Source: Natrinema caseinilyticum
GTDB lineage: Archaea; Halobacteriota; Halobacteria; Halobacteriales; Natrialbaceae
Assembly (NCBI RefSeq): GCF_024227435.1
Contig: NZ_CP100445.1
Location: 1,795,369-1,859,368, forward strand
Length of the DNA: 64,000 nt
Reading direction: 5' to 3'
Below are positions 1-64,000 of the stretch, in pieces. The position numbers were made by a program, and so were the translations under genes. Within the stretch, counting starts at the first letter, position 1, and each line of letters opens with the position of its first letter. The notes below the pieces were generated by a model that was not told where the DNA came from, ran no database searches, and worked only from the letters and a program-made list of their open reading frames with translations.

Positions 1-262
1 TCTGTTCGGCCCGCACCAGCGGATCCTCCTCCTCGTGGAACGCGGTCCAGAATTCGTCGGGGGCGACGCCCCAGTCTTCGAGCTGGCGGTCCCGGGACCC
101 GGTCAGGCCGTTCCAGATGATGTCGGCTTCTCGGTCGGTGAACTCGCGACCGAGCCGGTCGCCGACCCGGTCGAACACCTCCCGCGTATAGGACCACTCG
201 ACGTCGACGATGGTCCCGTCGAGATCGAGCAGCCAGAAGTCGTAGTCGGGTTCCGAGGCCAT
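1..262 (-). CDS. HAD-superfamily hydrolase, N-terminal part (cut by window edge)
   Basis: The reading frame begins at an ATG complementary to 260-262 and runs off the left edge of the window, so about 87 N-terminal residues are visible. The class-defining motif LLDLDGT lies at residues 11-17, with D13 as the expected nucleophile and D15 as the general acid/base of HAD phosphatases. It is followed by a helical cap-like stretch. This makes it a probable phosphoglycolate-phosphatase-like or haloacid-dehalogenase-like hydrolase; the substrate cannot be told. It lies on the same strand as, and 143 bases downstream of, the substrate-binding-protein triplet and could be the last gene of that transcript. 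The second half of the catalytic domain is outside the window. Confidence 0.85.
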   Translation of the reverse strand, partial: MASEPDYDFWLLDLDGTIVDVEWSYTREVFDRVGDRLGREFTDREADIIWNGLTGSRDRQLEDWGVAPDEFWTAFHEEEDPLVRAEQ

Positions 263-405
263 CTGGAGGCACAGATAAGGGAGCCTCGAGTAAATGGTTA
301 TCGACTGTTCGGTTTTCGGGATCGAACGTCCGTCGCCGCTCGGCCGCTCACCGTTCATCGGCCGCCCGACCATCCGTCACCGCCCGCTCGATTACCGGTC
401 GTCGC

Positions 406-1383
406 TCACTCGACCGCCGGTCGAACCCGATCGGCGTACTCGGAGACGATCGGCTCGTCGACGGGGCGGAACTCGCCGGTCCAGACCGCGTCCGGATCGA
501 TCGAGCCCTCGAGCAGTGCGGTCTCGGAGAGCGTCTCGCCGAGGCGTCGCCACCGGGCCGGATCCTGTGCCCCCCAGCCGTGATCCCGCACGTACGGCGT
601 GAACTGGAGCCGGTTCGCCGCAGTTTCGAACTTCAGGCGCTCGATCTCCCGATTGCGCTCGAGTGTCGCGTTTCGGCCGACGAGGACGTCGATCGCACGC
701 GCCGGATCGCGGGTCGCGGCGGCCCACCCGCGCGCGCTCGCTCGGATGAACGATCGAATCGAGTCCGGCCGTTCGCGCGCGAGCTCGGGGCCGGTGACGA
801 GCGTCATGCCGTAGACGTCCAGATAGTCCCCGATCGGAAGCTCGTCGGGCGTCCGGTCGTGCTCGCGGCCGATCTCGATCCCATTTGTGACCACGCCGAC
901 CGCGGCGTCGACCGCGCCGTCGACGACCTTGTGCTGGACGCGGTGGTGGGTGTGCGGATCGACGTCGAGCAGTTCGACGTCGTCTCGGATGCCCGTGTTC
1001 TCGAGCAACTGGGCGGTGAGAATCCGTGTCTTCGTCGCGGAGGGCGCGACGGTCCGGCCCGCGAGCTGTGCGGGCTCTGTGAGTGGCTCACCGAAGACGT
1101 CCCGCAGGGTGTAGACGGCCGCCGGCGTCTTCTGCGTCACCGCGGCGACCGCCAGCGGCTCGAACCCCTTGCTCTGCGTCGTCAACACGGCGCTGGCACC
1201 CGCGAGCGCGACGTCCGCACGTCCGCGCGCAGCGCGTTCGGCCGCGTACGGCGAGCCGTGGCCCTCGACGAACTCGATCTCGAGGCCAGCCTCTCGATAG
1301 AACCCCTCCTCGCGGGCGAGGAAGTACGGCGACTGGAATCCGTTCGGCTCCCAGTTGAGCTGGAACGAGAGCGTCTCTGTCAT
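406..1383 (-). CDS. NMT1/THI5-like substrate-binding-fold protein (third of three in tandem)
   Basis: A 325-residue protein of the SsuA/NMT1/THI5 periplasmic-binding fold. The opening is typical: strand, QLNWEPNGFQSPYF, then AREEGFYREAGLEIEF, followed by a segment rich in ALAGASAVL as in THI5-like proteins that sense or build pyrimidine-type ligands. The ATG at 1381-1383 overlaps the stop of the upstream gene by four bases (ATGA), which implies translational coupling. The mature fold begins at residue 4, so there is no Tat motif, lipobox or signal peptide. No ABC permease or ATPase is nearby. Either the protein works inside the cell (THI5-like) or it is wrongly assumed to be a transporter part. 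The family is clear; the ligand is unknown. Confidence 0.85.
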   Translation of the reverse strand: MTETLSFQLNWEPNGFQSPYFLAREEGFYREAGLEIEFVEGHGSPYAAERAARGRADVALAGASAVLTTQSKGFEPLAVAAVTQKTPAAVYTLRDVFGEPLTEPAQLAGRTVAPSATKTRILTAQLLENTGIRDDVELLDVDPHTHHRVQHKVVDGAVDAAVGVVTNGIEIGREHDRTPDELPIGDYLDVYGMTLVTGPELARERPDSIRSFIRASARGWAAATRDPARAIDVLVGRNATLERNREIERLKFETAANRLQFTPYVRDHGWGAQDPARWRRLGETLSETALLEGSIDPDAVWTGEFRPVDEPIVSEYADRVRPAVE

Positions 1384-2390
1384 GGCCGCCCCTCCATTTC
1401 CACGTCCGTCCGGAACACCCCGTCCGGTAGCTCGTCGACGCCGAGCGCGTCCGCGCCCGCGACCGCTTTCAGCCGGTCGAACAGTCGTTCCATCCCATCG
1501 ACGGTGGACTCGTCCCAGTCGGCGACGACCATCTCGCGCCAGCGATCGCGCACGGCGCGGATGACCGCGGGGTCGTCTTCGTACATGAGCTGTGCGCCCA
1601 GTTCCTCCCAGAGGCTGTCGTCGCGTTTGAGCCGCTCGACGGCGTCTCGAAAGGCCCCTTCGAAGCCGCGGACCGCGTCGGGGTGGTCGGCCAGATACGG
1701 TTCGCTCGTCAGAAACGTCGAGATCGGAATCGGGCGCTCGCCGTCGGTGTCTGCGAGCCGGTCGACCAGCCGCGACATCGACAGTACCTCCCGGTAGGGG
1801 CCGGATTCGACGATCTCCGGGACGATCTGCCAGAACTGAAGAATGGCGTCGACCTCGCCGTTTCGGAGTTGCCGAGTGAGTTCGACCTTCGATCCGGCCT
1901 CGAGGGGCGTCGCCGTCTCGTCCGGGTCGAAGCCGTGGAACTCCCGGCACGCCGCCCTGACGAGAATCCAGTTCTTGTCGCGTCGCCTGACGACGCCGAT
2001 CCGGTGTCCGGAGAGATCGTCGAGTCCGTCGATCGGCGAATCGATCGGCGTAACGAGGCCGCCGACCGTCTGTCCGTACGGGTGAAACGCGACGATCGGA
2101 GCGCCGTCGGCCCGCTCGCGCGCAGTCGAGAGGTAGTCGATGTCGATCAGGTCGGCGTCGCCGTCCTGGAGCTTCGCTTCCACGGTCTCGAGACCCTCGT
2201 CGAGTTCGTCGGAGACGAGTTGCAAGTCGAGGTGAAAGCCGCGGTCGTGATCGTAGGCGAAGCGCTTGATCGTGTACAGCATGTACCGCGGACTGCCGTT
2301 GTGTTCGAATCGGGCCCGCATCACCGGTCGATCGCCGGGGTCGCCCTGAAATTCGTCGATCGCGGCCTGTTGTGAGTCGATGTCGGTCAT
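1380..2390 (-). CDS. NMT1/THI5-like substrate-binding-fold protein (second of three in tandem)
   Basis: A 336-residue member of the same fold as its two neighbours. Its sequence contains HPYGQTVGGLVTPIDSP followed by the GHRIGVVRRRDKNW strand, which resembles the second lobe entry of NMT1-like proteins. It overlaps the next gene by ATGA and follows the first gene of the triplet by 46 bases. An upstream GTG at 2424-2426 in the same frame would give 348 residues and leave only a 10-base gap; the ATG at 2388-2390 is preferred because it gives the length of its neighbours. It has no signal peptide or lipoprotein Cys. The three genes are divergent enough to suggest different ligands or a hetero-oligomer; that is inference. 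Confidence 0.8.
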   Translation of the reverse strand: MTDIDSQQAAIDEFQGDPGDRPVMRARFEHNGSPRYMLYTIKRFAYDHDRGFHLDLQLVSDELDEGLETVEAKLQDGDADLIDIDYLSTARERADGAPIVAFHPYGQTVGGLVTPIDSPIDGLDDLSGHRIGVVRRRDKNWILVRAACREFHGFDPDETATPLEAGSKVELTRQLRNGEVDAILQFWQIVPEIVESGPYREVLSMSRLVDRLADTDGERPIPISTFLTSEPYLADHPDAVRGFEGAFRDAVERLKRDDSLWEELGAQLMYEDDPAVIRAVRDRWREMVVADWDESTVDGMERLFDRLKAVAGADALGVDELPDGVFRTDVEMEGRP

Positions 2391-2436
2391 TGGTCGGATG
2401 TCGGGTAGATCGGGTATTGCTGGCACTCCGTGGCGG

Positions 2437-3330
2437 TTACAGCGGCGCGACGATGTCGTCGATCGTCGCGTCCTCGTCGATCAGTCCGCGGGCTTGCATC
2501 CAGTCGAGGTGGTCGTCGAGTTCCCCGCGGTCGACCGGTTCTGGCACCTCGTACCGGGGTACCGTGATCTCCTCGCGGACGGCGGCGACGTCGACGTCGT
2601 CGAACACGTCGGGAGCCACCGCTTTCTCGGCCTCGAGCATCTCCAGATAGGTGCCGCGGAACGCGTCCGGTTCGGCGTTGATGTCCGCGACTGCGCGCTC
2701 GTAGGCGCGCAGGAAGGCCTCGAGCAGGTTCCGGTCGACGTCGTCGCTTCCGACGATTCCCATGTGGTTGTCGTACTCGAGAAGCCGCCGGAAACCGAGG
2801 TAGTCGGCCAGCGTACTGTGGGGATCGATGAGTGTGACGGCGTCGACGCGCCCCTCGTGGAGGGCTCGCAGTCGGTCGGTCGGCATCCCGCAGCCGACGA
2901 GATCGATCTCGTCGGAGCCGACGTGTTCCTCGAGGGCCCTCCGCGCCGTGTACTCCTGGCCGGTTCGCAGATTGACGCCGACCGGGACGTTCCCGAGATC
3001 CGACGGCGACTCGACTGACGAGTCGGGCCGGGTGAACACCGTGTACGGAAGGTTGGCGAACGTTCCGTTCGCGACGATTCGTCCGTCGTTCATGTCCCAC
3101 GTTCGGCGGATGCTCTCCCACTTGCAGATGGGGTAGAGATCCACGTCGTAGTCGTCGGTCAGCGTCTCCTCGGCTGGAATATATTTGACCTCCACGTCGC
3201 GGCGATCGCGCTCGACCAGGTCGACTTCGATCCCCTCCTCGCGGAAGTATCCCCGTTCGACCGCCACCTTCTGTGGCAGCATAAACGAAAACGGGAGGTG
3301 GAACAACCGAACCGATTGACGTGCTAGCAT
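2437..3330 (-). CDS. NMT1/THI5-like substrate-binding-fold protein (first of three in tandem)
   Basis: A 297-residue protein whose first 30 residues already form the binding-protein core (VRLFHLPFSFMLPQKVAVE, then RGYFREEGIEVDLVERD). It carries the lobe-crossing region YTVFTRPDSSVESPSDLGN typical of SBP2/NMT1 folds. It is the first gene of the likely three-gene operon. The ATG at 3328-3330 is about 30 bases downstream of a TTTTAA box on this strand, so the message may be leaderless. As in the other two genes there is no export signal. The start is divergent from a cupin gene, and a 10-bp palindrome sits in the shared promoter. Ligand unknown. Confidence 0.82.
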   Translation of the reverse strand: MLARQSVRLFHLPFSFMLPQKVAVERGYFREEGIEVDLVERDRRDVEVKYIPAEETLTDDYDVDLYPICKWESIRRTWDMNDGRIVANGTFANLPYTVFTRPDSSVESPSDLGNVPVGVNLRTGQEYTARRALEEHVGSDEIDLVGCGMPTDRLRALHEGRVDAVTLIDPHSTLADYLGFRRLLEYDNHMGIVGSDDVDRNLLEAFLRAYERAVADINAEPDAFRGTYLEMLEAEKAVAPDVFDDVDVAAVREEITVPRYEVPEPVDRGELDDHLDWMQARGLIDEDATIDDIVAPL

Positions 3331-3357
3331 GGAACTCCCGACACCCCTGAGGTGCTT

Positions 3358-3367
3358 AAAACGTTTT
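3358..3367. promoter_or_regulatory. 10-bp palindrome in divergent promoter region
   Basis: AAAACGTTTT is a perfect palindrome between the divergent starts of the binding-protein operon (3330, minus) and the cupin gene (3402, plus). It overlaps the probable TATA element of the minus-strand operon, and a TTTATC box for the plus gene follows at about 3376-3382. A regulator bound here could control both directions. A 10-bp AT-rich palindrome can arise by chance. Confidence 0.3.
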
Positions 3368-3401
3368 CACAATACGTTTATCAGTGGCGGCGTGGGCAGT
3401 G

Positions 3402-3776
3402 ATGGGTGTTCCCATGGAACACCTATCTACGACCCGAGCGGAGTCCGACGAGGTCGCCGACGGCGTGTACCTCGCGGACCTCCCGACGGGGGATCGAGCG
3501 GGGATGATGTACTGGCGCATCGAACCGGGGGCGACGTTACCGGTCCATACGCACGCGAACGAACAGATCGGGTACGTCCTCGAGGGAGAACTCACCGCGA
3601 TCGTCGAGGGCGAAGAGCACGCGCTCTCGGCCGGCGATGCGTACCTGTTTCGGAGCAACGAGCGCCACGGCGCGGAAAACCGAAGTAGCGATGTCGCGAT
3701 CGGTCTCGGCATCCTCGCGCCGCCGCGCGAGGATCCGGAGTGGAAACGGCCACCGTCGGAGATCGAACGGTCCTGA
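3402..3776 (+). CDS. Small single-domain cupin protein
   Basis: About 124 residues forming one cupin barrel. Motif 1 is visible as PVHTHANEQIGYVLEG, with the two His and the Glu that would bind a metal. Motif 2 is GDAYLFRSNERHGAEN, with the third His. The start at ATG 3402 lies about 23 bases after a TTTATC box, which fits a leaderless message; the ATG at 3414 is an equally good protein start. It is transcribed away from the binding-protein triplet from the same intergenic region. Small cupins of this kind may be dioxygenases, isomerases or sugar-binding sensors, and nothing here fixes the substrate. Confidence 0.85.
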   Translation: MGVPMEHLSTTRAESDEVADGVYLADLPTGDRAGMMYWRIEPGATLPVHTHANEQIGYVLEGELTAIVEGEEHALSAGDAYLFRSNERHGAENRSSDVAIGLGILAPPREDPEWKRPPSEIERS

Positions 3777-3970
3777 CCGGCCGATCGGCACCGTCGTCTC
3801 GGTCCCACGGGATTCGCGACCGGGGCGTGCGGCGTCCGTACTCGAGTTCAGTACGGCCGTTCGTCGCGACGGGGGTACGCGACGCCGTCCGAGGCGAGAA
3901 CCGCGTTCGACGCTATATGACACTGCATCGACCAGACAGGCTCTTGGCCCCCTCCGTTGTAGCAGCGGGC

Positions 3971-4399
3971 ATGGACGCCGTCGATCACATCAACGTCGAC
4001 GTCGATGCGCTCGAGCCGAGTTACGAGTTCTACCGCGAAACCCTCGACCTCGAACTGGTCAGGCCCCCCGAAGCGTTCCAGGGCGATCACGCGATGTTTC
4101 GAGTCGGCGAAACGATCGTCACGCTGGCCGAAACCGGTCGGGCCGAGAACTGGGACGACCGCGGTCTCGATCATCCGCTCGACAAAGCCCACCTCGCGTT
4201 CTCGACCGACCGCGAGACGTACGACTCGCTGCGAGACGCCCTCGACGGGCAGTTCCCGAAACAGGGGCCGTACGACTGGGGCGAGTTCGAGGGGTTCTAC
4301 TTCCTCGATCCCGACGGCAACCTCCTCGAGGTCGTCACCTACGACCCGCCGGACGGCGAGCGAACGCAACCGTTGCTAACACACGACGACGTCGAGTGA
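3971..4399 (+). CDS. VOC-superfamily (glyoxalase/bleomycin-resistance type) protein
   Basis: A 142-residue protein with the paired beta-alpha-beta-beta-beta modules of the vicinal-oxygen-chelate fold. The N-terminal module opens DAVDHINVDVDALEPSYEFY with a metal-ligand His. The second module has DKAHLAFST, and the final strand DPDGNLLEVV supplies the usual Glu ligand. The ATG at 3971 follows a TATATGA stretch near 3913. It may be a glyoxalase I-like lyase, a dioxygenase or a fosfomycin/bleomycin-type protein; the family is certain, the reaction is not. It is followed by a convergent regulator gene. Confidence 0.88.
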   Translation: MDAVDHINVDVDALEPSYEFYRETLDLELVRPPEAFQGDHAMFRVGETIVTLAETGRAENWDDRGLDHPLDKAHLAFSTDRETYDSLRDALDGQFPKQGPYDWGEFEGFYFLDPDGNLLEVVTYDPPDGERTQPLLTHDDVE

Positions 4400-4506
4400 A
4401 ACGGGACTCGGGAACGACGGACGCACCGATCACACGCGTTCGGGCAGCGGTCCGGAGCGGATCGACGTCTCCGGGTCGCCCGCGTGCTGGCTCGTCACTG
4501 CGCACG

Positions 4507-5070
4507 TCACCGCCGGTCCACAATCGGCAGTTGATCTCGCTGGGATGCGGACACGGGACCGTCGAGCGCCCGCGTCTCGACTGCGGTAAGCCATCCGTCG
4601 ACGGTATACGTCCGATCGTCGTCCGTCGCGGAGCGATCCGTACACGGCACGACTCCGCGGAGGGCCTCAGTTTCGGCGTCGGCCTCGTAGAGGGCCAGGG
4701 CCACGAGTGGAACCCGTACCCGCTCGCGCGAGTCGGAAGTGAGGCCGAGCGGTGACGGTGGAACTTCTCGACGACGGAACCCCGGCTCGAGTGAATAGCC
4801 GTTTCGTTCGGCCCACTGTTCGAACTCTGCGACGAGATCGTTGCAGGTCGACCCCGCTTCCTCCGTCATCGATCGCTGCGGCGGCCACCGGGAGACTCGG
4901 ACGTCGTCGATCAACCCGTGGTCGCGGAGGGTCCGAAGCCGATCGACGAGTGCCTGAATCTGTTCGGAAACGGACGGCGGGACGTTCGACCGGACGAAGC
5001 AGTCGATCCGGATACTCCCCTGCTCCGCCGGGTCGACGACGGAGTGAATCGCAGGTTCACGTGCAGACAT
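4507..5070 (-). CDS. Haloarchaeal HTH-associated regulator-like protein
   Basis: A 187-residue acidic protein. The first half has a beta strand RIDCFVRSNVPPS, a helix VSEQIQALVDRLRTLRDHGLIDDVRVSRW, and a central FEQWAERNGYSLEPGFRRREV segment; the C-terminal half ends in a strand-rich region. This layout matches a haloarchaeal family often labelled HTH domain-containing protein of unknown role. The ATG at 5068-5070 lies 14 bases inside the upstream small wHTH gene, so the two are co-translated. The partner being a DNA-binding protein suggests a joint regulatory role, which is inference. Codon use is like its neighbours. Confidence 0.7.
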   Translation of the reverse strand: MSAREPAIHSVVDPAEQGSIRIDCFVRSNVPPSVSEQIQALVDRLRTLRDHGLIDDVRVSRWPPQRSMTEEAGSTCNDLVAEFEQWAERNGYSLEPGFRRREVPPSPLGLTSDSRERVRVPLVALALYEADAETEALRGVVPCTDRSATDDDRTYTVDGWLTAVETRALDGPVSASQRDQLPIVDRR

Positions 5071-5275
5071 ACCCACCCTCCGTCCGTTCGACGAGTTCCT
5101 TCGTTGAGAGCGAGTCGAGAACCGCGAGTAGCGTGAGTTTGGGCAGTCCGAGCGTCCGTTGCAGATCGGTGGCCTTCGTCTCGTCGCTGATGAGAAGGGT
5201 GAGATAGACGAGTTTTGCCTCTGGTGATGCGATTTCGTCCGGAACCGCCGGCCGTTGTTCACTCGTGGACATCAT
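5057..5275 (-). CDS. Small winged-helix protein (MarR/TrmB-like)
   Basis: A 72-residue protein that is little more than one winged helix. ASPEAKLVYLTLLISDE is the first helix, ATDLQRTLGLPKLTLLAVLDSL is the helix-turn-helix, and VERTEGGYVCT is the wing. The tandem ATGs at 5273-5275 and 5270-5272 lie about 26 bases after a CTTTTATG box on the minus strand, which fits leaderless transcription from the first ATG. Its 3' end overlaps the next gene by 14 bases. It probably acts as a transcription regulator with the downstream protein; the target is unknown, and self-regulation from the AT-rich promoter is possible. Confidence 0.72.
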   Translation of the reverse strand: MMSTSEQRPAVPDEIASPEAKLVYLTLLISDETKATDLQRTLGLPKLTLLAVLDSLSTKELVERTEGGYVCT

Positions 5276-5966
5276 AGAAGGCGGCCACAAGCGAATACAT
5301 AAAAGTGGAGAGATATATGCTACCATATCACAATAATTTTTCCGACGGCGGGAGATATTTTAGCGCCCGCGACCGCAGAGTGATAGAGCCGCCGGGAGGT
5401 GCCTCGCGGAGTTGAGGGCCACGAGTACCCGTGGTTCGACGACCAACGATGTGGAGCGAACCCGAAGCAGTTCCGACCGGGGCGACCGCAATACGTCGAA
5501 CGGGAAGGACGAGCACCGTCGAGGGGCCAACGTGTTTTCGATGCGTGCCGACCGAACGTGACGAACGGCGAAAAACCGACTAACATTCGCGACGGTGCCC
5601 GATAGTTTTAGATAGTGTTGCGTGATACCGTGGCATAGGGCACGGATGGGGGTGGCCGGCGGCTCTCGCTTCCCCACTCATGATTCGAAAACCACACTCG
5701 GTTTCCACACTCCGACCGATCCTCAGTACTGATCCATCACTATCCCCTTACACATCGCCGTTCGCCGATACACGACGAGTCACCGCTGTATCGAGACGCG
5801 CCGAGACACGGCTCGTCCACCGCGAGAATCGCCTCGATTGCGGCGAGACGACCGGCGGACGATCCCGGCCAGGCGAACACCTCACGCCCGATTTCGGCTT
5901 CGCGAGGCGACACCGCGGGTGGCACCGCCGCCGATCCGATCGCGACCGCCACGAGGGTGAGCTGCC
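5276..5966. other. Non-coding stretch, no supported gene
   Basis: Nearly 700 bases between divergent genes. The left part is an AT-rich island carrying the promoter described at 5296. The rest contains only open frames with Arg/Ser-rich, non-acidic translations that do not look like haloarchaeal proteins. I see no tRNA-like fold or clear inverted repeat. It may hold a regulatory RNA or old gene debris, but nothing supports either. Confidence 0.5.
5296..5305 (-). promoter_or_regulatory. TATA element of the small wHTH/regulator operon
   Basis: On the minus strand the sequence CTTTTATGTA is centred about 26 bases before the ATG at 5275. That is the archaeal TATA-to-start distance expected for a leaderless mRNA. 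It lies in an AT-rich island (about 5285-5360) that contrasts with the GC-rich surroundings. Confidence 0.5.
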
Positions 5967-6200
5967 GTGACCGACGACGATGTCGTCTACGTTGCCGACG
6001 GCTGCGACCGGTACCACGAATCCAGAGAGTGCCAGGGGTTGTCCCACGCTCGAGCGGTGGAGGAACGGGCGCTGTCGAGTCTGTCCGACGGGTTTACGCT
6101 TTGTGAACTGTGCTCGGGAACGTATCAGGTAGGGCTGTCCGACGGCCCGTTCGTGACCGCTCGCCTGCTCGAGGAACTCGATCCGGACGATATCGGCTGA
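5967..6200 (+). CDS. Small putative zinc-binding protein (HxxxxC...CxxC)
   Basis: A 77-residue protein starting at GTG. A Shine-Dalgarno-like GGGTGA lies about six bases upstream, which supports this start. The segment YVADGCDRYHESRECQGL resembles the YHxxxC half, and CELCSG the CxxC half, of a small metal-binding motif found in Ada-like or nuclease-associated zinc modules. The metal site would be C13/H17/C22 with the distal CxxC pair. There is no signal peptide or membrane helix. Similar small CxxC proteins are common and often uncharacterised in haloarchaea. No partner gene is adjacent on the same strand. Confidence 0.72.
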   Translation: MTDDDVVYVADGCDRYHESRECQGLSHARAVEERALSSLSDGFTLCELCSGTYQVGLSDGPFVTARLLEELDPDDIG

Positions 6201-6330
6201 CGTCGGCGGGCGGATCACGCGGGGGGAACGACGTCCGGTCTCGAGTTGAAACGGGCACGAGCCCAAAACGGGCCGTGGCCGAATACGGTGGTAACGACGA
6301 CGGCGGAAGCTGACGACGGAAACGAGCAGC

Positions 6331-6412
6331 GGCGACGAGGCCGACGACCGCGGGAAACGGCGACGAGGCCGACGACCGCGGGAAACGGCGACCGCAGGAA
6401 ACGGCGACGAGA
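6331..6412. repeat. 28-bp direct repeat, two full copies plus partial copies
   Basis: The unit GGCGACGAGGCCGACGACCG continuing CGGGAAAC occurs exactly at 6331-6358 and 6359-6386. A shortened copy (GGCGACCGCAGGAAAC, 6387-6402) and the start of another follow. It lies in the gap between the zinc-motif protein and the LWR-salt gene. The unit length is not a multiple of three, so it is not a translated repeat. It is likely slippage DNA. Confidence 0.75.
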
Positions 6413-6490
6413 ACAGCGGTTACGAGACAGCGGCAGTGAAGGACGTACCCACGACCGTCGGCGAGACGACGGATCGACCTCGGTCCGGTC

Positions 6491-6889
6491 TCAGTCGTCT
6501 TCCGCGTCGGTCACACGAATACTCGAGCCGAGATACTTCGAGAGAACTTCCGAAACGGTATCTGCGTTGAACGGTTCGAGATCGGCCGCGATCTCGGCTT
6601 TCAGCGCGTCGAAGTACTCCGCGTCGGTCTGAAGCTCCCGAAAGTCGACGGCTTCGATCGATCGCTCCGGGACGCCCAGCCAGTCGGCGGCGAGTCGGCG
6701 GGCGTGTTCCTGATCGGAGACGTCGCCGCGCCACAACGTATTCCGGAAGAAAAGCCAGCCGTCGGTGCCAGGCTGCGGTGCATCGCGAAAGAGCGTGACC
6801 GTCGTCTGGGCACTGCTCGGTTCGAGGGAAACGAACTCCCGAGCGGGTTCGAGGCGGACTCGAACGCGGAACGTGTAGTGGGCGTCCAT
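6491..6889 (-). CDS. LWR-salt family protein
   Basis: A 132-residue protein with the family-naming segment FFRNTLWRGDVSD (about residues 47-59), found in a haloarchaea-restricted family of unknown function. It starts with a beta-strand region (HYTFRVRVRLEP) and ends in a helical acidic region, LEPFNADTVSEVLSKYLGSS. There is no membrane segment. It lies head-to-tail with the pterin dehydratase gene, 23 bases downstream, so the two are probably co-transcribed. Confidence 0.82.
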   Translation of the reverse strand: MDAHYTFRVRVRLEPAREFVSLEPSSAQTTVTLFRDAPQPGTDGWLFFRNTLWRGDVSDQEHARRLAADWLGVPERSIEAVDFRELQTDAEYFDALKAEIAADLEPFNADTVSEVLSKYLGSSIRVTDAEDD

Positions 6890-6912
6890 CGGAAACGGAC
6901 TCGTAACCGGTT

Positions 6913-7194
6913 TCAGGCGTCTCGTTCGGATTCGATCAGTTCCGCCATTTCGATATCGTCACCGGTGATGCCGCCCGCCTCGTGGGAGGTCAGGCGGACT
7001 TCGACCTCCGAGTACCGGATGACGATTTCGGGGTGGTGGAACTGCGCTTCGGCGATCTCGCCGACCATCTGGGCGAAGTTGACGCCCCGGAGGTAGTCGT
7101 CAAACTCGTAGACGCGGACGATTTCGTCGCCATCGCGGTCCCAGTTGCTGGGGCGTTGGTCTTCGATCTCCTCGTCGGTGAGCAGGTCAGCCAT
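6913..7194 (-). CDS. 4a-hydroxytetrahydrobiopterin dehydratase (pterin-4-alpha-carbinolamine dehydratase)
   Basis: A 93-residue protein with the PCD signature. MADLLTDEEIEDQ opens the fold, the core segment FAQMVGEIAEAQFHHPEIVI carries the two adjacent His of the active site, and VEVRLTSHEAGGIT carries the third His. It dehydrates 4a-hydroxy-pterin produced by aromatic amino-acid hydroxylases, or acts in molybdopterin-related salvage in organisms lacking those. The ATG at 7192-7194 gives the standard family length; an upstream in-frame start would add seven residues. An ATTATTT element lies upstream on this strand. Confidence 0.92.
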   Translation of the reverse strand: MADLLTDEEIEDQRPSNWDRDGDEIVRVYEFDDYLRGVNFAQMVGEIAEAQFHHPEIVIRYSEVEVRLTSHEAGGITGDDIEMAELIESERDA

Positions 7195-7279
7195 GTGGTG
7201 GCGAACGCAATCCACCCAAATAATGATTGTGCCGCATTCTCCCCATCGCGGCCGGTCGCCGTTTGCCGGTCGCCGACCG

Positions 7280-7939
7280 TCACCCGGGCCGAGATTGCTC
7301 CCCCGCGGGCTGCAGTTCGGCGTCGACCAGCGTCTCGTAAGCCCGACGAAAGCGCTCGGAGAGCGCCTGGTGGGAGATTCCCAGTTCCTCGGCCAGGTCC
7401 TCCATCGAAATGCCGCGGGGGATCTCGAAGTAGCCGTACTCGAGGGCGGCCTCGAGTGCTTCCTGCTGTTCGGGCGTCAATCTGGTCTGGTGGTCGCTCG
7501 TGTCGGTTACGTCGGTCACGCGCCGGAGATCGGCGTTGATACCGCGCTCGAGCAGGTGGTCGTAGGCGTCACAGAGCGTGTCGCGGTCACGGTAGCGAAC
7601 CGTCACCTGCCACCAGCCGTCGGTCGCTCGCGCCTCGAGCAGCGATCCACCGTTCGCGAGCAGGTCGTCCCAGAGACGGTTCGTCCCCGCACCGTCGGCG
7701 AAGGTCACGTCGTACAACAATCGCGAGTCCGTCTCGACGAGGAGTTCCGCGACCTCGACGGATGGGTCGGCCGCGAAGGCCGCGCCGGCAGTCTCGCGAT
7801 CGACGCCGGCCACCCACAGCGATGGCAGGGTCTTCGACACCGAGGACTCGAGTTCGAACGTGGCACCTGGTGCGCGCTCGAAGGCGGTCGCCAACGCCGT
7901 GTCCGCCGCCGGAAGCCGGAGGTCGGCTATCGTCGACAT
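7280..7939 (-). CDS. Bacterio-opsin-activator-type HTH regulator
   Basis: A 219-residue protein with the layout of haloarchaeal Bat-like regulators: an N-terminal beta-rich sensory half and a C-terminal HTH_10. The latter is seen as LTPEQQEALEAALEYGYFEI, then ISMEDLAEELGISHQALSERFRRAYETLV. The N-terminal half has the ELLVETDSRLLYDVTF and VTVRYRDRDTLCDAYD strands typical of the BAT/GAF-linked domain. No receiver or PAS domain is present, so it is a one-component regulator. The target is unknown; it could control the pterin dehydratase gene downstream or act elsewhere. Confidence 0.85.
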   Translation of the reverse strand: MSTIADLRLPAADTALATAFERAPGATFELESSVSKTLPSLWVAGVDRETAGAAFAADPSVEVAELLVETDSRLLYDVTFADGAGTNRLWDDLLANGGSLLEARATDGWWQVTVRYRDRDTLCDAYDHLLERGINADLRRVTDVTDTSDHQTRLTPEQQEALEAALEYGYFEIPRGISMEDLAEELGISHQALSERFRRAYETLVDAELQPAGEQSRPG

Positions 7940-8064
7940 CAGGCTTCGTACACCGCCGCGGCGTAAAAACCGCTGTTGCGCCGAAACGGACCGTCACGAT
8001 AGATGACATCGATCGGACGGTCGAGCCTCGAATCGGCGGCTGTGTCGCCGCCCGAACCGGTCGG

Positions 8065-9165
8065 TCACCCGCGGAGCCGCGAGAGCATCGCCTTGAGGTG
8101 CGTCGGGGAAACGAGCGACGTCGGCCGATCCATGTGGACGCCGATCTCGCCCGACAGCGCACCCAGACCGATCCGCTGGACGGGTTCCGGGAGCGAGTAC
8201 GCTCGCCGAAGCCAGTGACCGAGTTCCATCTCGCGCTCCAGATCCTGTCGCCACGCGTACTCGTAGGCCGCGAGCGTGGATGGCCGGTCGGGATCGATCT
8301 CGCGGGCGGCGTGGTCGGCACTCGTCATGCCGTAGAGGATCCCCCCGCCGGTGAAGGGCTTGGTCTGTGCGGCCGCATCGCCGATGAGAAACGCCCGACG
8401 CGTGGTTACTCGGTCGGGCGGCCCGATCGGAATCGCACCCGAACAGCGGTGTGAGACGTCCACCTCGTAGCCGTCGATCAGCTCCTCGAAATGTTTGGTC
8501 ACGTGAACGCCCGGCGGCGCCGCGAGGCCGTACTCGACGCCCGCCTCGCCGCGCGGGATCCGCCACGCGAAAAACGTCGGCGGCGTGAGATGCACGTCGA
8601 CGAAGTCCTGGGAATCGGTTTCGGAGGAAAACGCGAGGACGCCGTGGAGCAGTTCGTCGGGCTGGGGCAACTCGAGTTGGTCGCGGACTCGCGAGCGCGG
8701 GCCGTCACAGCCGGCGACCATCTTTGCCTCGTACGCTTCGGTTCCGTCGGGGCCGCTGGCGACGACCGCGACGCGGTCGCGATGTTCGGTGACTTCCGTG
8801 ACCGTCCGTTCTTCACGGACGTCCGCGCCCGCCTCGCGGGCCAGCTCTGCGAGGTGGCGGTCCAGTCCCACCCGGTCGATGACGTTCGAAGCCGCCTCGC
8901 GTTTGTAGAAAGGATACGCATCGCTGTGCGGGCCGCCGACGTGGAACCGCGCCCCGTAAACCGCGTTCTGGAACAGTTGCTCGCGAGCGCCCGCGCCCGT
9001 GAACGCCCAAATATCCGTACTGACGTGGCCCGAACAGGCCAGCGGCTCGCCGATCGTTCCCTTCTCGAGGGCGAGCACGTCGTATCCCGATTCGGCAGCC
9101 CGTCGAGCGAAGCGCGCGCCCGGCGGCCCGACACCGACAACGACGAAATCGTACATGTCGGTCAC
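8065..9165 (-). CDS. Geranylgeranyl reductase family flavoprotein
   Basis: A 366-residue FAD-dependent oxidoreductase of the GGR family. The dinucleotide motif is VVVGVGPPGARFARRAAE (residues about 8-25), followed by LALEKGTIGEPLACSGHVS, where the Cys-Ser-Gly motif typical of the family sits. The second FAD motif is RAFLIGDAAAQTKPFTGGG. Such enzymes saturate the double bonds of archaeal isoprenoid lipid chains or menaquinone side chains. Two starts are possible nine bases apart (MTDMYDF or MYDF). It could also act on chlorophyll-like or quinone isoprenoids, but archaeal lipid reduction is most likely. Confidence 0.88.
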   Translation of the reverse strand: MTDMYDFVVVGVGPPGARFARRAAESGYDVLALEKGTIGEPLACSGHVSTDIWAFTGAGAREQLFQNAVYGARFHVGGPHSDAYPFYKREAASNVIDRVGLDRHLAELAREAGADVREERTVTEVTEHRDRVAVVASGPDGTEAYEAKMVAGCDGPRSRVRDQLELPQPDELLHGVLAFSSETDSQDFVDVHLTPPTFFAWRIPRGEAGVEYGLAAPPGVHVTKHFEELIDGYEVDVSHRCSGAIPIGPPDRVTTRRAFLIGDAAAQTKPFTGGGILYGMTSADHAAREIDPDRPSTLAAYEYAWRQDLEREMELGHWLRRAYSLPEPVQRIGLGALSGEIGVHMDRPTSLVSPTHLKAMLSRLRG

Positions 9166-9715
9166 GTTTTCGGCGGGAAGTAAATAACTTCTCGAGATCC
9201 ATCGGGCTCAAAATATCGTCGACGACGGTCGAGCAGTGGCGCCGTCTCGAGGGGGTTGAAAATCGGCCCGAGTGTGGATCGATCCGGCACGTCCGAACGA
9301 CTGCAACGGCCGTGAGGGGCCAATCGTTCGAAACGCCCCGAGGGCCACCGGGAAGAGCGCCGAGCCCAGGACGGCGGACTGGACGTGCCACGTCACATCG
9401 TCCAGCAGGAGCCATCCACCGGAAGCCGAAGCCATCCCGGCGACACGGAGCGGGCTGAGCCATCGTCCCCTCGAGTGTTCGTCACCACACGTGAGATATT
9501 CGTCCGGTTTCGGCAGCGAGAATCGGCACGCGTCATCGCGCGTGTGGTCACCCGAAGCCCTGCGCAGCCAACCGAAGCGGCCGCAGGGCTGTCCGGGTGC
9601 ACCGACAGGGAGCATCGCGTCGACCGCGGCGGGGCCACGTATAAAATCCCGGAAATACCCTCGGAAATAGCTATTACTGAATCGAACATTTCGTAACGAA
9701 ATACCATCACGAAAA
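9166..9715. other. Intergenic region with a promoter, no supported gene
   Basis: About 550 bases upstream of the secreted-protein gene. A TATA element ACGTATAAAAT lies at 9637-9647, followed by AT-rich DNA up to the ATG at 9716, so the transcript has a leader of roughly 45 bases. On the opposite strand a short stretch near 9300-9440 reads like a hydrophobic helix, but the flanking sequence is not protein-like. It may be a worn gene fragment. Confidence 0.45.
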
Positions 9716-10576
9716 ATGATCAATCGATCCTCCGTCGCGGCCGTCTGTCTCGTCATCGTGGTGGCGGTCAGTCTTCCGGCCGGGGCGTATTCGGGTCGGG
9801 CGCTCTCTGAATCGATCACGGACGCCGCCTTCAGGCAGGAAGACGGCGAAGGGGACGAAGCCTATTCGGAGATGTGTATCCCGCCGTCGCCACTCGAGAA
9901 CACAACGATGAACGCCTCCCGACAGACGGCGACGAACCTCCGGACGCAGTCGGCGACCGTGTCGGCGACCGGTGACGGGACCACGATCAAGAACGACCTG
10001 ATAACGATCGAGTCGGAATACATCGAGGGCAGCGAGTTGTGCTTCGACAGACTGTCGACGGTGAACGAAACGATGCAGATACAGCTTCACGACGTGCAGT
10101 TCGTGAACACGTCTATCCACGGCCCGTGGACGGATATCGAGTTCAGGACCGGAAGCGCGGACGTGATGACGGTGATACTCCCGGGCGAAGAACTACTGAA
10201 CGTGTTACGACAGACGCCCTCGGGAAGACTCCTGATCGACGGGATCAAAGACCGATACGACCTGGCTTCGGCCGGAAACGAATCCGCCGAAACGGGATCC
10301 GACGGCCCGACAGACGGGACCGACGATTCGATGGAACAGGGATCATCGTCTGACGAGCCCACGGCGAACGAATCTGATCCGGGCGCCGGCGGAGAGAATA
10401 CGACACCCTCCACCGACGGCATCGGGAATACGCTGAAAGCCATCGGAGACGCTCTGGAGGACGTCGAAACCACGGTTCGGAACGCAGCCGACACGTTCGA
10501 AAACGCGACCGGCTCGGGGCCCGGACAGAACGAGTCGGCTTCCGAGACGACCGAAACGGAGACCCCCTCGAAGTAG
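9716..10576 (+). CDS. Secreted acidic protein of the DUF6230/DUF6114 cassette
   Basis: A 286-residue protein with a classical signal peptide (VAAVCLVIVVAVSLPAGAYS). A globular part follows with two Cys (MCIPPSP and ELCFDRL) and repeated beta-strand patterns such as FVNTSIHGPWTDIEF. The C-terminal third is a Glu/Ser/Thr/Gly/Asn linker-like tail with several N-x-S/T sites. There is no transmembrane anchor at the end. It is the first gene of a three-gene plus-strand run with DUF6230-like and DUF6114-like genes, and its globular part has strand patterns like the DUF6230 protein. It probably sits outside the membrane; the function is unknown. Confidence 0.78.
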   Translation: MINRSSVAAVCLVIVVAVSLPAGAYSGRALSESITDAAFRQEDGEGDEAYSEMCIPPSPLENTTMNASRQTATNLRTQSATVSATGDGTTIKNDLITIESEYIEGSELCFDRLSTVNETMQIQLHDVQFVNTSIHGPWTDIEFRTGSADVMTVILPGEELLNVLRQTPSGRLLIDGIKDRYDLASAGNESAETGSDGPTDGTDDSMEQGSSSDEPTANESDPGAGGENTTPSTDGIGNTLKAIGDALEDVETTVRNAADTFENATGSGPGQNESASETTETETPSK

Positions 10577-10941
10577 TCAGTCGCGGCCACTACACCCGCT
10601 CCTCTCGCGGCCGTCGCCAGCCCCTCCGCTTTTCGCCGTCGCCCCGCAGTGGCGTTGTCGCTGACGTCAAACGACTCGAGACTGCGGCGGAGACGTCGCC
10701 GCCGACGGCGGCGCCGATTCGATGGCGGTTTGCACCGATCCGGACGATGGCCCACCGGAGCTATCGCGACGACGATTCCGGTCCGTCTCGGACCGAACCG
10801 GTTCGGACGGCGAGGCGGGCCGCTGTCCTATCGTTGACGGTGATGGACGGAATTCGACGCGAAGACGGACGGGGAATTTTATACAGCCGGCCATATACGC
10901 ACAAATTTATACGTGAACGACTAGAGAACGTTTTCGCACCT
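10577..10941. other. Leader region with two TATA elements
   Basis: A GC-rich stretch ending in an AT-rich promoter. ATTTTATAC lies at 10876-10884 and AATTTATAC at 10904-10912. The second is about 33 bases upstream of the GTG at 10942 and supports that start. The pair suggests that the DUF6230-like gene has its own promoter, separate from the secreted-protein gene. Confidence 0.5.
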
Positions 10942-11589
10942 GTGCCAATCGATCGCAAACGATTTACCGTCGCGTTCCTCGCGGCGAACGTGTTGCTGGT
11001 CTGTTTCGTCGCCGGCCTCCTGTCCGCCGGTGTCACCCTGGCCGTCCCGACGGGTGACGTCGGCGGCTTCACCGTCGCGTTCGACGAGCTCCAAGGAGAA
11101 GGGTTCGAACAGGATTCGACGATGTCGAGTCGCGACGGCTGTGGGACGTATCCCGTCAGTGAGACCCGGATCACGAACGGAACGATCGACGGTCTCCACC
11201 TGTTCAAAGACCTCGAGATGCCCATCACCGACGACACGGTCAGAGTGTCGATAAAAGCGGAGCGTGTGGCGTTTCGAGGACTCGATCAGCAGTTCACGGA
11301 GTTGAAAGGAAATATCTCGTTCGAAGGCGACCAGGTCGTCGAATACGACACCGCAGCGGACAGAATGCGAGTTACGTCACGGAATATCACGATCGAGGAC
11401 GGGTCGATTCAGACCGAGACCCAGTACATCACCCGCCTCTCGCTGGACGAACTGAACGTTGGTGTGGTGACGAATCCGGAGAATTCCGAAGGTGACGGAT
11501 CGGTAATTAACTGCCGGACGGAGACCGGCATCGAAAATACGAGCACGGCAGACGAAAGTGCGGCGAACGACAGTTCGGTGAGCAACTGA
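10942..11589 (+). CDS. DUF6230-like membrane-anchored/secreted protein
   Basis: About 215 residues from the GTG at 10942, chosen because AATTTATAC lies about 35 bases upstream. An N-terminal basic stretch (PIDRKRF) is followed by one hydrophobic helix (FLAANVLLVCFVAGLLSAG). The exported domain then carries DUF6230-like strands: GGFTVAFDELQGEGFEQ, YPVSETRITNGTIDGL, then a helix-strand region ending NVGVVTNPEN. In Actinobacteria DUF6230 genes are followed by DUF6114 genes, exactly as here. The C-terminus is a short Ser/Asn/Glu tail. The role is unknown; a surface or envelope function is likely. Confidence 0.68.
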   Translation: MPIDRKRFTVAFLAANVLLVCFVAGLLSAGVTLAVPTGDVGGFTVAFDELQGEGFEQDSTMSSRDGCGTYPVSETRITNGTIDGLHLFKDLEMPITDDTVRVSIKAERVAFRGLDQQFTELKGNISFEGDQVVEYDTAADRMRVTSRNITIEDGSIQTETQYITRLSLDELNVGVVTNPENSEGDGSVINCRTETGIENTSTADESAANDSSVSN

Positions 11590-11591
11590 CG

Positions 11592-12032
11592 ATGAGCGAC
11601 GAATACCGCGTTCGATTCGCTCGCTGGCGCCACGACCGTCCGTTCTGGGGCGGGACGATACTCTCGCTCGCCGGTCCGGTTATCGCCGCCGTTCCGCTGG
11701 ACCTCGCCGCCAGATTCGGGATGGGAACGACGTCTTTCGTCCTGGTCGGACTCCTGTGCGCGGGTATCGTCTTTCTCGCTGGCGTTCTGTCGATCGCTCG
11801 ACCCCAGTACGCGGCGCAGTCGGGTGCGATCGGCGTCCTGTTCGCGACCGTCTCGATTTACGGTGCGCTCGGCGGGTTCGGACTCGGAACCTTCCTCGGG
11901 ATGCTGGGCGGGTCACTCTGTATCGCGTGGGTTCCCGCCGACGCAGTGTGGGACCGTCCCTCGACGGACTCCGACTCCGTTCTGACACGAATTCGTTCGT
12001 GGTGTCGATTCGTCGTCACTAGCCTATCGTAA
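11592..12032 (+). CDS. DUF6114-like four-helix membrane protein
   Basis: A 146-residue membrane protein starting two bases after the stop of the DUF6230-like gene, so the two are coupled. It opens with RFARWRHDRPFWGGTI, the RW..RPFWGG signature of DUF6114. About four transmembrane helices follow (LSLAGPVIAAVPL, TTSFVLVGLLCAGIVFLAG, GAIGVLFATVSIYGAL, LGTFLGMLGGSLCIAWV). It may anchor or assemble the DUF6230-like protein. The last nine bases overlap the convergent regulator gene. Confidence 0.72.
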   Translation: MSDEYRVRFARWRHDRPFWGGTILSLAGPVIAAVPLDLAARFGMGTTSFVLVGLLCAGIVFLAGVLSIARPQYAAQSGAIGVLFATVSIYGALGGFGLGTFLGMLGGSLCIAWVPADAVWDRPSTDSDSVLTRIRSWCRFVVTSLS

Positions 12033-12677
12033 CAACGACAGAAAGATGGTCGATTCCGCCTTTCGAAGGTGTTCGTCGACGGTGCTGGTCGCACACTCGA
12101 GTTCGTCCGCGATGTCTCGATGGGTTGCCTGCTTTGGAACGTCGTAGTAGCCGATTTCGACCGCCGTACGGAGGACCTCCTTTTGTCGCGTCGTCAAATC
12201 GAAGATGGACCATTTGCACAGCGGGTCGTACTCGCCGGTCTTGATGATCTGACAATCGAACTGGTCGGGTATCGTCTGATATGCGTGTTGAATCATCTCC
12301 TCTTTTCCCGCGACGGTCAGTCGGAACGAGTCGGGTCCGGTGTACTCGATGGGCGTCTCGACGATCAACCCGTCTTGACCGACGAGCGAGATGAGCGTGG
12401 ATGCCGGTTCACCGGAGTCGACCAACAGGTAACAGTAAACGGCAGCGTTCGTTCCCTCGAAGAGATCCCACTCGAGAACCAGCGGGTGATCGTCGATCCG
12501 CGATCCGACGTCTTCGGTGTCGCCGCGGATTCGATACAGGAGGATACCGGTGCCGTCGGGGAACGAATCGACGTAGATGAGTTCGGCCCGTTCGAGCTCG
12601 GATTCGGTCGCCAGCCGCCGACCGACGGGATGGATGGCACCGGTCGGCGGCGTGAGTTCGAGACGAACGTATCTCAT
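12024..12677 (-). CDS. Bacterio-opsin-activator-type HTH regulator
   Basis: A 217-residue one-component regulator. The C-terminal HTH_10 is clear: LTTRQKEVLRTAVEIGYYDV, then THRDIADELECATSTVDEHLRKAE. The N-terminal two thirds is a BAT-like sensory domain (YVRLELTPPTGAIHP, EWDLFEGTNAAVYCYLLVD). The stop codons of this gene and the DUF6114-like gene overlap by nine bases convergently. A four-base ATGA overlap with an upstream short frame hints at translational coupling. It may control the neighbouring DUF6230/DUF6114 cassette, but no operator is visible. Confidence 0.85.
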   Translation of the reverse strand: MRYVRLELTPPTGAIHPVGRRLATESELERAELIYVDSFPDGTGILLYRIRGDTEDVGSRIDDHPLVLEWDLFEGTNAAVYCYLLVDSGEPASTLISLVGQDGLIVETPIEYTGPDSFRLTVAGKEEMIQHAYQTIPDQFDCQIIKTGEYDPLCKWSIFDLTTRQKEVLRTAVEIGYYDVPKQATHRDIADELECATSTVDEHLRKAESTIFLSLLR

Positions 12678-12832
12678 CGGTCACACCAGCGGCGGCCCCG
12701 GTTTTCCGACAGTGCGTTCCTGGACAGTGCCGTCGGTCGTTCCGGAATCGACGTCGCACTGTCCGTACCGTCCCGACCTCGTTCTGCGGTGCGTTGCTGA
12801 CTGGTATCAGCCGGTGTCGTTTCGTCTCTCAT
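12674..12832 (-). CDS. Possible small protein upstream of the HTH regulator
   Basis: A 52-codon frame from ATG at 12830-12832 ends four bases inside the HTH regulator gene (ATGA overlap), the arrangement of translationally coupled pairs. The translation starts MRDETTPADTSQQ and ends in an Arg-rich segment with one Cys. It is less acidic than most proteins here, and no family is recognised. The same frame can start earlier (12955). It may be a regulatory upstream ORF rather than a functional protein. Confidence 0.3.
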   Translation of the reverse strand: MRDETTPADTSQQRTAERGRDGTDSATSIPERPTALSRNALSENRGRRWCDR

Positions 12833-13311
12833 GTATTGGCTGCTTTCCTCCCTTCCGACGGGAGGTGGTCGTTCGAAATCAGGCCCCGTTATCCACCGCG
12901 GGGACGAACCGGCCCACGGTTGTTCCACGACGGCTCGCGACGACTGCACCAGCACATCGTCGTTCGTGCCGGCACGTAGTTCACAGATACTGTCTCTTCA
13001 ACGTTCTACAAAAATATTATTCCGATTATACCAGGTTATTTAAATGACTCACTGGCGTACCGCGGGGTCGAACCGTCCACCAGTCGCCGGTGTGGACGGT
13101 TCGCCGACGTGGTATCGGTCGTCGGTCGTGCCCGTCCCCGAGGCGCGTTCGTCGGTCGAGGAGCCACCTCCTCCCCGTTGCTGTCCAGGGGCGTCGAAAA
13201 GCTGGCCGAAGTGGTCGGTCTGAAAATCGGCACGGTCCTTCCATCCCACGAACCAGCGGTGTTCGCCAGACGAACTGACTCGCGAGATCGCGGGACGGTC
13301 GAGACAGAACT
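12833..13311. other. Intergenic region, AT-rich centre, no supported gene
   Basis: The middle (about 13000-13042) is AT-rich with ATTATTCCGATTATACC and TTATTTAA, which could be promoters in either direction. A 59-codon plus frame from 13043 directly follows TTATTTAA, but its translation is Pro/Ser/Arg-rich and unconvincing. Nothing else is visible. Confidence 0.4.
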
Positions 13312-13917
13312 TCAGTTGTGGGTTCCCGAAGCGTCGGTATCGGCCGCCTCGAGCAGCGCCCAGAATCGATCCGTATCCCCGGCGAAGCGATCGAGCAGTG
13401 CTCGAACCGACGCCCGGTGGTCGTCGGTGATTTGAACGTGGACCATCCCCTCGTCGGGTTGGCCGTAGACGACGCTTGCGCCGTCTGGCGCGGCGACGAT
13501 CGCCGGGAGCGCGAGCAGGTCCTCCTCCCCCTCGACGTGAATCGTCGTCGGGTCGGCGCGGGCCAGTCCAGAGAGCAGCGCCTCGACGGCGTCTTCCGAG
13601 ACCTCGGCTGGCGGGTTGGTGGCCTCGATGGTCGTCTCCTCGGTGACGGTCCGGCGGATCTCCTCGTCGACCGCTTCGCGTTTGGTTCGCTCGTCGACGA
13701 ACGCGACGTCCGGCGGCCGGCCCGCCTGCATGAGGTGGTAGGTGACGACGTCGCCGACGGCGATCAGCGGGCCGTCGACGGTCGCGAGGAGGCGGTCCGC
13801 GTCGGTCTCGATCGGACCCAGCGGCTCTTTGAGTTCGTGGCGGAGTTCGTCGGGTAAGACCAGTAGCTGGTCGCCGCCGTCGGCGCGTTTCGAACGGGTA
13901 TTCTCGTCGCGAGTCAC
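13312..13917 (-). CDS. GTP-dependent dephospho-CoA kinase (DUF359 family)
   Basis: A 201-residue archaeal dephospho-CoA kinase, the last step of coenzyme A biosynthesis, which uses GTP instead of ATP. The opening (LLVLPDELRHELKEPLG) and the segment AVGDVVTYHLMQAGRPPDVAFVDERTKRE carry the family pattern. The GEEDLLALPAIVAAPDGASVVYGQP stretch is also diagnostic. It starts with GTG at 13915-13917, just after the Spt4 gene. The chain order aIF2-gamma, PIN, rpo7, spt4, dephospho-CoA kinase is conserved in archaea and supports the call. Confidence 0.92.
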   Translation of the reverse strand: MTRDENTRSKRADGGDQLLVLPDELRHELKEPLGPIETDADRLLATVDGPLIAVGDVVTYHLMQAGRPPDVAFVDERTKREAVDEEIRRTVTEETTIEATNPPAEVSEDAVEALLSGLARADPTTIHVEGEEDLLALPAIVAAPDGASVVYGQPDEGMVHVQITDDHRASVRALLDRFAGDTDRFWALLEAADTDASGTHN

Positions 13918-13922
13918 GTGAG

Positions 13923-14120
13923 TTAGCGGACCTTCAGGGCGTATGCGCCGGGTTCTGTTATCTGCATCTCCGTCGCAATCTCGCTTTCCTCCGGGTGGGA
14001 GATGATGACGTAGCCCGCCCAGTCTTCGGTGAGCGACGACGAGTTGCAGGCCTCACAGGTCTCGGCGTCGGGGTCGTTGACCCGGTGACACTCGCGACAG
14101 ACGAGACGATCGGATGCCAT
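13923..14120 (-). CDS. spt4: Transcription elongation factor Spt4 (RNA polymerase subunit E'')
   Basis: A 65-residue zinc protein with two CxxC knuckles, VCRECHRVN (about residues 7-15) and TCEACNS, followed by DWAGYVIISHPEESEIA and a C-terminal YALKVR strand. It pairs with Spt5 to form the processivity factor of archaeal RNA polymerase. It lies two bases downstream of rpo7 and five bases before the dephospho-CoA kinase gene in a tight operon. Length and motifs match the family exactly. Confidence 0.95.
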   Translation of the reverse strand: MASDRLVCRECHRVNDPDAETCEACNSSSLTEDWAGYVIISHPEESEIATEMQITEPGAYALKVR

Positions 14121-14122
14121 GG

Positions 14123-14692
14123 TTATTCACCTGCGGTTGCTTCGCGTTTTTCGCGTTCTTCCTCGAGCCAGCCGTGCTTGCCGAGGCCGGGCTGTTTCGC
14201 GGTGAGCCCGATCTTCGAGTCGCGGGGGTTGCGTTCGTCGATGCTCTTGGTGACGATCCGGGCCCGAACGGCGTCGTCGACGCCGAGCGAGCGGGCGGAT
14301 TCGTTCGAGGCGAGGCGCTGATTCTCGCCGTCGAAGGCGAGGTACTCGTCGCTGATCTGCGAGACGTGCAACAGTCCGTCGACGGGACCGATTCCGACGA
14401 AGGCGCCGAATTCGACGACTTCGACGACGGTTCCGTCCACGACCTCCTGCATCTGCGGATCGAACGTCACCGCGTCGAACTCGGCCTCGTAGTAGACCCC
14501 CGGCCGGTTCGGCAGCACAGTCCCTTCGCCGATATCGTGAACCTCGGTGACCGAGACGACGCTCCCGACTTCCTCGTCCATGCGGCCCTCGAGTTTGTCC
14601 TGGAGCAGTCGCTTGACCAGATTCGGCGAGACGTCGCCGAGTTCTTCCGGCGGTACTTCTACCGTGTCCTTCAGTCTAACCCGTTTGTACAT
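14123..14692 (-). CDS. rpo7: DNA-directed RNA polymerase subunit Rpo7 (E')
   Basis: A 189-residue protein with the RPB7 N-terminal RNP fold (MYKRVRLKDTVEVPPEEL, then KLEGRMDEEVGSVVSVTEV) and a C-terminal S1 domain, VVDGTVVEVVEFGAFVGIGPVDGLLHVSQI. It forms the stalk of RNA polymerase with Rpo4 and binds the emerging RNA. An acidic/basic tail follows the S1 domain. It sits between the PIN-domain gene and spt4, one base from the PIN gene stop, in the conserved order. Confidence 0.96.
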   Translation of the reverse strand: MYKRVRLKDTVEVPPEELGDVSPNLVKRLLQDKLEGRMDEEVGSVVSVTEVHDIGEGTVLPNRPGVYYEAEFDAVTFDPQMQEVVDGTVVEVVEFGAFVGIGPVDGLLHVSQISDEYLAFDGENQRLASNESARSLGVDDAVRARIVTKSIDERNPRDSKIGLTAKQPGLGKHGWLEEEREKREATAGE

Positions 14693-15085
14693 CTATGGTT
14701 GAGTGATCGCTAACTTGTTTCTCCCGCGTAATGCAATTACCGGTATACTCGCTTCGAGTACCCGGTCGCGCAGCGGGCGGTCGTTCGTGACGACGTAATC
14801 GACTGTGCCTTCGCGTGCGAGTTCGACGAGCGCGTCGTCGGCGTACGATGCCTCCGTGTCGACGACGAGACAGCGTTCGGTCGCCAGGTCGTGGCCGACG
14901 GTGGCTGCCGTCCCCTCCTGACCCCCTTTCTCTGACAGGCGGCGCAATTCCTCGAGGACCGCCTGCGGGATCGTCGGCTCGAAGCTATCGAGCAGTCGAT
15001 CGAGTTCGTCGAACAGACGAACGTCGAGTTCGACCGGCATCATGAGCGCGCTCGTATCGAGTGCGACCCGCGTCCCCATCCCCAT
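14693..15085 (-). CDS. PIN-domain ribonuclease-like protein
   Basis: A 130-residue PIN domain. The first acidic residue is in VALDTSALMMPVE (D9 or so), a second in VLEELRRLSEKGGQEG, and the last in YVVTNDRPLRDRV, giving the acidic triad of PIN nucleases. It resembles the Fcf1/Utp24-like PIN proteins that sit between aIF2-gamma and rpo7 in archaea, suggesting a role in rRNA processing or surveillance. It is not a VapC toxin, because no antitoxin gene is beside it. Two ATGs six bases apart (15083 and 15077) are possible starts. Confidence 0.88.
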   Translation of the reverse strand: MGMGTRVALDTSALMMPVELDVRLFDELDRLLDSFEPTIPQAVLEELRRLSEKGGQEGTAATVGHDLATERCLVVDTEASYADDALVELAREGTVDYVVTNDRPLRDRVLEASIPVIALRGRNKLAITQP

Positions 15086-15088
15086 TCC

Positions 15089-16321
15089 TCACTCCGTAAG
15101 CGTCCCCAGTCCGATCAGTCGCCAGCGGGCTCCGATTCGGCGGTTGATCGCGATCTTGGTTCCGGGCTCGGCGGCGACGGGGCGTTTGAGTCGGACTTCA
15201 CACTCGCCGCTTCGAGCGCTGGTGACGGAGCCGACGGTCGTCGCCGTGCCCACGGTCATCATCAGCGGCTCACCCGTGCTGATCTCGTCGACCGTCTCGC
15301 CGGTTTCGGCGCCGACGACCCGCTCGAGCAGGTCGACTTCCATGGTGAACTCGTTCCACGTCGGCGGGAGCGTGCCCGGCGGGCCGGCCATCCGTCCCGC
15401 CAGCGCATCGCCCTTCGTCAGCGAGGGATCGAGTCCGGTCCCGACGCCGAGCAGGCCGCCCGGCGTGACGGTGTCGACCGTCTGGCCGCCAGCCTGCAGC
15501 GATCGGATGGTCGTCTCGATCGGGACGTACTCGGTCCGACCGCCCTCCTCGACTTCGCGGCCCGGCCGGATCTCGATCTCGTCGCCGACCTCGAGTTCGC
15601 CCTGAACCAGGCTTCCCCCGAGGACGCCGCCGACGAGGTCGTCGGCGGTCGTCCCAGGTTTGTTGATGTCGAAGCTGCGGGCCACGTGCATGCGGGGTTC
15701 CTCGTCGGGATCCCGGTCGGGCGTGGGGATCACCTCTTCGATCGCCTGGATGAGCAGGTCGAGGTTGACCTCCTGACCGGCCGAGATGGGGACGATGGGG
15801 GCGTCTTCGGCGACCGTTCCCGAGACGAACTCCTTGATCTGGTCGTAGTTGTCTCGGGCGGTGTCGGAGTCGACGAGGTCGACCTTGTTCTGGGCGATGA
15901 CGATGTTGTCGATTCCGATGATGTCGAGCGCCATCAGGTGTTCTTCGGTCTGGGGCTGGGGAACGGGTTCGTTGGCGCTGACCACCAGGACGGCGCCGTC
16001 CATCAGCGACGCGCCGGAGAGCATCGTCGCCATCAGGGTTTCGTGACCCGGGGCGTCGACGAACGAGACGGTCCGCAGCGGATCGCTCTCCGAACCGTCC
16101 GGACACTCCTCCTCGACGGTGTAACATTCGGGTTCCTCCGCGTCCTCGCAGTACCGGAACGTCGCGTCCGCGTAGCCGAGCCTGATGGAGATGCCGCGTT
16201 TCATCTCCTCCGAGTGTTGATCCGTCCACGAGCCGCTGAGAGCCTGCACCAGTGTCGTCTTGCCGTGGTCGACGTGGCCGACGAGCCCGATGTTCACCTC
16301 CGGTTGTCGATTTCCTACCAT
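15089..16321 (-). CDS. eif2g: Translation initiation factor aIF2 subunit gamma
   Basis: A 410-residue GTPase. G1 is [14 protein letters not shown] (about residues 13-26), G3 is [14 protein letters not shown]4 is AQNKVDLVD, and SAGQ forms G5. A Cys-rich insertion ([16 protein letters not shown]) marks the aIF2-gamma zinc-knuckle region, here with three or four Cys. The domain II/III strands [12 protein letters not shown]-like and [10 protein letters not shown] follow. It carries initiator tRNA to the ribosome. It is the first gene of the aIF2-gamma to dephospho-CoA kinase operon, three bases ahead of the PIN gene. Confidence 0.97.
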
Positions 16322-16472
16322 AAGACGATGAGTAATCTTAGGTAGTGGTTCCGCTGTGCGCTTGATAAAGGTTGCGAGCTATCCTTGGCCACCCCGCATC
16401 GTGACACGACGGGGACGGCCGCCGACTCGAGGAGTCCGACGACTTATCTCGCTGCCGTCCCTCGTCGATACC

Positions 16473-17471
16473 GTGTCGGAATTCGCCTTCGAACTCGAGC
16501 TGTGTGCCCACCTCGAGTCGCGCGGAACCGATATCGTCGCGCGCCAGCTGGGCGCGAGCGTCGCCGACCCGGGCGGTCGGATTCTCGACGTCGTCCGCGT
16601 CGAACCGGGCCCACAGTTCGACGACCGCGTCACGATCACGAGCGAGGAAATCCCCGATCAAGCCATCGCGTCGGCAGTCGGCACCGGGCGGTCACGATAC
16701 TGGAAGGACGCCTTCGACTGCCATCCCGACCGCGCCCGAAAGGCCGTCGAACGGGCGCTCGAAATCGGCTTTTTCGAACGCGACCACGGGGCGAGTGCGG
16801 AGGCGGGCCGCGACTACGTCCGGCAGGTCGCCCGCTATCCGAATTGGTACGACCGACTCGTCGGCATCGAGAACAAACCCGATCTCGGCCGACCGGGCGA
16901 CCTCTCCTCCCAGCTTCGAACGGACGCGAGCCTCGCACTGGTCGACGAAGCGATCCTCGCGACCGAGAGCTACGTGACGCGCGCCCATCTGAACAGAATT
17001 CCCGCGGAGATCGGGGTCTGGCGCGTTCACCGCGACGAGTGCGACGCGGGACTCGAGATCGAAGTGGTCCGCGAACCGGCGTCCCTCCCCGTCGACGAGC
17101 CCGGAATCGAGCCGCTCGAGGATCACCCAGGCCGGACCGAGATCGCCGTCGTCGACGCCGCCGAAAAAGCGCGCGCACGGCGCCGGATCGCCGAGCGCGC
17201 CTACGGCAAAGGCTGGCGGACCTTCGGGTTCCCCGGCTGTGACGCCTGTCTCGCGGACGGCTCGAACGGCGCGACGCTTCCCCGCTGCGGCTGGAAGGGG
17301 CGGATCGTCGACGCCGCATCGGAGTGTTCCCCCTCGTGTCCGGGGTACGAACCGGGCGCGATCGCCGTCGACGAGGCCGATCTCGAGGCGGAACGCGATC
17401 GACGAACGCCGTGGCGCGCGAACCCGGACGGGAGACGCCGTCGACAGTCGGGACTGGACCAGTTCGGCTGA
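16473..17471 (+). CDS. DUF5787 family protein
   Basis: A 332-residue protein from the GTG at 16473, which gives the typical opening VSEFAFELELCAHLES. The body contains EIPDQAIASAVGTGRSRYWKDAF and PNWYDRLVGIENKPDL, with a PD-(D/E)XK-like feel (IENKPDL). The C-terminal region has a Cys-rich zinc module, GCDACLADGS, then RCGWKGRI and ECSPSCPGYEP. DUF5787 is a haloarchaeal family of unknown function; the IENKP motif and Cys cluster suggest a nuclease-like DNA-binding protein, which is inference. It faces away from the aIF2-gamma operon. Confidence 0.85.
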   Translation: MSEFAFELELCAHLESRGTDIVARQLGASVADPGGRILDVVRVEPGPQFDDRVTITSEEIPDQAIASAVGTGRSRYWKDAFDCHPDRARKAVERALEIGFFERDHGASAEAGRDYVRQVARYPNWYDRLVGIENKPDLGRPGDLSSQLRTDASLALVDEAILATESYVTRAHLNRIPAEIGVWRVHRDECDAGLEIEVVREPASLPVDEPGIEPLEDHPGRTEIAVVDAAEKARARRRIAERAYGKGWRTFGFPGCDACLADGSNGATLPRCGWKGRIVDAASECSPSCPGYEPGAIAVDEADLEAERDRRTPWRANPDGRRRRQSGLDQFG

Positions 17472-17537
17472 CCAGGGGAGAACGCGTCTCCGTTCCGGGC
17501 CGTCGGTCGAAATCGGCGACGCCCCGGCCCACACTCG

Positions 17538-18647
17538 CTACGCATCGGCCGTCTCGCCCGCGTCTGCGAGCGGGAGCGCCACCGTGAACGTCGACCCCTC
17601 GTCGGGTTCGGAGTCGACCCAGATGCGGCCGTCGTGGCGCTTGACGATTCGCTCGCAGAGCGCCAGTCCGATCCCCGTACCCGAACGCTCCTCGCGACTG
17701 TGGAGTCGCTGGAACACGTCGAAGATCCGCTCTTGATCGGCGGGGTCGATTCCGACGCCGTCGTCCTCGACCGACACGAGCCAGCTCCTGCCGTTTCGTC
17801 GGGCGGATACGTGGACCCGCGGCCGACCGTCACCGCTGTACTTGATCGCGTTGACCAGCAGGTTCTGAAAGAGTTGGCGCAGTTGATCCGCGTCGCCCTC
17901 GACCCGTGGAAGCTCGTCGACGTCGATCCGAGCGTCCCGTTCGTCGACCTGCACCTGCAAATCCGCGAGCACGTCCTCGAGGACCGCGTTCAGGTCGGTC
18001 GGTTCCAGCGGATCGCCCGCCGTGTCGACGCGCGAGTACTCGAGGAGGCCGTCGATCATGTCTCGCATCCGGTCCGCCCCGTCGACGGCGTACGCGAGGA
18101 ATTCCTCGCCGTCGTCGTCGAGTTCGTCCTCGTAGCGTTGCTCGATGAGTTGCAGGTAACTCGAGACCATCCGCAGCGGCTCCTGGAGGTCGTGAGAGGC
18201 GGCGTAGGCGAACTGCTCGAGCGATCGATTCGACTCCTCGAGTTGCGAGATGTAGCGGCGGAGATCCTTCGACTGGCTCCGCCGAACGAGTAACGTGTTC
18301 AGTCGCCGGAAGAGCAGTGATCGATCGATCGGCGCTTCCACGATGTCGTCTACGAGTACGGGAGTCTCGTGATCGTCGGGGTCCGGAAGCGAAACGCGGG
18401 GGCTGCGGTCGTCGCGGCGGATGAGGACGACGGGACAGAAAACCGGATCGTCCGCCTCGACGCGGTCGCGAAGGGCCGCGTGGTGGTCGGGAAAGGTGTA
18501 GTCGTCGACGATGTAGAGGTCCGCATCGCGGACCGGCTGCTGGGTGAGGACGTCGTACCGGTCCTCGAGTAACTCTCCGACCGCAGCTCGATTTCCGTCG
18601 TCCCCGATCAGCAGTTGGATGGTAGTCCTGTGAGCCGTCGTGTCCAT
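17538..18647 (-). CDS. Sensor histidine kinase with N-terminal pseudo-receiver
   Basis: A 369-residue protein. Residues 1-115 resemble a receiver (IQLLIGDDGN, LYIVDDYTFPDHH) but the usual phospho-Asp context is poor. A coiled linker follows. The HisKA H-box is ASHDLQEPLRMVSSYL, and the HATPase part has N-box QNLLVNAIKYSG, G1 EDDGVGI and G2 GTGIGLALCERI. It is soluble, so it must sense through its N-terminal part or partners. It lies 70 bases downstream of the KaiC-like ATPase gene on the same strand, suggesting the two work together. Confidence 0.9.
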   Translation of the reverse strand: MDTTAHRTTIQLLIGDDGNRAAVGELLEDRYDVLTQQPVRDADLYIVDDYTFPDHHAALRDRVEADDPVFCPVVLIRRDDRSPRVSLPDPDDHETPVLVDDIVEAPIDRSLLFRRLNTLLVRRSQSKDLRRYISQLEESNRSLEQFAYAASHDLQEPLRMVSSYLQLIEQRYEDELDDDGEEFLAYAVDGADRMRDMIDGLLEYSRVDTAGDPLEPTDLNAVLEDVLADLQVQVDERDARIDVDELPRVEGDADQLRQLFQNLLVNAIKYSGDGRPRVHVSARRNGRSWLVSVEDDGVGIDPADQERIFDVFQRLHSREERSGTGIGLALCERIVKRHDGRIWVDSEPDEGSTFTVALPLADAGETADA

Positions 18648-18717
18648 AGTGAACGCGTTAGTTGCCGTCTCTCTTCCATCGGCATTATTCTTGCCGAGCG
18701 ATACGCCGGTGAGAGCA

Positions 18718-20187
18718 TCATTGCTGTGGCGAATCGAAGGTGCGACCGGTATGCGGCGTCCCCTGTAAGATGCCGTAGAGTCCGCTCAACGACTCGCCGA
18801 CCCGGATGCCGTCCGACGTGATTTCGAACTCCCGGAGGTTGTGCTCGTACTTGCTCGAGCGTTTCTTTAGTATCCCGACGACTTTCCGGAGACTGCCGTC
18901 CATTTCGACGTAACTCAGAAACAGGATGTTGTCGGCGATGTAGCTGAGGTTACTGTGCGTGGCAGACGTGATGCCGGTAATCTCCGGTATCTCGTTCGTA
19001 ATCAGGACCGTGACGCCGCGGTTTTTCAGATACCGCGTGAGCGCGTGGAGTTCTCGCGTCAACTCCTCTTCGTCCCCCTGAATCGACATCGTGTATCCGT
19101 TGATCCCGTCGATCATCACGATGTCGGCCGCCTGCCGGTCCACGTGCCGCTTGACCATGTGGGCGAATTCCTCGCTCGAAAGCGTGCGCGGTTCGACTTC
19201 CGTTATCGAGAGCGTTCCTGCTTCGTACATCTCCGTGACGGGAATGCCGATCGATTCCGATCGGTGATCGTACGTCTCGACGTTCTCTTCGAAGAGATAG
19301 ACCGCGGATCGCAGGCCGTTTTCGGCACCCGTAGCGAGCAGTTGCGTCCCGGTCGAGGTTTTTCCGACGCCCGTCGGACCGGTGATGAACGTCACGGTTT
19401 TCTGATCGAAGCCGCCCCCCGACAGGTCGTCGAGTTCGTCGATACCGAAGCGAACCGGGTTCCGTTCGAACGGCTGGGACTGGCGTTCGGGACGGAGCCG
19501 AGGATACACCTCGAGTCCGCCGTCGCGAATCTCCATCCCGTGGCTCCCTTCCTGCTGGCCGAGCGCGCGGTGTTTCGCTACTTCGATGCGGCGGCCATCC
19601 TCGCCGCGCTCGAGTTCGACGATCCCGTCGCTCAGCGACCGTATCTCAGTGTTGTACACGCGGTCGGCCGACGGCGTCGCGGTCGTGAGAACGGTTACCT
19701 CCCGCTCCTTCAGAAAGCGCATGAACGAGAGAATACGCTTTCGGAACTGGTACTCGTTGGCCTCGACGTACCGAAGCTGCGTGATCGGATCGACGACGAT
19801 GCGATCCGGATCGATCTCGCGAATGGCTTCGTGGATGTCCTGTGTGTATCGGTCCTGCTCGATCTCGCTCGGCTCCACCAGATCGTACGAATAGTCCTCG
19901 GTGAAGAAGTCCGAATCCGGACCCAGGTCGAGGAAGTGCGCGTCCGTTATGTCGACGGAGACCGCCGCCCCGTTCGCGAGAATTTCCGCCCGCGATTCCT
20001 CGCCGTGGACGAACAGGACCGTCTCGTCCTGTTCGAGTCCGTTCTCGAGAAAGTGCATCCCGAGGAGCGTTTTCCCGGTTCCTGGCCGGCCGTGAACGAG
20101 ATACATCCGTCCGGAGACGAGTCCACCGTTCAGGATTTCGTCCAGCCCGGCTACCCCGCTGCTGATCGGGGCGACGCTGCCTTGCAT
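18718..20187 (-). CDS. Double-domain KaiC-like RecA ATPase
   Basis: A 489-residue protein with two RecA/KaiC domains. Domain 1 has Walker A GRPGTGKT (residues 33-40) and the catalytic pair HGEES. Domain 2 has Walker A GPTGVGKT (about residue 270) and FEEN. In cyanobacterial KaiC the CII domain is phosphorylated at adjacent Ser and Thr. The aligned stretch here (SNLSYIADNILFLSYVE) keeps a Ser but has Tyr where Thr would be. The ATG at 20187 is about 28 bases after a TTAAAC box, while an upstream TTG would add two residues. It is first in a pair with a histidine kinase, and no kaiA or kaiB is present. Confidence 0.9.
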   Translation of the reverse strand: MQGSVAPISSGVAGLDEILNGGLVSGRMYLVHGRPGTGKTLLGMHFLENGLEQDETVLFVHGEESRAEILANGAAVSVDITDAHFLDLGPDSDFFTEDYSYDLVEPSEIEQDRYTQDIHEAIREIDPDRIVVDPITQLRYVEANEYQFRKRILSFMRFLKEREVTVLTTATPSADRVYNTEIRSLSDGIVELERGEDGRRIEVAKHRALGQQEGSHGMEIRDGGLEVYPRLRPERQSQPFERNPVRFGIDELDDLSGGGFDQKTVTFITGPTGVGKTSTGTQLLATGAENGLRSAVYLFEENVETYDHRSESIGIPVTEMYEAGTLSITEVEPRTLSSEEFAHMVKRHVDRQAADIVMIDGINGYTMSIQGDEEELTRELHALTRYLKNRGVTVLITNEIPEITGITSATHSNLSYIADNILFLSYVEMDGSLRKVVGILKKRSSKYEHNLREFEITSDGIRVGESLSGLYGILQGTPHTGRTFDSPQQ

Positions 20188-20212
20188 ACCCAATCAGAAC
20201 GGATCTCGTCGT

Positions 20213-20218
20213 GTTTAA
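20213..20218 (-). promoter_or_regulatory. TATA-like element of the KaiC-histidine kinase pair
   Basis: TTAAAC on the minus strand is centred about 28 bases before the ATG at 20187, fitting a leaderless start. It is the only AT-rich element in the short gap upstream of the gene. Confidence 0.4.
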
Positions 20219-20298
20219 TGGCTCGCTTGCAAACGTGACGGGCGGCGGATACTGCGTTCGACGACCGAGTTCGGGCGGAAACACGGGCAATCTGTCAC

Positions 20299-21123
20299 CT
20301 AGAGGACGTACTCCTCTCCATCGACGGCCAACGGCTCCACGAACGCCTCGTCCGCCGGGTAGTAGTGAGCGACGTGGACGAGGCGCGTCCGGGCGGCGTT
20401 CAGTTCGTCGGCCAGCGCGAGTGCACCCTCTCGAGTCATGTGTTTGGTCCCGAACGTCCGGGGGACACCTTCGGCGTCCTCGTGGCGGCCGCCGAGCGGG
20501 TGGTACTGACAGAGGTTCGCGGGGACGATTCCGTCGGCCAGCAACAGGTCGGCATCGGCGAGGGCGCTCCGCGAGGCGTCGGGCACGTCGTAGCTCGTAT
20601 CGCCCGTCAACGAGAGCCTCGCACCCGTCTCGGGATCCTCGATCGCGAGGCCGTAACAGACCAGCGGCGGGTGATCGACCGGAACCAGCGTCACGTCGAA
20701 CCCGCAGATTCGGACCGGTTCGAGCGGCGGCGTCGGCCTGACGGTGACGGGATCGAGGTAGTGGTAGTCGTCACGGACCGTCTCGGCCACGCTCTTTCCG
20801 GTTTCGGGGTCGGTCTCGTCGGCGGCGTACACCTCGAGGTCGTCGAAGACGCGAAAGACGTTCCCGAGGCCGTCGAGGTGGTCGAAGTGAATGTGCGTGA
20901 CGACGGCGGCATCGGGCAGCGACACGTCGTCGCGGAGGAACTGATACCGAAAGTCGGGGCTGAAGTCGACCAGGAGCGATTCGTCGGTGCGTTCGTTCTC
21001 GATGTGAACCGAAAACCGGGTGCGCTCTACGTCGCGCTCTCGTGCGGCGGTACAGGTATCGCAGTCGCAGCCGACTGTCGGCGTTCCGGTCGTGTCGCCG
21101 GTTCCCAGCAGGGTGACGCGCAT
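20299..21123 (-). CDS. MBL-fold hydrolase, PhnP-like
   Basis: About 274 residues. The PhnP-type N-terminal Cys motif is present (VGCDCDTCTAARE), and the metallo-beta-lactamase motif is THIHFDHLDGLG. LSLTGDTSYDVPD and a later His (LVHVAHYYPADE) supply further ligands. PhnP is a phosphoribosyl cyclic phosphodiesterase, and close relatives hydrolyse other cyclic phosphodiesters. No C-P lyase genes are nearby, so the substrate here may differ. The start could be ATG 21123 or the in-frame GTG six bases upstream. Confidence 0.85.
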   Translation of the reverse strand: MRVTLLGTGDTTGTPTVGCDCDTCTAARERDVERTRFSVHIENERTDESLLVDFSPDFRYQFLRDDVSLPDAAVVTHIHFDHLDGLGNVFRVFDDLEVYAADETDPETGKSVAETVRDDYHYLDPVTVRPTPPLEPVRICGFDVTLVPVDHPPLVCYGLAIEDPETGARLSLTGDTSYDVPDASRSALADADLLLADGIVPANLCQYHPLGGRHEDAEGVPRTFGTKHMTREGALALADELNAARTRLVHVAHYYPADEAFVEPLAVDGEEYVL

Positions 21124-21186
21124 CGTCACGTCGCCCCTCTCGCTTTCGCGACGGATCGAAGAACCGCCAGTTCGAGGCCGCGGTCG

Positions 21187-21516
21187 TTACACATACGCTC
21201 GTCCTTCTTCGAACGCCGTTCGGATGAACGGATGCTCCTCGCTCGCTTCGAAACGACCGGCCGGCAACACGTGGACCGAGAAGACGACGCCGTGTTCGAG
21301 CCCGACGGTTTCGGCGAGTCGCTCGAGTTCGGATTCGGCTACCGCGTCGTCGTCCTCTAAGACCAGTAGTACTTCGACGTCGGTGTGGACGCCGCGGTCA
21401 CCGCCCCGGACGGCGTCGCCGAAGACGACGAGATGACGGATCGACTCGCCGTGGGTTTCCCGTGCCCGGGTGGCGAACGCGTCGGCGGCGTCGCCCTGTC
21501 TCGCGTCATCGCTCAT
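21187..21516 (-). CDS. Nucleotidyltransferase-like protein
   Basis: A 109-residue protein with a pol-beta/MNT-like half: RHLVVFGDAVRGGDRGVHTDVEVLLVLEDDD, in which GD replaces the GS of active enzymes and TDVEVLLVL is the acidic strand. It may be inactive or have altered catalysis. The ATG at 21516 is favoured because CTTTATGC lies about 27 bases upstream on the minus strand; an upstream ATG at 21537 would overlap that promoter. No HEPN partner is next to it, which argues against a classic MNT/HEPN toxin-antitoxin pair. Confidence 0.72.
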   Translation of the reverse strand: MSDDARQGDAADAFATRARETHGESIRHLVVFGDAVRGGDRGVHTDVEVLLVLEDDDAVAESELERLAETVGLEHGVVFSVHVLPAGRFEASEEHPFIRTAFEEGRAYV

Positions 21517-21651
21517 AGGCGTGTGATTAGAAGGCATCGCATAAAGGGTGTTCCCCCGGAGTCCGCTCCCGCCCGACGACGCGATGCCCTCGGCGTTCGA
21601 CCGCGATACCGAGAGGAGAGTTTACCGCTCCCCGGAACGAGAGACCGGTAC

Positions 21652-22041
21652 ATGGACTCTCGTCAGGCCCTCCGAATCGAAGGACTGGCGGTTCTCGGAC
21701 TCTCGATTGGCGGCTATTTCGCACTCGAGGGCCCGCCGTAGCTGCTCCTCGCGCTCGCGCCGGATCTGTCCACGGTCGGATATCTCGGCGGCCCTCGCGT
21801 CGGGAGCCTGAGTTACAACGTGGTTCACACCTACACGCTTTCGCTCGCCCTGGGCGCGGTCGGGTTCTGGGCCGACATCCGCCTGGCCCTCCTCGTCGCC
21901 CTCGTCTGGACCGGCCATATCGGCGCGGATCGCCTGTTCGGATACGAACTCACGTTCGCGTCCGGCCGGTCGAGCGGTGGATCTATCGCCAGAATGCGGG
22001 AGTATTCCCGTCCGAACGCGGAGTCGGTCGATCGTCAGTGA
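21652..22041 (+). pseudogene. DUF4260-family membrane protein interrupted by an amber stop
   Basis: From ATG 21652 the frame reads MDSRQALRIEGLAVLGLSIG and GYFALEGPP, then TAG at 21739-21741. The same frame continues with LLLALAPDLSTVGYLGGPRV, SLSYNVVHTYTLSLALGAVG and HIGADRLFGYELTFASG. Both halves are parts of one DUF4260 protein: hydrophobic helices with the APDLS..GY..GPRVG and HIG.DR.FGY motifs. The amber codon sits where a Trp or Gln would be expected, a one-base change. The tail after FASG is also unlike the family. It is either a decaying gene or a base error in the sequence. Confidence 0.75.
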
Positions 22042-23471
22042 TCGTGGTCGTGGTCGTGGTCGTGCGAGTGCCCACTCGGCTCACCGCCGTCGCTCGCGGC
22101 GTCGCCGATGTCCCCGCCGGCGACGAGCGCGTCGTGATTGCCGCCCATCATGTCCATGTTCTTCAGGGTGTCGCGCTCTTCGAATTCCTCGACCGCATTG
22201 AGCAGGTCGTCCTGGGTCAGTTCCGTCCGGTCTTCGGTCAGGGCCTCGAGGACGGCCTCGCGCAGGACCATCCGGAGGTCGCTGCCGGTCAACCCCTCGG
22301 TGACTTCGGCGATGAGGTGGGGGTCGAACTCGTCGATGTCCATCTGCTGGGTGATGACCGTGAGGATGTCCGCCCGCATGTCGTAGTCGGGCTTGGGGAA
22401 GTTGATGATCTCGTCGAACCGCCGCCAGGCTGCATCGTCGAGTTGATCGGGGTGGTTGGTCGCGCCGATGAGCAACACGTCGTCCTCGATGAGCGAGACG
22501 TTGTCGATGCTCTTGAGCAGGGTGTTGACCGCGCGCTTGAGTGCGGCGTGCTCGTCGCTGCGGCGAGTCTTGGCGACGAAGTCGAACTCGTCGATAAAGA
22601 GGATACACGGCGAGAGCCGTTTCGCGACTTCGAACGTCTTGTCGACGTTCTTCGCCGTCTCGCCCAGGTACTGGGAGGTGATCATCGAGAGTTTGACTTC
22701 GACGAACGGGAGGTCCATGTCCTGGGCCAGCGCCTGCGCGGTCGAGGTCTTGCCCGTCCCCGGCGGCCCGACGAACAGCAGCTTCCCGATCTCGCGCAGG
22801 CCGATGTCCGAGAGGTACTCGCGGTGTTCGATCGCCTTCGAAATCTTGTCCAGTTCGTTCTCCTGATCGGGGGTGAGGACGAGGTCCTCGAGCGTGATCT
22901 CGACTTCCTCGGGCGCGCGCACTTCGACGAGGTCGAGCATTTCCTCGTCGTCTTCGTCGTCGAAGTACTCGTCGAGGAGGCTGTCGATCCAGACGCGGTC
23001 GGCCTGGATCGGGCGATTTCGCTCGCGGGCCGTCTCGTGGGTGACGTCGACGTCGTACTCGTCGTGGCGCTCGAAGTGTTTCGCCAGCGTCGGATTCTCG
23101 AGCAATCGGTCGTCGTCGGCGCGTTCGGCGAACCACTCCTCGGCCATCTCCTGTTGGGCGAGCGTGATCGTGCCGGAGAACTCGTCGCGTTCGGTGAACA
23201 TCAGATCGGAGACGGCCTCCCACGGGCGGTCGACGCCGGTCGCTTCGCGTGCGGTACTGGTCGTGACCGACAGCGGGCGACTGATACCGGCGGGTCTCCG
23301 GCCGGACCTGTCGCTTCCCTCGCTCCCGCCGTCGCCCTCGTCGTCGACGCCGCCCGTCCAGTAGACCCGGCGGTACGACGGCGGAAGATCGTTTTCGTCA
23401 AGCGTCCTGTCGTCTGAATACACGCTCGTCGTGAGCAGAAACTCCACGACATCGAGCGCCGCATCACTCAT
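22035..23471 (-). CDS. AAA-family ATPase with C-terminal His/Asp repeat tail
   Basis: A 478-residue protein. The N-terminal about 200 residues are a charged adaptor region. The AAA core has Walker A GPPGTGKTSTAQ, Walker B ILFIDEFDFVAKT, sensor GATNHPDQLDDA, the Arg-rich RRFDEIINFPKPD, and the sensor-2 helix LTGSDLRMVLREAV. The last residues form GHSHDHDHDHDH, a metal-binding-type tail. The ATG at 23469-23471 is chosen because upstream codons belong to the convergent UspA region. It resembles AAA proteins of the proteasome/Cdc48/SpoVK group but is single-domain. The tail may bind Ni, Zn or Co. Confidence 0.88.
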   Translation of the reverse strand: MSDAALDVVEFLLTTSVYSDDRTLDENDLPPSYRRVYWTGGVDDEGDGGSEGSDRSGRRPAGISRPLSVTTSTAREATGVDRPWEAVSDLMFTERDEFSGTITLAQQEMAEEWFAERADDDRLLENPTLAKHFERHDEYDVDVTHETARERNRPIQADRVWIDSLLDEYFDDEDDEEMLDLVEVRAPEEVEITLEDLVLTPDQENELDKISKAIEHREYLSDIGLREIGKLLFVGPPGTGKTSTAQALAQDMDLPFVEVKLSMITSQYLGETAKNVDKTFEVAKRLSPCILFIDEFDFVAKTRRSDEHAALKRAVNTLLKSIDNVSLIEDDVLLIGATNHPDQLDDAAWRRFDEIINFPKPDYDMRADILTVITQQMDIDEFDPHLIAEVTEGLTGSDLRMVLREAVLEALTEDRTELTQDDLLNAVEEFEERDTLKNMDMMGGNHDALVAGGDIGDAASDGGEPSGHSHDHDHDHDH

Positions 23472-23621
23472 TCGGTCAACGTACTCACTACACGCTCTTA
23501 ACAGCGTCGTCCTGCGCAACGTCTGTGACCGCTCCCCAGTAGAGCGACTGGCGCGGTCCGCGATACCTCGTGACACCGAATCGGCACAACCGTTTTCGTC
23601 CATCGGCTCACAATCTGGGGT

Positions 23622-23993
23622 ATGAACGTGTTGCTGGGTCTCGGCGGCAGCGACGAGTCGGTGAAGACACTCCGGCAGACAATCGAGCGCACCCGCGAGG
23701 TCGGTGACGACCTCACCGTCGTCGTCGTCGACAAGCCCGAGGCGAAACGCTCGCAGGACGAAATGTATCGCCAGGCGGTCGATCAGCTCGAGACGGTCGG
23801 CCTGGACGACGTCACGGTCGAAACGCTCGAGGGGGATCCCGGGAGCGCACTCGTCAACTACGCCGAACAGGGCGAATACGATCAGCTGGTCATCGGCGGC
23901 GGGACGCTGAGCCCGATGGGGAAGATCCAACTCGGGCCGATAACCGAGTTCGTCCTGCTGAATGCCCCGACGACGGTCAAACTGGTGCGATAA
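23622..23993 (+). CDS. Universal stress protein (UspA family)
   Basis: A 123-residue UspA-fold protein: MNVLLGLGGSDESVKTL opens it, a middle VTVETLEGDPGSALV segment follows, and it ends with the GGGTLSPMGKIQLGPITEFVLL loop, a variant of the ATP-binding G-2x-G-9x-G(S/T) pattern. It is divergent from the AAA ATPase gene and is followed, two bases later, by an acetyltransferase gene, so the two may be co-transcribed. Confidence 0.88.
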   Translation: MNVLLGLGGSDESVKTLRQTIERTREVGDDLTVVVVDKPEAKRSQDEMYRQAVDQLETVGLDDVTVETLEGDPGSALVNYAEQGEYDQLVIGGGTLSPMGKIQLGPITEFVLLNAPTTVKLVR

Positions 23994-23995
23994 CG

Positions 23996-24580
23996 ATGTC
24001 TGGCTCGCGAACGTATCCCGACAGTCCGTCCGGCCCCTTCACCTCGCCACCGACGACGATCGAGGACCGAAACGACCGCTCGATCGAGATCCAGTCGCCG
24101 ACGGAGTTCGCCGACGGGGTGCTCGACGACGTTATCGACATGTACGCGGCGTTCGATCCGACCGACCGGGCACAGGGGATTCCGCCGACCGGCGAAGCGC
24201 GCATCCGCAACTGGCTCGAGACCATCGGCGAGTACAGCATCAACGTCGTCGCCCGCCACGACGGCGACGTGATCGCACACGCGATGCTCGTCCCCGACAC
24301 CGACGATCCGGCGGCGATCGAACGCCGCGGAGACGTCGAGTGGGAACTCGCCATCTTCGTCCTGCAGGCCTACCAGCGTGCCGGCATCGGGACGGCCCTG
24401 CTCGAGAACCTCCTGGGCCACGCGAGCGACGTCGGTATCACTCACGTCTGGTTGACCGTCGAGCGATGGAACAACCCGGCGATCGCCCTCTACAAGCGGG
24501 TCGGCTTCGAGTCGACGGGGACCGAGAGCTTCGAGCAGGAGATGGCGATCGTGCTCGATTCGGACGCCGAAACGGCGTGA
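23996..24580 (+). CDS. GNAT-family N-acetyltransferase
   Basis: A 194-residue protein with a disordered N-terminal 30 residues and a GNAT core. The acetyl-CoA binding motif is VLQAYQRAGIGTALLENL, followed by the HVWLTVERWNNPAIALYKRVGF motif B strand/helix. The start at 23996 comes two bases after the UspA stop. It could acetylate a protein, an amino acid or an aminoglycoside; the active site gives no clue to the substrate. Confidence 0.87.
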   Translation: MSGSRTYPDSPSGPFTSPPTTIEDRNDRSIEIQSPTEFADGVLDDVIDMYAAFDPTDRAQGIPPTGEARIRNWLETIGEYSINVVARHDGDVIAHAMLVPDTDDPAAIERRGDVEWELAIFVLQAYQRAGIGTALLENLLGHASDVGITHVWLTVERWNNPAIALYKRVGFESTGTESFEQEMAIVLDSDAETA

Positions 24581-24682
24581 CGGTCCCCCGCGAAACACGG
24601 CGGGCACCCGTCTCGAACCGAGTCGTGAGGGGATCGACAGGTAGTACAGGGCGAGTGCCTCGGGGCTCGACCCCGGGGCGGT

Positions 24683-25141
24683 TCACACCGACAGGACCGG
24701 CTGGCTCGCGTACGACAGAACGTACTCGGCCGCCTGCTCGAGGACCTCGGCTTCGGTCCCTGTGACGGGTTCTCGAGGGAGGACGATGAAGTCGGCGTCG
24801 ATGGCGTCGGCGGTGTCGAGGACGACGTTCCCGGGGTGGCGAGTTTTCCGCGTCCGCGAGAAGCCGTCGTCGACCGAGGTGACGAGGGGGACATCGGCGT
24901 CGGTGGCGATGGTGCTCACGTCGTCGAAAAAACCCTGTGTGTTCTCGGCGACGTCGGCTTCGTCGACCGTGCCGGCGTCCAGTCCGTACACGACGCCGCG
25001 TCCGAGGATGAACAGCGCGTGAACGGTCGCGTCGTAGCGTTTGGCGACGGCGACGGCGTACTCGACCGCGGTTGCTGACTCGTCGCTGCCGTCGACCGGC
25101 GCGAGAACGGTGTCGACGGATAGCGGCTCGCTGACGTCCAT
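24683..25141 (-). CDS. Universal stress protein (UspA family)
   Basis: A 152-residue UspA domain with VDTVLAPVDGSDESATAVEYA, a long variable middle (FFDDVSTIATDADVPLVTSV) and a last strand FIVLPREPVTGTEAEVLEQA that lacks the canonical GSVA loop. It may therefore not bind ATP. The ATG at 25139-25141 gives the standard UspA opening. It stands convergent to the GNAT gene and divergent to the next UspA gene at 25316. Confidence 0.85.
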   Translation of the reverse strand: MDVSEPLSVDTVLAPVDGSDESATAVEYAVAVAKRYDATVHALFILGRGVVYGLDAGTVDEADVAENTQGFFDDVSTIATDADVPLVTSVDDGFSRTRKTRHPGNVVLDTADAIDADFIVLPREPVTGTEAEVLEQAAEYVLSYASQPVLSV

Positions 25142-25315
25142 ACGCGGCAGTGGGTGGCCCGTCACAAAAAAGCCACCTTCCGATCGGGCGGCCACGCCGG
25201 GCAACCCGCACTGGTATCTCCGGTCACACCGGGCTTTCCGCATTGGCCCCACGCGTCGAGTTTCTGTCGCAGTCGAACGGGGATACTTAAGCAATGACGG
25301 GCGCAATTCCAGATC

Positions 25316-25777
25316 ATGTTCGATACGGTCGTGGTCGCCACCGACGGCTCCGAAAGCGTGAAACGGGCCGTCGACGTCGCAATCGATCTCGCGGACCGCT
25401 TCGACGCCGACGTCCACGCGCTGTCGGTGATCGACGCGGGAGAGGTCGACGCCTCCCCCCAGCAACTCCGGGACGAACTCGAGACCGCGCTCGAAACGAC
25501 CGCGGACGCCGCACTCGCTACCGTCGAGAACCGCGCGGATCGAGACGTGACGACGGCGATCCGCGAGGGACACCCCGCAGTCGAAATCTGTGAGTATGCC
25601 CGCAAAGTCGACGCCGACGTGATCGCGACCGGGACACGCGGCCGCCACGGTGAGAACCGCCTTCTGCTCGGGAGCGTCGCCGAACGGATCGTTCGTACCT
25701 CACCGGTCCCCGTCCTGACGGTGCGCCAACTCGATCCGACAGCCGACGAAGGCGACGAACCCGTCGCCGACGTCTGA
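25316..25777 (+). CDS. Universal stress protein (UspA family), canonical
   Basis: A 153-residue UspA with VVVATDGSESVKRAVDVAIDLA, VHALSVIDAGEVDA, and the complete ATP-binding loop GTRGRHGENRLLLGSVAERIVR, then TSPVPVLTVR. This one looks able to bind nucleotide, unlike the diverged copy upstream. It is monocistronic, with an unremarkable promoter region and an acidic C-terminal tail. Confidence 0.92.
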   Translation: MFDTVVVATDGSESVKRAVDVAIDLADRFDADVHALSVIDAGEVDASPQQLRDELETALETTADAALATVENRADRDVTTAIREGHPAVEICEYARKVDADVIATGTRGRHGENRLLLGSVAERIVRTSPVPVLTVRQLDPTADEGDEPVADV

Positions 25778-26017
25778 TCCCGTCCGTCGTCGAGGGACTC
25801 ACCACGATCGCCTCGATCACCTCGAGCGTCTCGACACGGCGAACTCCGGCGGGGCGTCTCTCCCGCGACGCCACCCGGGTCGCCCGGCTCGTTCCTTCGT
25901 GGTCGACTCGCCTCCCGACCGTCGGACCGTGCGAGACCGGGGCCGACTCGACGCGAACGGAGGGTTGTCTCTCTGAAGACCGGCGGTTACTTCCCCGCCG
26001 CTCACGCACCAGGAGAC

Positions 26018-27319
26018 ATGTACGACGAACTCATCGACAGCGGCGACCTGCCGCTCGCCCGAAAATCCGTACTGCCGGGGACCGGCTTCTTCCTACCCGA
26101 TACGCTCGAAGAGGACATAGAGGACCAGCAGACGGCGGCCGCACTCGAGGGTGCCGAAGTCGCCGTCATCGCAGACCCCGATGCCGACGGGCTGGCCTGC
26201 GTCGCGCTCGTTCGGGAAGCCTACGGCGACGTCCAGACCGTTCCGGAGCCCGACGAGACCGATGGCGATGACGGCCAGCAGGTTGCGGACGCCGACGCAG
26301 CCGACGACCAGCCGTCAGAGCGTGCTGACCGGACGGACGACGCCGACGAGGAGAGCGTCGTCGGCGGCGCGGGCGATACCGAGCAAGCGCTCGAGGAGCC
26401 CGAACCCACGCCGCACTCCGTCGCGCTCGTCCCGGCGAGTCCCCACGACGTCGAGGACGCGCTGGCCCGCGTCGCCGAGTACGGAGACGAGGGAATCGAC
26501 GTCTTCGTCTGCGATCTCGCGCCGGATAGGTACGAGTACGTCGAGGAGGAACTCGCCGCCGCGCTCGAAACCGCCGACCGCATCGCCTGGTACGATCATC
26601 ACCAGTGGGGCGACGATGTCGCGCAGGCGGTTCGCGAGGCCGGCGTCGACCTCGTCGTCGGCGATTCGGACGAAGAGTGTAGCGCCGACGTCGTCTACCG
26701 CTCGCTCGGGTACGAGTTCGGCCCGATGTACGAGGAACTGGCGGCGGTCACGCGGGATCACGACCTCTGGCTGCGAGACGACCCACGGAGTGACGATCTC
26801 GCGGACTACGCGTACTGGACCGATCCCGCGGAGTACGTCGAGATCGTTCGCGAGTACGGCGTCGACCTGCCGGCGTGGGTCGAAGAGTACATCGCCGAGC
26901 GACGCATCGAGAAGGAGGCGCTGATCGACCAGGCCGTCGGACGGGCGGAACTACGCGAAATAGGCGGCTACACCGTCGGGATTACGTACGGCCGCTGTTC
27001 GCAAAACGAAGTCGCCGAGGCCATGCGCGAGCAGGGCGCCGACGCCTCCGTGATCGTCAAACCCGCCGGCTCGGCCTCGATTCGGGGGACGGACGCCTTC
27101 GATCGCTGCCACGAGGTCGCGGGGAAGGTAAACGGGGGCGGCCACCCGAAGGCGGCGGGCTGTAAACCCGACATCTACGACGACATGCTCGACTACGCGA
27201 CTCACTGGACCACCAGGGGTGCCGTGACGAAACAGGTCATTCTCGATGCGTTCCGAGCGGTCGTCGAAGATGCCTCGTCGGACGGGGATCGCGGAGACGA
27301 ATCGACGGACGACCGATAG
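26018..27319 (+). CDS. DHH/DHHA1-family phosphoesterase
   Basis: A 433-residue protein. The first DHH motif is IADPDADGLA (residues 51-60), the DHH motif proper is WYDHHQWGDD, and the C-terminal DHHA1 motif is GGGHPKAAGC. An acidic insertion rich in Asp and Glu follows the first motif (about residues 75-125) and is unlike its neighbours. Members include RecJ-like nucleases and oligoribonucleases. The N-terminal LPLARKSVLPGTGFFLPD is typical of haloarchaeal homologues annotated as DHH phosphoesterases. It stands alone on the plus strand ahead of a VapBC module. Confidence 0.9.
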   Translation: MYDELIDSGDLPLARKSVLPGTGFFLPDTLEEDIEDQQTAAALEGAEVAVIADPDADGLACVALVREAYGDVQTVPEPDETDGDDGQQVADADAADDQPSERADRTDDADEESVVGGAGDTEQALEEPEPTPHSVALVPASPHDVEDALARVAEYGDEGIDVFVCDLAPDRYEYVEEELAAALETADRIAWYDHHQWGDDVAQAVREAGVDLVVGDSDEECSADVVYRSLGYEFGPMYEELAAVTRDHDLWLRDDPRSDDLADYAYWTDPAEYVEIVREYGVDLPAWVEEYIAERRIEKEALIDQAVGRAELREIGGYTVGITYGRCSQNEVAEAMREQGADASVIVKPAGSASIRGTDAFDRCHEVAGKVNGGGHPKAAGCKPDIYDDMLDYATHWTTRGAVTKQVILDAFRAVVEDASSDGDRGDESTDDR

Positions 27320-27350
27320 CGGCGATAGCGGCGTAACGTTAATCCAGACT

Positions 27351-27366
27351 GCATACAACTGTATGC
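27351..27366. promoter_or_regulatory. Palindromic operator overlapping the vapB start
   Basis: GCATACA-AC-TGTATGC is a perfect inverted repeat with 7-bp arms and a 2-bp spacer. It overlaps the first vapB ATG (27363). A TTAATC box lies about 20 bases upstream. VapB antitoxins repress their own operons by binding such palindromes, so this is the likely operator; binding itself is inferred. Confidence 0.6.
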
Positions 27367-27602
27367 ACATGTCCAAAAGTATTCGACTCAGCGACGAGGC
27401 ATACGATCGCCTCGCCGCACACAAGCGCAGCGACGAAACGTTTTCCGAGACCGTCCTCCGTCTCGCCGGGGAACGGTCGTTACTCGAGTTAGCGGGCATT
27501 CTCACTGACGAGCAGGCGGACGAACTCGAGGCGGCCATCGAGGACCGTCGAGAGCGCCGCGCCGAAGAACTCGACTCGAGAGCGAACTGGACGGAGCCGT
27601 AA
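27363..27602 (+). CDS. vapB: VapB-type antitoxin
   Basis: A 79-residue antitoxin. It opens MHMSKSIRLSDEAYDRLAAHK, a ribbon-helix-helix/AbrB-like DNA-binding stretch, and continues with a helical C-terminus, SLLELAGILTDEQADELEAA, that would wrap the toxin. The start may be ATG 27363 or 27369. It lies one base before the toxin GTG (stop TAA 27600-27602, GTG 27604), so translation is coupled. A palindrome over the start codon suggests autorepression. Confidence 0.88.
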   Translation: MHMSKSIRLSDEAYDRLAAHKRSDETFSETVLRLAGERSLLELAGILTDEQADELEAAIEDRRERRAEELDSRANWTEP

Positions 27603-27603
27603 C

Positions 27604-27996
27604 GTGTTACTCGACACGACCTTTCTGATCGACCTGATGCGCGGCGACCGCGACGCTGTCGAAAAAGCCGCCGAGATCGAGTCCGACCTCCGTCAGCAAC
27701 GACTCTCCTCGATGACGTTGTTCGAACTGTACTACGGCGCCTCGCGGTCGAATCAACCGGAAGCGAAACGGAAATCGATCGAGGACATCCTCGCTTCGAA
27801 ACCAGTTCATCCCGCCGACACCGCCGTCATGCGAAAAGCAGGGCGAATTGCGGGAGCCCTCGCAAACGATGGTAATCGAGTCGGGGACGGAGACGTCATT
27901 ATCGGTGCGACTGCGACGGTCGTCGACGAACCCGTACTGACGCGGAACGTGGACGATTTCGATCGCCTCGAGGGAGTCGAGGTCGAAACTTACTGA
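27604..27996 (+). CDS. vapC: VapC-type PIN-domain toxin
   Basis: A 130-residue PIN domain starting with GTG directly after vapB. The acidic residues are in VLLDTTFLIDLMRGD (D4 and D10 region), MTLFELYYGASR (Glu), and VGDGDVIIGATATV followed by LTRNVDDF (Asp). VapC enzymes cleave tRNA or rRNA to halt translation. Its stop overlaps the convergent membrane-protein gene by seven bases. All motifs are intact, so the module is probably active. Confidence 0.9.
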   Translation: MLLDTTFLIDLMRGDRDAVEKAAEIESDLRQQRLSSMTLFELYYGASRSNQPEAKRKSIEDILASKPVHPADTAVMRKAGRIAGALANDGNRVGDGDVIIGATATVVDEPVLTRNVDDFDRLEGVEVETY

Positions 27997-28685
27997 CGCG
28001 ACGCAAAATATCGCACCACGAGTTGCAGAACGTGGACGAAAACACCGGCGACGGCGATGTAGACCCCGATCGTCTGCAGCGTCACCGACGCCTCCCGTCG
28101 GTCTCGAACCTTCCAGATTTCCCAGCCTAATCGGAGCAGGAAGCCGAGAAAGATGAGGCCGAACCCGAGGAGCAACACGACCGGAACGAACGTCCCGATC
28201 AGAATCGCGACGAGGCCGCCGATGAACGCGTAGTTGGCGTAGGATCCCCAGTGCTCGAACGTCTTCGACCGCGCGTAGACGTAGGCCCCGATGACGGCCG
28301 TGATCACGGCGACGACGACCGCAGTCACGACGAGGATGGTCAGTTGCGCGTCTCGAGGCACGAAGCGGAGAACGCCAGCACCGAAAATGCCGAACGCCAG
28401 TTGCAAAATCACCATCCCGACGAACGCGACGCCGGTATCGCCGCCGTCGACGCCCCGTTCGGCGACCCATTGGCCGCCGACGATGGCCGCCCCGTAGACG
28501 AGGGCGCCGACGATGGGCACCGTAAACAGGTAGTCGTTGACCGCGGCGAGCGGCGTTACGACGAGGGCGTACATCAACAGGACGTTGATGGCCATCAGAA
28601 CGCTCGCGCCGCCGATAACCCGCGCTTCGCGACTCGAGAGACCGAACCCGCCGCCGGTCTCGTAGGGGGCCTCGGTCGAACTCAT
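27990..28685 (-). CDS. Multi-pass membrane protein, unassigned
   Basis: A 231-residue protein with about seven transmembrane helices (for example VLMAINVLLMYALVVTPL, FTVPIVGALVYGAAIVGG, VAFVGMVILQLAFGIFGAG, VALLGFG-like and TIGVYIAVAGVFVHVLQLVV). The cytoplasmic start is charged (SSTEAPYETGGGFGLSSREAR) and the end short. A faint likeness to Bax-inhibitor-1-type proteins exists in the last two helices, but it is not enough to name it. It converges on vapC with a seven-base overlap. Confidence 0.7.
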   Translation of the reverse strand: MSSTEAPYETGGGFGLSSREARVIGGASVLMAINVLLMYALVVTPLAAVNDYLFTVPIVGALVYGAAIVGGQWVAERGVDGGDTGVAFVGMVILQLAFGIFGAGVLRFVPRDAQLTILVVTAVVVAVITAVIGAYVYARSKTFEHWGSYANYAFIGGLVAILIGTFVPVVLLLGFGLIFLGFLLRLGWEIWKVRDRREASVTLQTIGVYIAVAGVFVHVLQLVVRYFASRQ

Positions 28686-28813
28686 CTTTGTTTTCTTTCG
28701 CCACCGCTCGATAAAAGCAGACGGACGGCAACTGCCGGCGAGCGTTCGAAAAGGAACAGCGATCGACCGGTTACTGTCGGTGTGGACAGTTCTTCAGTTG
28801 GTTCCCCGACGCC

Positions 28814-29284
28814 TCACCGGTCGATCGCGTCGGTTTCGTCGGTTTCGTCGGTCGCGTTCCACCGATCCGAATACGCCGTCCCACACGTACACTGGGCATA
28901 GGCGTGAATGACGTCACCCTCGGCGTAGATGCCGCCGACGTCCTCGTTCCGTTCCTCGGCGAACGCGAAGACGAACTGGACCGCGTGTCCGTCGTCGTCG
29001 GACGCCTCCGTATCGGACGCCTCCGGACACTGCCCGCCCGCGAGGTCGTCGTCGACGTCCCCCTCGAGGTTCATCGCAGACTTTGCGAACTCCATCGCCC
29101 CGGTGCCGGTCGCCGCCCGGAAGGCGTTGCGCCCGCGCTCGCCGTCGACGACGATCAGAACGCCGTCGTCCACGCGGTCGCCGAACTGCTCGAGTCGGTC
29201 GTCGGAAACGTACGAATCAGCGAAATACAGCGCGACGTCGTCGGGCCGCTCGCCCGCCAGAAACTCCTCGCGTGGGTCACTCAT
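28814..29284 (-). CDS. DUF5807-like haloarchaeal protein
   Basis: A 156-residue soluble acidic protein. It opens SDPREEFLAGERPDDVALYFADSYVSDD, has a central GRNAFRAATGTGAMEFAKSA segment, and ends in a CTCGTAYSDRW motif with two nearby Cys, followed by a Thr/Asp tail of repeated DETD units. It resembles the haloarchaeal DUF5807 family of unknown role. A long Glu/Asp insert (EGDVDDDLAGGQCPEASDTEAS) adds further Cys. It may bind a metal. Confidence 0.65.
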   Translation of the reverse strand: MSDPREEFLAGERPDDVALYFADSYVSDDRLEQFGDRVDDGVLIVVDGERGRNAFRAATGTGAMEFAKSAMNLEGDVDDDLAGGQCPEASDTEASDDDGHAVQFVFAFAEERNEDVGGIYAEGDVIHAYAQCTCGTAYSDRWNATDETDETDAIDR

Positions 29285-29482
29285 GGCGCGGGATTCGCGC
29301 TCGAGGTGGAAAAAGGGCGGTATTCGCGTTCGGTCAGGCGTTCACGAGGCCGTTCTTCGTGACCGGCTGTGATCCACGGTCACCGAGTCCGGTTCGGTAT
29401 CGCTGTCGCTCGCTCTCCGTGTCGGTCGCCTCCCGCAAAAATGCGAATCGCCGTCTTCCCTGTCGTTCGTGCGGCGGTCGGG

Positions 29483-29608
29483 TCAGACCTCGAGATCGGA
29501 CGTGACCAGCATCACCCGCAGCGCCTCGCTCGGCGACAGGTCGTCGTCTAACTGGCCGGCGTACCAGGTCAAGAGGTCGACGAACACTTCGCGGACGTCG
29601 CGTCCGGC
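29483..29608 (-). other. In-frame coding-like segment after the stop of the neighbouring gene
   Basis: Immediately after the TGA that ends the DUF7112-like gene (29609-29611), the same frame stays open for 41 codons and reads AGRDVREVFVDLLTWYAGQL, DDDLSPSEALRVMLVTSDLEV, then stop at 29483. The composition is protein-like: amphipathic and acidic. It is either a short gene from the internal GTG at 29587, a C-terminal part lost by a nonsense mutation, or a remnant of a deleted gene. Confidence 0.4.
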
Positions 29609-30043
29609 TCAGTCCTCGAGATCCCTGGCGATCTCGCTCAAACTGTCAGTCGGCGGCTCCCGGGCGTCGTAATAGGCCGTCTCGCCGGGGGACCGGAGGC
29701 CGTAGAGGAACTCGGGTTCGACGACGTCGATCAGAACCGACCCACCGGTTGAGACGCCGTGATCGTCGATCCACTCGGTCAATCGATCGCTCGCACCGCC
29801 GGGATCCCGAGCCAGATCGGGCGTCTCGTAGACCCCCGGCACCGAAAGCTCGTCGCCCGTCAACGCCCGCTCGACGCGCGCGAACAGTTCCACGCCGTCG
29901 AGGACGACGCGAACGACTTCGTCCGTCGGGAACGCATCGCGGTCGTCGGCCGGTACCTCGAGTTTGACGCCGGTCGCCGTTTCCGTACACGTCGAACGGA
30001 CCGTTTGAACCGACGGATGGTCGCTCGCAATTCTGTCAGCCAT
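29609..30043 (-). CDS. DUF7112-like haloarchaeal protein
   Basis: A 144-residue acidic protein. It has a beta-rich first half (VVRVVLDGVELFARVERAL) and a second half with GGSVLIDVVEPEFLYGLRSPGETAYYDA. No catalytic motif or membrane segment is visible. It resembles the haloarchaeal DUF7112 family often found beside rps6e, as here. It lies 31 bases downstream of rps6e on the same strand. Function unknown. Confidence 0.65.
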   Translation of the reverse strand: MADRIASDHPSVQTVRSTCTETATGVKLEVPADDRDAFPTDEVVRVVLDGVELFARVERALTGDELSVPGVYETPDLARDPGGASDRLTEWIDDHGVSTGGSVLIDVVEPEFLYGLRSPGETAYYDAREPPTDSLSEIARDLED

Positions 30044-30074
30044 GGGAGAACGAATGGAAACTCAGTACTGCGAG

Positions 30075-30467
30075 TTACTCGTCGCCGTCGCCGAGCAGTT
30101 CGTCGACGTCGGCGCTGCCGCGGTCGGTGATCGAGGCGTTGATCTGGGCGACCGCATCGGAGACCTCGCGGCCGCGGACCGTGATCCGGCGGCGCTCGCC
30201 GTCGCGGCCGGGTTTGTAACCGGTCTGGCGCTCGTTCATCAGCACCTCTTTCAGGTTCGAGCCGGCGACTTCGCCGTTCAGCGGACGCCCGGCGTCGTCG
30301 GAACCGCCCGTGATCTCGAGCGTGTAGCCGTCGAGCCCGACCGATCCGCCGTCGACTTCCTCGCCGATCGACTTGCCGATGAACCGGTTTGCGTCCTGGT
30401 CTTCCGCCTCGAGCTGGTAGGACGACCCGGACTCGGGGTCGCCGACAACGACAGTGAAACTTGCCAT
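30075..30467 (-). CDS. rps6e: 30S ribosomal protein S6e
   Basis: A 130-residue S6e with the archaeal pattern: [35 protein letters not shown], a [20 protein letters not shown] core, [28 protein letters not shown]. The ATG at 30465-30467 gives the standard N-terminus. It is a structural protein of the small subunit. It is followed by a DUF7112-like gene, the usual haloarchaeal neighbour. Confidence 0.96.
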
Positions 30468-30793
30468 GTCGGACGGAAGACGGCCGTCGCTCAAAAGAAC
30501 ATCGATCCCGACCGTTTGCGCTGCGTTCTGAGCCGACGGAGACCCCGTCAGCGTCCGGCCGCTCGTCGCTCGGCACGGTCGATCGAACTCTCACTCACGT
30601 CGGGTCGGTCGTCGGCGCGGAGCGCCGACTGCTTGAGGGACCAGCGGTCTCTCGCCGGTCGGAAGAGCGAACGCTTCCGGAGAGCTGGACGGCTCGAGCT
30701 CCGCGAGAGCCGTTCGCCCGGCCGACGGCGCCAGCGCCCGCCCGAGTTCCGTTCGCTCGAACAGTCAAGTACATCGAACCCCTACGACCATCC
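30468..30793. other. Divergent intergenic region, no supported gene
   Basis: About 325 bases between rps6e and the small conserved protein gene. The in-frame sequence upstream of 30794 is open, but its translation is Arg/Ser/Pro-rich and not haloarchaeal-like. An AAGTACA element near 30766 could serve the plus gene. No other structure is visible. Confidence 0.4.
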
Positions 30794-31072
30794 GTGTTCA
30801 TCGATCCCGGGCGACTCGAGATACGCCTGCGCGACGAATTCGGGGGGACGACGGGCCAGTCTCGCGTCGTCGTTCGGCAAGCCGTCGACCTGGCGGATTC
30901 CGGGCAGTACGAGGCCGACGTGGGCGCGACGCTGACGAACGACCTCGTCGTCGACGAACTGTCCGACGCCCCGGACGGACCCCCGCCGGAGCGGTGGAAC
31001 TGGTGGATCGGGTCGCTCGAGGTCGCGTACGGCGGCTACGGCCGGTTCGGGATTCGGCAGTACCGGAAATGA
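30794..31072 (+). CDS. Small conserved haloarchaeal protein, unknown function
   Basis: A 92-residue protein from GTG at 30794, with FIDPGRLEIRLRDEFGG, VVRQAVDLADSGQYEADV, NDLVVDELSDAPDG and a Trp-rich PERWNWWIGSLEVAYGGYG segment. There is no export signal. It looks like a compact domain. It precedes the TM2-like gene by about 50 bases and may share its transcript. I do not recognise a named family. Confidence 0.6.
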   Translation: MFIDPGRLEIRLRDEFGGTTGQSRVVVRQAVDLADSGQYEADVGATLTNDLVVDELSDAPDGPPPERWNWWIGSLEVAYGGYGRFGIRQYRK

Positions 31073-31125
31073 CCGATAGATACATATGAAATCGCCGACG
31101 AGTTACCACGAGACGGAGTCGACCA

Positions 31126-31470
31126 ATGACTGAACTGTCACGTCCGGTCTGGCCGGCGTATCTGCTGTCAGCGCTCGTCGCCGGACTCGGCCACGTTTAC
31201 ATCGGTCGATGGAAGCGCGGCGGGATCTGGTTCGGTTGCTACAGCCTCGCCGTCGCGTTCCTGAGCGCGCGGTCGATCGAAGGCGCGCTCGCTCTCGACG
31301 AACCGTTCGTCGTGACGGCCCTGCAGGTCGAGGCAGTGAGCTTCACCGACGTGGGGGTGCCGCTCGCGATCCTGTCGATCTGCCTGCTCGACGTCTACCT
31401 CATCGGGCTCACCGAGCGGACGGCCGCCGGAACACCGGGTGCGAACGACCCCCGATCGAACAGTTCCTGA
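31126..31470 (+). CDS. Small membrane protein, TM2-like
   Basis: A 114-residue protein with about three hydrophobic helices: SALVAGLGHVYIGRWKRGGI is the turn seen in TM2-type proteins (G-H-x-Y-x-G), followed by GIWFGCYSLAVAFLSA and VPLAILSICLLDVYLIGL. The C-terminus (TAAGTPGANDPRSNSS) is short and ends 20 bases before the beta-CASP remnant, so it could have been altered by the same event. Function unknown. Confidence 0.7.
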   Translation: MTELSRPVWPAYLLSALVAGLGHVYIGRWKRGGIWFGCYSLAVAFLSARSIEGALALDEPFVVTALQVEAVSFTDVGVPLAILSICLLDVYLIGLTERTAAGTPGANDPRSNSS

Positions 31471-31489
31471 TTCTCCGCCTCCGCCGCGT

Positions 31490-31845
31490 CCGGACATCGA
31501 ACGCGAATTCGCCGAGAACCTTCGAACGGCGATCTGGGAGGGCGGAACCGTCGTCGTTCCGGCGTTCGGAATCGGCCACACACAGGAGGTGCTGTGCATC
31601 TGTAAGCACTACGACCTCGAGTGCTACGTCGACGGAATGGGCAAACACGTCACGGAACTCTTCTTGCGCGAGGGGGAATCGGGAGTTCCTGCGCGATCCG
31701 GACCTGTTGCGCCGAGCGAAGGGGGAACGCCCGCTTCGTCGACGGACGCGACGGCCAGCGCGAGCGGATCGCGGCGCAGAATACGGTCATCGTCACGACG
31801 AGCGGGATGCTCGGAAACGAAGATCCGCTAGCGGTCGCCAGTTGA
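31490..31845 (+). pseudogene. Truncated, twice-frameshifted beta-CASP (RNase J/CPSF-type) nuclease remnant
   Basis: Three frames together reconstruct one protein piece. Frame 1 gives FAENLRTAIWEGGTVVVPAF, GIGHTQEVLCICKHYDLECY and VDGMGKHVTELFLRE. A shift gives REFLRDPDLLRRAKG. Another gives NARFVDGRDGQRERIAAQNT and VIVTTSGMLGNEDPLAVAS then stop. The whole aligns with the middle of the intact beta-CASP protein at 33341, for example its IWEGGT-like, YVDGMGK and TTSGML motifs. The N-terminal HxHxDH half and the C-terminus are missing. It is a decayed partial copy with two frameshifts, not a functional gene. Confidence 0.85.
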
Positions 31846-31937
31846 CGAAGGACGTCTGTAATAAACGCACCACTATATTCTGAGTGAGGTCAAATTATAA
31901 TAGATCCCATCCCGTACCCCAGCACAGGAGGCATAGC

Positions 31938-32483
31938 ATGGACTCGTGGACTGAAGGACTCAGTACCAGGGAGCGCGTGCGAAAGATTGCACTCTCGCTC
32001 ACGCGACCCCGGTCAGTCAACTGGATCAAGAACGAAGCCGACGTCGCGTCGTGGGACACAACGAAAGACGAACTCGAGCGACTCGTCGAGTACGGGCAGA
32101 TCAAACGCGTCGAAGACGACAGCGGGAACGAGACGCAGTACCGGTACGGTCCCAACTATCGGCGGCGCTATCTCGACCGTGTGGAAGAACTCGCAGCCGG
32201 GCACACCAAGGACGAACTGCGGAACGAGGTCGCGGAGATCCAGGAGCAGATCGAAGTGTGGCAGGACAGTTACGACGTGGATTCCCTGAGCGAACTGGAG
32301 GACTCGGTGACGGACGCAGACCTGTCGAGTGACGAGATTCGCGAGCGTAACACGGTCATCCGCCGGTGGGAGCGTTCCCGGGAGATGAAACGTCTCGTCG
32401 ACCACGCGCTCTCACTGTACGACGATCTCGAGAGCGTCACAGATCCCGAATCCGGCCCGCGGACGAGCGAGGCGGCACAGTAA
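31938..32483 (+). CDS. DUF7342-like winged-helix/coiled-coil protein, possible antitoxin
   Basis: A 181-residue protein from ATG 31938. The first 75 residues are a winged helix: STRERVRKIALSLTRPRSVN, WIKNEADVASWDTTKDELERLV, GQIKRVEDDSGNETQYRY. A helical/coiled region follows (LDRVEELAAGHTKDELRNEVAEIQ). This layout matches DUF7342-type haloarchaeal proteins. The gene directly precedes a TumE-like gene on the same strand, which suggests a toxin-antitoxin or regulator pair. The neighbourhood contains gene debris, in keeping with mobile accessory DNA. Confidence 0.72.
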   Translation: MDSWTEGLSTRERVRKIALSLTRPRSVNWIKNEADVASWDTTKDELERLVEYGQIKRVEDDSGNETQYRYGPNYRRRYLDRVEELAAGHTKDELRNEVAEIQEQIEVWQDSYDVDSLSELEDSVTDADLSSDEIRERNTVIRRWERSREMKRLVDHALSLYDDLESVTDPESGPRTSEAAQ

Positions 32484-32636
32484 TCGATGGCGTCGCTGTT
32501 CATCTTTCTCGCCCACCGGAGTTTACTCGACCAGCACACCGCTCACGGTGAGATTCAAACGTGGCTGAGCAATCAAGGAGGGTGCCGCGATGTCCGGTAC
32601 GCCCCGAGTTCCATCCGGCGACACGAGGTCTGTGCG

Positions 32637-32996
32637 ATGATTGATCCCGACGTACTGCTGGGAGATCCGTATCCCCCGGAGACGGCCGAGCTTCGCGTCG
32701 AGTTCGACTTCCCGGACGACGCCGAGCACGATTACTACGAGATTCAGTGGATCGATGAGGAACGGAACTACTCGTTCGGGTGGCACCAGGACGAAACGCA
32801 TCCCGACCTCGGGAAGTGTCACTTCCAACTCGATTATCGAGACGAGACGGTCGCTCGGAAACCAGCCGTGTTCCACGACAGTCATCCGGTGAACGTCCTC
32901 GAGCAGCGGCTCTCGCTCGTACCGTCGGTTCTCGAGTTGGTGGCGTGGGAGAACGACCGACCGGGGCTCTCTCGGTGGCCTCCTCACGACGTGTGA
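32637..32996 (+). CDS. TumE-like small protein, possible toxin
   Basis: A 119-residue protein from ATG 32637. The central part, DYYEIQWIDEERNYSFGWHQ, DETHPDLGKCHFQLDY and HPVNVLEQRLSLVPSVLEL, resembles TumE/DUF6516 proteins, which have Y-x-x-x-W and FGWH-HPDLG-type motifs and act as toxins in TumAE-type modules. The frame is also open upstream to 32487, but that extra sequence is not protein-like. The upstream winged-helix gene would be the antitoxin. It is shorter than 130 residues and ends cleanly with TGA. Confidence 0.62.
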   Translation: MIDPDVLLGDPYPPETAELRVEFDFPDDAEHDYYEIQWIDEERNYSFGWHQDETHPDLGKCHFQLDYRDETVARKPAVFHDSHPVNVLEQRLSLVPSVLELVAWENDRPGLSRWPPHDV

Positions 32997-33340
32997 CAGC
33001 TATTTCTGGCTGATCAGGGAAATTGGAACGATCAGAATAACTACTCACGAGTTAGCTTGTTCTGGATTTGGTTCTCGTGGGAGCCACCGAACGCTGGTTC
33101 TGCGAGGGACCGACGCTCGGCGAGCAGGGCAGCCCCGTCACCGATCGGAGCCGTACTGCTCGATACCATCACCTCGCGTCTCGCCACAGCGACGTCGGGT
33201 CCGAATCGATCTTGACGCGGAAGCGGTAGGATGTCATCGCCGTTTCGTTCCTTCTCCACCGACGATAGTGAGGGCTCGGCTCCCGACCAAAACGGAATGA
33301 TTCGACGTTGTCAAACGGCACGAGCGACTATCAGCCGGTA
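32997..33340. other. Intergenic region, one doubtful small frame
   Basis: The region ahead of the intact beta-CASP gene is less GC-rich than average. A minus-strand frame at 33041-33259 gives a 72-residue translation (opening MEKERNGDDILPLPRQD) of non-acidic composition that matches nothing I recognise. I do not call it a gene. No transposase, terminal repeat or target duplication is visible. Confidence 0.35.
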
Positions 33341-34570
33341 ATGGATATTCGATTTCTGGGTGGTGCGGGAGAAGTCGGCAGGAGCGCGATCCTGGTAAAC
33401 GATCGCCTCCTGCTCGACTACGGGATGAAATCGGGAAACCCGCCGCAGTTCCCGGGCGACGTAGATCCCGACGCGGTCGTGGTGAGTCACGGCCACCTAG
33501 ACCACGTCGGGGCGATCTCCTCGCTGCTCAGCGGCGACGCCCGGCCGTCGATCCACTGGACGCCGCCGACGCGCGAGTTCGCACTGACGCTCGCCCGGGA
33601 CACCTTGAAACTGCACGGCGGGACCATGCAGTGTCCGTTCACCGAAACGGACGTTCAGCGAATCACGCAGGTCTCGAAGACACACGGTTATCGCGAGACG
33701 TTCGAGGTAGCCGGCCACGAGGTGTCCTTTTTTGACGCCGGCCACATCCCCGGCTCGGCGCACGTACTCGTCGACGACGGTGAAACGCGACTATTCTACA
33801 CCGGGGACTTCCAGACAGCAGCCCAACAACTGGTGTCCAAGACTACCGCTCGCCCCGACGCGGACGCAGTGATCTGCGAGAGTACGTACTCGGACCTCGA
33901 GCACGACGACCGTTCCGCGGTAGAGGATCAGTTCGTCGAAAGTGTCGAGCAGACGCTATGGGAGGGCGGCACCGTCGTGATCCCCGCGTTCGCCATCGGA
34001 CGCACACAGGAGATGCTGCTGATCTGCGAGCGATACGACATTCCCTGCTACGTGGATGGAATGGGGAAACAAATCACGGAGATGCTGATGCATCATCTCG
34101 AGTTCGTCCGCGACGCGGACGCACTTCGGCGGGCGAAATCCCACGCGCGGTTCGTCACCGGCCGCGACGGCCAGCGCAAACGCATCGCCGAGCAGAACAC
34201 GGCGGTCATAACGACAAGCGGGATGCTCCACGGCGGCCCCGCGATGACCTACGTTCCCGCGGTCCGGTCTCACCCGACGAACAAGATCGCGCTGACCGGC
34301 TATCAGGTCGAGGGGACGCCCGGCCGCGACCTGCTCGAGACCGGCAGCGCCGAAATCGACGGCCGGATGATGCCGGTCAGCGCCCGGGTCGAGCAGTACG
34401 ATTTCTCCGCGCACGCGGACCGGAACGGGCTTCGGTCGTTTCTCGAGTCCTACGCGGACGAGAAAGTACTCGTCAATCACGGTGACCGCTGTGAGGGGTT
34501 CGCGGCCGAACTGCGCGAGGACGGCTACGATGCGACTGCGCCCGAACTGGGCGAGCGGATCGTGATGTGA
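33341..34570 (+). CDS. MBL/beta-CASP-domain nuclease (RNase J/CPSF-like)
   Basis: A 409-residue protein. The MBL core has MDIRFLGGAGEVGRSAILV, the metal motif SHGHLDHVG, DAGHIPGSAHVLVDD, and YTGDFQ. The beta-CASP part contains ICESTYSDLEHDD, LWEGGTVVIPAFAIGRTQEM, CYVDGMGKQITEM, ITTSGMLHGGPAMTY and the C-terminal FSAHADRNGLRSFL with the last His. These enzymes are RNA exo/endonucleases. The ATG at 33341 is preferred to a TTG 33 bases upstream. The gene seems intact, whereas a partial, frameshifted homologue lies 1.5 kb upstream. Confidence 0.9.
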   Translation: MDIRFLGGAGEVGRSAILVNDRLLLDYGMKSGNPPQFPGDVDPDAVVVSHGHLDHVGAISSLLSGDARPSIHWTPPTREFALTLARDTLKLHGGTMQCPFTETDVQRITQVSKTHGYRETFEVAGHEVSFFDAGHIPGSAHVLVDDGETRLFYTGDFQTAAQQLVSKTTARPDADAVICESTYSDLEHDDRSAVEDQFVESVEQTLWEGGTVVIPAFAIGRTQEMLLICERYDIPCYVDGMGKQITEMLMHHLEFVRDADALRRAKSHARFVTGRDGQRKRIAEQNTAVITTSGMLHGGPAMTYVPAVRSHPTNKIALTGYQVEGTPGRDLLETGSAEIDGRMMPVSARVEQYDFSAHADRNGLRSFLESYADEKVLVNHGDRCEGFAAELREDGYDATAPELGERIVM

Positions 34571-34759
34571 ACACCCTGGCGGCCATCGGAACTCCGCCGG
34601 TCCCGTCCGCGCGCGTCCCGGCCCCGCTAGCGCGTCGACGAGTTCGGCCGTACGCGTCGGAGCGTCGACGCGACGGTCGGCGGGAATTCCGCGGGGATAT
34701 CGCCGATTCAGGCAGTGTCAACGCGTACGGTTTTGCCGCGGGCCGTGGATAATACAGCC

Positions 34760-35194
34760 ATGGCGAACATCGATTCGAACGTCGGCCCCGACACGGACGC
34801 GGAGCGGGACGGGCTCGATCTGAGCGATGCCGAACGTGCGGCCCTTCACGATCTCCAGTTGAGTATCGAACACGTTCATCGGGCGTACGGCACCCTGCTC
34901 GAGTTTCACCACGAGCTCGGTCACGCGATGGACCACATGAGCGACGCCGAAGACCACCTCCGAACGGCCGACCACGAGGAGTGGGCGAACGAACTCCGAG
35001 ACGATCACCTTCCCGCGGGTGCGATCAGCGATCAGTGGACGTTCGAACTCGTCGAGGAGTTCTCGGCAGAATTCCTCGACGAAGTCGATGCGTTCGAGGA
35101 GAGCGTCAGGGAGGAACTGGCCGACGGGCTCGATCACGTGACTGAACGCCGGCAGAAGCGACACCTGCGCGAGCGCGCGAAGCGCGACGAGTGA
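34760..35194 (+). CDS. Acidic helical haloarchaeal protein, unknown function
   Basis: A 144-residue, strongly acidic, almost wholly helical protein. It includes LSDAERAALHDLQLSIEHVHRAYGTLLEFHH, a run of HELGHAMDHMSDAEDHLRTADHEEW, and a basic C-terminus (ERRQKRHLRERAKRDE). The His/Asp/Glu-rich middle could bind metal, but no family is recognised. The ATG at 34760 follows an AATACA element. It stands alone between the nuclease and zinc-ribbon genes. Confidence 0.68.
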   Translation: MANIDSNVGPDTDAERDGLDLSDAERAALHDLQLSIEHVHRAYGTLLEFHHELGHAMDHMSDAEDHLRTADHEEWANELRDDHLPAGAISDQWTFELVEEFSAEFLDEVDAFEESVREELADGLDHVTERRQKRHLRERAKRDE

Positions 35195-35287
35195 GAGGAG
35201 TGAAACGGAGCGCGAATCGTAGTGAGGCGTTCTCTCCCTTCGCGGCGCGCTGAGCCGCGCTCCGGGTCTCGATTGGGCCGTCGTCTC

Positions 35288-35554
35288 TCAGAGTTCGCCC
35301 CCGCAGAACGGACAGAAGTTGTAGACGCCGTCCGAGGGGAGGTCTCGCTCGCAGCGCGGACAGGTCTCGACGGGCGTTTCTTCGGAACCGTATCGATCGA
35401 AGTCGTCGACGAAGATTTGAGTGTCGGAAGACGAAGACGATGTGGATGTGGACGAGGACGTGGAGAGTTCTCCGTCGGTCGATGCACCTGCGTCGCCGGC
35501 GTTCCCGTCGAGTGAAGCGTCGTCTGAACCCGCACCGTCGTCGCGGTCGCTCAC
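35288..35554 (-). CDS. Zinc-ribbon protein with Ser/Thr-rich linker
   Basis: About 88 residues from a GTG at 35552-35554. The N-terminal two thirds is an Asp/Ser/Gly linker with a run of Ser and Thr (STSSSTSTSSSSSDTQIF). The C-terminus is a zinc ribbon, CPRCERDLPSDGVYNFCPFCGG, with two CxxC knuckles. The N-terminus is uncertain because the frame is open further upstream, across the kinase gene on the other strand. The divergent kinase-FHA gene starts nearby, so the two may be functionally linked. The protein may be a phospho-acceptor or a scaffold; that is speculation. Confidence 0.6.
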   Translation of the reverse strand: MSDRDDGAGSDDASLDGNAGDAGASTDGELSTSSSTSTSSSSSDTQIFVDDFDRYGSEETPVETCPRCERDLPSDGVYNFCPFCGGEL

Positions 35555-35624
35555 CGACGGTTCGTCGCCCCCGGTCGCCTCCGCGCGGTCGTCCGCGGAG
35601 GCGTCTGCGGATCGAGACTCTGTC

Positions 35625-36820
35625 GTGTCGTCCCCGTCGTTCGATTTCGACTGGGCGCCGTGGGCGGCCGTCGGTCCCGGACTGGATGGGACGACACCCT
35701 GCGAGAAACGCCGGTCGCACGCAAACTGGTGAGCGACGGCTCGCACGGCCGAACGCAGGTTCGCGCTCACTTTCGGGGGGAATTGCGGTGGTTCCGTCAC
35801 TTCGAGGACGGGCCGACGCCCGGATCGCTCGTTCACTTCGTCGACGGGTCGGTCGGGGGCGACCTGGGGTACGTGGCCACGGAACTGGTTCGGGGTGGAT
35901 CGGTCCGCGAGGAGTTCGAGCGCGACGGCGGCCGCGAACCCTGCCTCGAGACCGTTCGCGAGGTCGGCGGCCCCGTCTGCAGAGCGCTCGCGTTCCTCCA
36001 CCGGAACGGCGTCGCCCACCTCGATCTGAAACCGAGCAACGTGTTGGTTCGCCGGACGGGCCGGCCCGCGGTAATCGACCTGAACGCGGCAGTGTCGACC
36101 GAAACGGACCCGGACGTCCGCTTCCAGTTCGACCCGTTCAAGCCGCCCGAATTGACACGGCCGGACGATCGCGACGAGCAGATCGGCCCGCTATCGGACG
36201 TGTACGCGCTCGGCGCGTTTCTTTCGTTTCTGCTGACGGGAACGGCACGCGGGGAGAATCCGTCGTCAGTCGGGACCCGCGGGCCCGTCGACCGACGCTC
36301 TCGGAACGGTGACTGACCGCGCGCTGCTCTGGCGGCCCTGATACGGCGGGCGACCGCACCGAGCCAACGGGATCGGTGTGACGACGCGGGTGATCTGTAC
36401 GACTCGTTGGCCCCGATCATCGACGCCCCGGCCCGGTCGGCGCTGCTGACTCGCGCATCGTCGGGACAGGCCGTTCGCGTAGGCCCCGACGACACACTCG
36501 GTCGATGGGCGGCGGAGCACCGCGTTCCGTCCGTCGTCCTCCCCGACGACGAGCGGTTCCTCTGTCCGGAACACGCGGTGCTCGGGCACGACGGGGTGGC
36601 CTGGCACCTTCGAGACCGCAGCCTCAACGGGACCTTCGTCGGCGGCGACGGCGACTGGGCGTACATCCTCTCCCGAGACGGCCGCAGGCGACGTCTCGAC
36701 GCGGGGTCGCCGTTGCCCCGCCCGGATCCGGCGACGTCGATTCGGCTCTCGGACGGCGACCGAATCGCGCCTGTCAGCCCCGGATACGGCTGTCAGCTGA
36801 CGTTTCGAGCCGAGGAGTGA
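35625..36820 (+). pseudogene. Protein kinase-FHA fusion gene broken by a frameshift and an in-frame stop
   Basis: The kinase core is unmistakable: VARKL (the Lys motif), AFLHRNGVAHLDLKPSNVLV (catalytic loop), AVIDLN (metal-binding Asp), SDVYALGAFLSFLLTG. The glycine-rich loop (WAAVGPGLDGTT) is in another frame just upstream, so a one-base loss near 35697 is inferred. After the kinase a TGA occurs at 36314-36316, yet the same frame goes on with LAALIRRATAPSQRDRCDDA and GDLYDSLAPIID, typical kinase end helices, and then an FHA domain (HDGVAWHLRDRSLNGTFVGG). It is one gene broken twice, unless the sequence has errors. Confidence 0.72.
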
Positions 36821-36902
36821 CGCGACGGCACCACCGCTCGGAAACGAAACGGAGGCGACGAGTCCAGCTCGTACGCATCGGCATCCCCGACCGACGCCCG
36901 TC

Positions 36903-37850
36903 TCACCTCGCGGCAATGATTTCGTCGGCGAACCTCGAGAGCGCCGCTTCCCGGTCGTCGTTTCGGAGCCCGACGATCAGGTGATCCACGCCCAGTCGCT
37001 CGAGGTCGGCGACGTACTCCCGGACCCACTCGAGGCCGGCGCGGTACCCCTGGTGGATCGGTTCCGGTTCCGCCGCGGGATCGTCCGCCAGTTCGAACTG
37101 AGCGGCCATCGCGAAGGGCTTCCCGCCCGCGGCGTCCCGCCAGTCGCTCACGTAGTCCTCGAGCGTGCGCTCGGGGAGGTGATAGAACAGCCAGCCGTCA
37201 CCGTGCTCGGCGATCCACTCCCGGGACTGACGGGCGTAGCCGGTCGGCAGGAGGGGAACGGTCCCCGCGGTCGGCTTCGGGACCACGTCCAGTTCGCCGT
37301 CGAGTGATCCCCACCGCCCCTCGATGTCGGGGTAGTCGTCGCGCCAGACGGTCCGGAGGGTTTCGACGCGCTCCCGAAACAGTTCGCTGCGCTCGTCTCG
37401 ATCGACGCCGAAGGCGTCGTACTCGGGGTCGCGGTCGCCGGAGGCGACTCCGAGAACCAATCGGCCGTCCGAGAGCCGGTCGACCGTCGCGGCGGATTTT
37501 GCGACGTGCAGCGGATGACGGAGCGTGAGGACGATGCTCGCGGTTCCGAGCGCGATGTCGTCGGTGTGGGCGGCGACGTGCGAGAGCCACGGCCAGGTGT
37601 CGTACGTCTGACCCGCGTCACGGAATTTCGGCCAGTACGTCGGAACGTCCCGCGCCCAGAGGCCGTGAAAGCCGATCGACTCGGCATGTTTCGCCAGTCG
37701 AAGTTCGTCGTCGATAGCCGGAGCCTCCCGATTGGTGCCGGTCAGCGGAAATCCGGTGCCGAACGTGAGGCCGTCGTCCCCGAACAGTCGCTGATACCCC
37801 CGATTTTCGTGATCGTCGTCTTCGCGTCCGCGTGCGGCCGATCGATCCAT
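36903..37850 (-). CDS. LLM-class flavin-dependent oxidoreductase (luciferase-like)
   Basis: A 315-residue flavin monooxygenase-fold protein. It resembles a bacterial luciferase-type branch with GLTFGTGFPLTGTNREAPAI at the N-terminus, FHGLWARDVPTYWPKFRDAG in the first half, and LVLGVASGDRDPEYDAFGVD, then LLPTGYARQSREWIAEHGDGWLFY. It probably uses FMN, or F420 as many archaeal members do. The ATG at 37848-37850 is preferred; a GTG 21 bases upstream is possible. The substrate is unknown. Confidence 0.85.
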   Translation of the reverse strand: MDRSAARGREDDDHENRGYQRLFGDDGLTFGTGFPLTGTNREAPAIDDELRLAKHAESIGFHGLWARDVPTYWPKFRDAGQTYDTWPWLSHVAAHTDDIALGTASIVLTLRHPLHVAKSAATVDRLSDGRLVLGVASGDRDPEYDAFGVDRDERSELFRERVETLRTVWRDDYPDIEGRWGSLDGELDVVPKPTAGTVPLLPTGYARQSREWIAEHGDGWLFYHLPERTLEDYVSDWRDAAGGKPFAMAAQFELADDPAAEPEPIHQGYRAGLEWVREYVADLERLGVDHLIVGLRNDDREAALSRFADEIIAAR

Positions 37851-37974
37851 CTCGGTACCGGTCGTTCTCACCGCATCGGCTTGATCCTGTTCCTCCTCGT
37901 CGCGCGTCGCGCGAGGCCGCTCCGTCTCGAGACAGCGAAAAAGAACCGGATAGCGGACGAGAAACGGGTGCCGA

Positions 37975-39942
37975 TCAGTCGTCGGCGGGCGCGGCGCCGG
38001 CGCCTTCGGCCTGTTCTTTCGTCCAGGAGAGTTTACCGCCGGCCGCGAGGATTGCGCGTTCGCGCTCGGAGGCGTCGAGGACGGCCGTGTACTCGTCGCC
38101 GCCGACGCGGACGGTGAACTCCTCCTGGCCGCTGGTGACGGCGTCGTAGACGTCGTCGACGATCTCGATCTCGTCGCCCTGATCGATGTTCTCGTAGGTG
38201 TCTTCGTCGATCGTCAGCGGGACGATCCCGAAGTTGAAGAGGTTCGCACGGTGGATTCGTGCGAAGCTCTGTGCGAGGACGCCCTCGATACCGAGATACA
38301 TCGGACAGAGGGCAGCGTGTTCGCGCGAGGAGCCCTGCCCGTAGTTTTCGCCGGCGACGAGGAAGCCGCCGTCGGCCTCGAGCGCGCGTTCGGCGAAGGT
38401 CTCGTCGACGCGCGAGAGGGTGAACTCACTGAGTTTGGGGACGTTCGACCGGTACATCAGGATGTCCTGCGTGGCCGGAATGATGTGGTCGGTCGTGATG
38501 TTGTCCTCCATCTTCAGCAGGGCTTCGCCCTCGATGTCGGAGTCGAGCTGGTCTTTCAGCGGGACGTCGCCGATGTTGGGGCCCTTGATGAGTTCGTCGT
38601 CGACGGCCTCGTCGGGACCGATGAGGTCCGTCTTGGAGCCGGTGTACTCGTCGGGGAGTTCGATGCCGGGTGCCTCGAGGTCGCCGAGTTCGTCGGCGAG
38701 GTCGCGCGGATCGACGATCTCACCCTCGAGCGCGGCGGCGGCCGCGACCTCCGGCGAGCAGAGGTAGACGTTGTCGTCTTCGATACCCGAGCGGCCCTCG
38801 AAGTTGCGGTTGAACGTCCGCAGCGAGACGGAGTCGGAAGACGGGACGTGGCCGATGCCGATACAGGCGCCACAGGTCGCCTCGGAGAAGTTGACGCCGG
38901 CGGCCATCATCTCGGCGACCCAGCCCTCGCGGGCGAGCATCTCGGAGGCCTGCTTGGAACCGGGTGCGACGATCGTATCGGTCTCCATCGAGGTCTCGCG
39001 ACCCTCGAGCATCTTGGCGACGGGGAGGATGTCCTCGTAGCCGCCGTTGGTACAGGAACCGACGATGACCTGCTCGACGGACTGGCCGGCGACTTCGCGG
39101 ACGGGGACGACCTTGTCCGGCATCGAGGGCTGGGCGATCAGCGGCTCGAGATCGGAGAGGTCGACGACGATTTCGTCGTCGTACTCGGCGTCGTCGTCGG
39201 GCTGGAGTTCGACGTACTCGTCGCCGCGACCGACGCGCTCGAGGTAGTCTTCGGTCTGTTCGTCGGTGGGGAAAATCGACGTCGTCGCGCCGAGTTCCGT
39301 GCCCATGTTGGTGATCGTCATCCGCTCGGGCGCGGTCAGCGTCTCGACGCCGGGGCCGGTGTACTCGAGGATCTTGCCGACGCCGCCTTTGACGGTGAGG
39401 CGACGGAGCATCTCGAGGATGACGTCTTTCGCGGTGGCCCACTCGGGGAGTTCGCCCTCGAGGCGGACGTTGACGACTTCGGGCATCTCGATGTAGTACG
39501 GTGCCCCGCCCATGGCGACGGTGACGTCGATTCCGCCGGCGCCGATGGCGAGTTCGCCGAGGCCGCCGGGCGTGGGCGTGTGACTGTCCGATCCCAGCAG
39601 GGTCTTGCCGGGAGCCGCGAAGTTCTCGCGGTGTACGTTGTGACAGATGCCGTTGCCGGGGCGAGAGAAGTGAGCGCCGTATTTACCGGCCGCAGAGCGA
39701 AGGAAACGGTGGTCGTCGGTGTTCTTAAAGTCGAATTGATATGTCTGGTGATCGCAGTACTGTGCGGCGATTTCGGTCTGGACCTCGTCCAGCCCCATCG
39801 CTTCGAACTGGAGCCAGACCATCGTCCCGGTCGTATCCTGCGTAAGTACCTGGTCGATCTCGATCCCGATTTCCTCGCCGGTCTCGAGGTCGCCCTCCAC
39901 GAGGTGATCGTCGAGAATCTTCTCGGTGAGAGTCTGTCCCAT
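37975..39942 (-). CDS. acnA: Aconitate hydratase
   Basis: A 655-residue aconitase that isomerises citrate and isocitrate in the TCA cycle. Iron-sulfur cluster Cys are visible in VGSCTNGGYEDILPVA and ATCGACIGIGHVPSS. Substrate-binding segments include LLGSDSHTPTPGGLGELAIG, NYGQGSSREHAALCP and the C-terminal FARIHRANLFNFGIVPL. The length and order of motifs match the archaeal/mitochondrial-type single-chain enzyme. It stands alone, as is common in haloarchaea. Confidence 0.97.
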   Translation of the reverse strand: MGQTLTEKILDDHLVEGDLETGEEIGIEIDQVLTQDTTGTMVWLQFEAMGLDEVQTEIAAQYCDHQTYQFDFKNTDDHRFLRSAAGKYGAHFSRPGNGICHNVHRENFAAPGKTLLGSDSHTPTPGGLGELAIGAGGIDVTVAMGGAPYYIEMPEVVNVRLEGELPEWATAKDVILEMLRRLTVKGGVGKILEYTGPGVETLTAPERMTITNMGTELGATTSIFPTDEQTEDYLERVGRGDEYVELQPDDDAEYDDEIVVDLSDLEPLIAQPSMPDKVVPVREVAGQSVEQVIVGSCTNGGYEDILPVAKMLEGRETSMETDTIVAPGSKQASEMLAREGWVAEMMAAGVNFSEATCGACIGIGHVPSSDSVSLRTFNRNFEGRSGIEDDNVYLCSPEVAAAAALEGEIVDPRDLADELGDLEAPGIELPDEYTGSKTDLIGPDEAVDDELIKGPNIGDVPLKDQLDSDIEGEALLKMEDNITTDHIIPATQDILMYRSNVPKLSEFTLSRVDETFAERALEADGGFLVAGENYGQGSSREHAALCPMYLGIEGVLAQSFARIHRANLFNFGIVPLTIDEDTYENIDQGDEIEIVDDVYDAVTSGQEEFTVRVGGDEYTAVLDASERERAILAAGGKLSWTKEQAEGAGAAPADD

Positions 39943-40187
39943 AGCACTCGAAAGTCGGCCGTCCGCCCTGATAAAACCAGCGTGTTTCTGTGAGTACGGA
40001 CCGCCGTAACGGCGTTCGAAACGGATCGTTTCTCGAAACTGTTGCCGTGGGACCGACCGACTGACGACGACTTCACGCCGGTTCCTCGAGGTCGGGGAGC
40101 GAGCGGCCGAGTCGTGTCAGGTGCTATCGAATCGTCGAGCCATCGCGAACGGATACGCTTTTCTCGTCGCCGCGGCCTTGGGACCAC

Positions 40188-40670
40188 ATGTTCCGCTCCG
40201 GTGCCTTCGTGGCCGATCACGTCTCACCGACGACCGACGCACAGATCCAGCCCAACGGGGTGGACCTCACCGCCGACGTGATCTTCGAGCAACTGGAACC
40301 GGGCCGCATCGGCCGAGATGGCAAACAGATCGGCGACCGAGTCGCCCGTCCGCTCGAAGAACTGCAGGAGGCCGATCCCGATACCTACTACCTGCCGGCG
40401 GGGGCCTACATCGTCCGGTACGGCGAGCGTCTCGCGATCCCCGAGGGCCACGTCGGCTTCGTGTATCCGCGCTCGTCGCTCATGCGAAACTCCTGTATGC
40501 TCAACACGGCGGTCTGGGACGCGGGCTACGAGGGCCGCGGCGAGGGACTGTTGCAGGTCCACCACGATATCGAACTCGAGCGCGGTGCCCGGATCGCACA
40601 GCTCGTCCTCGCCGAAGCCGAGCACGAAGACGTCTACGACGGGAGTTATCAGGGCGAAAACCTCGAGTGA
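40188..40670 (+). CDS. dUTPase / dCTP deaminase-family nucleotide hydrolase
   Basis: A 160-residue trimeric-dUTPase-fold protein. It shows DAQIQPNGVDLTADVIFEQ, the PRSS motif in HVGFVYPRSSLMRNSC, VWDAGYEGRGEGLLQVHHD, and the RGARIAQLVLAEAE strand near the C-terminus. The family contains dUTP diphosphatases and dCTP deaminases, and the archaeal annotation here is often dUTPase. It keeps uracil out of DNA. The start at 40188 is the ATG just after an ACCAC run, giving the expected length. Confidence 0.88.
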   Translation: MFRSGAFVADHVSPTTDAQIQPNGVDLTADVIFEQLEPGRIGRDGKQIGDRVARPLEELQEADPDTYYLPAGAYIVRYGERLAIPEGHVGFVYPRSSLMRNSCMLNTAVWDAGYEGRGEGLLQVHHDIELERGARIAQLVLAEAEHEDVYDGSYQGENLE

Positions 40671-40739
40671 TCGTGCCGTTCGATCGCCGGTTCGGATACC
40701 GTTTTGCCGTCCCCACTCCTACGCGGACGTGACAGACAG

Positions 40740-41294
40740 ATGATGGCGACCACCCACGTGTTCACCGGGCTCGCGGCCGTCGCGCCGGTCGCGTACGTCG
40801 TTCCGGAGTTCGCGCTCGTGCTCGCGGTCGGCGCGATCGTCGGCGGGCTCGTTCCGGATTTCGATCTCGTCCTCACACATCGACGGACGCTTCACTTTCC
40901 GGTCGCCGGACTCGCGGTCGCCGCGCCGGCCGCCGTCCTCGCCGCCGTCGCACCCTCGGGTCCGACCCTCGCGCTGGCGGCGTTCGCCGTCGCCGCCTGG
41001 CTGCACGCCGCGAGCGACGCGATCGGCGGCGGCCCGGAGATGGACCCGTGGAACGACCGCACCGATCGGGCCGTGTACGATCACGTCCGCGGCCGATGGA
41101 TTCGGCCGCGACGCTGGATCCGGTACGACGGTGCGCCGGAGGATGCCGCGATCGCCGTCGCGCTCGCGGTTCCGGCATTCGTTGTCTTCGACGGCTGGCT
41201 CACCGCCGTCGTCGTCGGTGGCGTCGTCGTCTCGCTGATCTACGCGCTCCTCCGACGACGGCTCGTGGCGTGGACGCCCGACTGGCTCGAGTGA
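40740..41294 (+). CDS. Membrane-bound metal-dependent hydrolase-like protein (YdjM/DUF457 type)
   Basis: A 184-residue protein with four to five hydrophobic helices. The N-terminal MATTHVFTGLAAVAPVAYVV carries the His of this family, GGLVPDFDLVLTHRRTLHFP has the Asp and His pair, and WLHAASDAIGGGPEM the third His/Asp site. The ATG at 40740 fits. Homologues were linked to LexA-regulated membrane hydrolases in bacteria, with no proven substrate. It has a clean C-terminus (WTPDWLE) just before a strong hairpin. Confidence 0.8.
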   Translation: MMATTHVFTGLAAVAPVAYVVPEFALVLAVGAIVGGLVPDFDLVLTHRRTLHFPVAGLAVAAPAAVLAAVAPSGPTLALAAFAVAAWLHAASDAIGGGPEMDPWNDRTDRAVYDHVRGRWIRPRRWIRYDGAPEDAAIAVALAVPAFVVFDGWLTAVVVGGVVVSLIYALLRRRLVAWTPDWLE

Positions 41295-41299
41295 CTACT

Positions 41300-41319
41300 C
41301 CCACGACTGAAGTCGTGGG
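41300..41319. other. 9-bp perfect hairpin resembling an IS200/IS605 end
   Basis: CCCACGACT-GA-AGTCGTGGG, followed by CTTTTC, forms a strong hairpin (alternatively 8 bp with a TGAA loop). Such CCCACGACTGAAGTCGTGGG hairpins are found at the right end of IS200/IS605-type (TnpB-carrying) elements in haloarchaea. No transposase is nearby, so this may be a solo end or a miniature element. It could also serve as a terminator for the upstream gene. Confidence 0.5.
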
Positions 41320-41394
41320 CTTTTCTCACTGAGGGTGACTGTCACGGGCTCCGAAGTCGGAACGCTGATACGGCCAGTCTCCGAGTATCGCAGT

Positions 41395-41859
41395 ATGGTC
41401 GACGTTCTCGCCGCCAGAACGACACACCTGGTCTTTGCTGCCCTCTGGGCAGGGAGCGTCTGTTTCGTCGCCGCCGTCGTCCTGCCGTTGGCCCGCGACG
41501 GCGCGTTCAACACGATCCGCCCGCTCGAGGTCATCTCGAGCAAACTCACGACGGTTTCCCGGGTGAGTTCGCTCGTCCTGTTTCTCTCCGGGGGGCATCT
41601 GGCCGGCACCGGCTACACGGCCAAGAGCCTCTTCGGGTCGCTCAACGGGCGCCTGGTGCTGCTCATGGTCGCGCTCTGGCTGGCGCTGACCGCGCTCGTC
41701 GAGATCGGCGCGAAGCGATTCGAGGCCGGACTCACCGGAAAGAAGATCCGCGAACCGGCGCGTGAGGCCCTGCCGGTTTTCCGGGCGGCAGCGCTCGCGG
41801 CAATCGCGCTGCTGGTCGTCGCGGGCCTGCTGTCGGCCAACGTCGGACGACTCCTCTGA
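41395..41859 (+). CDS. CopD-family membrane protein
   Basis: A 154-residue protein with four hydrophobic helices. It opens MVDVLAARTTHLVFAALWAG, then has FLSGGHLAGTGYTAKSLFGS and LVLLMVALWLALTALVEIGA, ending in AALAAIALLVVAGLLSANVG. CopD-type proteins act in copper resistance or heme-copper membrane assembly, but archaeal members are often just labelled transporter. The ATG at 41395 is used. It lies just downstream of the IS-like hairpin at 41300. Confidence 0.78.
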   Translation: MVDVLAARTTHLVFAALWAGSVCFVAAVVLPLARDGAFNTIRPLEVISSKLTTVSRVSSLVLFLSGGHLAGTGYTAKSLFGSLNGRLVLLMVALWLALTALVEIGAKRFEAGLTGKKIREPAREALPVFRAAALAAIALLVVAGLLSANVGRLL

Positions 41860-41952
41860 GCGACCGCCCGGCGACGTTTTTCGGCCGTGAACGTATTAGA
41901 AATGAACATTCTTGCGAAAGATACTTAGTCAGTTGCTGTAAGGTAGTGGCTA

Positions 41953-42393
41953 ATGATCAGGGGGAAAGATATGGCCATCTCGCTCCTCGCGGTCGGCACG
42001 GCTGCCGTGGCCGGCTACGTCCTCCGTTCGGAGCGCTCACGGTCCCGAACCTCGCGGTCGAAGGCCGACCTCGGGGCGCGTCTGGTCGGACCGGAGGACG
42101 TTCCGGACGACGCGACGGTGGTCGACGCAACCGCCGAACGGCTCGGCGAGATTCCCGGTGCACGACGAGCCCTCGACCGGGCCGTTCGCAACGGCGCGCG
42201 CGACGAGTGGGAACACATCACGCTCGAGCAGGACGGGGCGTGGTCGGTCGTCGACCGCATCAGGCAGTCGCTGCCCTACTACCAGGACGAGGACGACGGC
42301 GGCGCCTACAACGGGGTCTACGTCAGGTACAACGATCGAATCGTGGTACTCGACGCGATCGGCTGGGCACGTCTCGAAGAACCGATTCGGTGA
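41953..42393 (+). CDS. Small haloarchaeal protein with N-terminal membrane segment
   Basis: A 146-residue protein with a short N-terminal helix (AISLLAVGTAAVAGYVL), an Arg/Ser linker, and a soluble part: VVDATAERLGEIPGARRAL, WEHITLEQDGAWSVVDRIRQ, YYQDEDDGGAYNGVYVRYND. No catalytic motif is recognised. It may be tethered to the membrane with the soluble part in the cytoplasm. It lies about 80 bases before a large sensor kinase gene on the same strand. Confidence 0.68.
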   Translation: MIRGKDMAISLLAVGTAAVAGYVLRSERSRSRTSRSKADLGARLVGPEDVPDDATVVDATAERLGEIPGARRALDRAVRNGARDEWEHITLEQDGAWSVVDRIRQSLPYYQDEDDGGAYNGVYVRYNDRIVVLDAIGWARLEEPIR

Positions 42394-42473
42394 GCACGCC
42401 CCGCGGTAACCTCCCGTTCCGGGGAAAACAGCCATAACATTAATCTCTGATTGCGTCTTCCGTTTGGCCGACA

Positions 42474-44471
42474 GTGACCCGATCCGGTCAGCCCGTCGTT
42501 CTCGTCGGCGGCGAGCAAACACCATCGTGGGGCCTCGAAGTCGCGTTCGACGTCGTCCGACTTCGAGACCGAGCAGCGGTGCTCGACTGCGTCGAAACGA
42601 CCGACGTCGGTTGCGTCGTCGTCGACGGAACGGGGGCTGAACGACTCGAGACGGTCGCGTCCGTCTCCGACGCGGTCCCGGCGGTACCAATCATCTACGC
42701 GTCCGCAGACCCCGACGGGACCGTGGCTGCGGCGGCGACGCGTGCCGGTGCGACGGACTACTACTTCGAGGGGTCGAGGGACGAAACGCTCGCCGACCGC
42801 GTCGCGACCGTTTCGGCCGACGGACCCGCGTTCCGCGCCGACGGTCAGCGGCGGGACGATCCGGGGGCGCGACCGTCGGACGAATCGGAAACCGATCCGG
42901 AGGAACGATCGAATTCGGACGATCGGGTCGGCAAACTCGAGGACGCACCCGACAGAAACAGTCGCGCGGACGTCGTCACGAAATTACTCGAGACGACGCG
43001 GGCGTTGTTCTCCTGTGAGTCACACGAGGCGGTCGGGAACGTCGTCGTCGACGCAGCCGAGCGCGTTCTCGGGTTCGACCTCGCCACGGTTCGGCTCTAC
43101 GACCCGGACACGGAGGCGCTGGTCTTGACCGCCGCCTCCGACGCTGTCGGCGATCAGTTCCGCGAGCGAGAACGCGTCGAGATACACGACACCAAGATGG
43201 GAGACGCGTTTCGCCGATCGGAGCCGCACATAATCGAGGACCTGCAACGCGAGGTCAGCTTCGACTACGGGTCGTTTCGCTGCGGGATGACGATACCGAT
43301 CGCCGACCACGGGATTCTCAACGTCGCGTCGCCGATCAGCGGCGCCTTCGACGACCAGCACGTCCAACTCGCCCAGCTGCTGACCGAAAGCGCAGCCGCC
43401 GCATTCGAACAGGCCGACAGTCGGGCGGACCTCCGTCGCCACGAAAAACTCCTCGAGACCGTCGAGGGAATGATGTACGCGACCGACGAGAACGCTCGCC
43501 TGACGCTCGTGACCGGCCCCCTGGCGGCACGGCTGGGATACGATCGCGAGGCACTGGTCGGCAAACACGTCTCGAGTATCTTCGACGAGGACAGATACGA
43601 CGACGCGGTCGAGTACGTTCGAGATCTGCTTACAGATCCACAGCAGGACAGCGGAGCCTTCGAAGCAACCTTCATCACCGCCGACGACGAGCGGTTTCCG
43701 GTCGAGATCGAATGCTCGCTCTTACCCCGTAGCGACGAGGAGATCGAAGACGAGGCGTTCCGCGGGACGGTCAGCGTCGTCAGGGACATCACGCGGCGCA
43801 AGGAACGCGAGCAGTACCTCCAGGTGCTCAATCGGGTCCTCCGACACAACCTGCGCAACGACCTCACCGTGGTCATCGGGTACGCAGAACTCCTCCGTGA
43901 GCAACTCGACGATCAGGACCTCGCGGCCGCCGCGAGCACGCTCCAGCAGACGGCGACCGATCTCGCACACACCAGCGAAAAGACGCGGGCCATCCAGTAC
44001 GCACTCGAGCGGGACGGCGACCTCGAGCCGGTCGACGTCGCTGCGATCGTCGACGAGGCAATCACCGAAGCCGACGTCGGCGCGGCCACGGTCTCCGTCT
44101 CGACGGAGGACACCTGCCGAGCCTGGGCGGATCCGGGACTTCGGCTCATCGTCGACAACCTCCTCGAGAACGCGGTCACGCACGCGAGGCCGGACCCGAC
44201 CGTCGAAGTTTCGATCACGTGCGAGGACGACCGGGTCCTGCTCGCGTTCGCCGACGACGGGCCCGGCATTCCACCCGCCGAGATCGACGTCGTAACCGGC
44301 GAAAGCGACATCACGCAGCTCACACACAGCAGCGGACTCGGGCTCTGGCTGGTCCGCTGGATGGTCGACAGTTACGGCGGCCGCGTTTCGTTTGTCCAGT
44401 CGGACATGGGCGGCAGCCGGGTCGAGGTATCGCTCGAGGCGGCACACCCGGTGCCGGCGGACGAATCGTAG
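42474..44471 (+). CDS. Large sensor histidine kinase with receiver-like, GAF and PAS domains
   Basis: A 665-residue protein starting with GTG. Residues 1-125 resemble a receiver (VVLVGGEQTPSWG, CVVVDGTGAER) without the usual Asp motif. A GAF domain follows an acidic linker (LLETTRALFSCESHEAVGN, VRLYDPDTEALVLTA, CGMTIPIADHGILNVAS). A PAS domain comes next, then HisKA with H458 in RVLRHNLRNDLTVVIGY. HATPase motifs are DNLLENAVTHARPD, ADDGPGIPP and SGLGLWLVRWMV. It has no membrane helix. It may be a cytoplasmic redox, light or ligand sensor. Confidence 0.92.
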   Translation: MTRSGQPVVLVGGEQTPSWGLEVAFDVVRLRDRAAVLDCVETTDVGCVVVDGTGAERLETVASVSDAVPAVPIIYASADPDGTVAAAATRAGATDYYFEGSRDETLADRVATVSADGPAFRADGQRRDDPGARPSDESETDPEERSNSDDRVGKLEDAPDRNSRADVVTKLLETTRALFSCESHEAVGNVVVDAAERVLGFDLATVRLYDPDTEALVLTAASDAVGDQFRERERVEIHDTKMGDAFRRSEPHIIEDLQREVSFDYGSFRCGMTIPIADHGILNVASPISGAFDDQHVQLAQLLTESAAAAFEQADSRADLRRHEKLLETVEGMMYATDENARLTLVTGPLAARLGYDREALVGKHVSSIFDEDRYDDAVEYVRDLLTDPQQDSGAFEATFITADDERFPVEIECSLLPRSDEEIEDEAFRGTVSVVRDITRRKEREQYLQVLNRVLRHNLRNDLTVVIGYAELLREQLDDQDLAAAASTLQQTATDLAHTSEKTRAIQYALERDGDLEPVDVAAIVDEAITEADVGAATVSVSTEDTCRAWADPGLRLIVDNLLENAVTHARPDPTVEVSITCEDDRVLLAFADDGPGIPPAEIDVVTGESDITQLTHSSGLGLWLVRWMVDSYGGRVSFVQSDMGGSRVEVSLEAAHPVPADES

Positions 44472-44620
44472 TGGAGCCGGCAGGCGAACCGCCGGCGGAT
44501 CGGATCCGGTCCTCGAAAGCGGCGTCACCGCGTGAACTGGACGGTCGACCGCTGCCGATCCGAAACGGTCAGCCGCCACGAATCGCAATCACTACCACAC
44601 CGGCCGGCCGATCCCTACCC

Positions 44621-45520
44621 ATGGAACTGGGGCTGATCGGACTCGGACGCATGGGACAGATCGTCGTCGAGCGAACGCTCGCGGCGGACCACGACGTCGT
44701 CGCCTTCGATCTGGACGAGGACGCGGTCTCGAGGGCCGCCGAGGCCGGTGCCGAGCCGGCCGACTCGCTCGAGGATTTCGTCGGCCGACTCGGTGCGGAA
44801 AAACGCATCTGGATGATGGTCCCCGCCGGCGACGCGGTCGACGTCACCCTTGAGGAACTCGAGTCCCACTTGGACGGCGACGACGTCGTCGTCGACGGCG
44901 GCAACTCGTACTTCGAGGACTCCGTGCGCCGCGCCGAGTCCTGCCCCGCGGCCTACCTCGACTGTGGCACCTCCGGCGGCCCGGCCGGTGCCGAACTGGG
45001 ATTCTCGCTGATGGTCGGCGGCCCCGAGTGGGCGTACGACGAACTCGAACCCGTTTTCGACGCCGTCGCGACCGGTCCCGACGGCCACGAGCGGATGGGC
45101 GCCGCCGGCTCGGGTCATTACGTCAAAATGATTCACAACGGCGTCGAGTACGCGCTGATGCAGGCCTACGGCGAGGGATTCGAGTTGCTGTACGAGGGAC
45201 GCTACGACCTCGACCTCGAGAACGTGGCCTCGGTCTGGAACAACGGCGCGGTGATTCGGTCCTGGCTACTCGAACTCTGTGAGGAAGCCTTCCGCGAGGA
45301 AGGGACCGACCTCGGAACCGTCGCCGACCGCATCGAGGGCGGTTCGACCGGCACCTGGACCGTCCGGGAAGGCCTCGAACAGGAGGTCCCCCTGCCGCTG
45401 ATCTACACGGCGCTGTCCGAACGCTTCGGGTCGCGAGTAGACGACGGTCGGTTCGCACGACGGCTCGCGAACCGGCTCCGGTACGGCTTCGGCCGTCACG
45501 ACGTTCCCCGACGAGAGTGA
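44621..45520 (+). CDS. gnd: 6-phosphogluconate dehydrogenase (decarboxylating, short type)
   Basis: A 299-residue protein. The Rossmann motif LGLIGLGRMGQIVVE starts it, VVDGGNSYFEDSVRRAE and DCGTSGGPAGAE follow, and the catalytic region is HYVKMIHNGVEYALMQAYGEG. These are the signature segments of Gnd. It is shorter than the 470-residue enzyme and is like the NAD- or NADP-dependent short Gnd of haloarchaea and some bacteria. It feeds ribulose 5-phosphate to pentose synthesis. The ATG at 44621 gives the proper first strand. Confidence 0.95.
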   Translation: MELGLIGLGRMGQIVVERTLAADHDVVAFDLDEDAVSRAAEAGAEPADSLEDFVGRLGAEKRIWMMVPAGDAVDVTLEELESHLDGDDVVVDGGNSYFEDSVRRAESCPAAYLDCGTSGGPAGAELGFSLMVGGPEWAYDELEPVFDAVATGPDGHERMGAAGSGHYVKMIHNGVEYALMQAYGEGFELLYEGRYDLDLENVASVWNNGAVIRSWLLELCEEAFREEGTDLGTVADRIEGGSTGTWTVREGLEQEVPLPLIYTALSERFGSRVDDGRFARRLANRLRYGFGRHDVPRRE

Positions 45521-45822
45521 GCGAGACGAGGGCCCGTTCGTCGCTCGAGTAGCGAGCACGACGGTCGTTCGCCCCGGTACGACCGGCTTCGGGGATACCT
45601 GCGGGACCACTACCAGCATCGAAGCCTCGAAACGGCACTCGGCTTCGTGCTCGCCGGGAGAATACGAACCGGACCCGGGCTCAGCGGACGGGGACGATCC
45701 GAAACGGTCGCTCCTATACACGGCAATTGTTCACACTGTTCATTCTACGTGCCGTAATCGTTTCCAATTTCAATACCACAATATTAATTATGTTTTTTAT
45801 GGATAATTGTTCACGCTGCGTT
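45521..45822. other. AT-rich upstream region of the first GH5 gene with direct repeats
   Basis: About 300 bases. The last third is AT-rich and carries two copies of AATTGTTCAC at 45725-45734 and 45805-45814, each followed by a CTG within a few bases. They lie 80 bases apart and might bind a regulator of the GH5 gene. No other gene is visible. Confidence 0.4.
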
Positions 45823-47988
45823 ATGGACAGTGGACACACACGACGCGACATTTTGAAAACGTCCGCGGCCGGCACGGTCGTCGGTGCGGGACTCGACGGG
45901 GGCGCCTCGAGCGCGAGGGCAGCGCGAGCGCCGTTCGGCGACGGGGTCAACCTGCAGCCGTCGTACTTCTGCGGCGGCGAGCAGGACATCGGCTGGGACC
46001 TGATGAACCAGTATCCGGCCATCGAGACGGTCCGGATCGAGATCGAGCCGTTCTCGTTCGGCGACGTCGACACGACGGTCGAGGACGCCCGACGCTGGAT
46101 CGACGAGGCAACCGAGAACGGGTACGAGGTGATCGCCACGTACCACCACTACCCGGACAACGGGTCCGCGGACCCGGCGGCACTACAACGGGCGGCGGAC
46201 TTCTGGGTCGACCACTACGGGATCCTCTCGCGGAACGCCTCGTTCTCGATCAACCTCATGAACGAGTGGGGCGATTACAGCGTCTCCGCGAGCGCGTACG
46301 CTTCTGCATACGACGACGCGATCACCACTGTCCGCACCGCCACGAGTTACACCGGGCCGATCGTCTGCGATGCCCCCGGGTGGGGACAGGGCACCCACCG
46401 CCTCGCCAGTGCCGTCGAGGACATCGACGACGACGACCTCGTCCTCTCCGCGCACGTCTACCCGAGCGGATACAACGCGACGACCAGAGAATCGCTCCAG
46501 CCGACCCATCTGAACGTCATGGACGAGACCGACTACCCCTGTCTGATCGGCGAGTTCGGCAACGACGCGGAGACCGCGGGTGCCGACTGGTCGGCCATCG
46601 TCGACCACGCCAGAGCCCTCGGCTGGCCGGTCGTCGGGTGGACCTGGAACGGCGACGGCACAGCGGCGGGGATGAACATGGCCGATCCGTACTGGGGCGG
46701 GGAGTGTCGCGGTCCCTACTCCGAGTCGTCGTACTTCGCCGTCGTCTACGACAAACTCGGCGACAGCAGTGACAGCGGGGAGAGCGGCGTAAACGACACG
46801 AACGGCGAACCGACTGCCGCGATCACCACCGGCGCGACCGATCCGTCGGTCGGCGAATCGGTGACGTTCGATGCCAGCGACTCGAGCGCCGGCGACGGGA
46901 CGATCGAGCGCTACGAGTGGGCGTTCGGCGACGGGACGACGGCGACGGGCGAGCGCGTCGAGCACGCCTTCGACGACGCGGGCGAATACGAGGTCCGGCT
47001 GACGGTCACCGACGACGCGGCGACGTCTGCCAGCGACGCGGTCACGATTGCGGTCTCGGCGGCGGCGGGTCCCGGCGTCCCCGCGAATCTCGGGGTCGTT
47101 GCGACGACGGCGACGTCGATCACGCTCGAGTGGGACGGCGTCGACGGCGCGGATCGCTACGTCGTCTCCGTCGACGGATCGGTGGATCACGAGACGAGCG
47201 GGACGTCGACCACGGTCGGAGGACTGGAGGCGGACACGCGCCACGAGATTGGCGTCGCCGCCGTCGACGGGGTCACTGAATCTGTCGCGAAGACGACGTC
47301 CGTCACGACCGATGGAACAGACGGCGTCGGCGAGCGGGTGAACGCCGAGATACGACCGAGCACGACGTCGGCGTCGGTCGGCGAACGCGTCGGATTCAAC
47401 GCCGTGGAGACGACCGGAAAGTGCTCCTGGATCACCGAACTCGAGTGGACCCTGGGCGACGGCACGACCGCGGCGGGCTGGTGGAACGCCCACACCTACG
47501 ACTCGCCGGGCACCTACACCGTCGCGCTGACCGCGACCGATAACGAAGGAATCGCTACGACCCACGAGATCGAACTCAGCGTCACGAGCGGCGGTAACGA
47601 TGGGACCGACGATGGCGATGGCGCAGCCGGAAACGAGAGCACTGACGGGGGGAGTCGAGACGGAGGCGGGACCGGCGACGGCGATGCAGACGACGACCAC
47701 AGCGGGCCTATCGGAGACGGCGGTTCCACCGACGGACTGAACGCCGTGATTCGACCGAGCACGACGTCGGCATCGGTCGGCGAGCGCGTCGGGTTCAACG
47801 CCGCGGAGACGACCGGAAAGAGCACCTGGATCATCACGCTGAACTGGGACCTCGGCGACGGCACGACCGCGGCGGGCTGGTGGAACGCCCACACCTACGA
47901 CTCGCCGGGCACCTACACCGTCGCGCTGACCGCGACCGATAACGAGGGGACGTCCACGACTCACGAAGTCGAGATCACCGTTTCCTGA
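45823..47988 (+). CDS. Tat-exported GH5 glycoside hydrolase with PKD and Fn3 modules (copy 1)
   Basis: A 721-residue secreted enzyme. The Tat motif HTRRDILKTSAAG is at residues 5-17. The GH5 domain has acid/base E148 in NLMNEWGD and nucleophile E244 in LIGEFGN, plus VLSAHVYPSGY and WPVVGWTWNGDG. A PKD-like module (about 330-415), an Fn3 module (VPANLGVVATTATSITLEW) and two further PKD-like modules that are close copies of each other follow. GH5 includes cellulases and mannanases. It is next to a close paralogue that shares long stretches of nearly identical DNA. Two AATTGTTCAC repeats lie upstream. Confidence 0.9.
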   Translation: MDSGHTRRDILKTSAAGTVVGAGLDGGASSARAARAPFGDGVNLQPSYFCGGEQDIGWDLMNQYPAIETVRIEIEPFSFGDVDTTVEDARRWIDEATENGYEVIATYHHYPDNGSADPAALQRAADFWVDHYGILSRNASFSINLMNEWGDYSVSASAYASAYDDAITTVRTATSYTGPIVCDAPGWGQGTHRLASAVEDIDDDDLVLSAHVYPSGYNATTRESLQPTHLNVMDETDYPCLIGEFGNDAETAGADWSAIVDHARALGWPVVGWTWNGDGTAAGMNMADPYWGGECRGPYSESSYFAVVYDKLGDSSDSGESGVNDTNGEPTAAITTGATDPSVGESVTFDASDSSAGDGTIERYEWAFGDGTTATGERVEHAFDDAGEYEVRLTVTDDAATSASDAVTIAVSAAAGPGVPANLGVVATTATSITLEWDGVDGADRYVVSVDGSVDHETSGTSTTVGGLEADTRHEIGVAAVDGVTESVAKTTSVTTDGTDGVGERVNAEIRPSTTSASVGERVGFNAVETTGKCSWITELEWTLGDGTTAAGWWNAHTYDSPGTYTVALTATDNEGIATTHEIELSVTSGGNDGTDDGDGAAGNESTDGGSRDGGGTGDGDADDDHSGPIGDGGSTDGLNAVIRPSTTSASVGERVGFNAAETTGKSTWIITLNWDLGDGTTAAGWWNAHTYDSPGTYTVALTATDNEGTSTTHEVEITVS

Positions 47989-48307
47989 TCTGTACGAGGC
48001 GAGTCGATCGTTCCGGTGACCGTCGGAAACGCCTCGAGAAAGAGGGGCCGGGATCATCGGTCTACGCCGCGCTGCCCGCCGGGTTCGGCGCACTCCGACT
48101 CGTGAATCGGGGTCGGTCCCACGAGGGTTCGGAACGAGCGAGACGCCGGACGGATCGAACGAACGAGTCGGTCGGGTCGGGAGACGTCCGGCGTGTGGAT
48201 TGTGCTCCGGCGCCGATCCGGGTTCTCCGCGGAGTGATTGCGGCCGTCCCAACCGTGTTAGTACGACAGTAAGTATACCAATTATTTGTTATAGTCGGCG
48301 TGGGAGT
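47989..48307. other. Intergenic region between the two GH5 genes
   Basis: About 320 bases. The first 240 are GC-rich with no credible gene. The final part is AT-rich (TACCAATTATTTGTTATAG near 48276) and likely holds the promoter of the second GH5 gene. Confidence 0.4.
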
Positions 48308-50224
48308 ATGGGTACTGAACGCTCACGGGGTACCATCGCGCGACGGAAGATACTGATAGCGTCCGGCGCAACCGGCGCAGTCGTCGGCAGCGGACTCATC
48401 GGTCGGTGGTCGAACGGGGGGACGTCGGGAGGGTCGTTCGGCGACGGGGTCAACCTGCAGCCGTCGTACTTCTGCGGCGGCGAGCAGGACATCGGCTGGG
48501 ATCTGATGAACCAGTATCCGGCCATCGAGACGGTCCGGATCGAGATCGAGCCGTTCTCGTTCGGCGACGTCGACACGACGGTCGAGGACGCCCGACGCTG
48601 GATCGACGAGGCAACCGAGAACGGGTACGAGGTGATCGCCACGTACCACCATCATCCGGACGATGGATCTGCGGACCCGGCGGCACTGCAACGGGCGGCG
48701 GACTTCTGGGTCGACCACTACGGGACCCTCTCGCGGAATTCATCGGTCACCATCAACCTCATGAACGAGTGGGGCGATCACAGCGTCTCAGCGAGCGCGT
48801 ATGCCTCTGCGTACACCGACGCCATCGGCACCGTTCGCACCGCTACGAGCTACACCGGGCCGATCGTCTGCGATGCCCCCGGGTGGGGACAGGGCACCCA
48901 CCGCCTCGCCAGTGCCGTCGAGGACATCGACGACGACGACCTCGTCCTCTCCGCGCACGTCTACCCGAACGGGTACAACGCAACGACGGGGGAGTGGCTG
49001 CGACCGGCACACCTGAACGTCATGGACGAGACCGACTACCCCTGTATACTCGGTGAGTTCGGCAAGCACACGCCGACCGCTTTCTCCGAAAATACCGGCG
49101 CCGACTGGTCGGCCATCGTCGACCACGCCAGGGACCTCGGCTGGCCGGTCGTCGGGTGGGCCTGGAACGGCGACGGCACAGCGGAGAAGATGAACATGGT
49201 CGACCCGCACTGGGGCGAGGAGTGTCAGGGTCCCTACTCCGAGTCGTCGTACTTCGCCGTCGTCTACGACAAACTCGGCGACAGCGGTGGCGGTGACGGT
49301 GACGACGGCTCGAACGGCGAACCGACTGCCGCGATCACCACTGACGCGACCGATCCGTCGATCGGCGAAGCGGTGACGTTCGATGCCAGCGACTCGAGCA
49401 CCGGCGACGGGACGATCGAGCGCTACGAGTGGGCGTTCGGCGACGGGACGACGGCGACGGGCGAGCGCGTCGAGCACGCCTTCGACGACGCGGGCGAATA
49501 CGAGGTCCGGCTGACGGTCACCGACGATGCGGCGGCGACCGATGCGGAGACGGTCACGGTAAGGGTAACGAACGGGGCGGCGTCGGGCCCCGACGCACCT
49601 GCGACCATCGAGGCCGTAGAGAGGACCACCTCGTCGATCACGCTCGAGTGGGACGGCGTCGACGGCGCGGATCGCTACGTCGTCTCCGTCGACGGATCGG
49701 TGGATCACGAGACCAGCGAGACGTCGACCACGGTCGGGGGACTCGAGGCGGACACGCACTACGAGATCGGCGTCGCTGCCGTCGACGGGGGGTCAAAATC
49801 CGATCCGCGGACGATCTCGGTCTCGACTGGCGACGGGGCGGGGGATGGCGCACCCGGTGGAGACGACGGATCTGCCGGAGACGATGGGAACGACGGGACC
49901 GACGATTCCAACGAGCGCCACGTCGCCGAGATACGACCGAGCACGACGTCGGCGTCGGTCGGCGAGCGCATCGATTTCGTCGTCGCGGACAACACGACCG
50001 ATCGCGACGCCTGGATAACCGCACTGCAGTGGGATTTCGGGGACGGCACGACGGCGGACGGCTGGTACGTCGCCTACGTCTACGGCTCGCCGGGCACCTA
50101 CACCGTCGCGCTGACCGCGACCGACAGCGCGGGGACAACCACGACCCACGAGATAACGATCAGCGTTTCGCGACACCGACGTCGTCGGCCCGCGATCCCG
50201 GCCGACCGTCCGAGAGAGCGATAG
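48308..50224 (+). CDS. Tat-exported GH5 glycoside hydrolase with PKD and Fn3 modules (copy 2)
   Basis: A 638-residue paralogue of the upstream enzyme. The Tat motif is IARRKILIASGATG. Acid/base E154 is in NLMNEWGD and nucleophile E250 in LGEFGK. It has one PKD-like module, one Fn3 module and one diverged PKD-like module, so it is one module shorter than copy 1. The last residues, RHRRRRPAIPADRPRER, are basic and Arg-rich, unlike any other part, and start right where copy 1 has its stop. A stop-codon loss after ITISVS is therefore likely. The active site is intact. Confidence 0.9.
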   Translation: MGTERSRGTIARRKILIASGATGAVVGSGLIGRWSNGGTSGGSFGDGVNLQPSYFCGGEQDIGWDLMNQYPAIETVRIEIEPFSFGDVDTTVEDARRWIDEATENGYEVIATYHHHPDDGSADPAALQRAADFWVDHYGTLSRNSSVTINLMNEWGDHSVSASAYASAYTDAIGTVRTATSYTGPIVCDAPGWGQGTHRLASAVEDIDDDDLVLSAHVYPNGYNATTGEWLRPAHLNVMDETDYPCILGEFGKHTPTAFSENTGADWSAIVDHARDLGWPVVGWAWNGDGTAEKMNMVDPHWGEECQGPYSESSYFAVVYDKLGDSGGGDGDDGSNGEPTAAITTDATDPSIGEAVTFDASDSSTGDGTIERYEWAFGDGTTATGERVEHAFDDAGEYEVRLTVTDDAAATDAETVTVRVTNGAASGPDAPATIEAVERTTSSITLEWDGVDGADRYVVSVDGSVDHETSETSTTVGGLEADTHYEIGVAAVDGGSKSDPRTISVSTGDGAGDGAPGGDDGSAGDDGNDGTDDSNERHVAEIRPSTTSASVGERIDFVVADNTTDRDAWITALQWDFGDGTTADGWYVAYVYGSPGTYTVALTATDSAGTTTTHEITISVSRHRRRRPAIPADRPRER

Positions 50225-50456
50225 AACCATCACTTACGACCGACCCGCACCGAACGGCGTCGGTGACCGCGACCGTTCGATCGCACTCGAGAAGTCCACC
50301 GAGGAACCGGACCAGCGGCCGTGAACCCGGCGGTTTCGGCCGACGGCTCGAGCGACGGGGTGAACCGGCTCACAGACGGGACGAATCGCCGTCGGCTGGG
50401 TCGTCGGTTGGAACAAGGCGAACCGTTATGGTCGAATTGACGCTAGTTGTTCTCGA

Positions 50457-50529
50457 GGGCGCGTAGCTCAGTGGATAGAGTCCTTGGTTCCGGACCAAGA
50501 TGTCGGGGGTTCGAATCCCTCCGCGCCCG
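50457..50529 (+). tRNA. tRNA-Arg (anticodon CCG)
   Basis: The acceptor stem GGGCGCG pairs with CGCGCCC, with discriminator G. The D-stem is GCTC/GAGT, the anticodon arm CTTGG-TTCCGGA-CCAAG carries CCG (50490-50492), and the T-arm is GGGGG-TTCGAAT-CCCTC. CCG decodes CGG (Arg). There is no intron, and the CCA is not encoded. The sequence after it (GCAGCGAGGAGTCC) shows no second copy of the 3' end, so no integration site is supported. Confidence 0.95.
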
Positions 50530-50708
50530 TGCAGCGAGGAGTCCAGCGACGAGCGAACCGGTCGAGTGAGAGTGGATTCGAATCAGGGAGTGAAGCGAAG
50601 CGGAACGACCGTGGTTCGAACGACATCCTCGCTCACACGGGACTATCATAATTATTATTAGATCTTGTTTTCTCCACACACGTCGTCGGTACGTCTGAGG
50701 GAGTTGTA

Positions 50709-51272
50709 ATGGCAACTACAGAAAAATCAGAAGTGAACGGTGTCGATGTGTCCGCGCTCGAGGGGGCTATCGAGGCGATTAGCGATGACCCGAACGTCGG
50801 GATGTTCACGTTCAAAGCCGAGACCGAATGGCAGGACGCACTCAAGTGCGTGACGAAGATCGACGAATTCGACCAGACGGATGAGACCGTCCACACCCGC
50901 GAATTCACCCTTCAGGGGGACGAACCCGAACAAATCCTCGGGGAACGCACCGGGCCGAATGCAGTGGAACACTTGCTTGCGGCGCTTGGATCGTGTCTGA
51001 GCGTCGGCTACGCAGCACACGCCGCAGCCATGGGAATCGAACTCGACAGTCTTCGCTTCGAGATGGAGGGTGACTTCGACATTCGCGGCTTCCTCGGAAT
51101 CTCGGACGAGGTCCGCCCCGGTTACGAGTCGATCACCTGTTCGGTGTACCTCGACGCCGATGCCAGCGAAGACGAACTCGAACAGTTACGCGAGCGTGTC
51201 GAGGCAACCTCGCCTCTGATGGACGTCATCACAAATCAAGTGCCGCTCGTGACCCGTCTCGTCGTCGAATAA
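50709..51272 (+). CDS. OsmC-family protein
   Basis: A 187-residue OsmC/Ohr-fold protein. It shows VHTREFTLQGDEPEQILGERTG, PNAVEHLLAALGSCLSVGYAA and SITCSVYLDADASEDELEQL. The family reduces organic hydroperoxides with a pair of Cys; here the Cys in ALGSCLSVG is conserved and the ITCSV Cys may be the partner. The N-terminal 40 residues are an extra acidic region. It comes after the tRNA-Arg gene, with an AT-rich promoter near 50640-50680. Confidence 0.88.
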   Translation: MATTEKSEVNGVDVSALEGAIEAISDDPNVGMFTFKAETEWQDALKCVTKIDEFDQTDETVHTREFTLQGDEPEQILGERTGPNAVEHLLAALGSCLSVGYAAHAAAMGIELDSLRFEMEGDFDIRGFLGISDEVRPGYESITCSVYLDADASEDELEQLRERVEATSPLMDVITNQVPLVTRLVVE

Positions 51273-51956
51273 TTCGCCGGGAGAGCGCATCCCTCCTCGG
51301 GAGGGACTCGTTTCGCGAGGGAAAGGCAGGCACACGATGATATGCGATTCAGTCCCAACTTCGAGTGCCGCCGGTGTCGAATTCGCGCTATATATTTCGC
51401 AGGGTTGCGGTGAATTATGGTCAAGATGGTGTTTTCTCAGACCACTAATTTCGGCCACCTCATGCCTCATAGGTCGATTCGTTCCATAGTCGAAGTAAAT
51501 CCCCCTGCCACCGTACAGTTGAGGTGAAACGATCGCCCGATTGCACGGAGATCACCGGTCGAACGGCATACTTCACGCTCGGTAATTCCGCCCCTCCGAA
51601 TCTGAACTACCCGCCGTATGGAGATGCGATCGCGACTGTTTCGCTCGATTATCAGTGTCGTTTGTAGAGCCGTGCTGTATATAAACCGCCAACGCAGTGC
51701 GGTATTCGGATCGATCTACCCGTCGTCTTCTTTCTCGAGACACGAGCCCGTTCGTGAATTCCGGGCATCTGACGATCTACGGTCGACGCGGTCCGCAAAG
51801 ACCTGCGCCGTCCGCAGTCTGGTCGTCGCGCTTTCATTTCGAATCGGGGGCCGAGCCGGTATCGGTTACGGTGCCTCGGACAGCGGGGACCTTGTACTGT
51901 GTTTTTGATCTGTTCTCCCCTCCAAGAGTTAACACGCTTCTCCGAGAGTGTCTCGC
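51273..51956. other. Long intergenic region with one terminator-like hairpin
   Basis: Nearly 700 bases between the OsmC and enolase-superfamily genes. At 51291-51305 a small hairpin CCCTCC-TCG-GGAGGG follows OsmC and could act as a terminator. Further on the DNA is less GC-rich, and the open frames translate to non-acidic, unconvincing peptides. No tRNA-like or repeat structure is clear. Confidence 0.45.
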
Positions 51957-53135
51957 ATGGAGATCACAGACGTCCGCGCGCTCCCGCTCTCACACCCGAT
52001 TCCGGAGTCGGAACAGCATCGAACCGATCTCGGTACCAAAGTAAAAAACGACGCGCTCCTGGTGTTCGTCGAGACCGACGCCGGGATCACCGGTATCGGT
52101 GAGGCACTCGCGATCCCGACCAGCGTCCCGACGGCCGTGAAGGCGGTCATCGAAGACGACCTGAAGCCGATGTTGATCGGCGAGGATCCGACCTACACCG
52201 AGCGGCTCTGGGAAAAAATGTACAACGGACCCCGGTTCGCCCCGGCCATCGACCGCGGCTACTCCCAGCCTCGAGCCGATCGGCGCGGAATCACGATGGA
52301 GGCGATCGCGGGCGTCGATATCGCGCTGTGGGACATCACGGGCAAGGCACTCGGCGAACCGGTATACAGGTTACTCGGGCCGGTACGGGACTCGATTCGG
52401 GCGTACGCGAGCGGCGGCTGGGCGCCCGGCGAGGAGGCCGAAGCAGAACTCGGCGGGTACGTCGATCGGGGCTTCGACGCCGTCAAGATGCGCGTCGTCG
52501 GCGAGGGCGGGTTCTCGATCGAGAAGACGCTCGCACGCGTGGCGGCGGCCCGGCGCGGCATCGGCTCCGAGACCGATCTCATGCTCGACGCCCACGGGTC
52601 GCTCGATGCACCGACGGCGATCAAACTCGCCCGTCGACTCGAGGAGTACGATATCGCGTGGCTCGAGGAGCCGGTCTCGCCGGACAACCACGACCGGCTC
52701 GCGGAAGTGCGACGCGCGACCGAGATTCCGATCGCCACGGGGGAAGTCGAACACACCCGATTCGACTTCCACGACCTGTTCGCACACGATGCGGTGGACA
52801 TCGTGCAACCGGATCTCTGTCGAGCCGGCGGATTCACCGAAGTGCGCCGCATCGCTGCGCTCGCATCCGCCGAAGGGGCTCGGGTAGCGCCTCACGCCTT
52901 CGGATCCGCGGTCCTCTTCGCCGCGGGCATGCACGCCGCGTTGGCGGTGCCAAACTGCCGTCTCCTCGAAGTCCCACAGGGCGATACGACGTTGCTGGAC
53001 GAGCTGTTCGAGGAATCGTTCGACGTTCGGGACGGAACGGTTCATGCGCCGGACCGTCCCGGACTCGGATTCACGCTGCGCGACGACGTCGGCGACCGCT
53101 TCGAGTACATCGAGGGGCCCGAATACGTGTTCTGA
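51957..53135 (+). CDS. Mandelate racemase/muconate-lactonizing-type enolase-superfamily enzyme
   Basis: A 392-residue protein. It opens MEITDVRALPLSHPI, has the capping-domain segment GITGIGEALAIPTSV, then KMRVVGEGGF (the catalytic Lys region), metal ligands Asp/Glu in LMLDAHGSLDAPTA, AWLEEPVSPDN and IATGEVEH, and ends with HAFGSAVLFAAGMH (a His of the second shell). The exact reaction (racemase, dehydratase or cycloisomerase) cannot be told. It has no operon neighbours with sugar-acid genes. Confidence 0.9.
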   Translation: MEITDVRALPLSHPIPESEQHRTDLGTKVKNDALLVFVETDAGITGIGEALAIPTSVPTAVKAVIEDDLKPMLIGEDPTYTERLWEKMYNGPRFAPAIDRGYSQPRADRRGITMEAIAGVDIALWDITGKALGEPVYRLLGPVRDSIRAYASGGWAPGEEAEAELGGYVDRGFDAVKMRVVGEGGFSIEKTLARVAAARRGIGSETDLMLDAHGSLDAPTAIKLARRLEEYDIAWLEEPVSPDNHDRLAEVRRATEIPIATGEVEHTRFDFHDLFAHDAVDIVQPDLCRAGGFTEVRRIAALASAEGARVAPHAFGSAVLFAAGMHAALAVPNCRLLEVPQGDTTLLDELFEESFDVRDGTVHAPDRPGLGFTLRDDVGDRFEYIEGPEYVF

Positions 53136-53415
53136 TACCGTCGGAGCCGACTCCCGTTGCGGACCGGGAGACCGACGCAGCGGGCGAAGATGTGGCCCAT
53201 GGCCGCGTCGACCGGTTCGATATCGGAGCCATCGACGGACCCGCGCCGGGATGGGAACGCGTGACTACCGCTCGAGATCGCGTGTCGATTCGCTCGGCTG
53301 TGACCGCGAGGCTGTCGGTGTCGATCGGACGCGTGACGGCTCCTGGTGTCGATCGAGCGGGTACCAGCCGCCGGAGTCACTACCCGCCCGTTCTCCGGGC
53401 AGCATCGCCGCTCGC

Positions 53416-53790
53416 TCAGACCTCGGCGATCACTTCCATCTCGACGTCGAGTTCCTCGAGGGCGAGCGCCTCGACCGCGAAGAGGCTCCGTGCGGGGTAC
53501 GGTTCGGTGATGTACTCCTCGTAGACGCGATTGAAGGCCGCGAAGTCGTCCGCGTCGGTCAGGAACACCGTCGCCTTCACGACGTCGTCGAACGAGGCGC
53601 CCGCCTCCTCGAGGATGGCGGCCACGTTCTCCAGTACCTGCCTCGACTGGGCCTCGATATTGCCCTCGAGTAGCTCTCCATCGGGGGTTCGGTGAACCTG
53701 CCCGGAGACGAAGAGGAGGTCGTTCGTCTCGATCGCCTGGGAGAGAGGGGCCGTACTGGGTGCGACTGCGTCGGTGTGAATCCGCTCCAT
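53416..53790 (-). CDS. ridA: RidA-family imine deaminase
   Basis: A 124-residue RidA protein. It has LLFVSGQVHRTPDGELLEG, QVLENVAAILEEAGASFDDVV, ATVFLTDADDFAAFNRVYEE and YPARSLFAVEALA, whose Arg (in PARS) is the conserved substrate-binding residue. RidA hydrolyses reactive enamine/imine products of amino-acid metabolism. It is on the minus strand after a 280-base gap of no note. Length and motifs are standard. Confidence 0.95.
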   Translation of the reverse strand: MERIHTDAVAPSTAPLSQAIETNDLLFVSGQVHRTPDGELLEGNIEAQSRQVLENVAAILEEAGASFDDVVKATVFLTDADDFAAFNRVYEEYITEPYPARSLFAVEALALEELDVEMEVIAEV

Positions 53791-53936
53791 GGTACGTTCC
53801 TCTCGGAAACCATCTTATAGCTTCGCGCCGGACGAGGCTTCGGAAGACCAGTTCCCGGAGCACACCACTGGGTCCGATGGGAACGCGGACCGACCTTCAT
53901 AACGTCTATACTTACAGCTCGAATTGTACCGAGTAG

Positions 53937-54572
53937 ATGCCCCCACGCGAACCGTTCGGTCAGGCCGGCCGGCTCCTCGCCGGTATCGCCCTCCTCGCTG
54001 CCCTGCTCGGGCTCGTGTACTGGACCGGCGCAGTCGGCGCCGAACCCCTCGAGAGGGGCTATCCGGACGAAGTCGACGTAACCCAGAACCGCGACGCCTA
54101 CGTCGGTGACCGTGTCGCGATCGGCGGAATCGTCGTCGAGACGGACCCGGTCGTGATCGCGACGCAGCGCAGCGGGTACGGCAGGTTCACGGTGGTCGGT
54201 GCACACGAGAGTCTCCAGCACTCGAGCGTCACCCTCGAGACGGGCGACCGCGTGACGGCCTTCGGGACGCTCGAGGACGAATCCACGCTCGTCGCGGATC
54301 GCACCGTCACCGACAGGCTGCGAGACACCCTGTACATGGTGGTCGTCTCGTTCGTCGCCGGCTGCTGGGTCCTCGGCCGCCTGGTCCGCGGGTGGCGACT
54401 CGATCTCGATCGGTTCGCGCTCGTCCCCCGTTCCGCGTCGCCGACGGATGGCAACCAGGGCGACGCCGACCGCGATACGGCACGGGGAGGAACGGCGATG
54501 GCCGACGGCTCGAGCGGGAGTCGCCGGGCGCGAACGAATGCCGGTCGGTCCCGAGACGGCGGTGATCGGTGA
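53937..54572 (+). CDS. Two-helix membrane protein with an OB-like exterior domain
   Basis: A 211-residue protein. An N-terminal helix (LLAGIALLAALLGLVYWTG) precedes an external domain with OB-fold-like strands, AYVGDRVAIGGIVVETDPVV and SVTLETGDRVTAFGTLEDE. A second helix follows (TLYMVVVSFVAGCWVLGRLV), then a disordered Arg/Gly/Ser tail. The layout resembles nucleic-acid-binding or CcmE-like membrane domains, but no active motif is visible. Its stop overlaps the next gene's ATG (TGATG), showing coupling. Confidence 0.75.
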   Translation: MPPREPFGQAGRLLAGIALLAALLGLVYWTGAVGAEPLERGYPDEVDVTQNRDAYVGDRVAIGGIVVETDPVVIATQRSGYGRFTVVGAHESLQHSSVTLETGDRVTAFGTLEDESTLVADRTVTDRLRDTLYMVVVSFVAGCWVLGRLVRGWRLDLDRFALVPRSASPTDGNQGDADRDTARGGTAMADGSSGSRRARTNAGRSRDGGDR

Positions 54573-55081
54573 TGCCGGATCTCCTCACGCACGTCCTGGT
54601 CGGCTACAGCATCGGGACGCTCCTCTCGTTCAGAGACGAGGGGATACGACCGGCACAGGTCAGCCTCGTAATGGCTGGCGCGCTGTCACCGGATCTAGCG
54701 AAAATACAGCTCTTTTTCCCCGAGGAGTTCGTCGAGTACCTCCTCGGCGTTCCCTTCTCGTGGTCGCCGCTGCACACCGTCGGTGGCACCGTCCTCGTCG
54801 TCCTCCTCGGATCGCTCCTGGTCGCTCCCGAGTATCGGCGCCGGACGATCGCGCTGATCGCCATCGGCGCAGTGTCCCATCACGCCCTCGACGTTATGTT
54901 GCTGACGGCGACCGGCCACTCCTACGCCGTCTTCTTCCCGATCAGTAGTTACCGGGTCCCCTCTCTCGATCTCTACCTCAGTACCGACCGCTGGCCCGCG
55001 ATCGTTTCGGGGACGGCCGCCGCCGTTCTGTGGGGAGCGCGCCGGTTCGCGACCGCCGCGTGGCTGCGTCGCGGACAGTAA
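54572..55081 (+). CDS. Membrane-bound metal-dependent hydrolase-like protein
   Basis: A 169-residue, multi-helix protein of the DUF457/YdjM group. The N-terminal MPDLLTHVLVGYSIGTLLS carries His, ALSPDLAKIQLFFPEEF carries the conserved Asp, PLHTVGGTVLVVLLGS carries His, and SHHALDVMLLTATGH carries two His and Asp. The first ATG overlaps the upstream stop by one base. It is a distant relative of the protein at 40740. The hydrolase activity is inferred from family naming only. Confidence 0.78.
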   Translation: MPDLLTHVLVGYSIGTLLSFRDEGIRPAQVSLVMAGALSPDLAKIQLFFPEEFVEYLLGVPFSWSPLHTVGGTVLVVLLGSLLVAPEYRRRTIALIAIGAVSHHALDVMLLTATGHSYAVFFPISSYRVPSLDLYLSTDRWPAIVSGTAAAVLWGARRFATAAWLRRGQ

Positions 55082-55270
55082 CGGCGTACAGTAACGATGC
55101 CGGTCGGTTTGGCGGCGGGTCGGCCGTCGCGGTCCGTCTGTGGTCGCGGTCCGCAGTTCCCCACCGGCTGCGGACCGGTCTCTCCCCGAAACGAATCGGG
55201 GTGTGGCAATCGGCGGGGGAGTCCACCCGATCCACAGGTTGATTATACGGCCCTCTCGTAGACCGACCCG

Positions 55271-55972
55271 ATGAGCGGGAGTTCGAACGACGAGGACGAT
55301 ACTACCGACCGGGAGCACCGAGAGGTCGGCCGCGGCCTTCTCGACGAGGAGATGGGACCCAGCGGGGCGATGGCACACCTCTATCGCGGCGAAATTCACC
55401 GAATGCGCTTCTGGCGCGAACGCCTCGATCGCACCACGAACTGGGCCGTCATCATCCTGACGGCCATCCTCACCTGGGCGTTCTCGAGCGAATCGAACCC
55501 GCACTACGTACTGCTGGCCGGGACGGCGATTCTCTGTGTCTTTCTGACGATCGAGGCGCGACGGTATCGAGGATACGATATCTGGCGGTCGCGGATGCGG
55601 ACGTTACAAAGGAACGTCTTCGCGTACGGTCTCGATCCCTCGCAGGGGCTGGAAGACCCGGACTGGCGGGTGACGCTCAGTAAGGATTACCGGAGGCCCC
55701 GACTCAAGGTTTCGCGGATGGAGGCCATCGCCCACCGCCTTCGACGGGTCTACCTCCCCTTGTTTTCGGTCTTGCTCGGTGCGTGGGTGCTTCGCATTTT
55801 GGCGTTCGCCAACCGGCCGTGGCCAGAAAGCGCAGCGATCGGTCGGATTCCGGGGAGCGTCGTCACCGCCATCGTCGCGCTTGGCTACGTCGGGCTGTTC
55901 GTCGTCGCGCTCAACCGGAAGACGTGGCACGCGGAAACGGAACTGATGACGGAGGATCTTCGAAAGAAGTAG
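55271..55972 (+). CDS. DUF2270 family membrane protein
   Basis: A 233-residue protein. The signature MAHLYRGEIHRMRFWRERLD and the following TTNWAVIILTAILTWAFSS are diagnostic of DUF2270. Four hydrophobic helices are seen, two close to the N-terminus and two near the C-terminus. The N-terminal 30 residues are acidic and disordered. Function unknown; a membrane role is assumed. Confidence 0.88.
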   Translation: MSGSSNDEDDTTDREHREVGRGLLDEEMGPSGAMAHLYRGEIHRMRFWRERLDRTTNWAVIILTAILTWAFSSESNPHYVLLAGTAILCVFLTIEARRYRGYDIWRSRMRTLQRNVFAYGLDPSQGLEDPDWRVTLSKDYRRPRLKVSRMEAIAHRLRRVYLPLFSVLLGAWVLRILAFANRPWPESAAIGRIPGSVVTAIVALGYVGLFVVALNRKTWHAETELMTEDLRKK

Positions 55973-56119
55973 CCATCGATCGATTCTGTCGATCGGTCGC
56001 ACCGCCGACCGCGTCGCGGAACGGCCGAGACGATTCGTTCGCGACCGTCGCACCGGGACGCATCCCGGCCCCGTTATCGCAGCGGTTCGCGGTGCCGCCG
56101 TCGGCGTCGCATCGAACGG

Positions 56120-57235
56120 TTAGCTCGCGGCGCAGTTGTTCGGCCCCAACTCGAGATCGGCCGCCTCGTCGGTTAGCGGTTCTTTCCCCCAGTTGATCGC
56201 CTTGATCTGGTTGTAGTTCGCTGGTTCGTCGGAGAGGCCGGCGACGACGCTCTCGACGAACGCGTTTCGGTCGTCGACGGCGACCAGTTCGTTGTCCGCG
56301 ACGAGGTCCCCGAGCGTCGTCGCGAGCGGGCGGATCTCCTCGTCGCTCATGTGTCCCGGAAGGACGACCGTTTCGTCCGGGCGGTCGGTGAGCCGATCGA
56401 GGCTGTCGAAGAGTTCGGCCGCCGCCTCGCGGACGTCCGTCTCGTCGCTTCCCTCCAGGTCCGGCCGACCGACGCTCCGGATGAACAACGTGTCCCCAGA
56501 GAGCAGTGCATCGCCCCAGGTAAGTGAGACGCTGCCGGGCGTGTGTCCGGGGGTGTGCATCACTTCGAGTTCGCGGTTGCCGACGGCGATCGCGTCGCCG
56601 TCTTCGATCGCTTCGTATTCGTCGAGTTCTCCTGCGTCGGTCGGGTGGAGATAGTACGGGACGTCGCGCTCGTCGGCGAGCGGACGACCACCGCTGACGT
56701 GATCGGCGTGTGCGTGTGTATCGACTGCGGCGACGAGCTCGACGCCGTGGTCGTCCGCGACGGACTGGTACTCCTCGAGGTACAGACTCGGATCCACGAC
56801 GACGCCTTCGTCGCCGTCGTAAACGAGATACGAGAGACAACCCGTCCCCGGGCGGACGATCTGCGTGACGCCGTCGACGTCCTCGAGTTCGTAAGTGACG
56901 TGGACGCGACCCCAGCCGTTCATCCCGCCGTCCATCGATTTCGCGTCGTAACCCCGCTCTCTGAGGAACTCCGCAGCGGACGCGGACGTGACGCCGGCGA
57001 CACAGACGACGGCGATCTCCTTGTCCTCCGGGATCTCATCGAGAGAGTCCTCCAGACCGCCGAACTCGTCGTTGAGCAACTCGTCGTATATTGGAATGTT
57101 GACGCTGTTCTCGATATGCCACTCCTCGTAGTCGTCTTCGTTCCGAACGTCGAGTACGAACAGATCCTCGTCGTCGCGCCGGGCCGCTACTTCATCGGGA
57201 CTCATCGTCGGGTCCGCCTGTCTAGTATTGCTCAT
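56120..57235 (-). CDS. Rhodanese-MBL fusion, persulfide dioxygenase-like
   Basis: A 371-residue protein. A rhodanese domain comes first with FVLDVRNEDDYEEWHIENSV and active-site C78 in VVCVAGVTSAS. The MBL domain follows with HAHADHVSGGRPLADE, MHTPGHTPGSVSL, SGDTLFIRSVGRPDL and LPGHMSDEEIRPL. These match ETHE1-type persulfide dioxygenases and related sulfurtransferase-hydrolase fusions involved in sulfide oxidation. Here the rhodanese is N-terminal, the reverse of some bacterial fusions. The ATG at 57235 follows an AT-rich TATATTATT element. Confidence 0.9.
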   Translation of the reverse strand: MSNTRQADPTMSPDEVAARRDDEDLFVLDVRNEDDYEEWHIENSVNIPIYDELLNDEFGGLEDSLDEIPEDKEIAVVCVAGVTSASAAEFLRERGYDAKSMDGGMNGWGRVHVTYELEDVDGVTQIVRPGTGCLSYLVYDGDEGVVVDPSLYLEEYQSVADDHGVELVAAVDTHAHADHVSGGRPLADERDVPYYLHPTDAGELDEYEAIEDGDAIAVGNRELEVMHTPGHTPGSVSLTWGDALLSGDTLFIRSVGRPDLEGSDETDVREAAAELFDSLDRLTDRPDETVVLPGHMSDEEIRPLATTLGDLVADNELVAVDDRNAFVESVVAGLSDEPANYNQIKAINWGKEPLTDEAADLELGPNNCAAS

Positions 57236-57467
57236 GACACCCAATAATATACGATAACGCCAGAAAAGTCTACCGCAAATACGGACCGTCACGAGTGCTC
57301 GACGTCCTCGTTCGGTCCGAGAATCGAGACGCGTCACCCTGTGGAGTCGGTCGGCTTGTGGGAGGTTTTCGAAATCACTCCGAGCGAGTCCATCGCCGCG
57401 CACGCCACCGGTCCGCGCGTCTCGCCGGTGCGCCAGCACCTCGTCGTCCGGCTGGCTGCGCCGAGTG

Positions 57468-58718
57468 TTACACGGGCTCTCGAAGCGCCCAGACGTCCTC
57501 GAGCGGGTCGAGCCGGTGAGGTTCCGTCCCGCGGGTAGAGACGATTCCGGTGTGATACAGCATCGCTTTCAACTGGAACACGGTCGGCGAGTGATAGACG
57601 GACCCGTCCTCGAGCGCCGAGCGTCGAAGGGTCCCGGTTTCCGTCAGAACGCGACTTCGGACGCCGTCGGTCCCGCGGACGAATAGTTCGACGGTGAACG
57701 ACGGGTGGAGTTCGTGGAGGTACTCGACGACGTCGACGAGCGACGGCTCCGCGATCCCATCCTCGTGCATGTGCTGAAGCTCCGAAACCAGCAGTTCGGT
57801 CGCCGGATAGGCGAAGACGACGCGACGAGCCAACTGGCCCCACTCGGGTGCCAGGTCGACGAACCGTTTTCGTGAGCGGTACCAGTCCTCGAACTCCTCG
57901 AGTGCCGCTTCCGCGGACCCACGACGCGCGTTCGCGAACCTGACGACCTCCGCACCGAGCGACGTCAGTTCGACGCCCCCCGAACCCACGTCCGTCTCGA
58001 TCAGCCCCAGAAACGCGGCGCCGCGGCGAGCGTCCGCGACCGCACTCACCACGTTGTACTCGGTTAGCAGCGCCGCGGTCTCGCCCGGCGCGTAGTGTGC
58101 CAGCGGATAGCCGAGGTAGTTCTTCGGGTGGTTCAACCCGAACGACCTGTCCGCGACCCCCTGCGCACTGGCCTGAAAACGGAGCGCACGCGCCTCCGTG
58201 GTCGTCCGGTTGCCGACGACGCGGGGGGCCTCGAGCACCGCGACGTCTCCCGTCGAACTGACCCCGAGGACGCCGACGTTCAATTCTCGCGCGAGCGTCC
58301 GGTCGGTTTCGGAGATCGAACTCGCGGGCGCGGCGAGATACGCCGCGTTCGCCTCGTGGAGTCGGTCGTAGGCCTGGACGATCCCGAGTTGCGTATCGAC
58401 GCCGCCGTCCGTCTCCCCTTTCGCTTCCACGGCGACCAGCGGCGGCTCGTCGCCGAGGCGCTCGACGGCGAGGAGGTCGGACTCGAGGGTTCGAACCCCG
58501 ACGAGATCGGGATACCCACCGCCGATCTCGACGTGGTTGAACGGGGCCAGGCAGTCGCGAACGGCCGGGTCGATCGGGCGACCGGGAAGCCACTCCGCCC
58601 TCGAGAACTGGGTATCGGTCACCGCGTACGCGGTGGACTCGTCCGCCGACGGAAAGAGACGACGCTTCGTGTGGGCCAGCACCTGCGGTTCCGAGAGCGA
58701 CCGGGCCGCACTACTCAT
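57468..58718 (-). CDS. Conserved haloarchaeal protein with PD-(D/E)XK-like core
   Basis: A 416-residue protein. A possible nuclease core is VEIGGGYPDLVGVRTLESDL (the D), then PLVAVEAKGETDGGVDTQLG, where E-A-K forms an ExK motif, followed by IVQAYDRLHEANAAYLA. This suggests a PD-(D/E)XK fold, perhaps a DNA-modifying or repair role, but it is not proven. The C-terminal half is helical with no known domain. It is divergent from the ADPS-like flavoenzyme, and a perfect palindrome is in between. Confidence 0.72.
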   Translation of the reverse strand: MSSAARSLSEPQVLAHTKRRLFPSADESTAYAVTDTQFSRAEWLPGRPIDPAVRDCLAPFNHVEIGGGYPDLVGVRTLESDLLAVERLGDEPPLVAVEAKGETDGGVDTQLGIVQAYDRLHEANAAYLAAPASSISETDRTLARELNVGVLGVSSTGDVAVLEAPRVVGNRTTTEARALRFQASAQGVADRSFGLNHPKNYLGYPLAHYAPGETAALLTEYNVVSAVADARRGAAFLGLIETDVGSGGVELTSLGAEVVRFANARRGSAEAALEEFEDWYRSRKRFVDLAPEWGQLARRVVFAYPATELLVSELQHMHEDGIAEPSLVDVVEYLHELHPSFTVELFVRGTDGVRSRVLTETGTLRRSALEDGSVYHSPTVFQLKAMLYHTGIVSTRGTEPHRLDPLEDVWALREPV

Positions 58719-58829
58719 GAGCTCCCTTCGGACACCCCTCACAATAACGTTCTGGCGATCGGGAAGACGACGAACCGGTCTCGCGGGCGGGACGACGAGT
58801 CGAAACCGGCACAGCACTTATTTCGATTG

Positions 58830-58850
58830 ACATGGTCGGGCCGACCATGT
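58830..58850. promoter_or_regulatory. Perfect 21-bp palindrome in a divergent promoter region
   Basis: ACATGGTCGG-G-CCGACCATGT has 10-bp arms and a one-base centre. It is about 65 bases upstream of the ADPS-like gene's ATG and just after a CTTATTT TATA-like element (58817-58823), where transcription should start. It is a strong candidate repressor operator, perhaps also serving the divergent gene at 58718. The regulator is not in the window. Confidence 0.65.
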
Positions 58851-58914
58851 GTTGTCGTGACATCCCACAGAACCGACGCGCTCGAGTGACCGGTCCGCCC
58901 ATCGAGGTGGCGCG

Positions 58915-60552
58915 ATGAGCGCAAAGACGCGGAGTCGCTGGGGGTGGGGTTTCGAAGGCGAGATGATCGACGAAGACCGACTCCGCGAGCGAAAGGAGTA
59001 CCTCGAGTCCGCGCTCGGATTTCCGGACCGTCCCGTCCTCGAACCGGTCCCGCTTGCCGACGCGACGGTTCCCGACCCGGCGATCGAAGTCCCGAATCAC
59101 CTCGCGGATTGCTGTTCGGCGGATCGAGCGGTTCGGGCCAGACGAACGTACGGCATGGCTCGCCCGGAGAGCATCCGCGCGTTCCACGGCGATTTCAGCC
59201 CCGCCCCGGATATCGTCGCCCGGCCGACGACGGAGTCCGAGGTCGAGTCGATACTCGCGTGGGCGTCCGAACAGCGCGTCGCCGTTTCGCCGGTGACCGG
59301 GGGAACCGGCGTCGCCGGCGGGACGGGACCGCCGTCGGGTGACGTCCGCGCCGGATACGCGGGAACGCTCGCGCTCGATCTCAGGGGCCTGAACGACGTC
59401 CTCGAGGTGGACGAGACGTCGCGGACGGCGCTGATCCAGGGCGGAACGTTGGGACCGGATATCAACGACCAGCTCGACGAGTTCGGGCTGCACCTCCGTC
59501 ACTACCCGCAGTCCTATCGGCTCTCGGGACTCGGCGGGTGGATCGCGACGCGCTCCGGCGGCCACTACGCGACCAGGTACACCCACATCGACGAGTTCGT
59601 CGAGAGCGTCCGAATGGTCTGTCCGGCGGGCACGTTCGAAACGCAGCGACTCCCCGCCCACGGTGCCGGCCCGGACGCGAACCGACTCGTCTGTGGCTCC
59701 GAGGGGAGCCTCGGTGTCATCACGCAGGCGTGGATACAAGTCGAACCGCGACCGACGTACCGATCCGATGCGGCCGTGTACTTCGACGGGATTCTCGAGG
59801 CCGCGGCGGCGATCCGCAGGATCGTCCAGTCGAAACTGACGCCGGCGAACTGTCGCCTCCACGACCGGGTCGAGACGAGCCTCTACGGGATGGACGACCT
59901 CGAGAAGGACCTCGTCGTTCTGGGGTTCGAGTCCGCCGATCGGCCGACCGACGGGGCCCTCGACCGAGCCATCGAAATCTGCGCGGCGGAAGGCGGAGTC
60001 TGTCCGGACGGTCCGGATCACTACGGCCCCGGCTACGGGCGCGACCGGCCGGACGACAGCGACGTCGCACGATGGGGCACCGCGTTTCAACTCGGCGGCG
60101 CCGGGAGCACCGACGTGCCGCTGTGCGTCGTCGGCGGAACCGTCGAGACCGCGGTGACGTGGGATCGCTTCCCGACGTTTCACGAGGCCATGCTCGCGGC
60201 CCTCACCGAGGCCGTCGAGTCGGAGTGCGAGATGGGACACGTCTCGACCCGGTTCACACACGTCTATCCGGACGGCCCCGCCGTGTACTACACGTTCCGC
60301 GCGCCGGGTGCTCCCGATCCCGACCGGCGGATCGAACAGTGGCAGCGGATCAAACGGGCCGGACTCGATACCGTCATGGAATACGACCTGACGCCGACGC
60401 ACCACCACGCCGTGGGTCGGGATCACAAGGAGTGGTACGCGGCGCAGATACCGGAGCACTACGGGAGCGCCCTGCGCGCCGTCAAAGCCGTCCTCGATCC
60501 GGCGGGGATAATGAATCCCGGCGTCCTCGTCGACCCACCCGAACGCGAGTGA
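58915..60552 (+). CDS. FAD-binding oxidoreductase, alkyl-DHAP synthase-like
   Basis: A 545-residue PCMH-type FAD enzyme. The N-terminus RSRWGWGFEGEM is like that of alkyl-dihydroxyacetonephosphate synthase. FAD-binding regions are SPVTGGTGVAGGTGPPSGDV and GGWIATRSGGHYATRYTHID. The C-terminal DLTPTHHHAVGRDHKEW has the HHH motif that is catalytic in the eukaryotic synthase, which makes ether lipids. Archaeal ether lipids are built by other enzymes, so its function here is unknown. The gene sits downstream of a perfect palindrome. Confidence 0.88.
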   Translation: MSAKTRSRWGWGFEGEMIDEDRLRERKEYLESALGFPDRPVLEPVPLADATVPDPAIEVPNHLADCCSADRAVRARRTYGMARPESIRAFHGDFSPAPDIVARPTTESEVESILAWASEQRVAVSPVTGGTGVAGGTGPPSGDVRAGYAGTLALDLRGLNDVLEVDETSRTALIQGGTLGPDINDQLDEFGLHLRHYPQSYRLSGLGGWIATRSGGHYATRYTHIDEFVESVRMVCPAGTFETQRLPAHGAGPDANRLVCGSEGSLGVITQAWIQVEPRPTYRSDAAVYFDGILEAAAAIRRIVQSKLTPANCRLHDRVETSLYGMDDLEKDLVVLGFESADRPTDGALDRAIEICAAEGGVCPDGPDHYGPGYGRDRPDDSDVARWGTAFQLGGAGSTDVPLCVVGGTVETAVTWDRFPTFHEAMLAALTEAVESECEMGHVSTRFTHVYPDGPAVYYTFRAPGAPDPDRRIEQWQRIKRAGLDTVMEYDLTPTHHHAVGRDHKEWYAAQIPEHYGSALRAVKAVLDPAGIMNPGVLVDPPERE

Positions 60553-60676
60553 ACCCGTGAGTCGACCGGCGGGTGACACGGCGATCCAAGCGGCGGGGGC
60601 CCGGGTGATCCGAGCGAGGGGCGTCCGAACCCCTCCTCGAGTCAGGGATTTGTGTCTCGAGTCCGTACGAACGCCG

Positions 60677-61063
60677 ATGACGGAGCCGACACTCGTCTAC
60701 GACGACGACTGCGGATTCTGTACGTGGTGGGCGGAGTACGTCGACGAGCGGACGGACGTCCGTCTCGTCGGGTTCAGCGACCTCGAAGGTACCGTTCGCG
60801 AGCGACTGCCCGCCGAGTACGAGGAGTGTGCGCACCTGGTGACCGAAGACGAGGTCCACTCCTGTGGCGCGTCGATCGAGCAGGCGCTGGTCCGCACCGA
60901 TATCGCCGGGCCCGCCGCGGAGGTCGTCGACTTCCTCCGACAGTTCGACGACTACGAACGGCTCCGGGAGCGATCGTACCGCTGGGTCGCGACCAACCGC
61001 GACCGCCTGGGCGAACTCCTCTCGAGGACGCCACCGGCGCAACGCGAACCGGACGATGCCTGA
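60677..61063 (+). CDS. DCC-family thiol-disulfide oxidoreductase
   Basis: A 128-residue protein. The signature DDDCGFCTWW (about residues 9-18), with DCxxC, gives the family name, followed by VRLVGFSDLEGTVRERL and LVTEDEVHSCGASIEQAL. DCC proteins are thioredoxin-like and probably carry out redox reactions on thiols. It starts at ATG 60677, 125 bases after the flavoenzyme gene, and could share its transcript. Confidence 0.9.
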   Translation: MTEPTLVYDDDCGFCTWWAEYVDERTDVRLVGFSDLEGTVRERLPAEYEECAHLVTEDEVHSCGASIEQALVRTDIAGPAAEVVDFLRQFDDYERLRERSYRWVATNRDRLGELLSRTPPAQREPDDA

Positions 61064-61312
61064 TCCGGCCGAGTCGCCCGTCGATCACGGCACCCTCGAG
61101 CCCGAATCGGGGCCGCCACGCCCGGAACCGGGGGCCGTCTGCCTGATCCCGCTCACGTCGCTTCCAGCTACTGGGTGTCCGCTCGAGTCGGTTCGTCCCG
61201 TGGACGGACCGAACGGGCCGTTCTCACGGCTCGAGTGACTCACCTTGAAACAGCCTGGAGTCCCCACACACGTAGGAGTGATCGTTACGCACTTGACGCG
61301 AGAACGACCGGT

Positions 61313-61765
61313 ATGAGTGACGCCACCCCCGAAGAACCGATCGATCTCCTGCTCGTCGAGGACAACCCCGGCGACGTTCGCCTCACCGAGGAGGCGTTCA
61401 AATCGACCGACAGCGAGATCGAATTTCACACCATCAGCGACGGAACGGAGGCCGCGAAGTACGTTCACCGGCTTCACTCGGAGGGACCGGAGGACGGTCT
61501 CGACCTCGTCCTCCTCGATTTGAACCTCCCGCGGATCGACGGGTTCGCGGTGCTCGAAGCGCTCGACGAGGAGTTCGACTACCCGCCACCACCCGTGCTT
61601 ATCCTCTCCAGTTCGGAGACCGAAGAGGACATCGTCAAGAGTTACGAGAAGAACGCGAACGCGTACCTCACGAAGCCGGACGGCCCGATGGAATTCAATT
61701 CGATGGCGCAGGCGATCGAAGACTTCTGGATCGAGACGGCACGTCATCCACCCGCGCCCACGTGA
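61313..61765 (+). CDS. Single-domain response regulator
   Basis: A 150-residue receiver of the Rcp1-like branch. Acidic pair E16/D17 is in LLLVEDNPGDVRL, phospho-acceptor D69 is in LVLLDLNLPRIDGF, the Ser/Thr is in LILSSSETEED, and K121 is in ANAYLTKPDGP. There is no output domain, so it works by binding partners such as histidine kinases. It stands alone; the two kinases in this window are possible partners only in principle. Confidence 0.93.
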   Translation: MSDATPEEPIDLLLVEDNPGDVRLTEEAFKSTDSEIEFHTISDGTEAAKYVHRLHSEGPEDGLDLVLLDLNLPRIDGFAVLEALDEEFDYPPPPVLILSSSETEEDIVKSYEKNANAYLTKPDGPMEFNSMAQAIEDFWIETARHPPAPT

Positions 61766-61782
61766 GCGTCGCCCGCGAACAG

Positions 61783-63021
61783 CTACGCGCCGTCGGACAG
61801 GTACCGTAACGCGCCCCCGGCGACCGTGACGACGACTCCCCCCGAGGCCAGAACGAGGAGTCCGGAACCGTACGATCCGGTGACGTCGCGAAGCGTCCCG
61901 ACGAGCACCGGGCCGAGGAAGCCGCCGATCTCGCCGACGGCGAAGATGAATCCGACGGCCGTCCCAGTCAATCGCGCGCCGATTCCCTCGAGGTCCGGCG
62001 GGATGGCCCGGACGAGCGGGGAGAGCCCGCCGACGCCGAACCCGGTGACGAGCACGCTCCCGACGAGCAGGAGGCCGACGTCGCTGGCGAGAATACCCGA
62101 GACGCCGACGGTAGCGACGACGCCGCAGACCATCAGGGCCGTTCGACGCGCGCCGAAGCGGTCCGCGACCGCGGGGACGGCGAGGACGCCGACGACGTTG
62201 GCCGCAACGAGCAGGCTCGTCGTCCGGCCCGCCCGGTCTGCCGAGTACCCGCGGGCCTCGAGCAGGGTGGGGAGCCACCCCTGTATCCCGTGAGCGATCA
62301 GCAGGTACATCGTCCCCACGACGACCACGAGTTGCAGCTCCCGATGGGTGAGAACCAGTTCGAGGTCCCGCTGAACGGCCGCGAGCGTGAGCGACGAATC
62401 GGCCGCCTCGGCGCCGTTGGCCGCGCGGTTTCGGGGGTCGATCCTGAGCCGCCGCGCGACGACGAACCACAGGAGGCCGTACCCGAAGGCCACGACCCCG
62501 CTCCAGAAGAAGAGCGCGCGCCAGCCGCCGAGCAGCGGACCCAGAACCGGCCGACCGACGGCGAAGGCGCTCGCCGTTCCCGCGGACGCCCCCACCAGAT
62601 AGATCGAGGACGGGAAACCGGTTTCGTCGGGCGGGAACAGCACCGAGACGAGTTTCGGCAACCCGAACGTGATCGCCGTCGCGCCGACGCCGATCAGGAG
62701 CGTCGTCCCGAGTAGCGACGGAAATCCGACCGCGAAGCTGCGACCGATCTGGGCGACGCCGTAAATCAGAACGCCGGCCGCGAGGCTCCGGCCCGGACCG
62801 ACTCGGTCGACGACCATCCCCGAGGCCAGCGCGATCGGAATGTAAGTCAGCGGGACCGCTCCAGCGGCAATCCCCGCTTGCGTCCCCGAGAGCCCGAGTT
62901 CGTCGATTATCGTCGAGAGATACGCCGGCAGCGAAAACCAGATGAACATCAAGCAGGTGTAGCCGAGCGTCCCGACGACGACGGTACCGTACGCGCGTCG
63001 CCGATCCATCCGTCCAGTCAT
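61783..63021 (-). CDS. MFS transporter (CynX/NimT-like)
   Basis: A 412-residue protein with twelve hydrophobic helices. Helix 1 region is YGTVVVGTLGYTCLMFIWF, the loop 2-3 motif is MVVDRVGPGRSLAAG, and later helices include LLIGVGATAITFGLPKLV and VGFIFAVGEIGGFLGPVLVG. It resembles the CynX/NimT branch that moves anions or small organics, but the substrate is unknown. The start may be ATG 63021 or 63009. It converges with the response regulator gene, 17 bases apart. Confidence 0.88.
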   Translation of the reverse strand: MTGRMDRRRAYGTVVVGTLGYTCLMFIWFSLPAYLSTIIDELGLSGTQAGIAAGAVPLTYIPIALASGMVVDRVGPGRSLAAGVLIYGVAQIGRSFAVGFPSLLGTTLLIGVGATAITFGLPKLVSVLFPPDETGFPSSIYLVGASAGTASAFAVGRPVLGPLLGGWRALFFWSGVVAFGYGLLWFVVARRLRIDPRNRAANGAEAADSSLTLAAVQRDLELVLTHRELQLVVVVGTMYLLIAHGIQGWLPTLLEARGYSADRAGRTTSLLVAANVVGVLAVPAVADRFGARRTALMVCGVVATVGVSGILASDVGLLLVGSVLVTGFGVGGLSPLVRAIPPDLEGIGARLTGTAVGFIFAVGEIGGFLGPVLVGTLRDVTGSYGSGLLVLASGGVVVTVAGGALRYLSDGA

Positions 63022-63115
63022 CCGTCCGTGGATGGGCAGCGGTGGGCCGAGTATCTTCGCGTCGCGGTAGCCGCTCCGTGGACGGCAGGCGAGGGGGAAG
63101 GCTTTCTATCGCGGC

Positions 63116-63673
63116 GTGGTCGATCGTCCCGTGACACCGACGGAACGGGCGTTTCTCGAACGGGGCCGCGTCGCCGCGTTAGCGACCGTCGACGGCGACG
63201 GCCGACCGCACGCGGTGCCGATCTGTTACGCGCTCTGCGAGCGCGAGGACGTGATCGATTCGGCGAAGGCGGCCGATCCGACGGACGGAACGGAACTCGT
63301 CTCGGCGATCGACGAGAAGCCGAAGACGACGAGCGCCCTGCAGCGAGTGCGGAACGTGCGAGCGAACCCGCACGTGACGGTGCTCGTCGACCGATACCGC
63401 GCGGACTGGTCGCGCCTCGGGTGGGTCCAGGTCCGCGGTCGAGCGCGGATCGTAGAGCCAGATACCGCGGCGGATTCCGCCGTCGACGTCGCGACGCGAG
63501 AGTCGGCCGATTCGGAGCGGTACGACGCGACCGATTCGGCGTTGCACGACGCGGCCGTGGCCGCGCTCGAGACGAAGTACAATCAGTACGCGACCCAGGA
63601 TCTCGGCGACCGACCGATCATCTCGATTCGCGCGGATCGGACCGTCTCGTGGGGCGCGCTCGAGTCGGACTGA
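63116..63673 (+). CDS. PPOX-class F420-dependent oxidoreductase-like protein (Rv0121 type)
   Basis: A 185-residue split-barrel flavin/F420-binding protein. It has RGRVAALATVDGDGRPHAVP, KPKTTSALQRVRNVRANPHV and VLVDRYRADWSRLGWVQVRG. These segments mark the PPOX-class probable F420-dependent enzyme family. Start is GTG 63116. The substrate is unknown; members reduce quinones or other small molecules. It is divergent from the MFS gene. Confidence 0.87.
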   Translation: MVDRPVTPTERAFLERGRVAALATVDGDGRPHAVPICYALCEREDVIDSAKAADPTDGTELVSAIDEKPKTTSALQRVRNVRANPHVTVLVDRYRADWSRLGWVQVRGRARIVEPDTAADSAVDVATRESADSERYDATDSALHDAAVAALETKYNQYATQDLGDRPIISIRADRTVSWGALESD

Positions 63674-63712
63674 TGCCGAATGCAGTGACGGGCGTCTCGG
63701 CGGGGGGTGCCC

Positions 63713-64000
63713 TCACTCGTCGACGAGCGACCGCTCGGCGTTGCCGACGATGAGCAGGGCGCCCGCCACGACGGCGACGGTCGTCACGAGCGGGTTCACG
63801 ACGCCGAGAACGGCGGCGGGGATCGCGAGTGCGTTGTAGACAAACGCGAGCCCGATGTTCTGCCTGATGCGCGTTCGGGCCGCCGTCGCTAGCGCGAACG
63901 CCCGTTCGACCGCGGCGAGGTCGTCGTCGGCGATGGCGACGTCGGCCGCGTCGGCGGCGAGTGCGGTCCCGCTTCCCAGCGAGATACCGAGATCCGCCGC
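63713..64000 (-). CDS. Heavy-metal P-type ATPase, C-terminal part (cut by window edge)
   Basis: The last 95 residues of a CopA/ZntA-type ATPase are visible before TGA at 63713-63715. They include DLGISLGSGTALAADAADVA, with the GSGT ATP-binding region, RTRIRQNIGLAFVYNALAIP and the final hydrophobic helices ending in NAERSLVDE. Such pumps export Cu, Zn or related metals. The metal-binding site and phosphorylation site lie outside the window. Confidence 0.9.
   Translation of the reverse strand, partial: AADLGISLGSGTALAADAADVAIADDDLAAVERAFALATAARTRIRQNIGLAFVYNALAIPAAVLGVVNPLVTTVAVVAGALLIVGNAERSLVDE

Follow-up and report, generated by a model that had tools for sequence, protein, structure and literature searches.

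The remnant of a kinase-FHA gene in Natrinema caseinilyticum and the haloarchaeal gene module to which it points

Genes and Features at the Locus

The window analysed here is a 64,000-nucleotide stretch of the genome of Natrinema caseinilyticum (G000 in the comparisons), in which the remains of two genes lie between two flanking genes (Table 1). The plus-strand remnant, referred to as kinase-FHA 2, comprises 374 codons without a single frameshift. It has kept the catalytic loop HLDLKPSN (HxDxKxxN) and the metal-binding Asp in the motif IDLN, and an FHA domain follows at about 36524-36646, in the same frame as the kinase core. A single in-frame TGA splits the kinase core from the FHA half and leaves two open frames, one of 218 aa running from a GTG at 35660 to the TGA and a separate FHA ORF of 137 aa. 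The original prediction that kinase core and FHA domain share one plus-strand frame around this stop is confirmed by the Pfam matches and by the intact relatives, which read through the codon.

Table 1. Coordinates of the features at the locus (positions in the window).
Feature	Position	Strand	Evidence and remarks
Left flanking gene, 159 aa	34715..35194	+	No Pfam match; adjoins the luciferase-family gene at empty sites elsewhere
Membrane/zinc-ribbon gene remnant (linker and zinc ribbon)	35288..35695	-	tblastn 48% to G013 over 35291-35695; blastn 80-87% over ~142 bp at the ribbon; a second blastn match stops, and homology is cut, at 35695
Deletion junction CGAC	35692..35695	.	~6.7-6.8 kb of the module absent relative to G013 (~6.7 kb) and G027 (~6.8 kb)
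Kinase-FHA 2 remnant	35696..36820	+	Glycine-loop N-terminus deleted; core, linker and FHA domain remain
Kinase core with HLDLKPSN and IDLN	35711..36247	+	PF00069 (Pkinase), 6.7e-16
In-frame TGA in the kinase-FHA linker	36314..36316	+	Comparison with G013, G027, G010, G006 and G023
FHA half, in frame past the TGA	36317..36820	+	PF00498, 4.1e-05
Right flanking gene, luciferase-like monooxygenase	36903..37871	-	PF00296, 1.9e-46

The second remnant, on the minus strand, is the C-terminal part of a gene for a membrane/zinc-ribbon protein. It bears directly on the start of the kinase remnant, since the first codons of the 218-aa frame are the antisense of this gene. A glycine-loop segment had been assumed at 35625-35697 in another frame, connected to the kinase core by a frameshift near 35697. 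Neither part of this proposal held up. The plus frame in question (35421-35732) matches no Pfam family and contains no kinase match, and it reads antisense to the zinc-ribbon gene; the supposed shift is a junction, to the left and right of which the sequence aligns with two separate genes that lie about 6.7 kb from each other in relatives. The homology on the left, which is to the zinc-ribbon gene in its linker part, runs up to the last base of the CGAC, and the homology on the right, to kinase 2 just past its glycine loop, begins with the first, so that the four bases are common to both sides. They would fit a microhomology-mediated deletion, which is perhaps how they came to be shared; chance could also give them. 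Of the features of a functional Hanks-type kinase, the window copy has the catalytic loop and the metal-binding Asp and lacks the glycine-rich loop, which is deleted here and present in all four intact relatives (RLEER..AGGLGTVWRATDRER).

Two further features lie upstream in the window. The first, at 31481-31812, is a piece of 332 bp from a beta-CASP ribonuclease gene; it is 91% identical to the gene of the sister species G023 and 72% identical to the intact copy in the window (33308-34570), which over the matched part is 86% identical to G027 and 82% to G023. The pattern suggests that a foreign copy has taken the place of the native gene, with a scrap left behind. Between the two, at 31884-32996, a gene for a DUF7342 protein is directly followed by a 169-aa ORF without a Pfam match, in a stretch that has no blastn match to G023; their layout is reminiscent of a toxin-antitoxin-like pair of genes, a putative assignment.

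Intact Relatives and Other States of the Locus

Homologues were searched for in 61 genomes, 29 of them from the genus Natrinema. An intact kinase-FHA 2 gene, with 64-70% identity and no stops, was found in four of the 29 (G013, G006, G027 and G010), and more distant kinase-FHA relatives occur in other families. The intact proteins are 414-434 aa long (open frames of 424-434 aa, one of 494 aa before trimming of the start site), with glycine loop and FHA domain in a single frame. None of these four congeners ends at the position of the TGA with a separate FHA gene, and none lacks the upstream glycine loop, the two arrangements that had been named beforehand as evidence against a disrupted gene. 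The window copy has intact orthologues at the same place, compared with which it carries two disabling lesions, the N-terminal deletion and the TGA, as is expected of a pseudogene.

In the four species, kinase-FHA 2 is the last gene of a module in the order zinc-ribbon membrane protein (minus strand), zinc-ribbon-FHA, VWA, kinase-FHA 1, PP2C-FHA and kinase-FHA 2 (plus strand). The sequences that match window positions 35288-35428 and those that match from near 35701 onwards are separated by about 7 kb in every intact genome, an interval that holds the rest of the membrane/zinc-ribbon gene, the next four genes and the start of kinase-FHA 2. The window has kept both ends of the module, namely the tail of the first gene and kinase 2 without its N-terminus, and the middle is absent. 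There is no indication that the missing genes have moved elsewhere: the genome has no other match to VWA, PP2C-FHA or kinase-FHA 1, its sole kinase-FHA match is the remnant itself, and zinc-ribbon-FHA gives weak matches only (best E 0.004).

Other states of the locus are found within the genus. The sister species G023 has fragments of the same gene, with a different left junction, a larger deletion and further internal ones, and no TGA. In at least 10 congeners the site is empty, the two flanking genes being 38-139 bp apart. A tree built from the luciferase-family gene beside the locus places G000 and G023 together with G003, G006 and G022, of which G006 is intact and the other two are empty. 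Though based on one gene, it favours the presence of the module in the ancestor of these genomes, followed by repeated loss. A founding lesion common to the window and G023 is unsupported, since the two have different junctions and the codon of the TGA is TAT in G023; the larger deletion in G023 would have wiped out a junction like that of the window, and the two may still share a first deletion. The plasmid collection contained no PP2C-FHA match at E 1e-20, which speaks against carriage of the module on plasmids.

Kinase 2 has its own peculiarity in two of the intact genomes. In G027 (L023, near 8600-9865) and G010 (L024, near 8770-10034) the catalytic loop reads HLDVTPSN, not HLDLKPSN, and the lysine is gone. 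With 72-73%, against 80-93% for VWA, kinase 1 or PP2C, kinase 2 has also diverged further than these, and on these comparisons it may be turning into a pseudokinase.

Selection and Timing of the Loss

At codons on which all four intact relatives agree, the window copy has 30 private changes, 20 synonymous and 10 non-synonymous, whereas a neutral simulation would give about 22 non-synonymous changes among 30. There is no sign of relaxed selection in the substitutions of the remnant. The pairwise dN/dS to the window copy is 0.29-0.40, near the 0.28-0.35 among the intact copies. The mostly synonymous changes and the similar dN/dS argue for constraint over most of the history of the lineage and for a loss that is recent relative to the divergence of the species. 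Relaxed selection is a common sign of a pseudogene, not one required of a recent pseudogene. As judged from the substitutions, its absence would fit only a gene that was lost recently, or a fragment that has kept some function.

Origin of the Remnant

Taken together, the locus is very probably what remains, in non-functional form, of a haloarchaeal phospho-signalling module, a pseudogene by deletion and nonsense mutation that was left when the module was lost. One deletion of about 6.7 kb would have taken out four neighbouring genes together with the start of kinase 2, its glycine loop and its upstream region, and the TGA would be a point mutation in a gene no longer needed, although it may also have preceded the deletion. 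The original prediction of a very recently decayed kinase-FHA gene is right in its outcome and wrong in its mechanism, the frameshift giving way to this deletion of neighbouring genes. The remnant has no essential difference from ordinary prokaryotic pseudogenes, which likewise combine a large deletion, a lost start and an in-frame stop, with congeners that have an intact orthologue or an empty site.

There are other ways of reading the two lesions. The TGA could be recoded, as selenocysteine or by readthrough, to give a kinase-FHA fusion protein. The codon aligned to it is TGT or TGC (Cys) in G013, G027 and G010, that is, in three of the four intact relatives, which is the usual pattern of a Sec/Cys pair, and it was for this alignment that selenocysteine was examined. 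The genome also has a selD over the cut-off (G000:C2:422696-423565, L142). Yet selD by itself does not decode TGA, and neither a tRNA-Sec nor SelB was found over the cut-off in the genome, the best three weak matches to the tRNA being tRNA-Arg, tRNA-Thr and tRNA-Leu. No Rfam element around the gene exceeds the gathering score. The residue is not conserved, being Pro (CCG) in G006 and Tyr in G023, and it sits in the linker that joins the kinase to the FHA domain, a variable region; the N-terminus of kinase 2 is deleted regardless. Selenocysteine can be dismissed, and programmed recoding of any kind, which had been suggested for this stop, has next to no probability. The selD gene is left as an orphan in a genome without tRNA-Sec or SelB over the cut-off.

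A somewhat better case, improbable as it is, can be made for a fragment still in use, with the truncated 218-aa kinase or the separate FHA ORF expressed as, for example, a dominant-negative or adaptor fragment. The two open frames, the absence of frameshifts, the conserved kinase motifs and the mostly synonymous private changes all agree with this; the glycine loop, the native start and the upstream region are nevertheless deleted, the partner genes are absent from the genome, the truncated kinase begins with antisense codons of another gene, and the same gene is eroded further in the sister species. The pattern of substitutions is accounted for by purifying selection that preceded a recent deletion. 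Error in the sequence or assembly, whether a misassembly spanning the module or a miscalled base in the TGA, is a trifle less probable again. The TGA is indeed one base away from the TGT/TGC of the relatives, and this base could be an error; the multi-kilobase deletion is beyond what sequence error, as originally suggested, can explain. The assembly consists of three contigs at 99.83% completeness, the missing genes are not found elsewhere in it, and the independent assembly of G023 is degenerate at the same place. Deletion and nonsense mutation of a once intact gene is the reading that we retain.

The Intact Module and the Arn System of Sulfolobus

Of 29 haloarchaeal loci from public genomes, among them Haloarcula, Halosimplex and Haloferax gibbonsii, nearly all have VWA, kinase-FHA 1 and PP2C-FHA in this order; a zinc-ribbon-FHA-like gene usually accompanies them, and some loci have a second kinase. 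In the titles, abstracts and few passages of open papers covered by our literature search, no paper evidently describes this haloarchaeal module. The TerY-P triad is made up of a VWA protein, a PP2C and a kinase, and is marked by a TerY-type VWA and by ter genes as neighbours. A role in defence was rejected, as PADLOC returned matches to kinase-domain models only and left the VWA and PP2C proteins unmatched.

Intact kinase 2 has a kinase domain that matches the Hanks-type Ser/Thr kinases PknA (6b2q, 2.8e-17), StkP and PknB, from which the protein differs by its C-terminal FHA domain and by DLN where DFG would stand; the glycine loop is missing as well in the window copy. For the VWA protein, the best phmmer matches among solved structures are to ArnAB chain A (8S05, 9.7e-08) and to ArnE (5A8J, 1.4e-05), a match to ArnB-type structures that means relatedness, not orthology. 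PMC12852372 and PMC6509490 identify 8S05 as the Sulfolobus ArnAB complex and 5A8J as ArnE. The zinc-ribbon-FHA protein has the same kinds of domains as ArnA, without a significant match to solved ArnA or any other solved structure.

According to PMC6509490, PMC12852372 and PMC7472852, the module that regulates the archaellum in Sulfolobus consists of ArnA (zinc finger-FHA), ArnB (VWA), the Hanks kinases ArnC and ArnD, and PP2A; ArnC phosphorylates ArnB, which is bound by ArnA. The intact haloarchaeal module likewise has a zinc-ribbon-FHA protein, a VWA protein, a Hanks kinase and a Ser/Thr phosphatase. It differs in having two kinases with FHA domains of their own, PP2C-FHA for PP2A, an additional membrane zinc-ribbon protein, and no demonstrated link to motility; in the window it is destroyed. 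By its domains and by analogy with the Arn system, the intact module is probably a switch operated by phosphorylation, in which the kinases would phosphorylate the VWA partner, the FHA domains would bind the phosphothreonines, and the PP2C would reverse the reaction. It is conceivable, and we propose it tentatively, that the module represents a euryarchaeal counterpart, so far uncharacterised, of the Arn phospho-switch, patchy in distribution and repeatedly lost, with the window recording one such loss.

It should be said that the window itself is one more case of gene loss and of little weight as such; its use is as a pointer to the module. The comparison exposes a conserved but patchy haloarchaeal module of kinase, phosphatase, FHA and VWA proteins, the VWA protein being related to the motility regulator ArnB, and the genus Natrinema offers intact, partly deleted and empty states of the locus in which the role of this module may be probed. 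Its likeness to the ArnA/ArnB/ArnC phospho-switch is the most interesting lead here.
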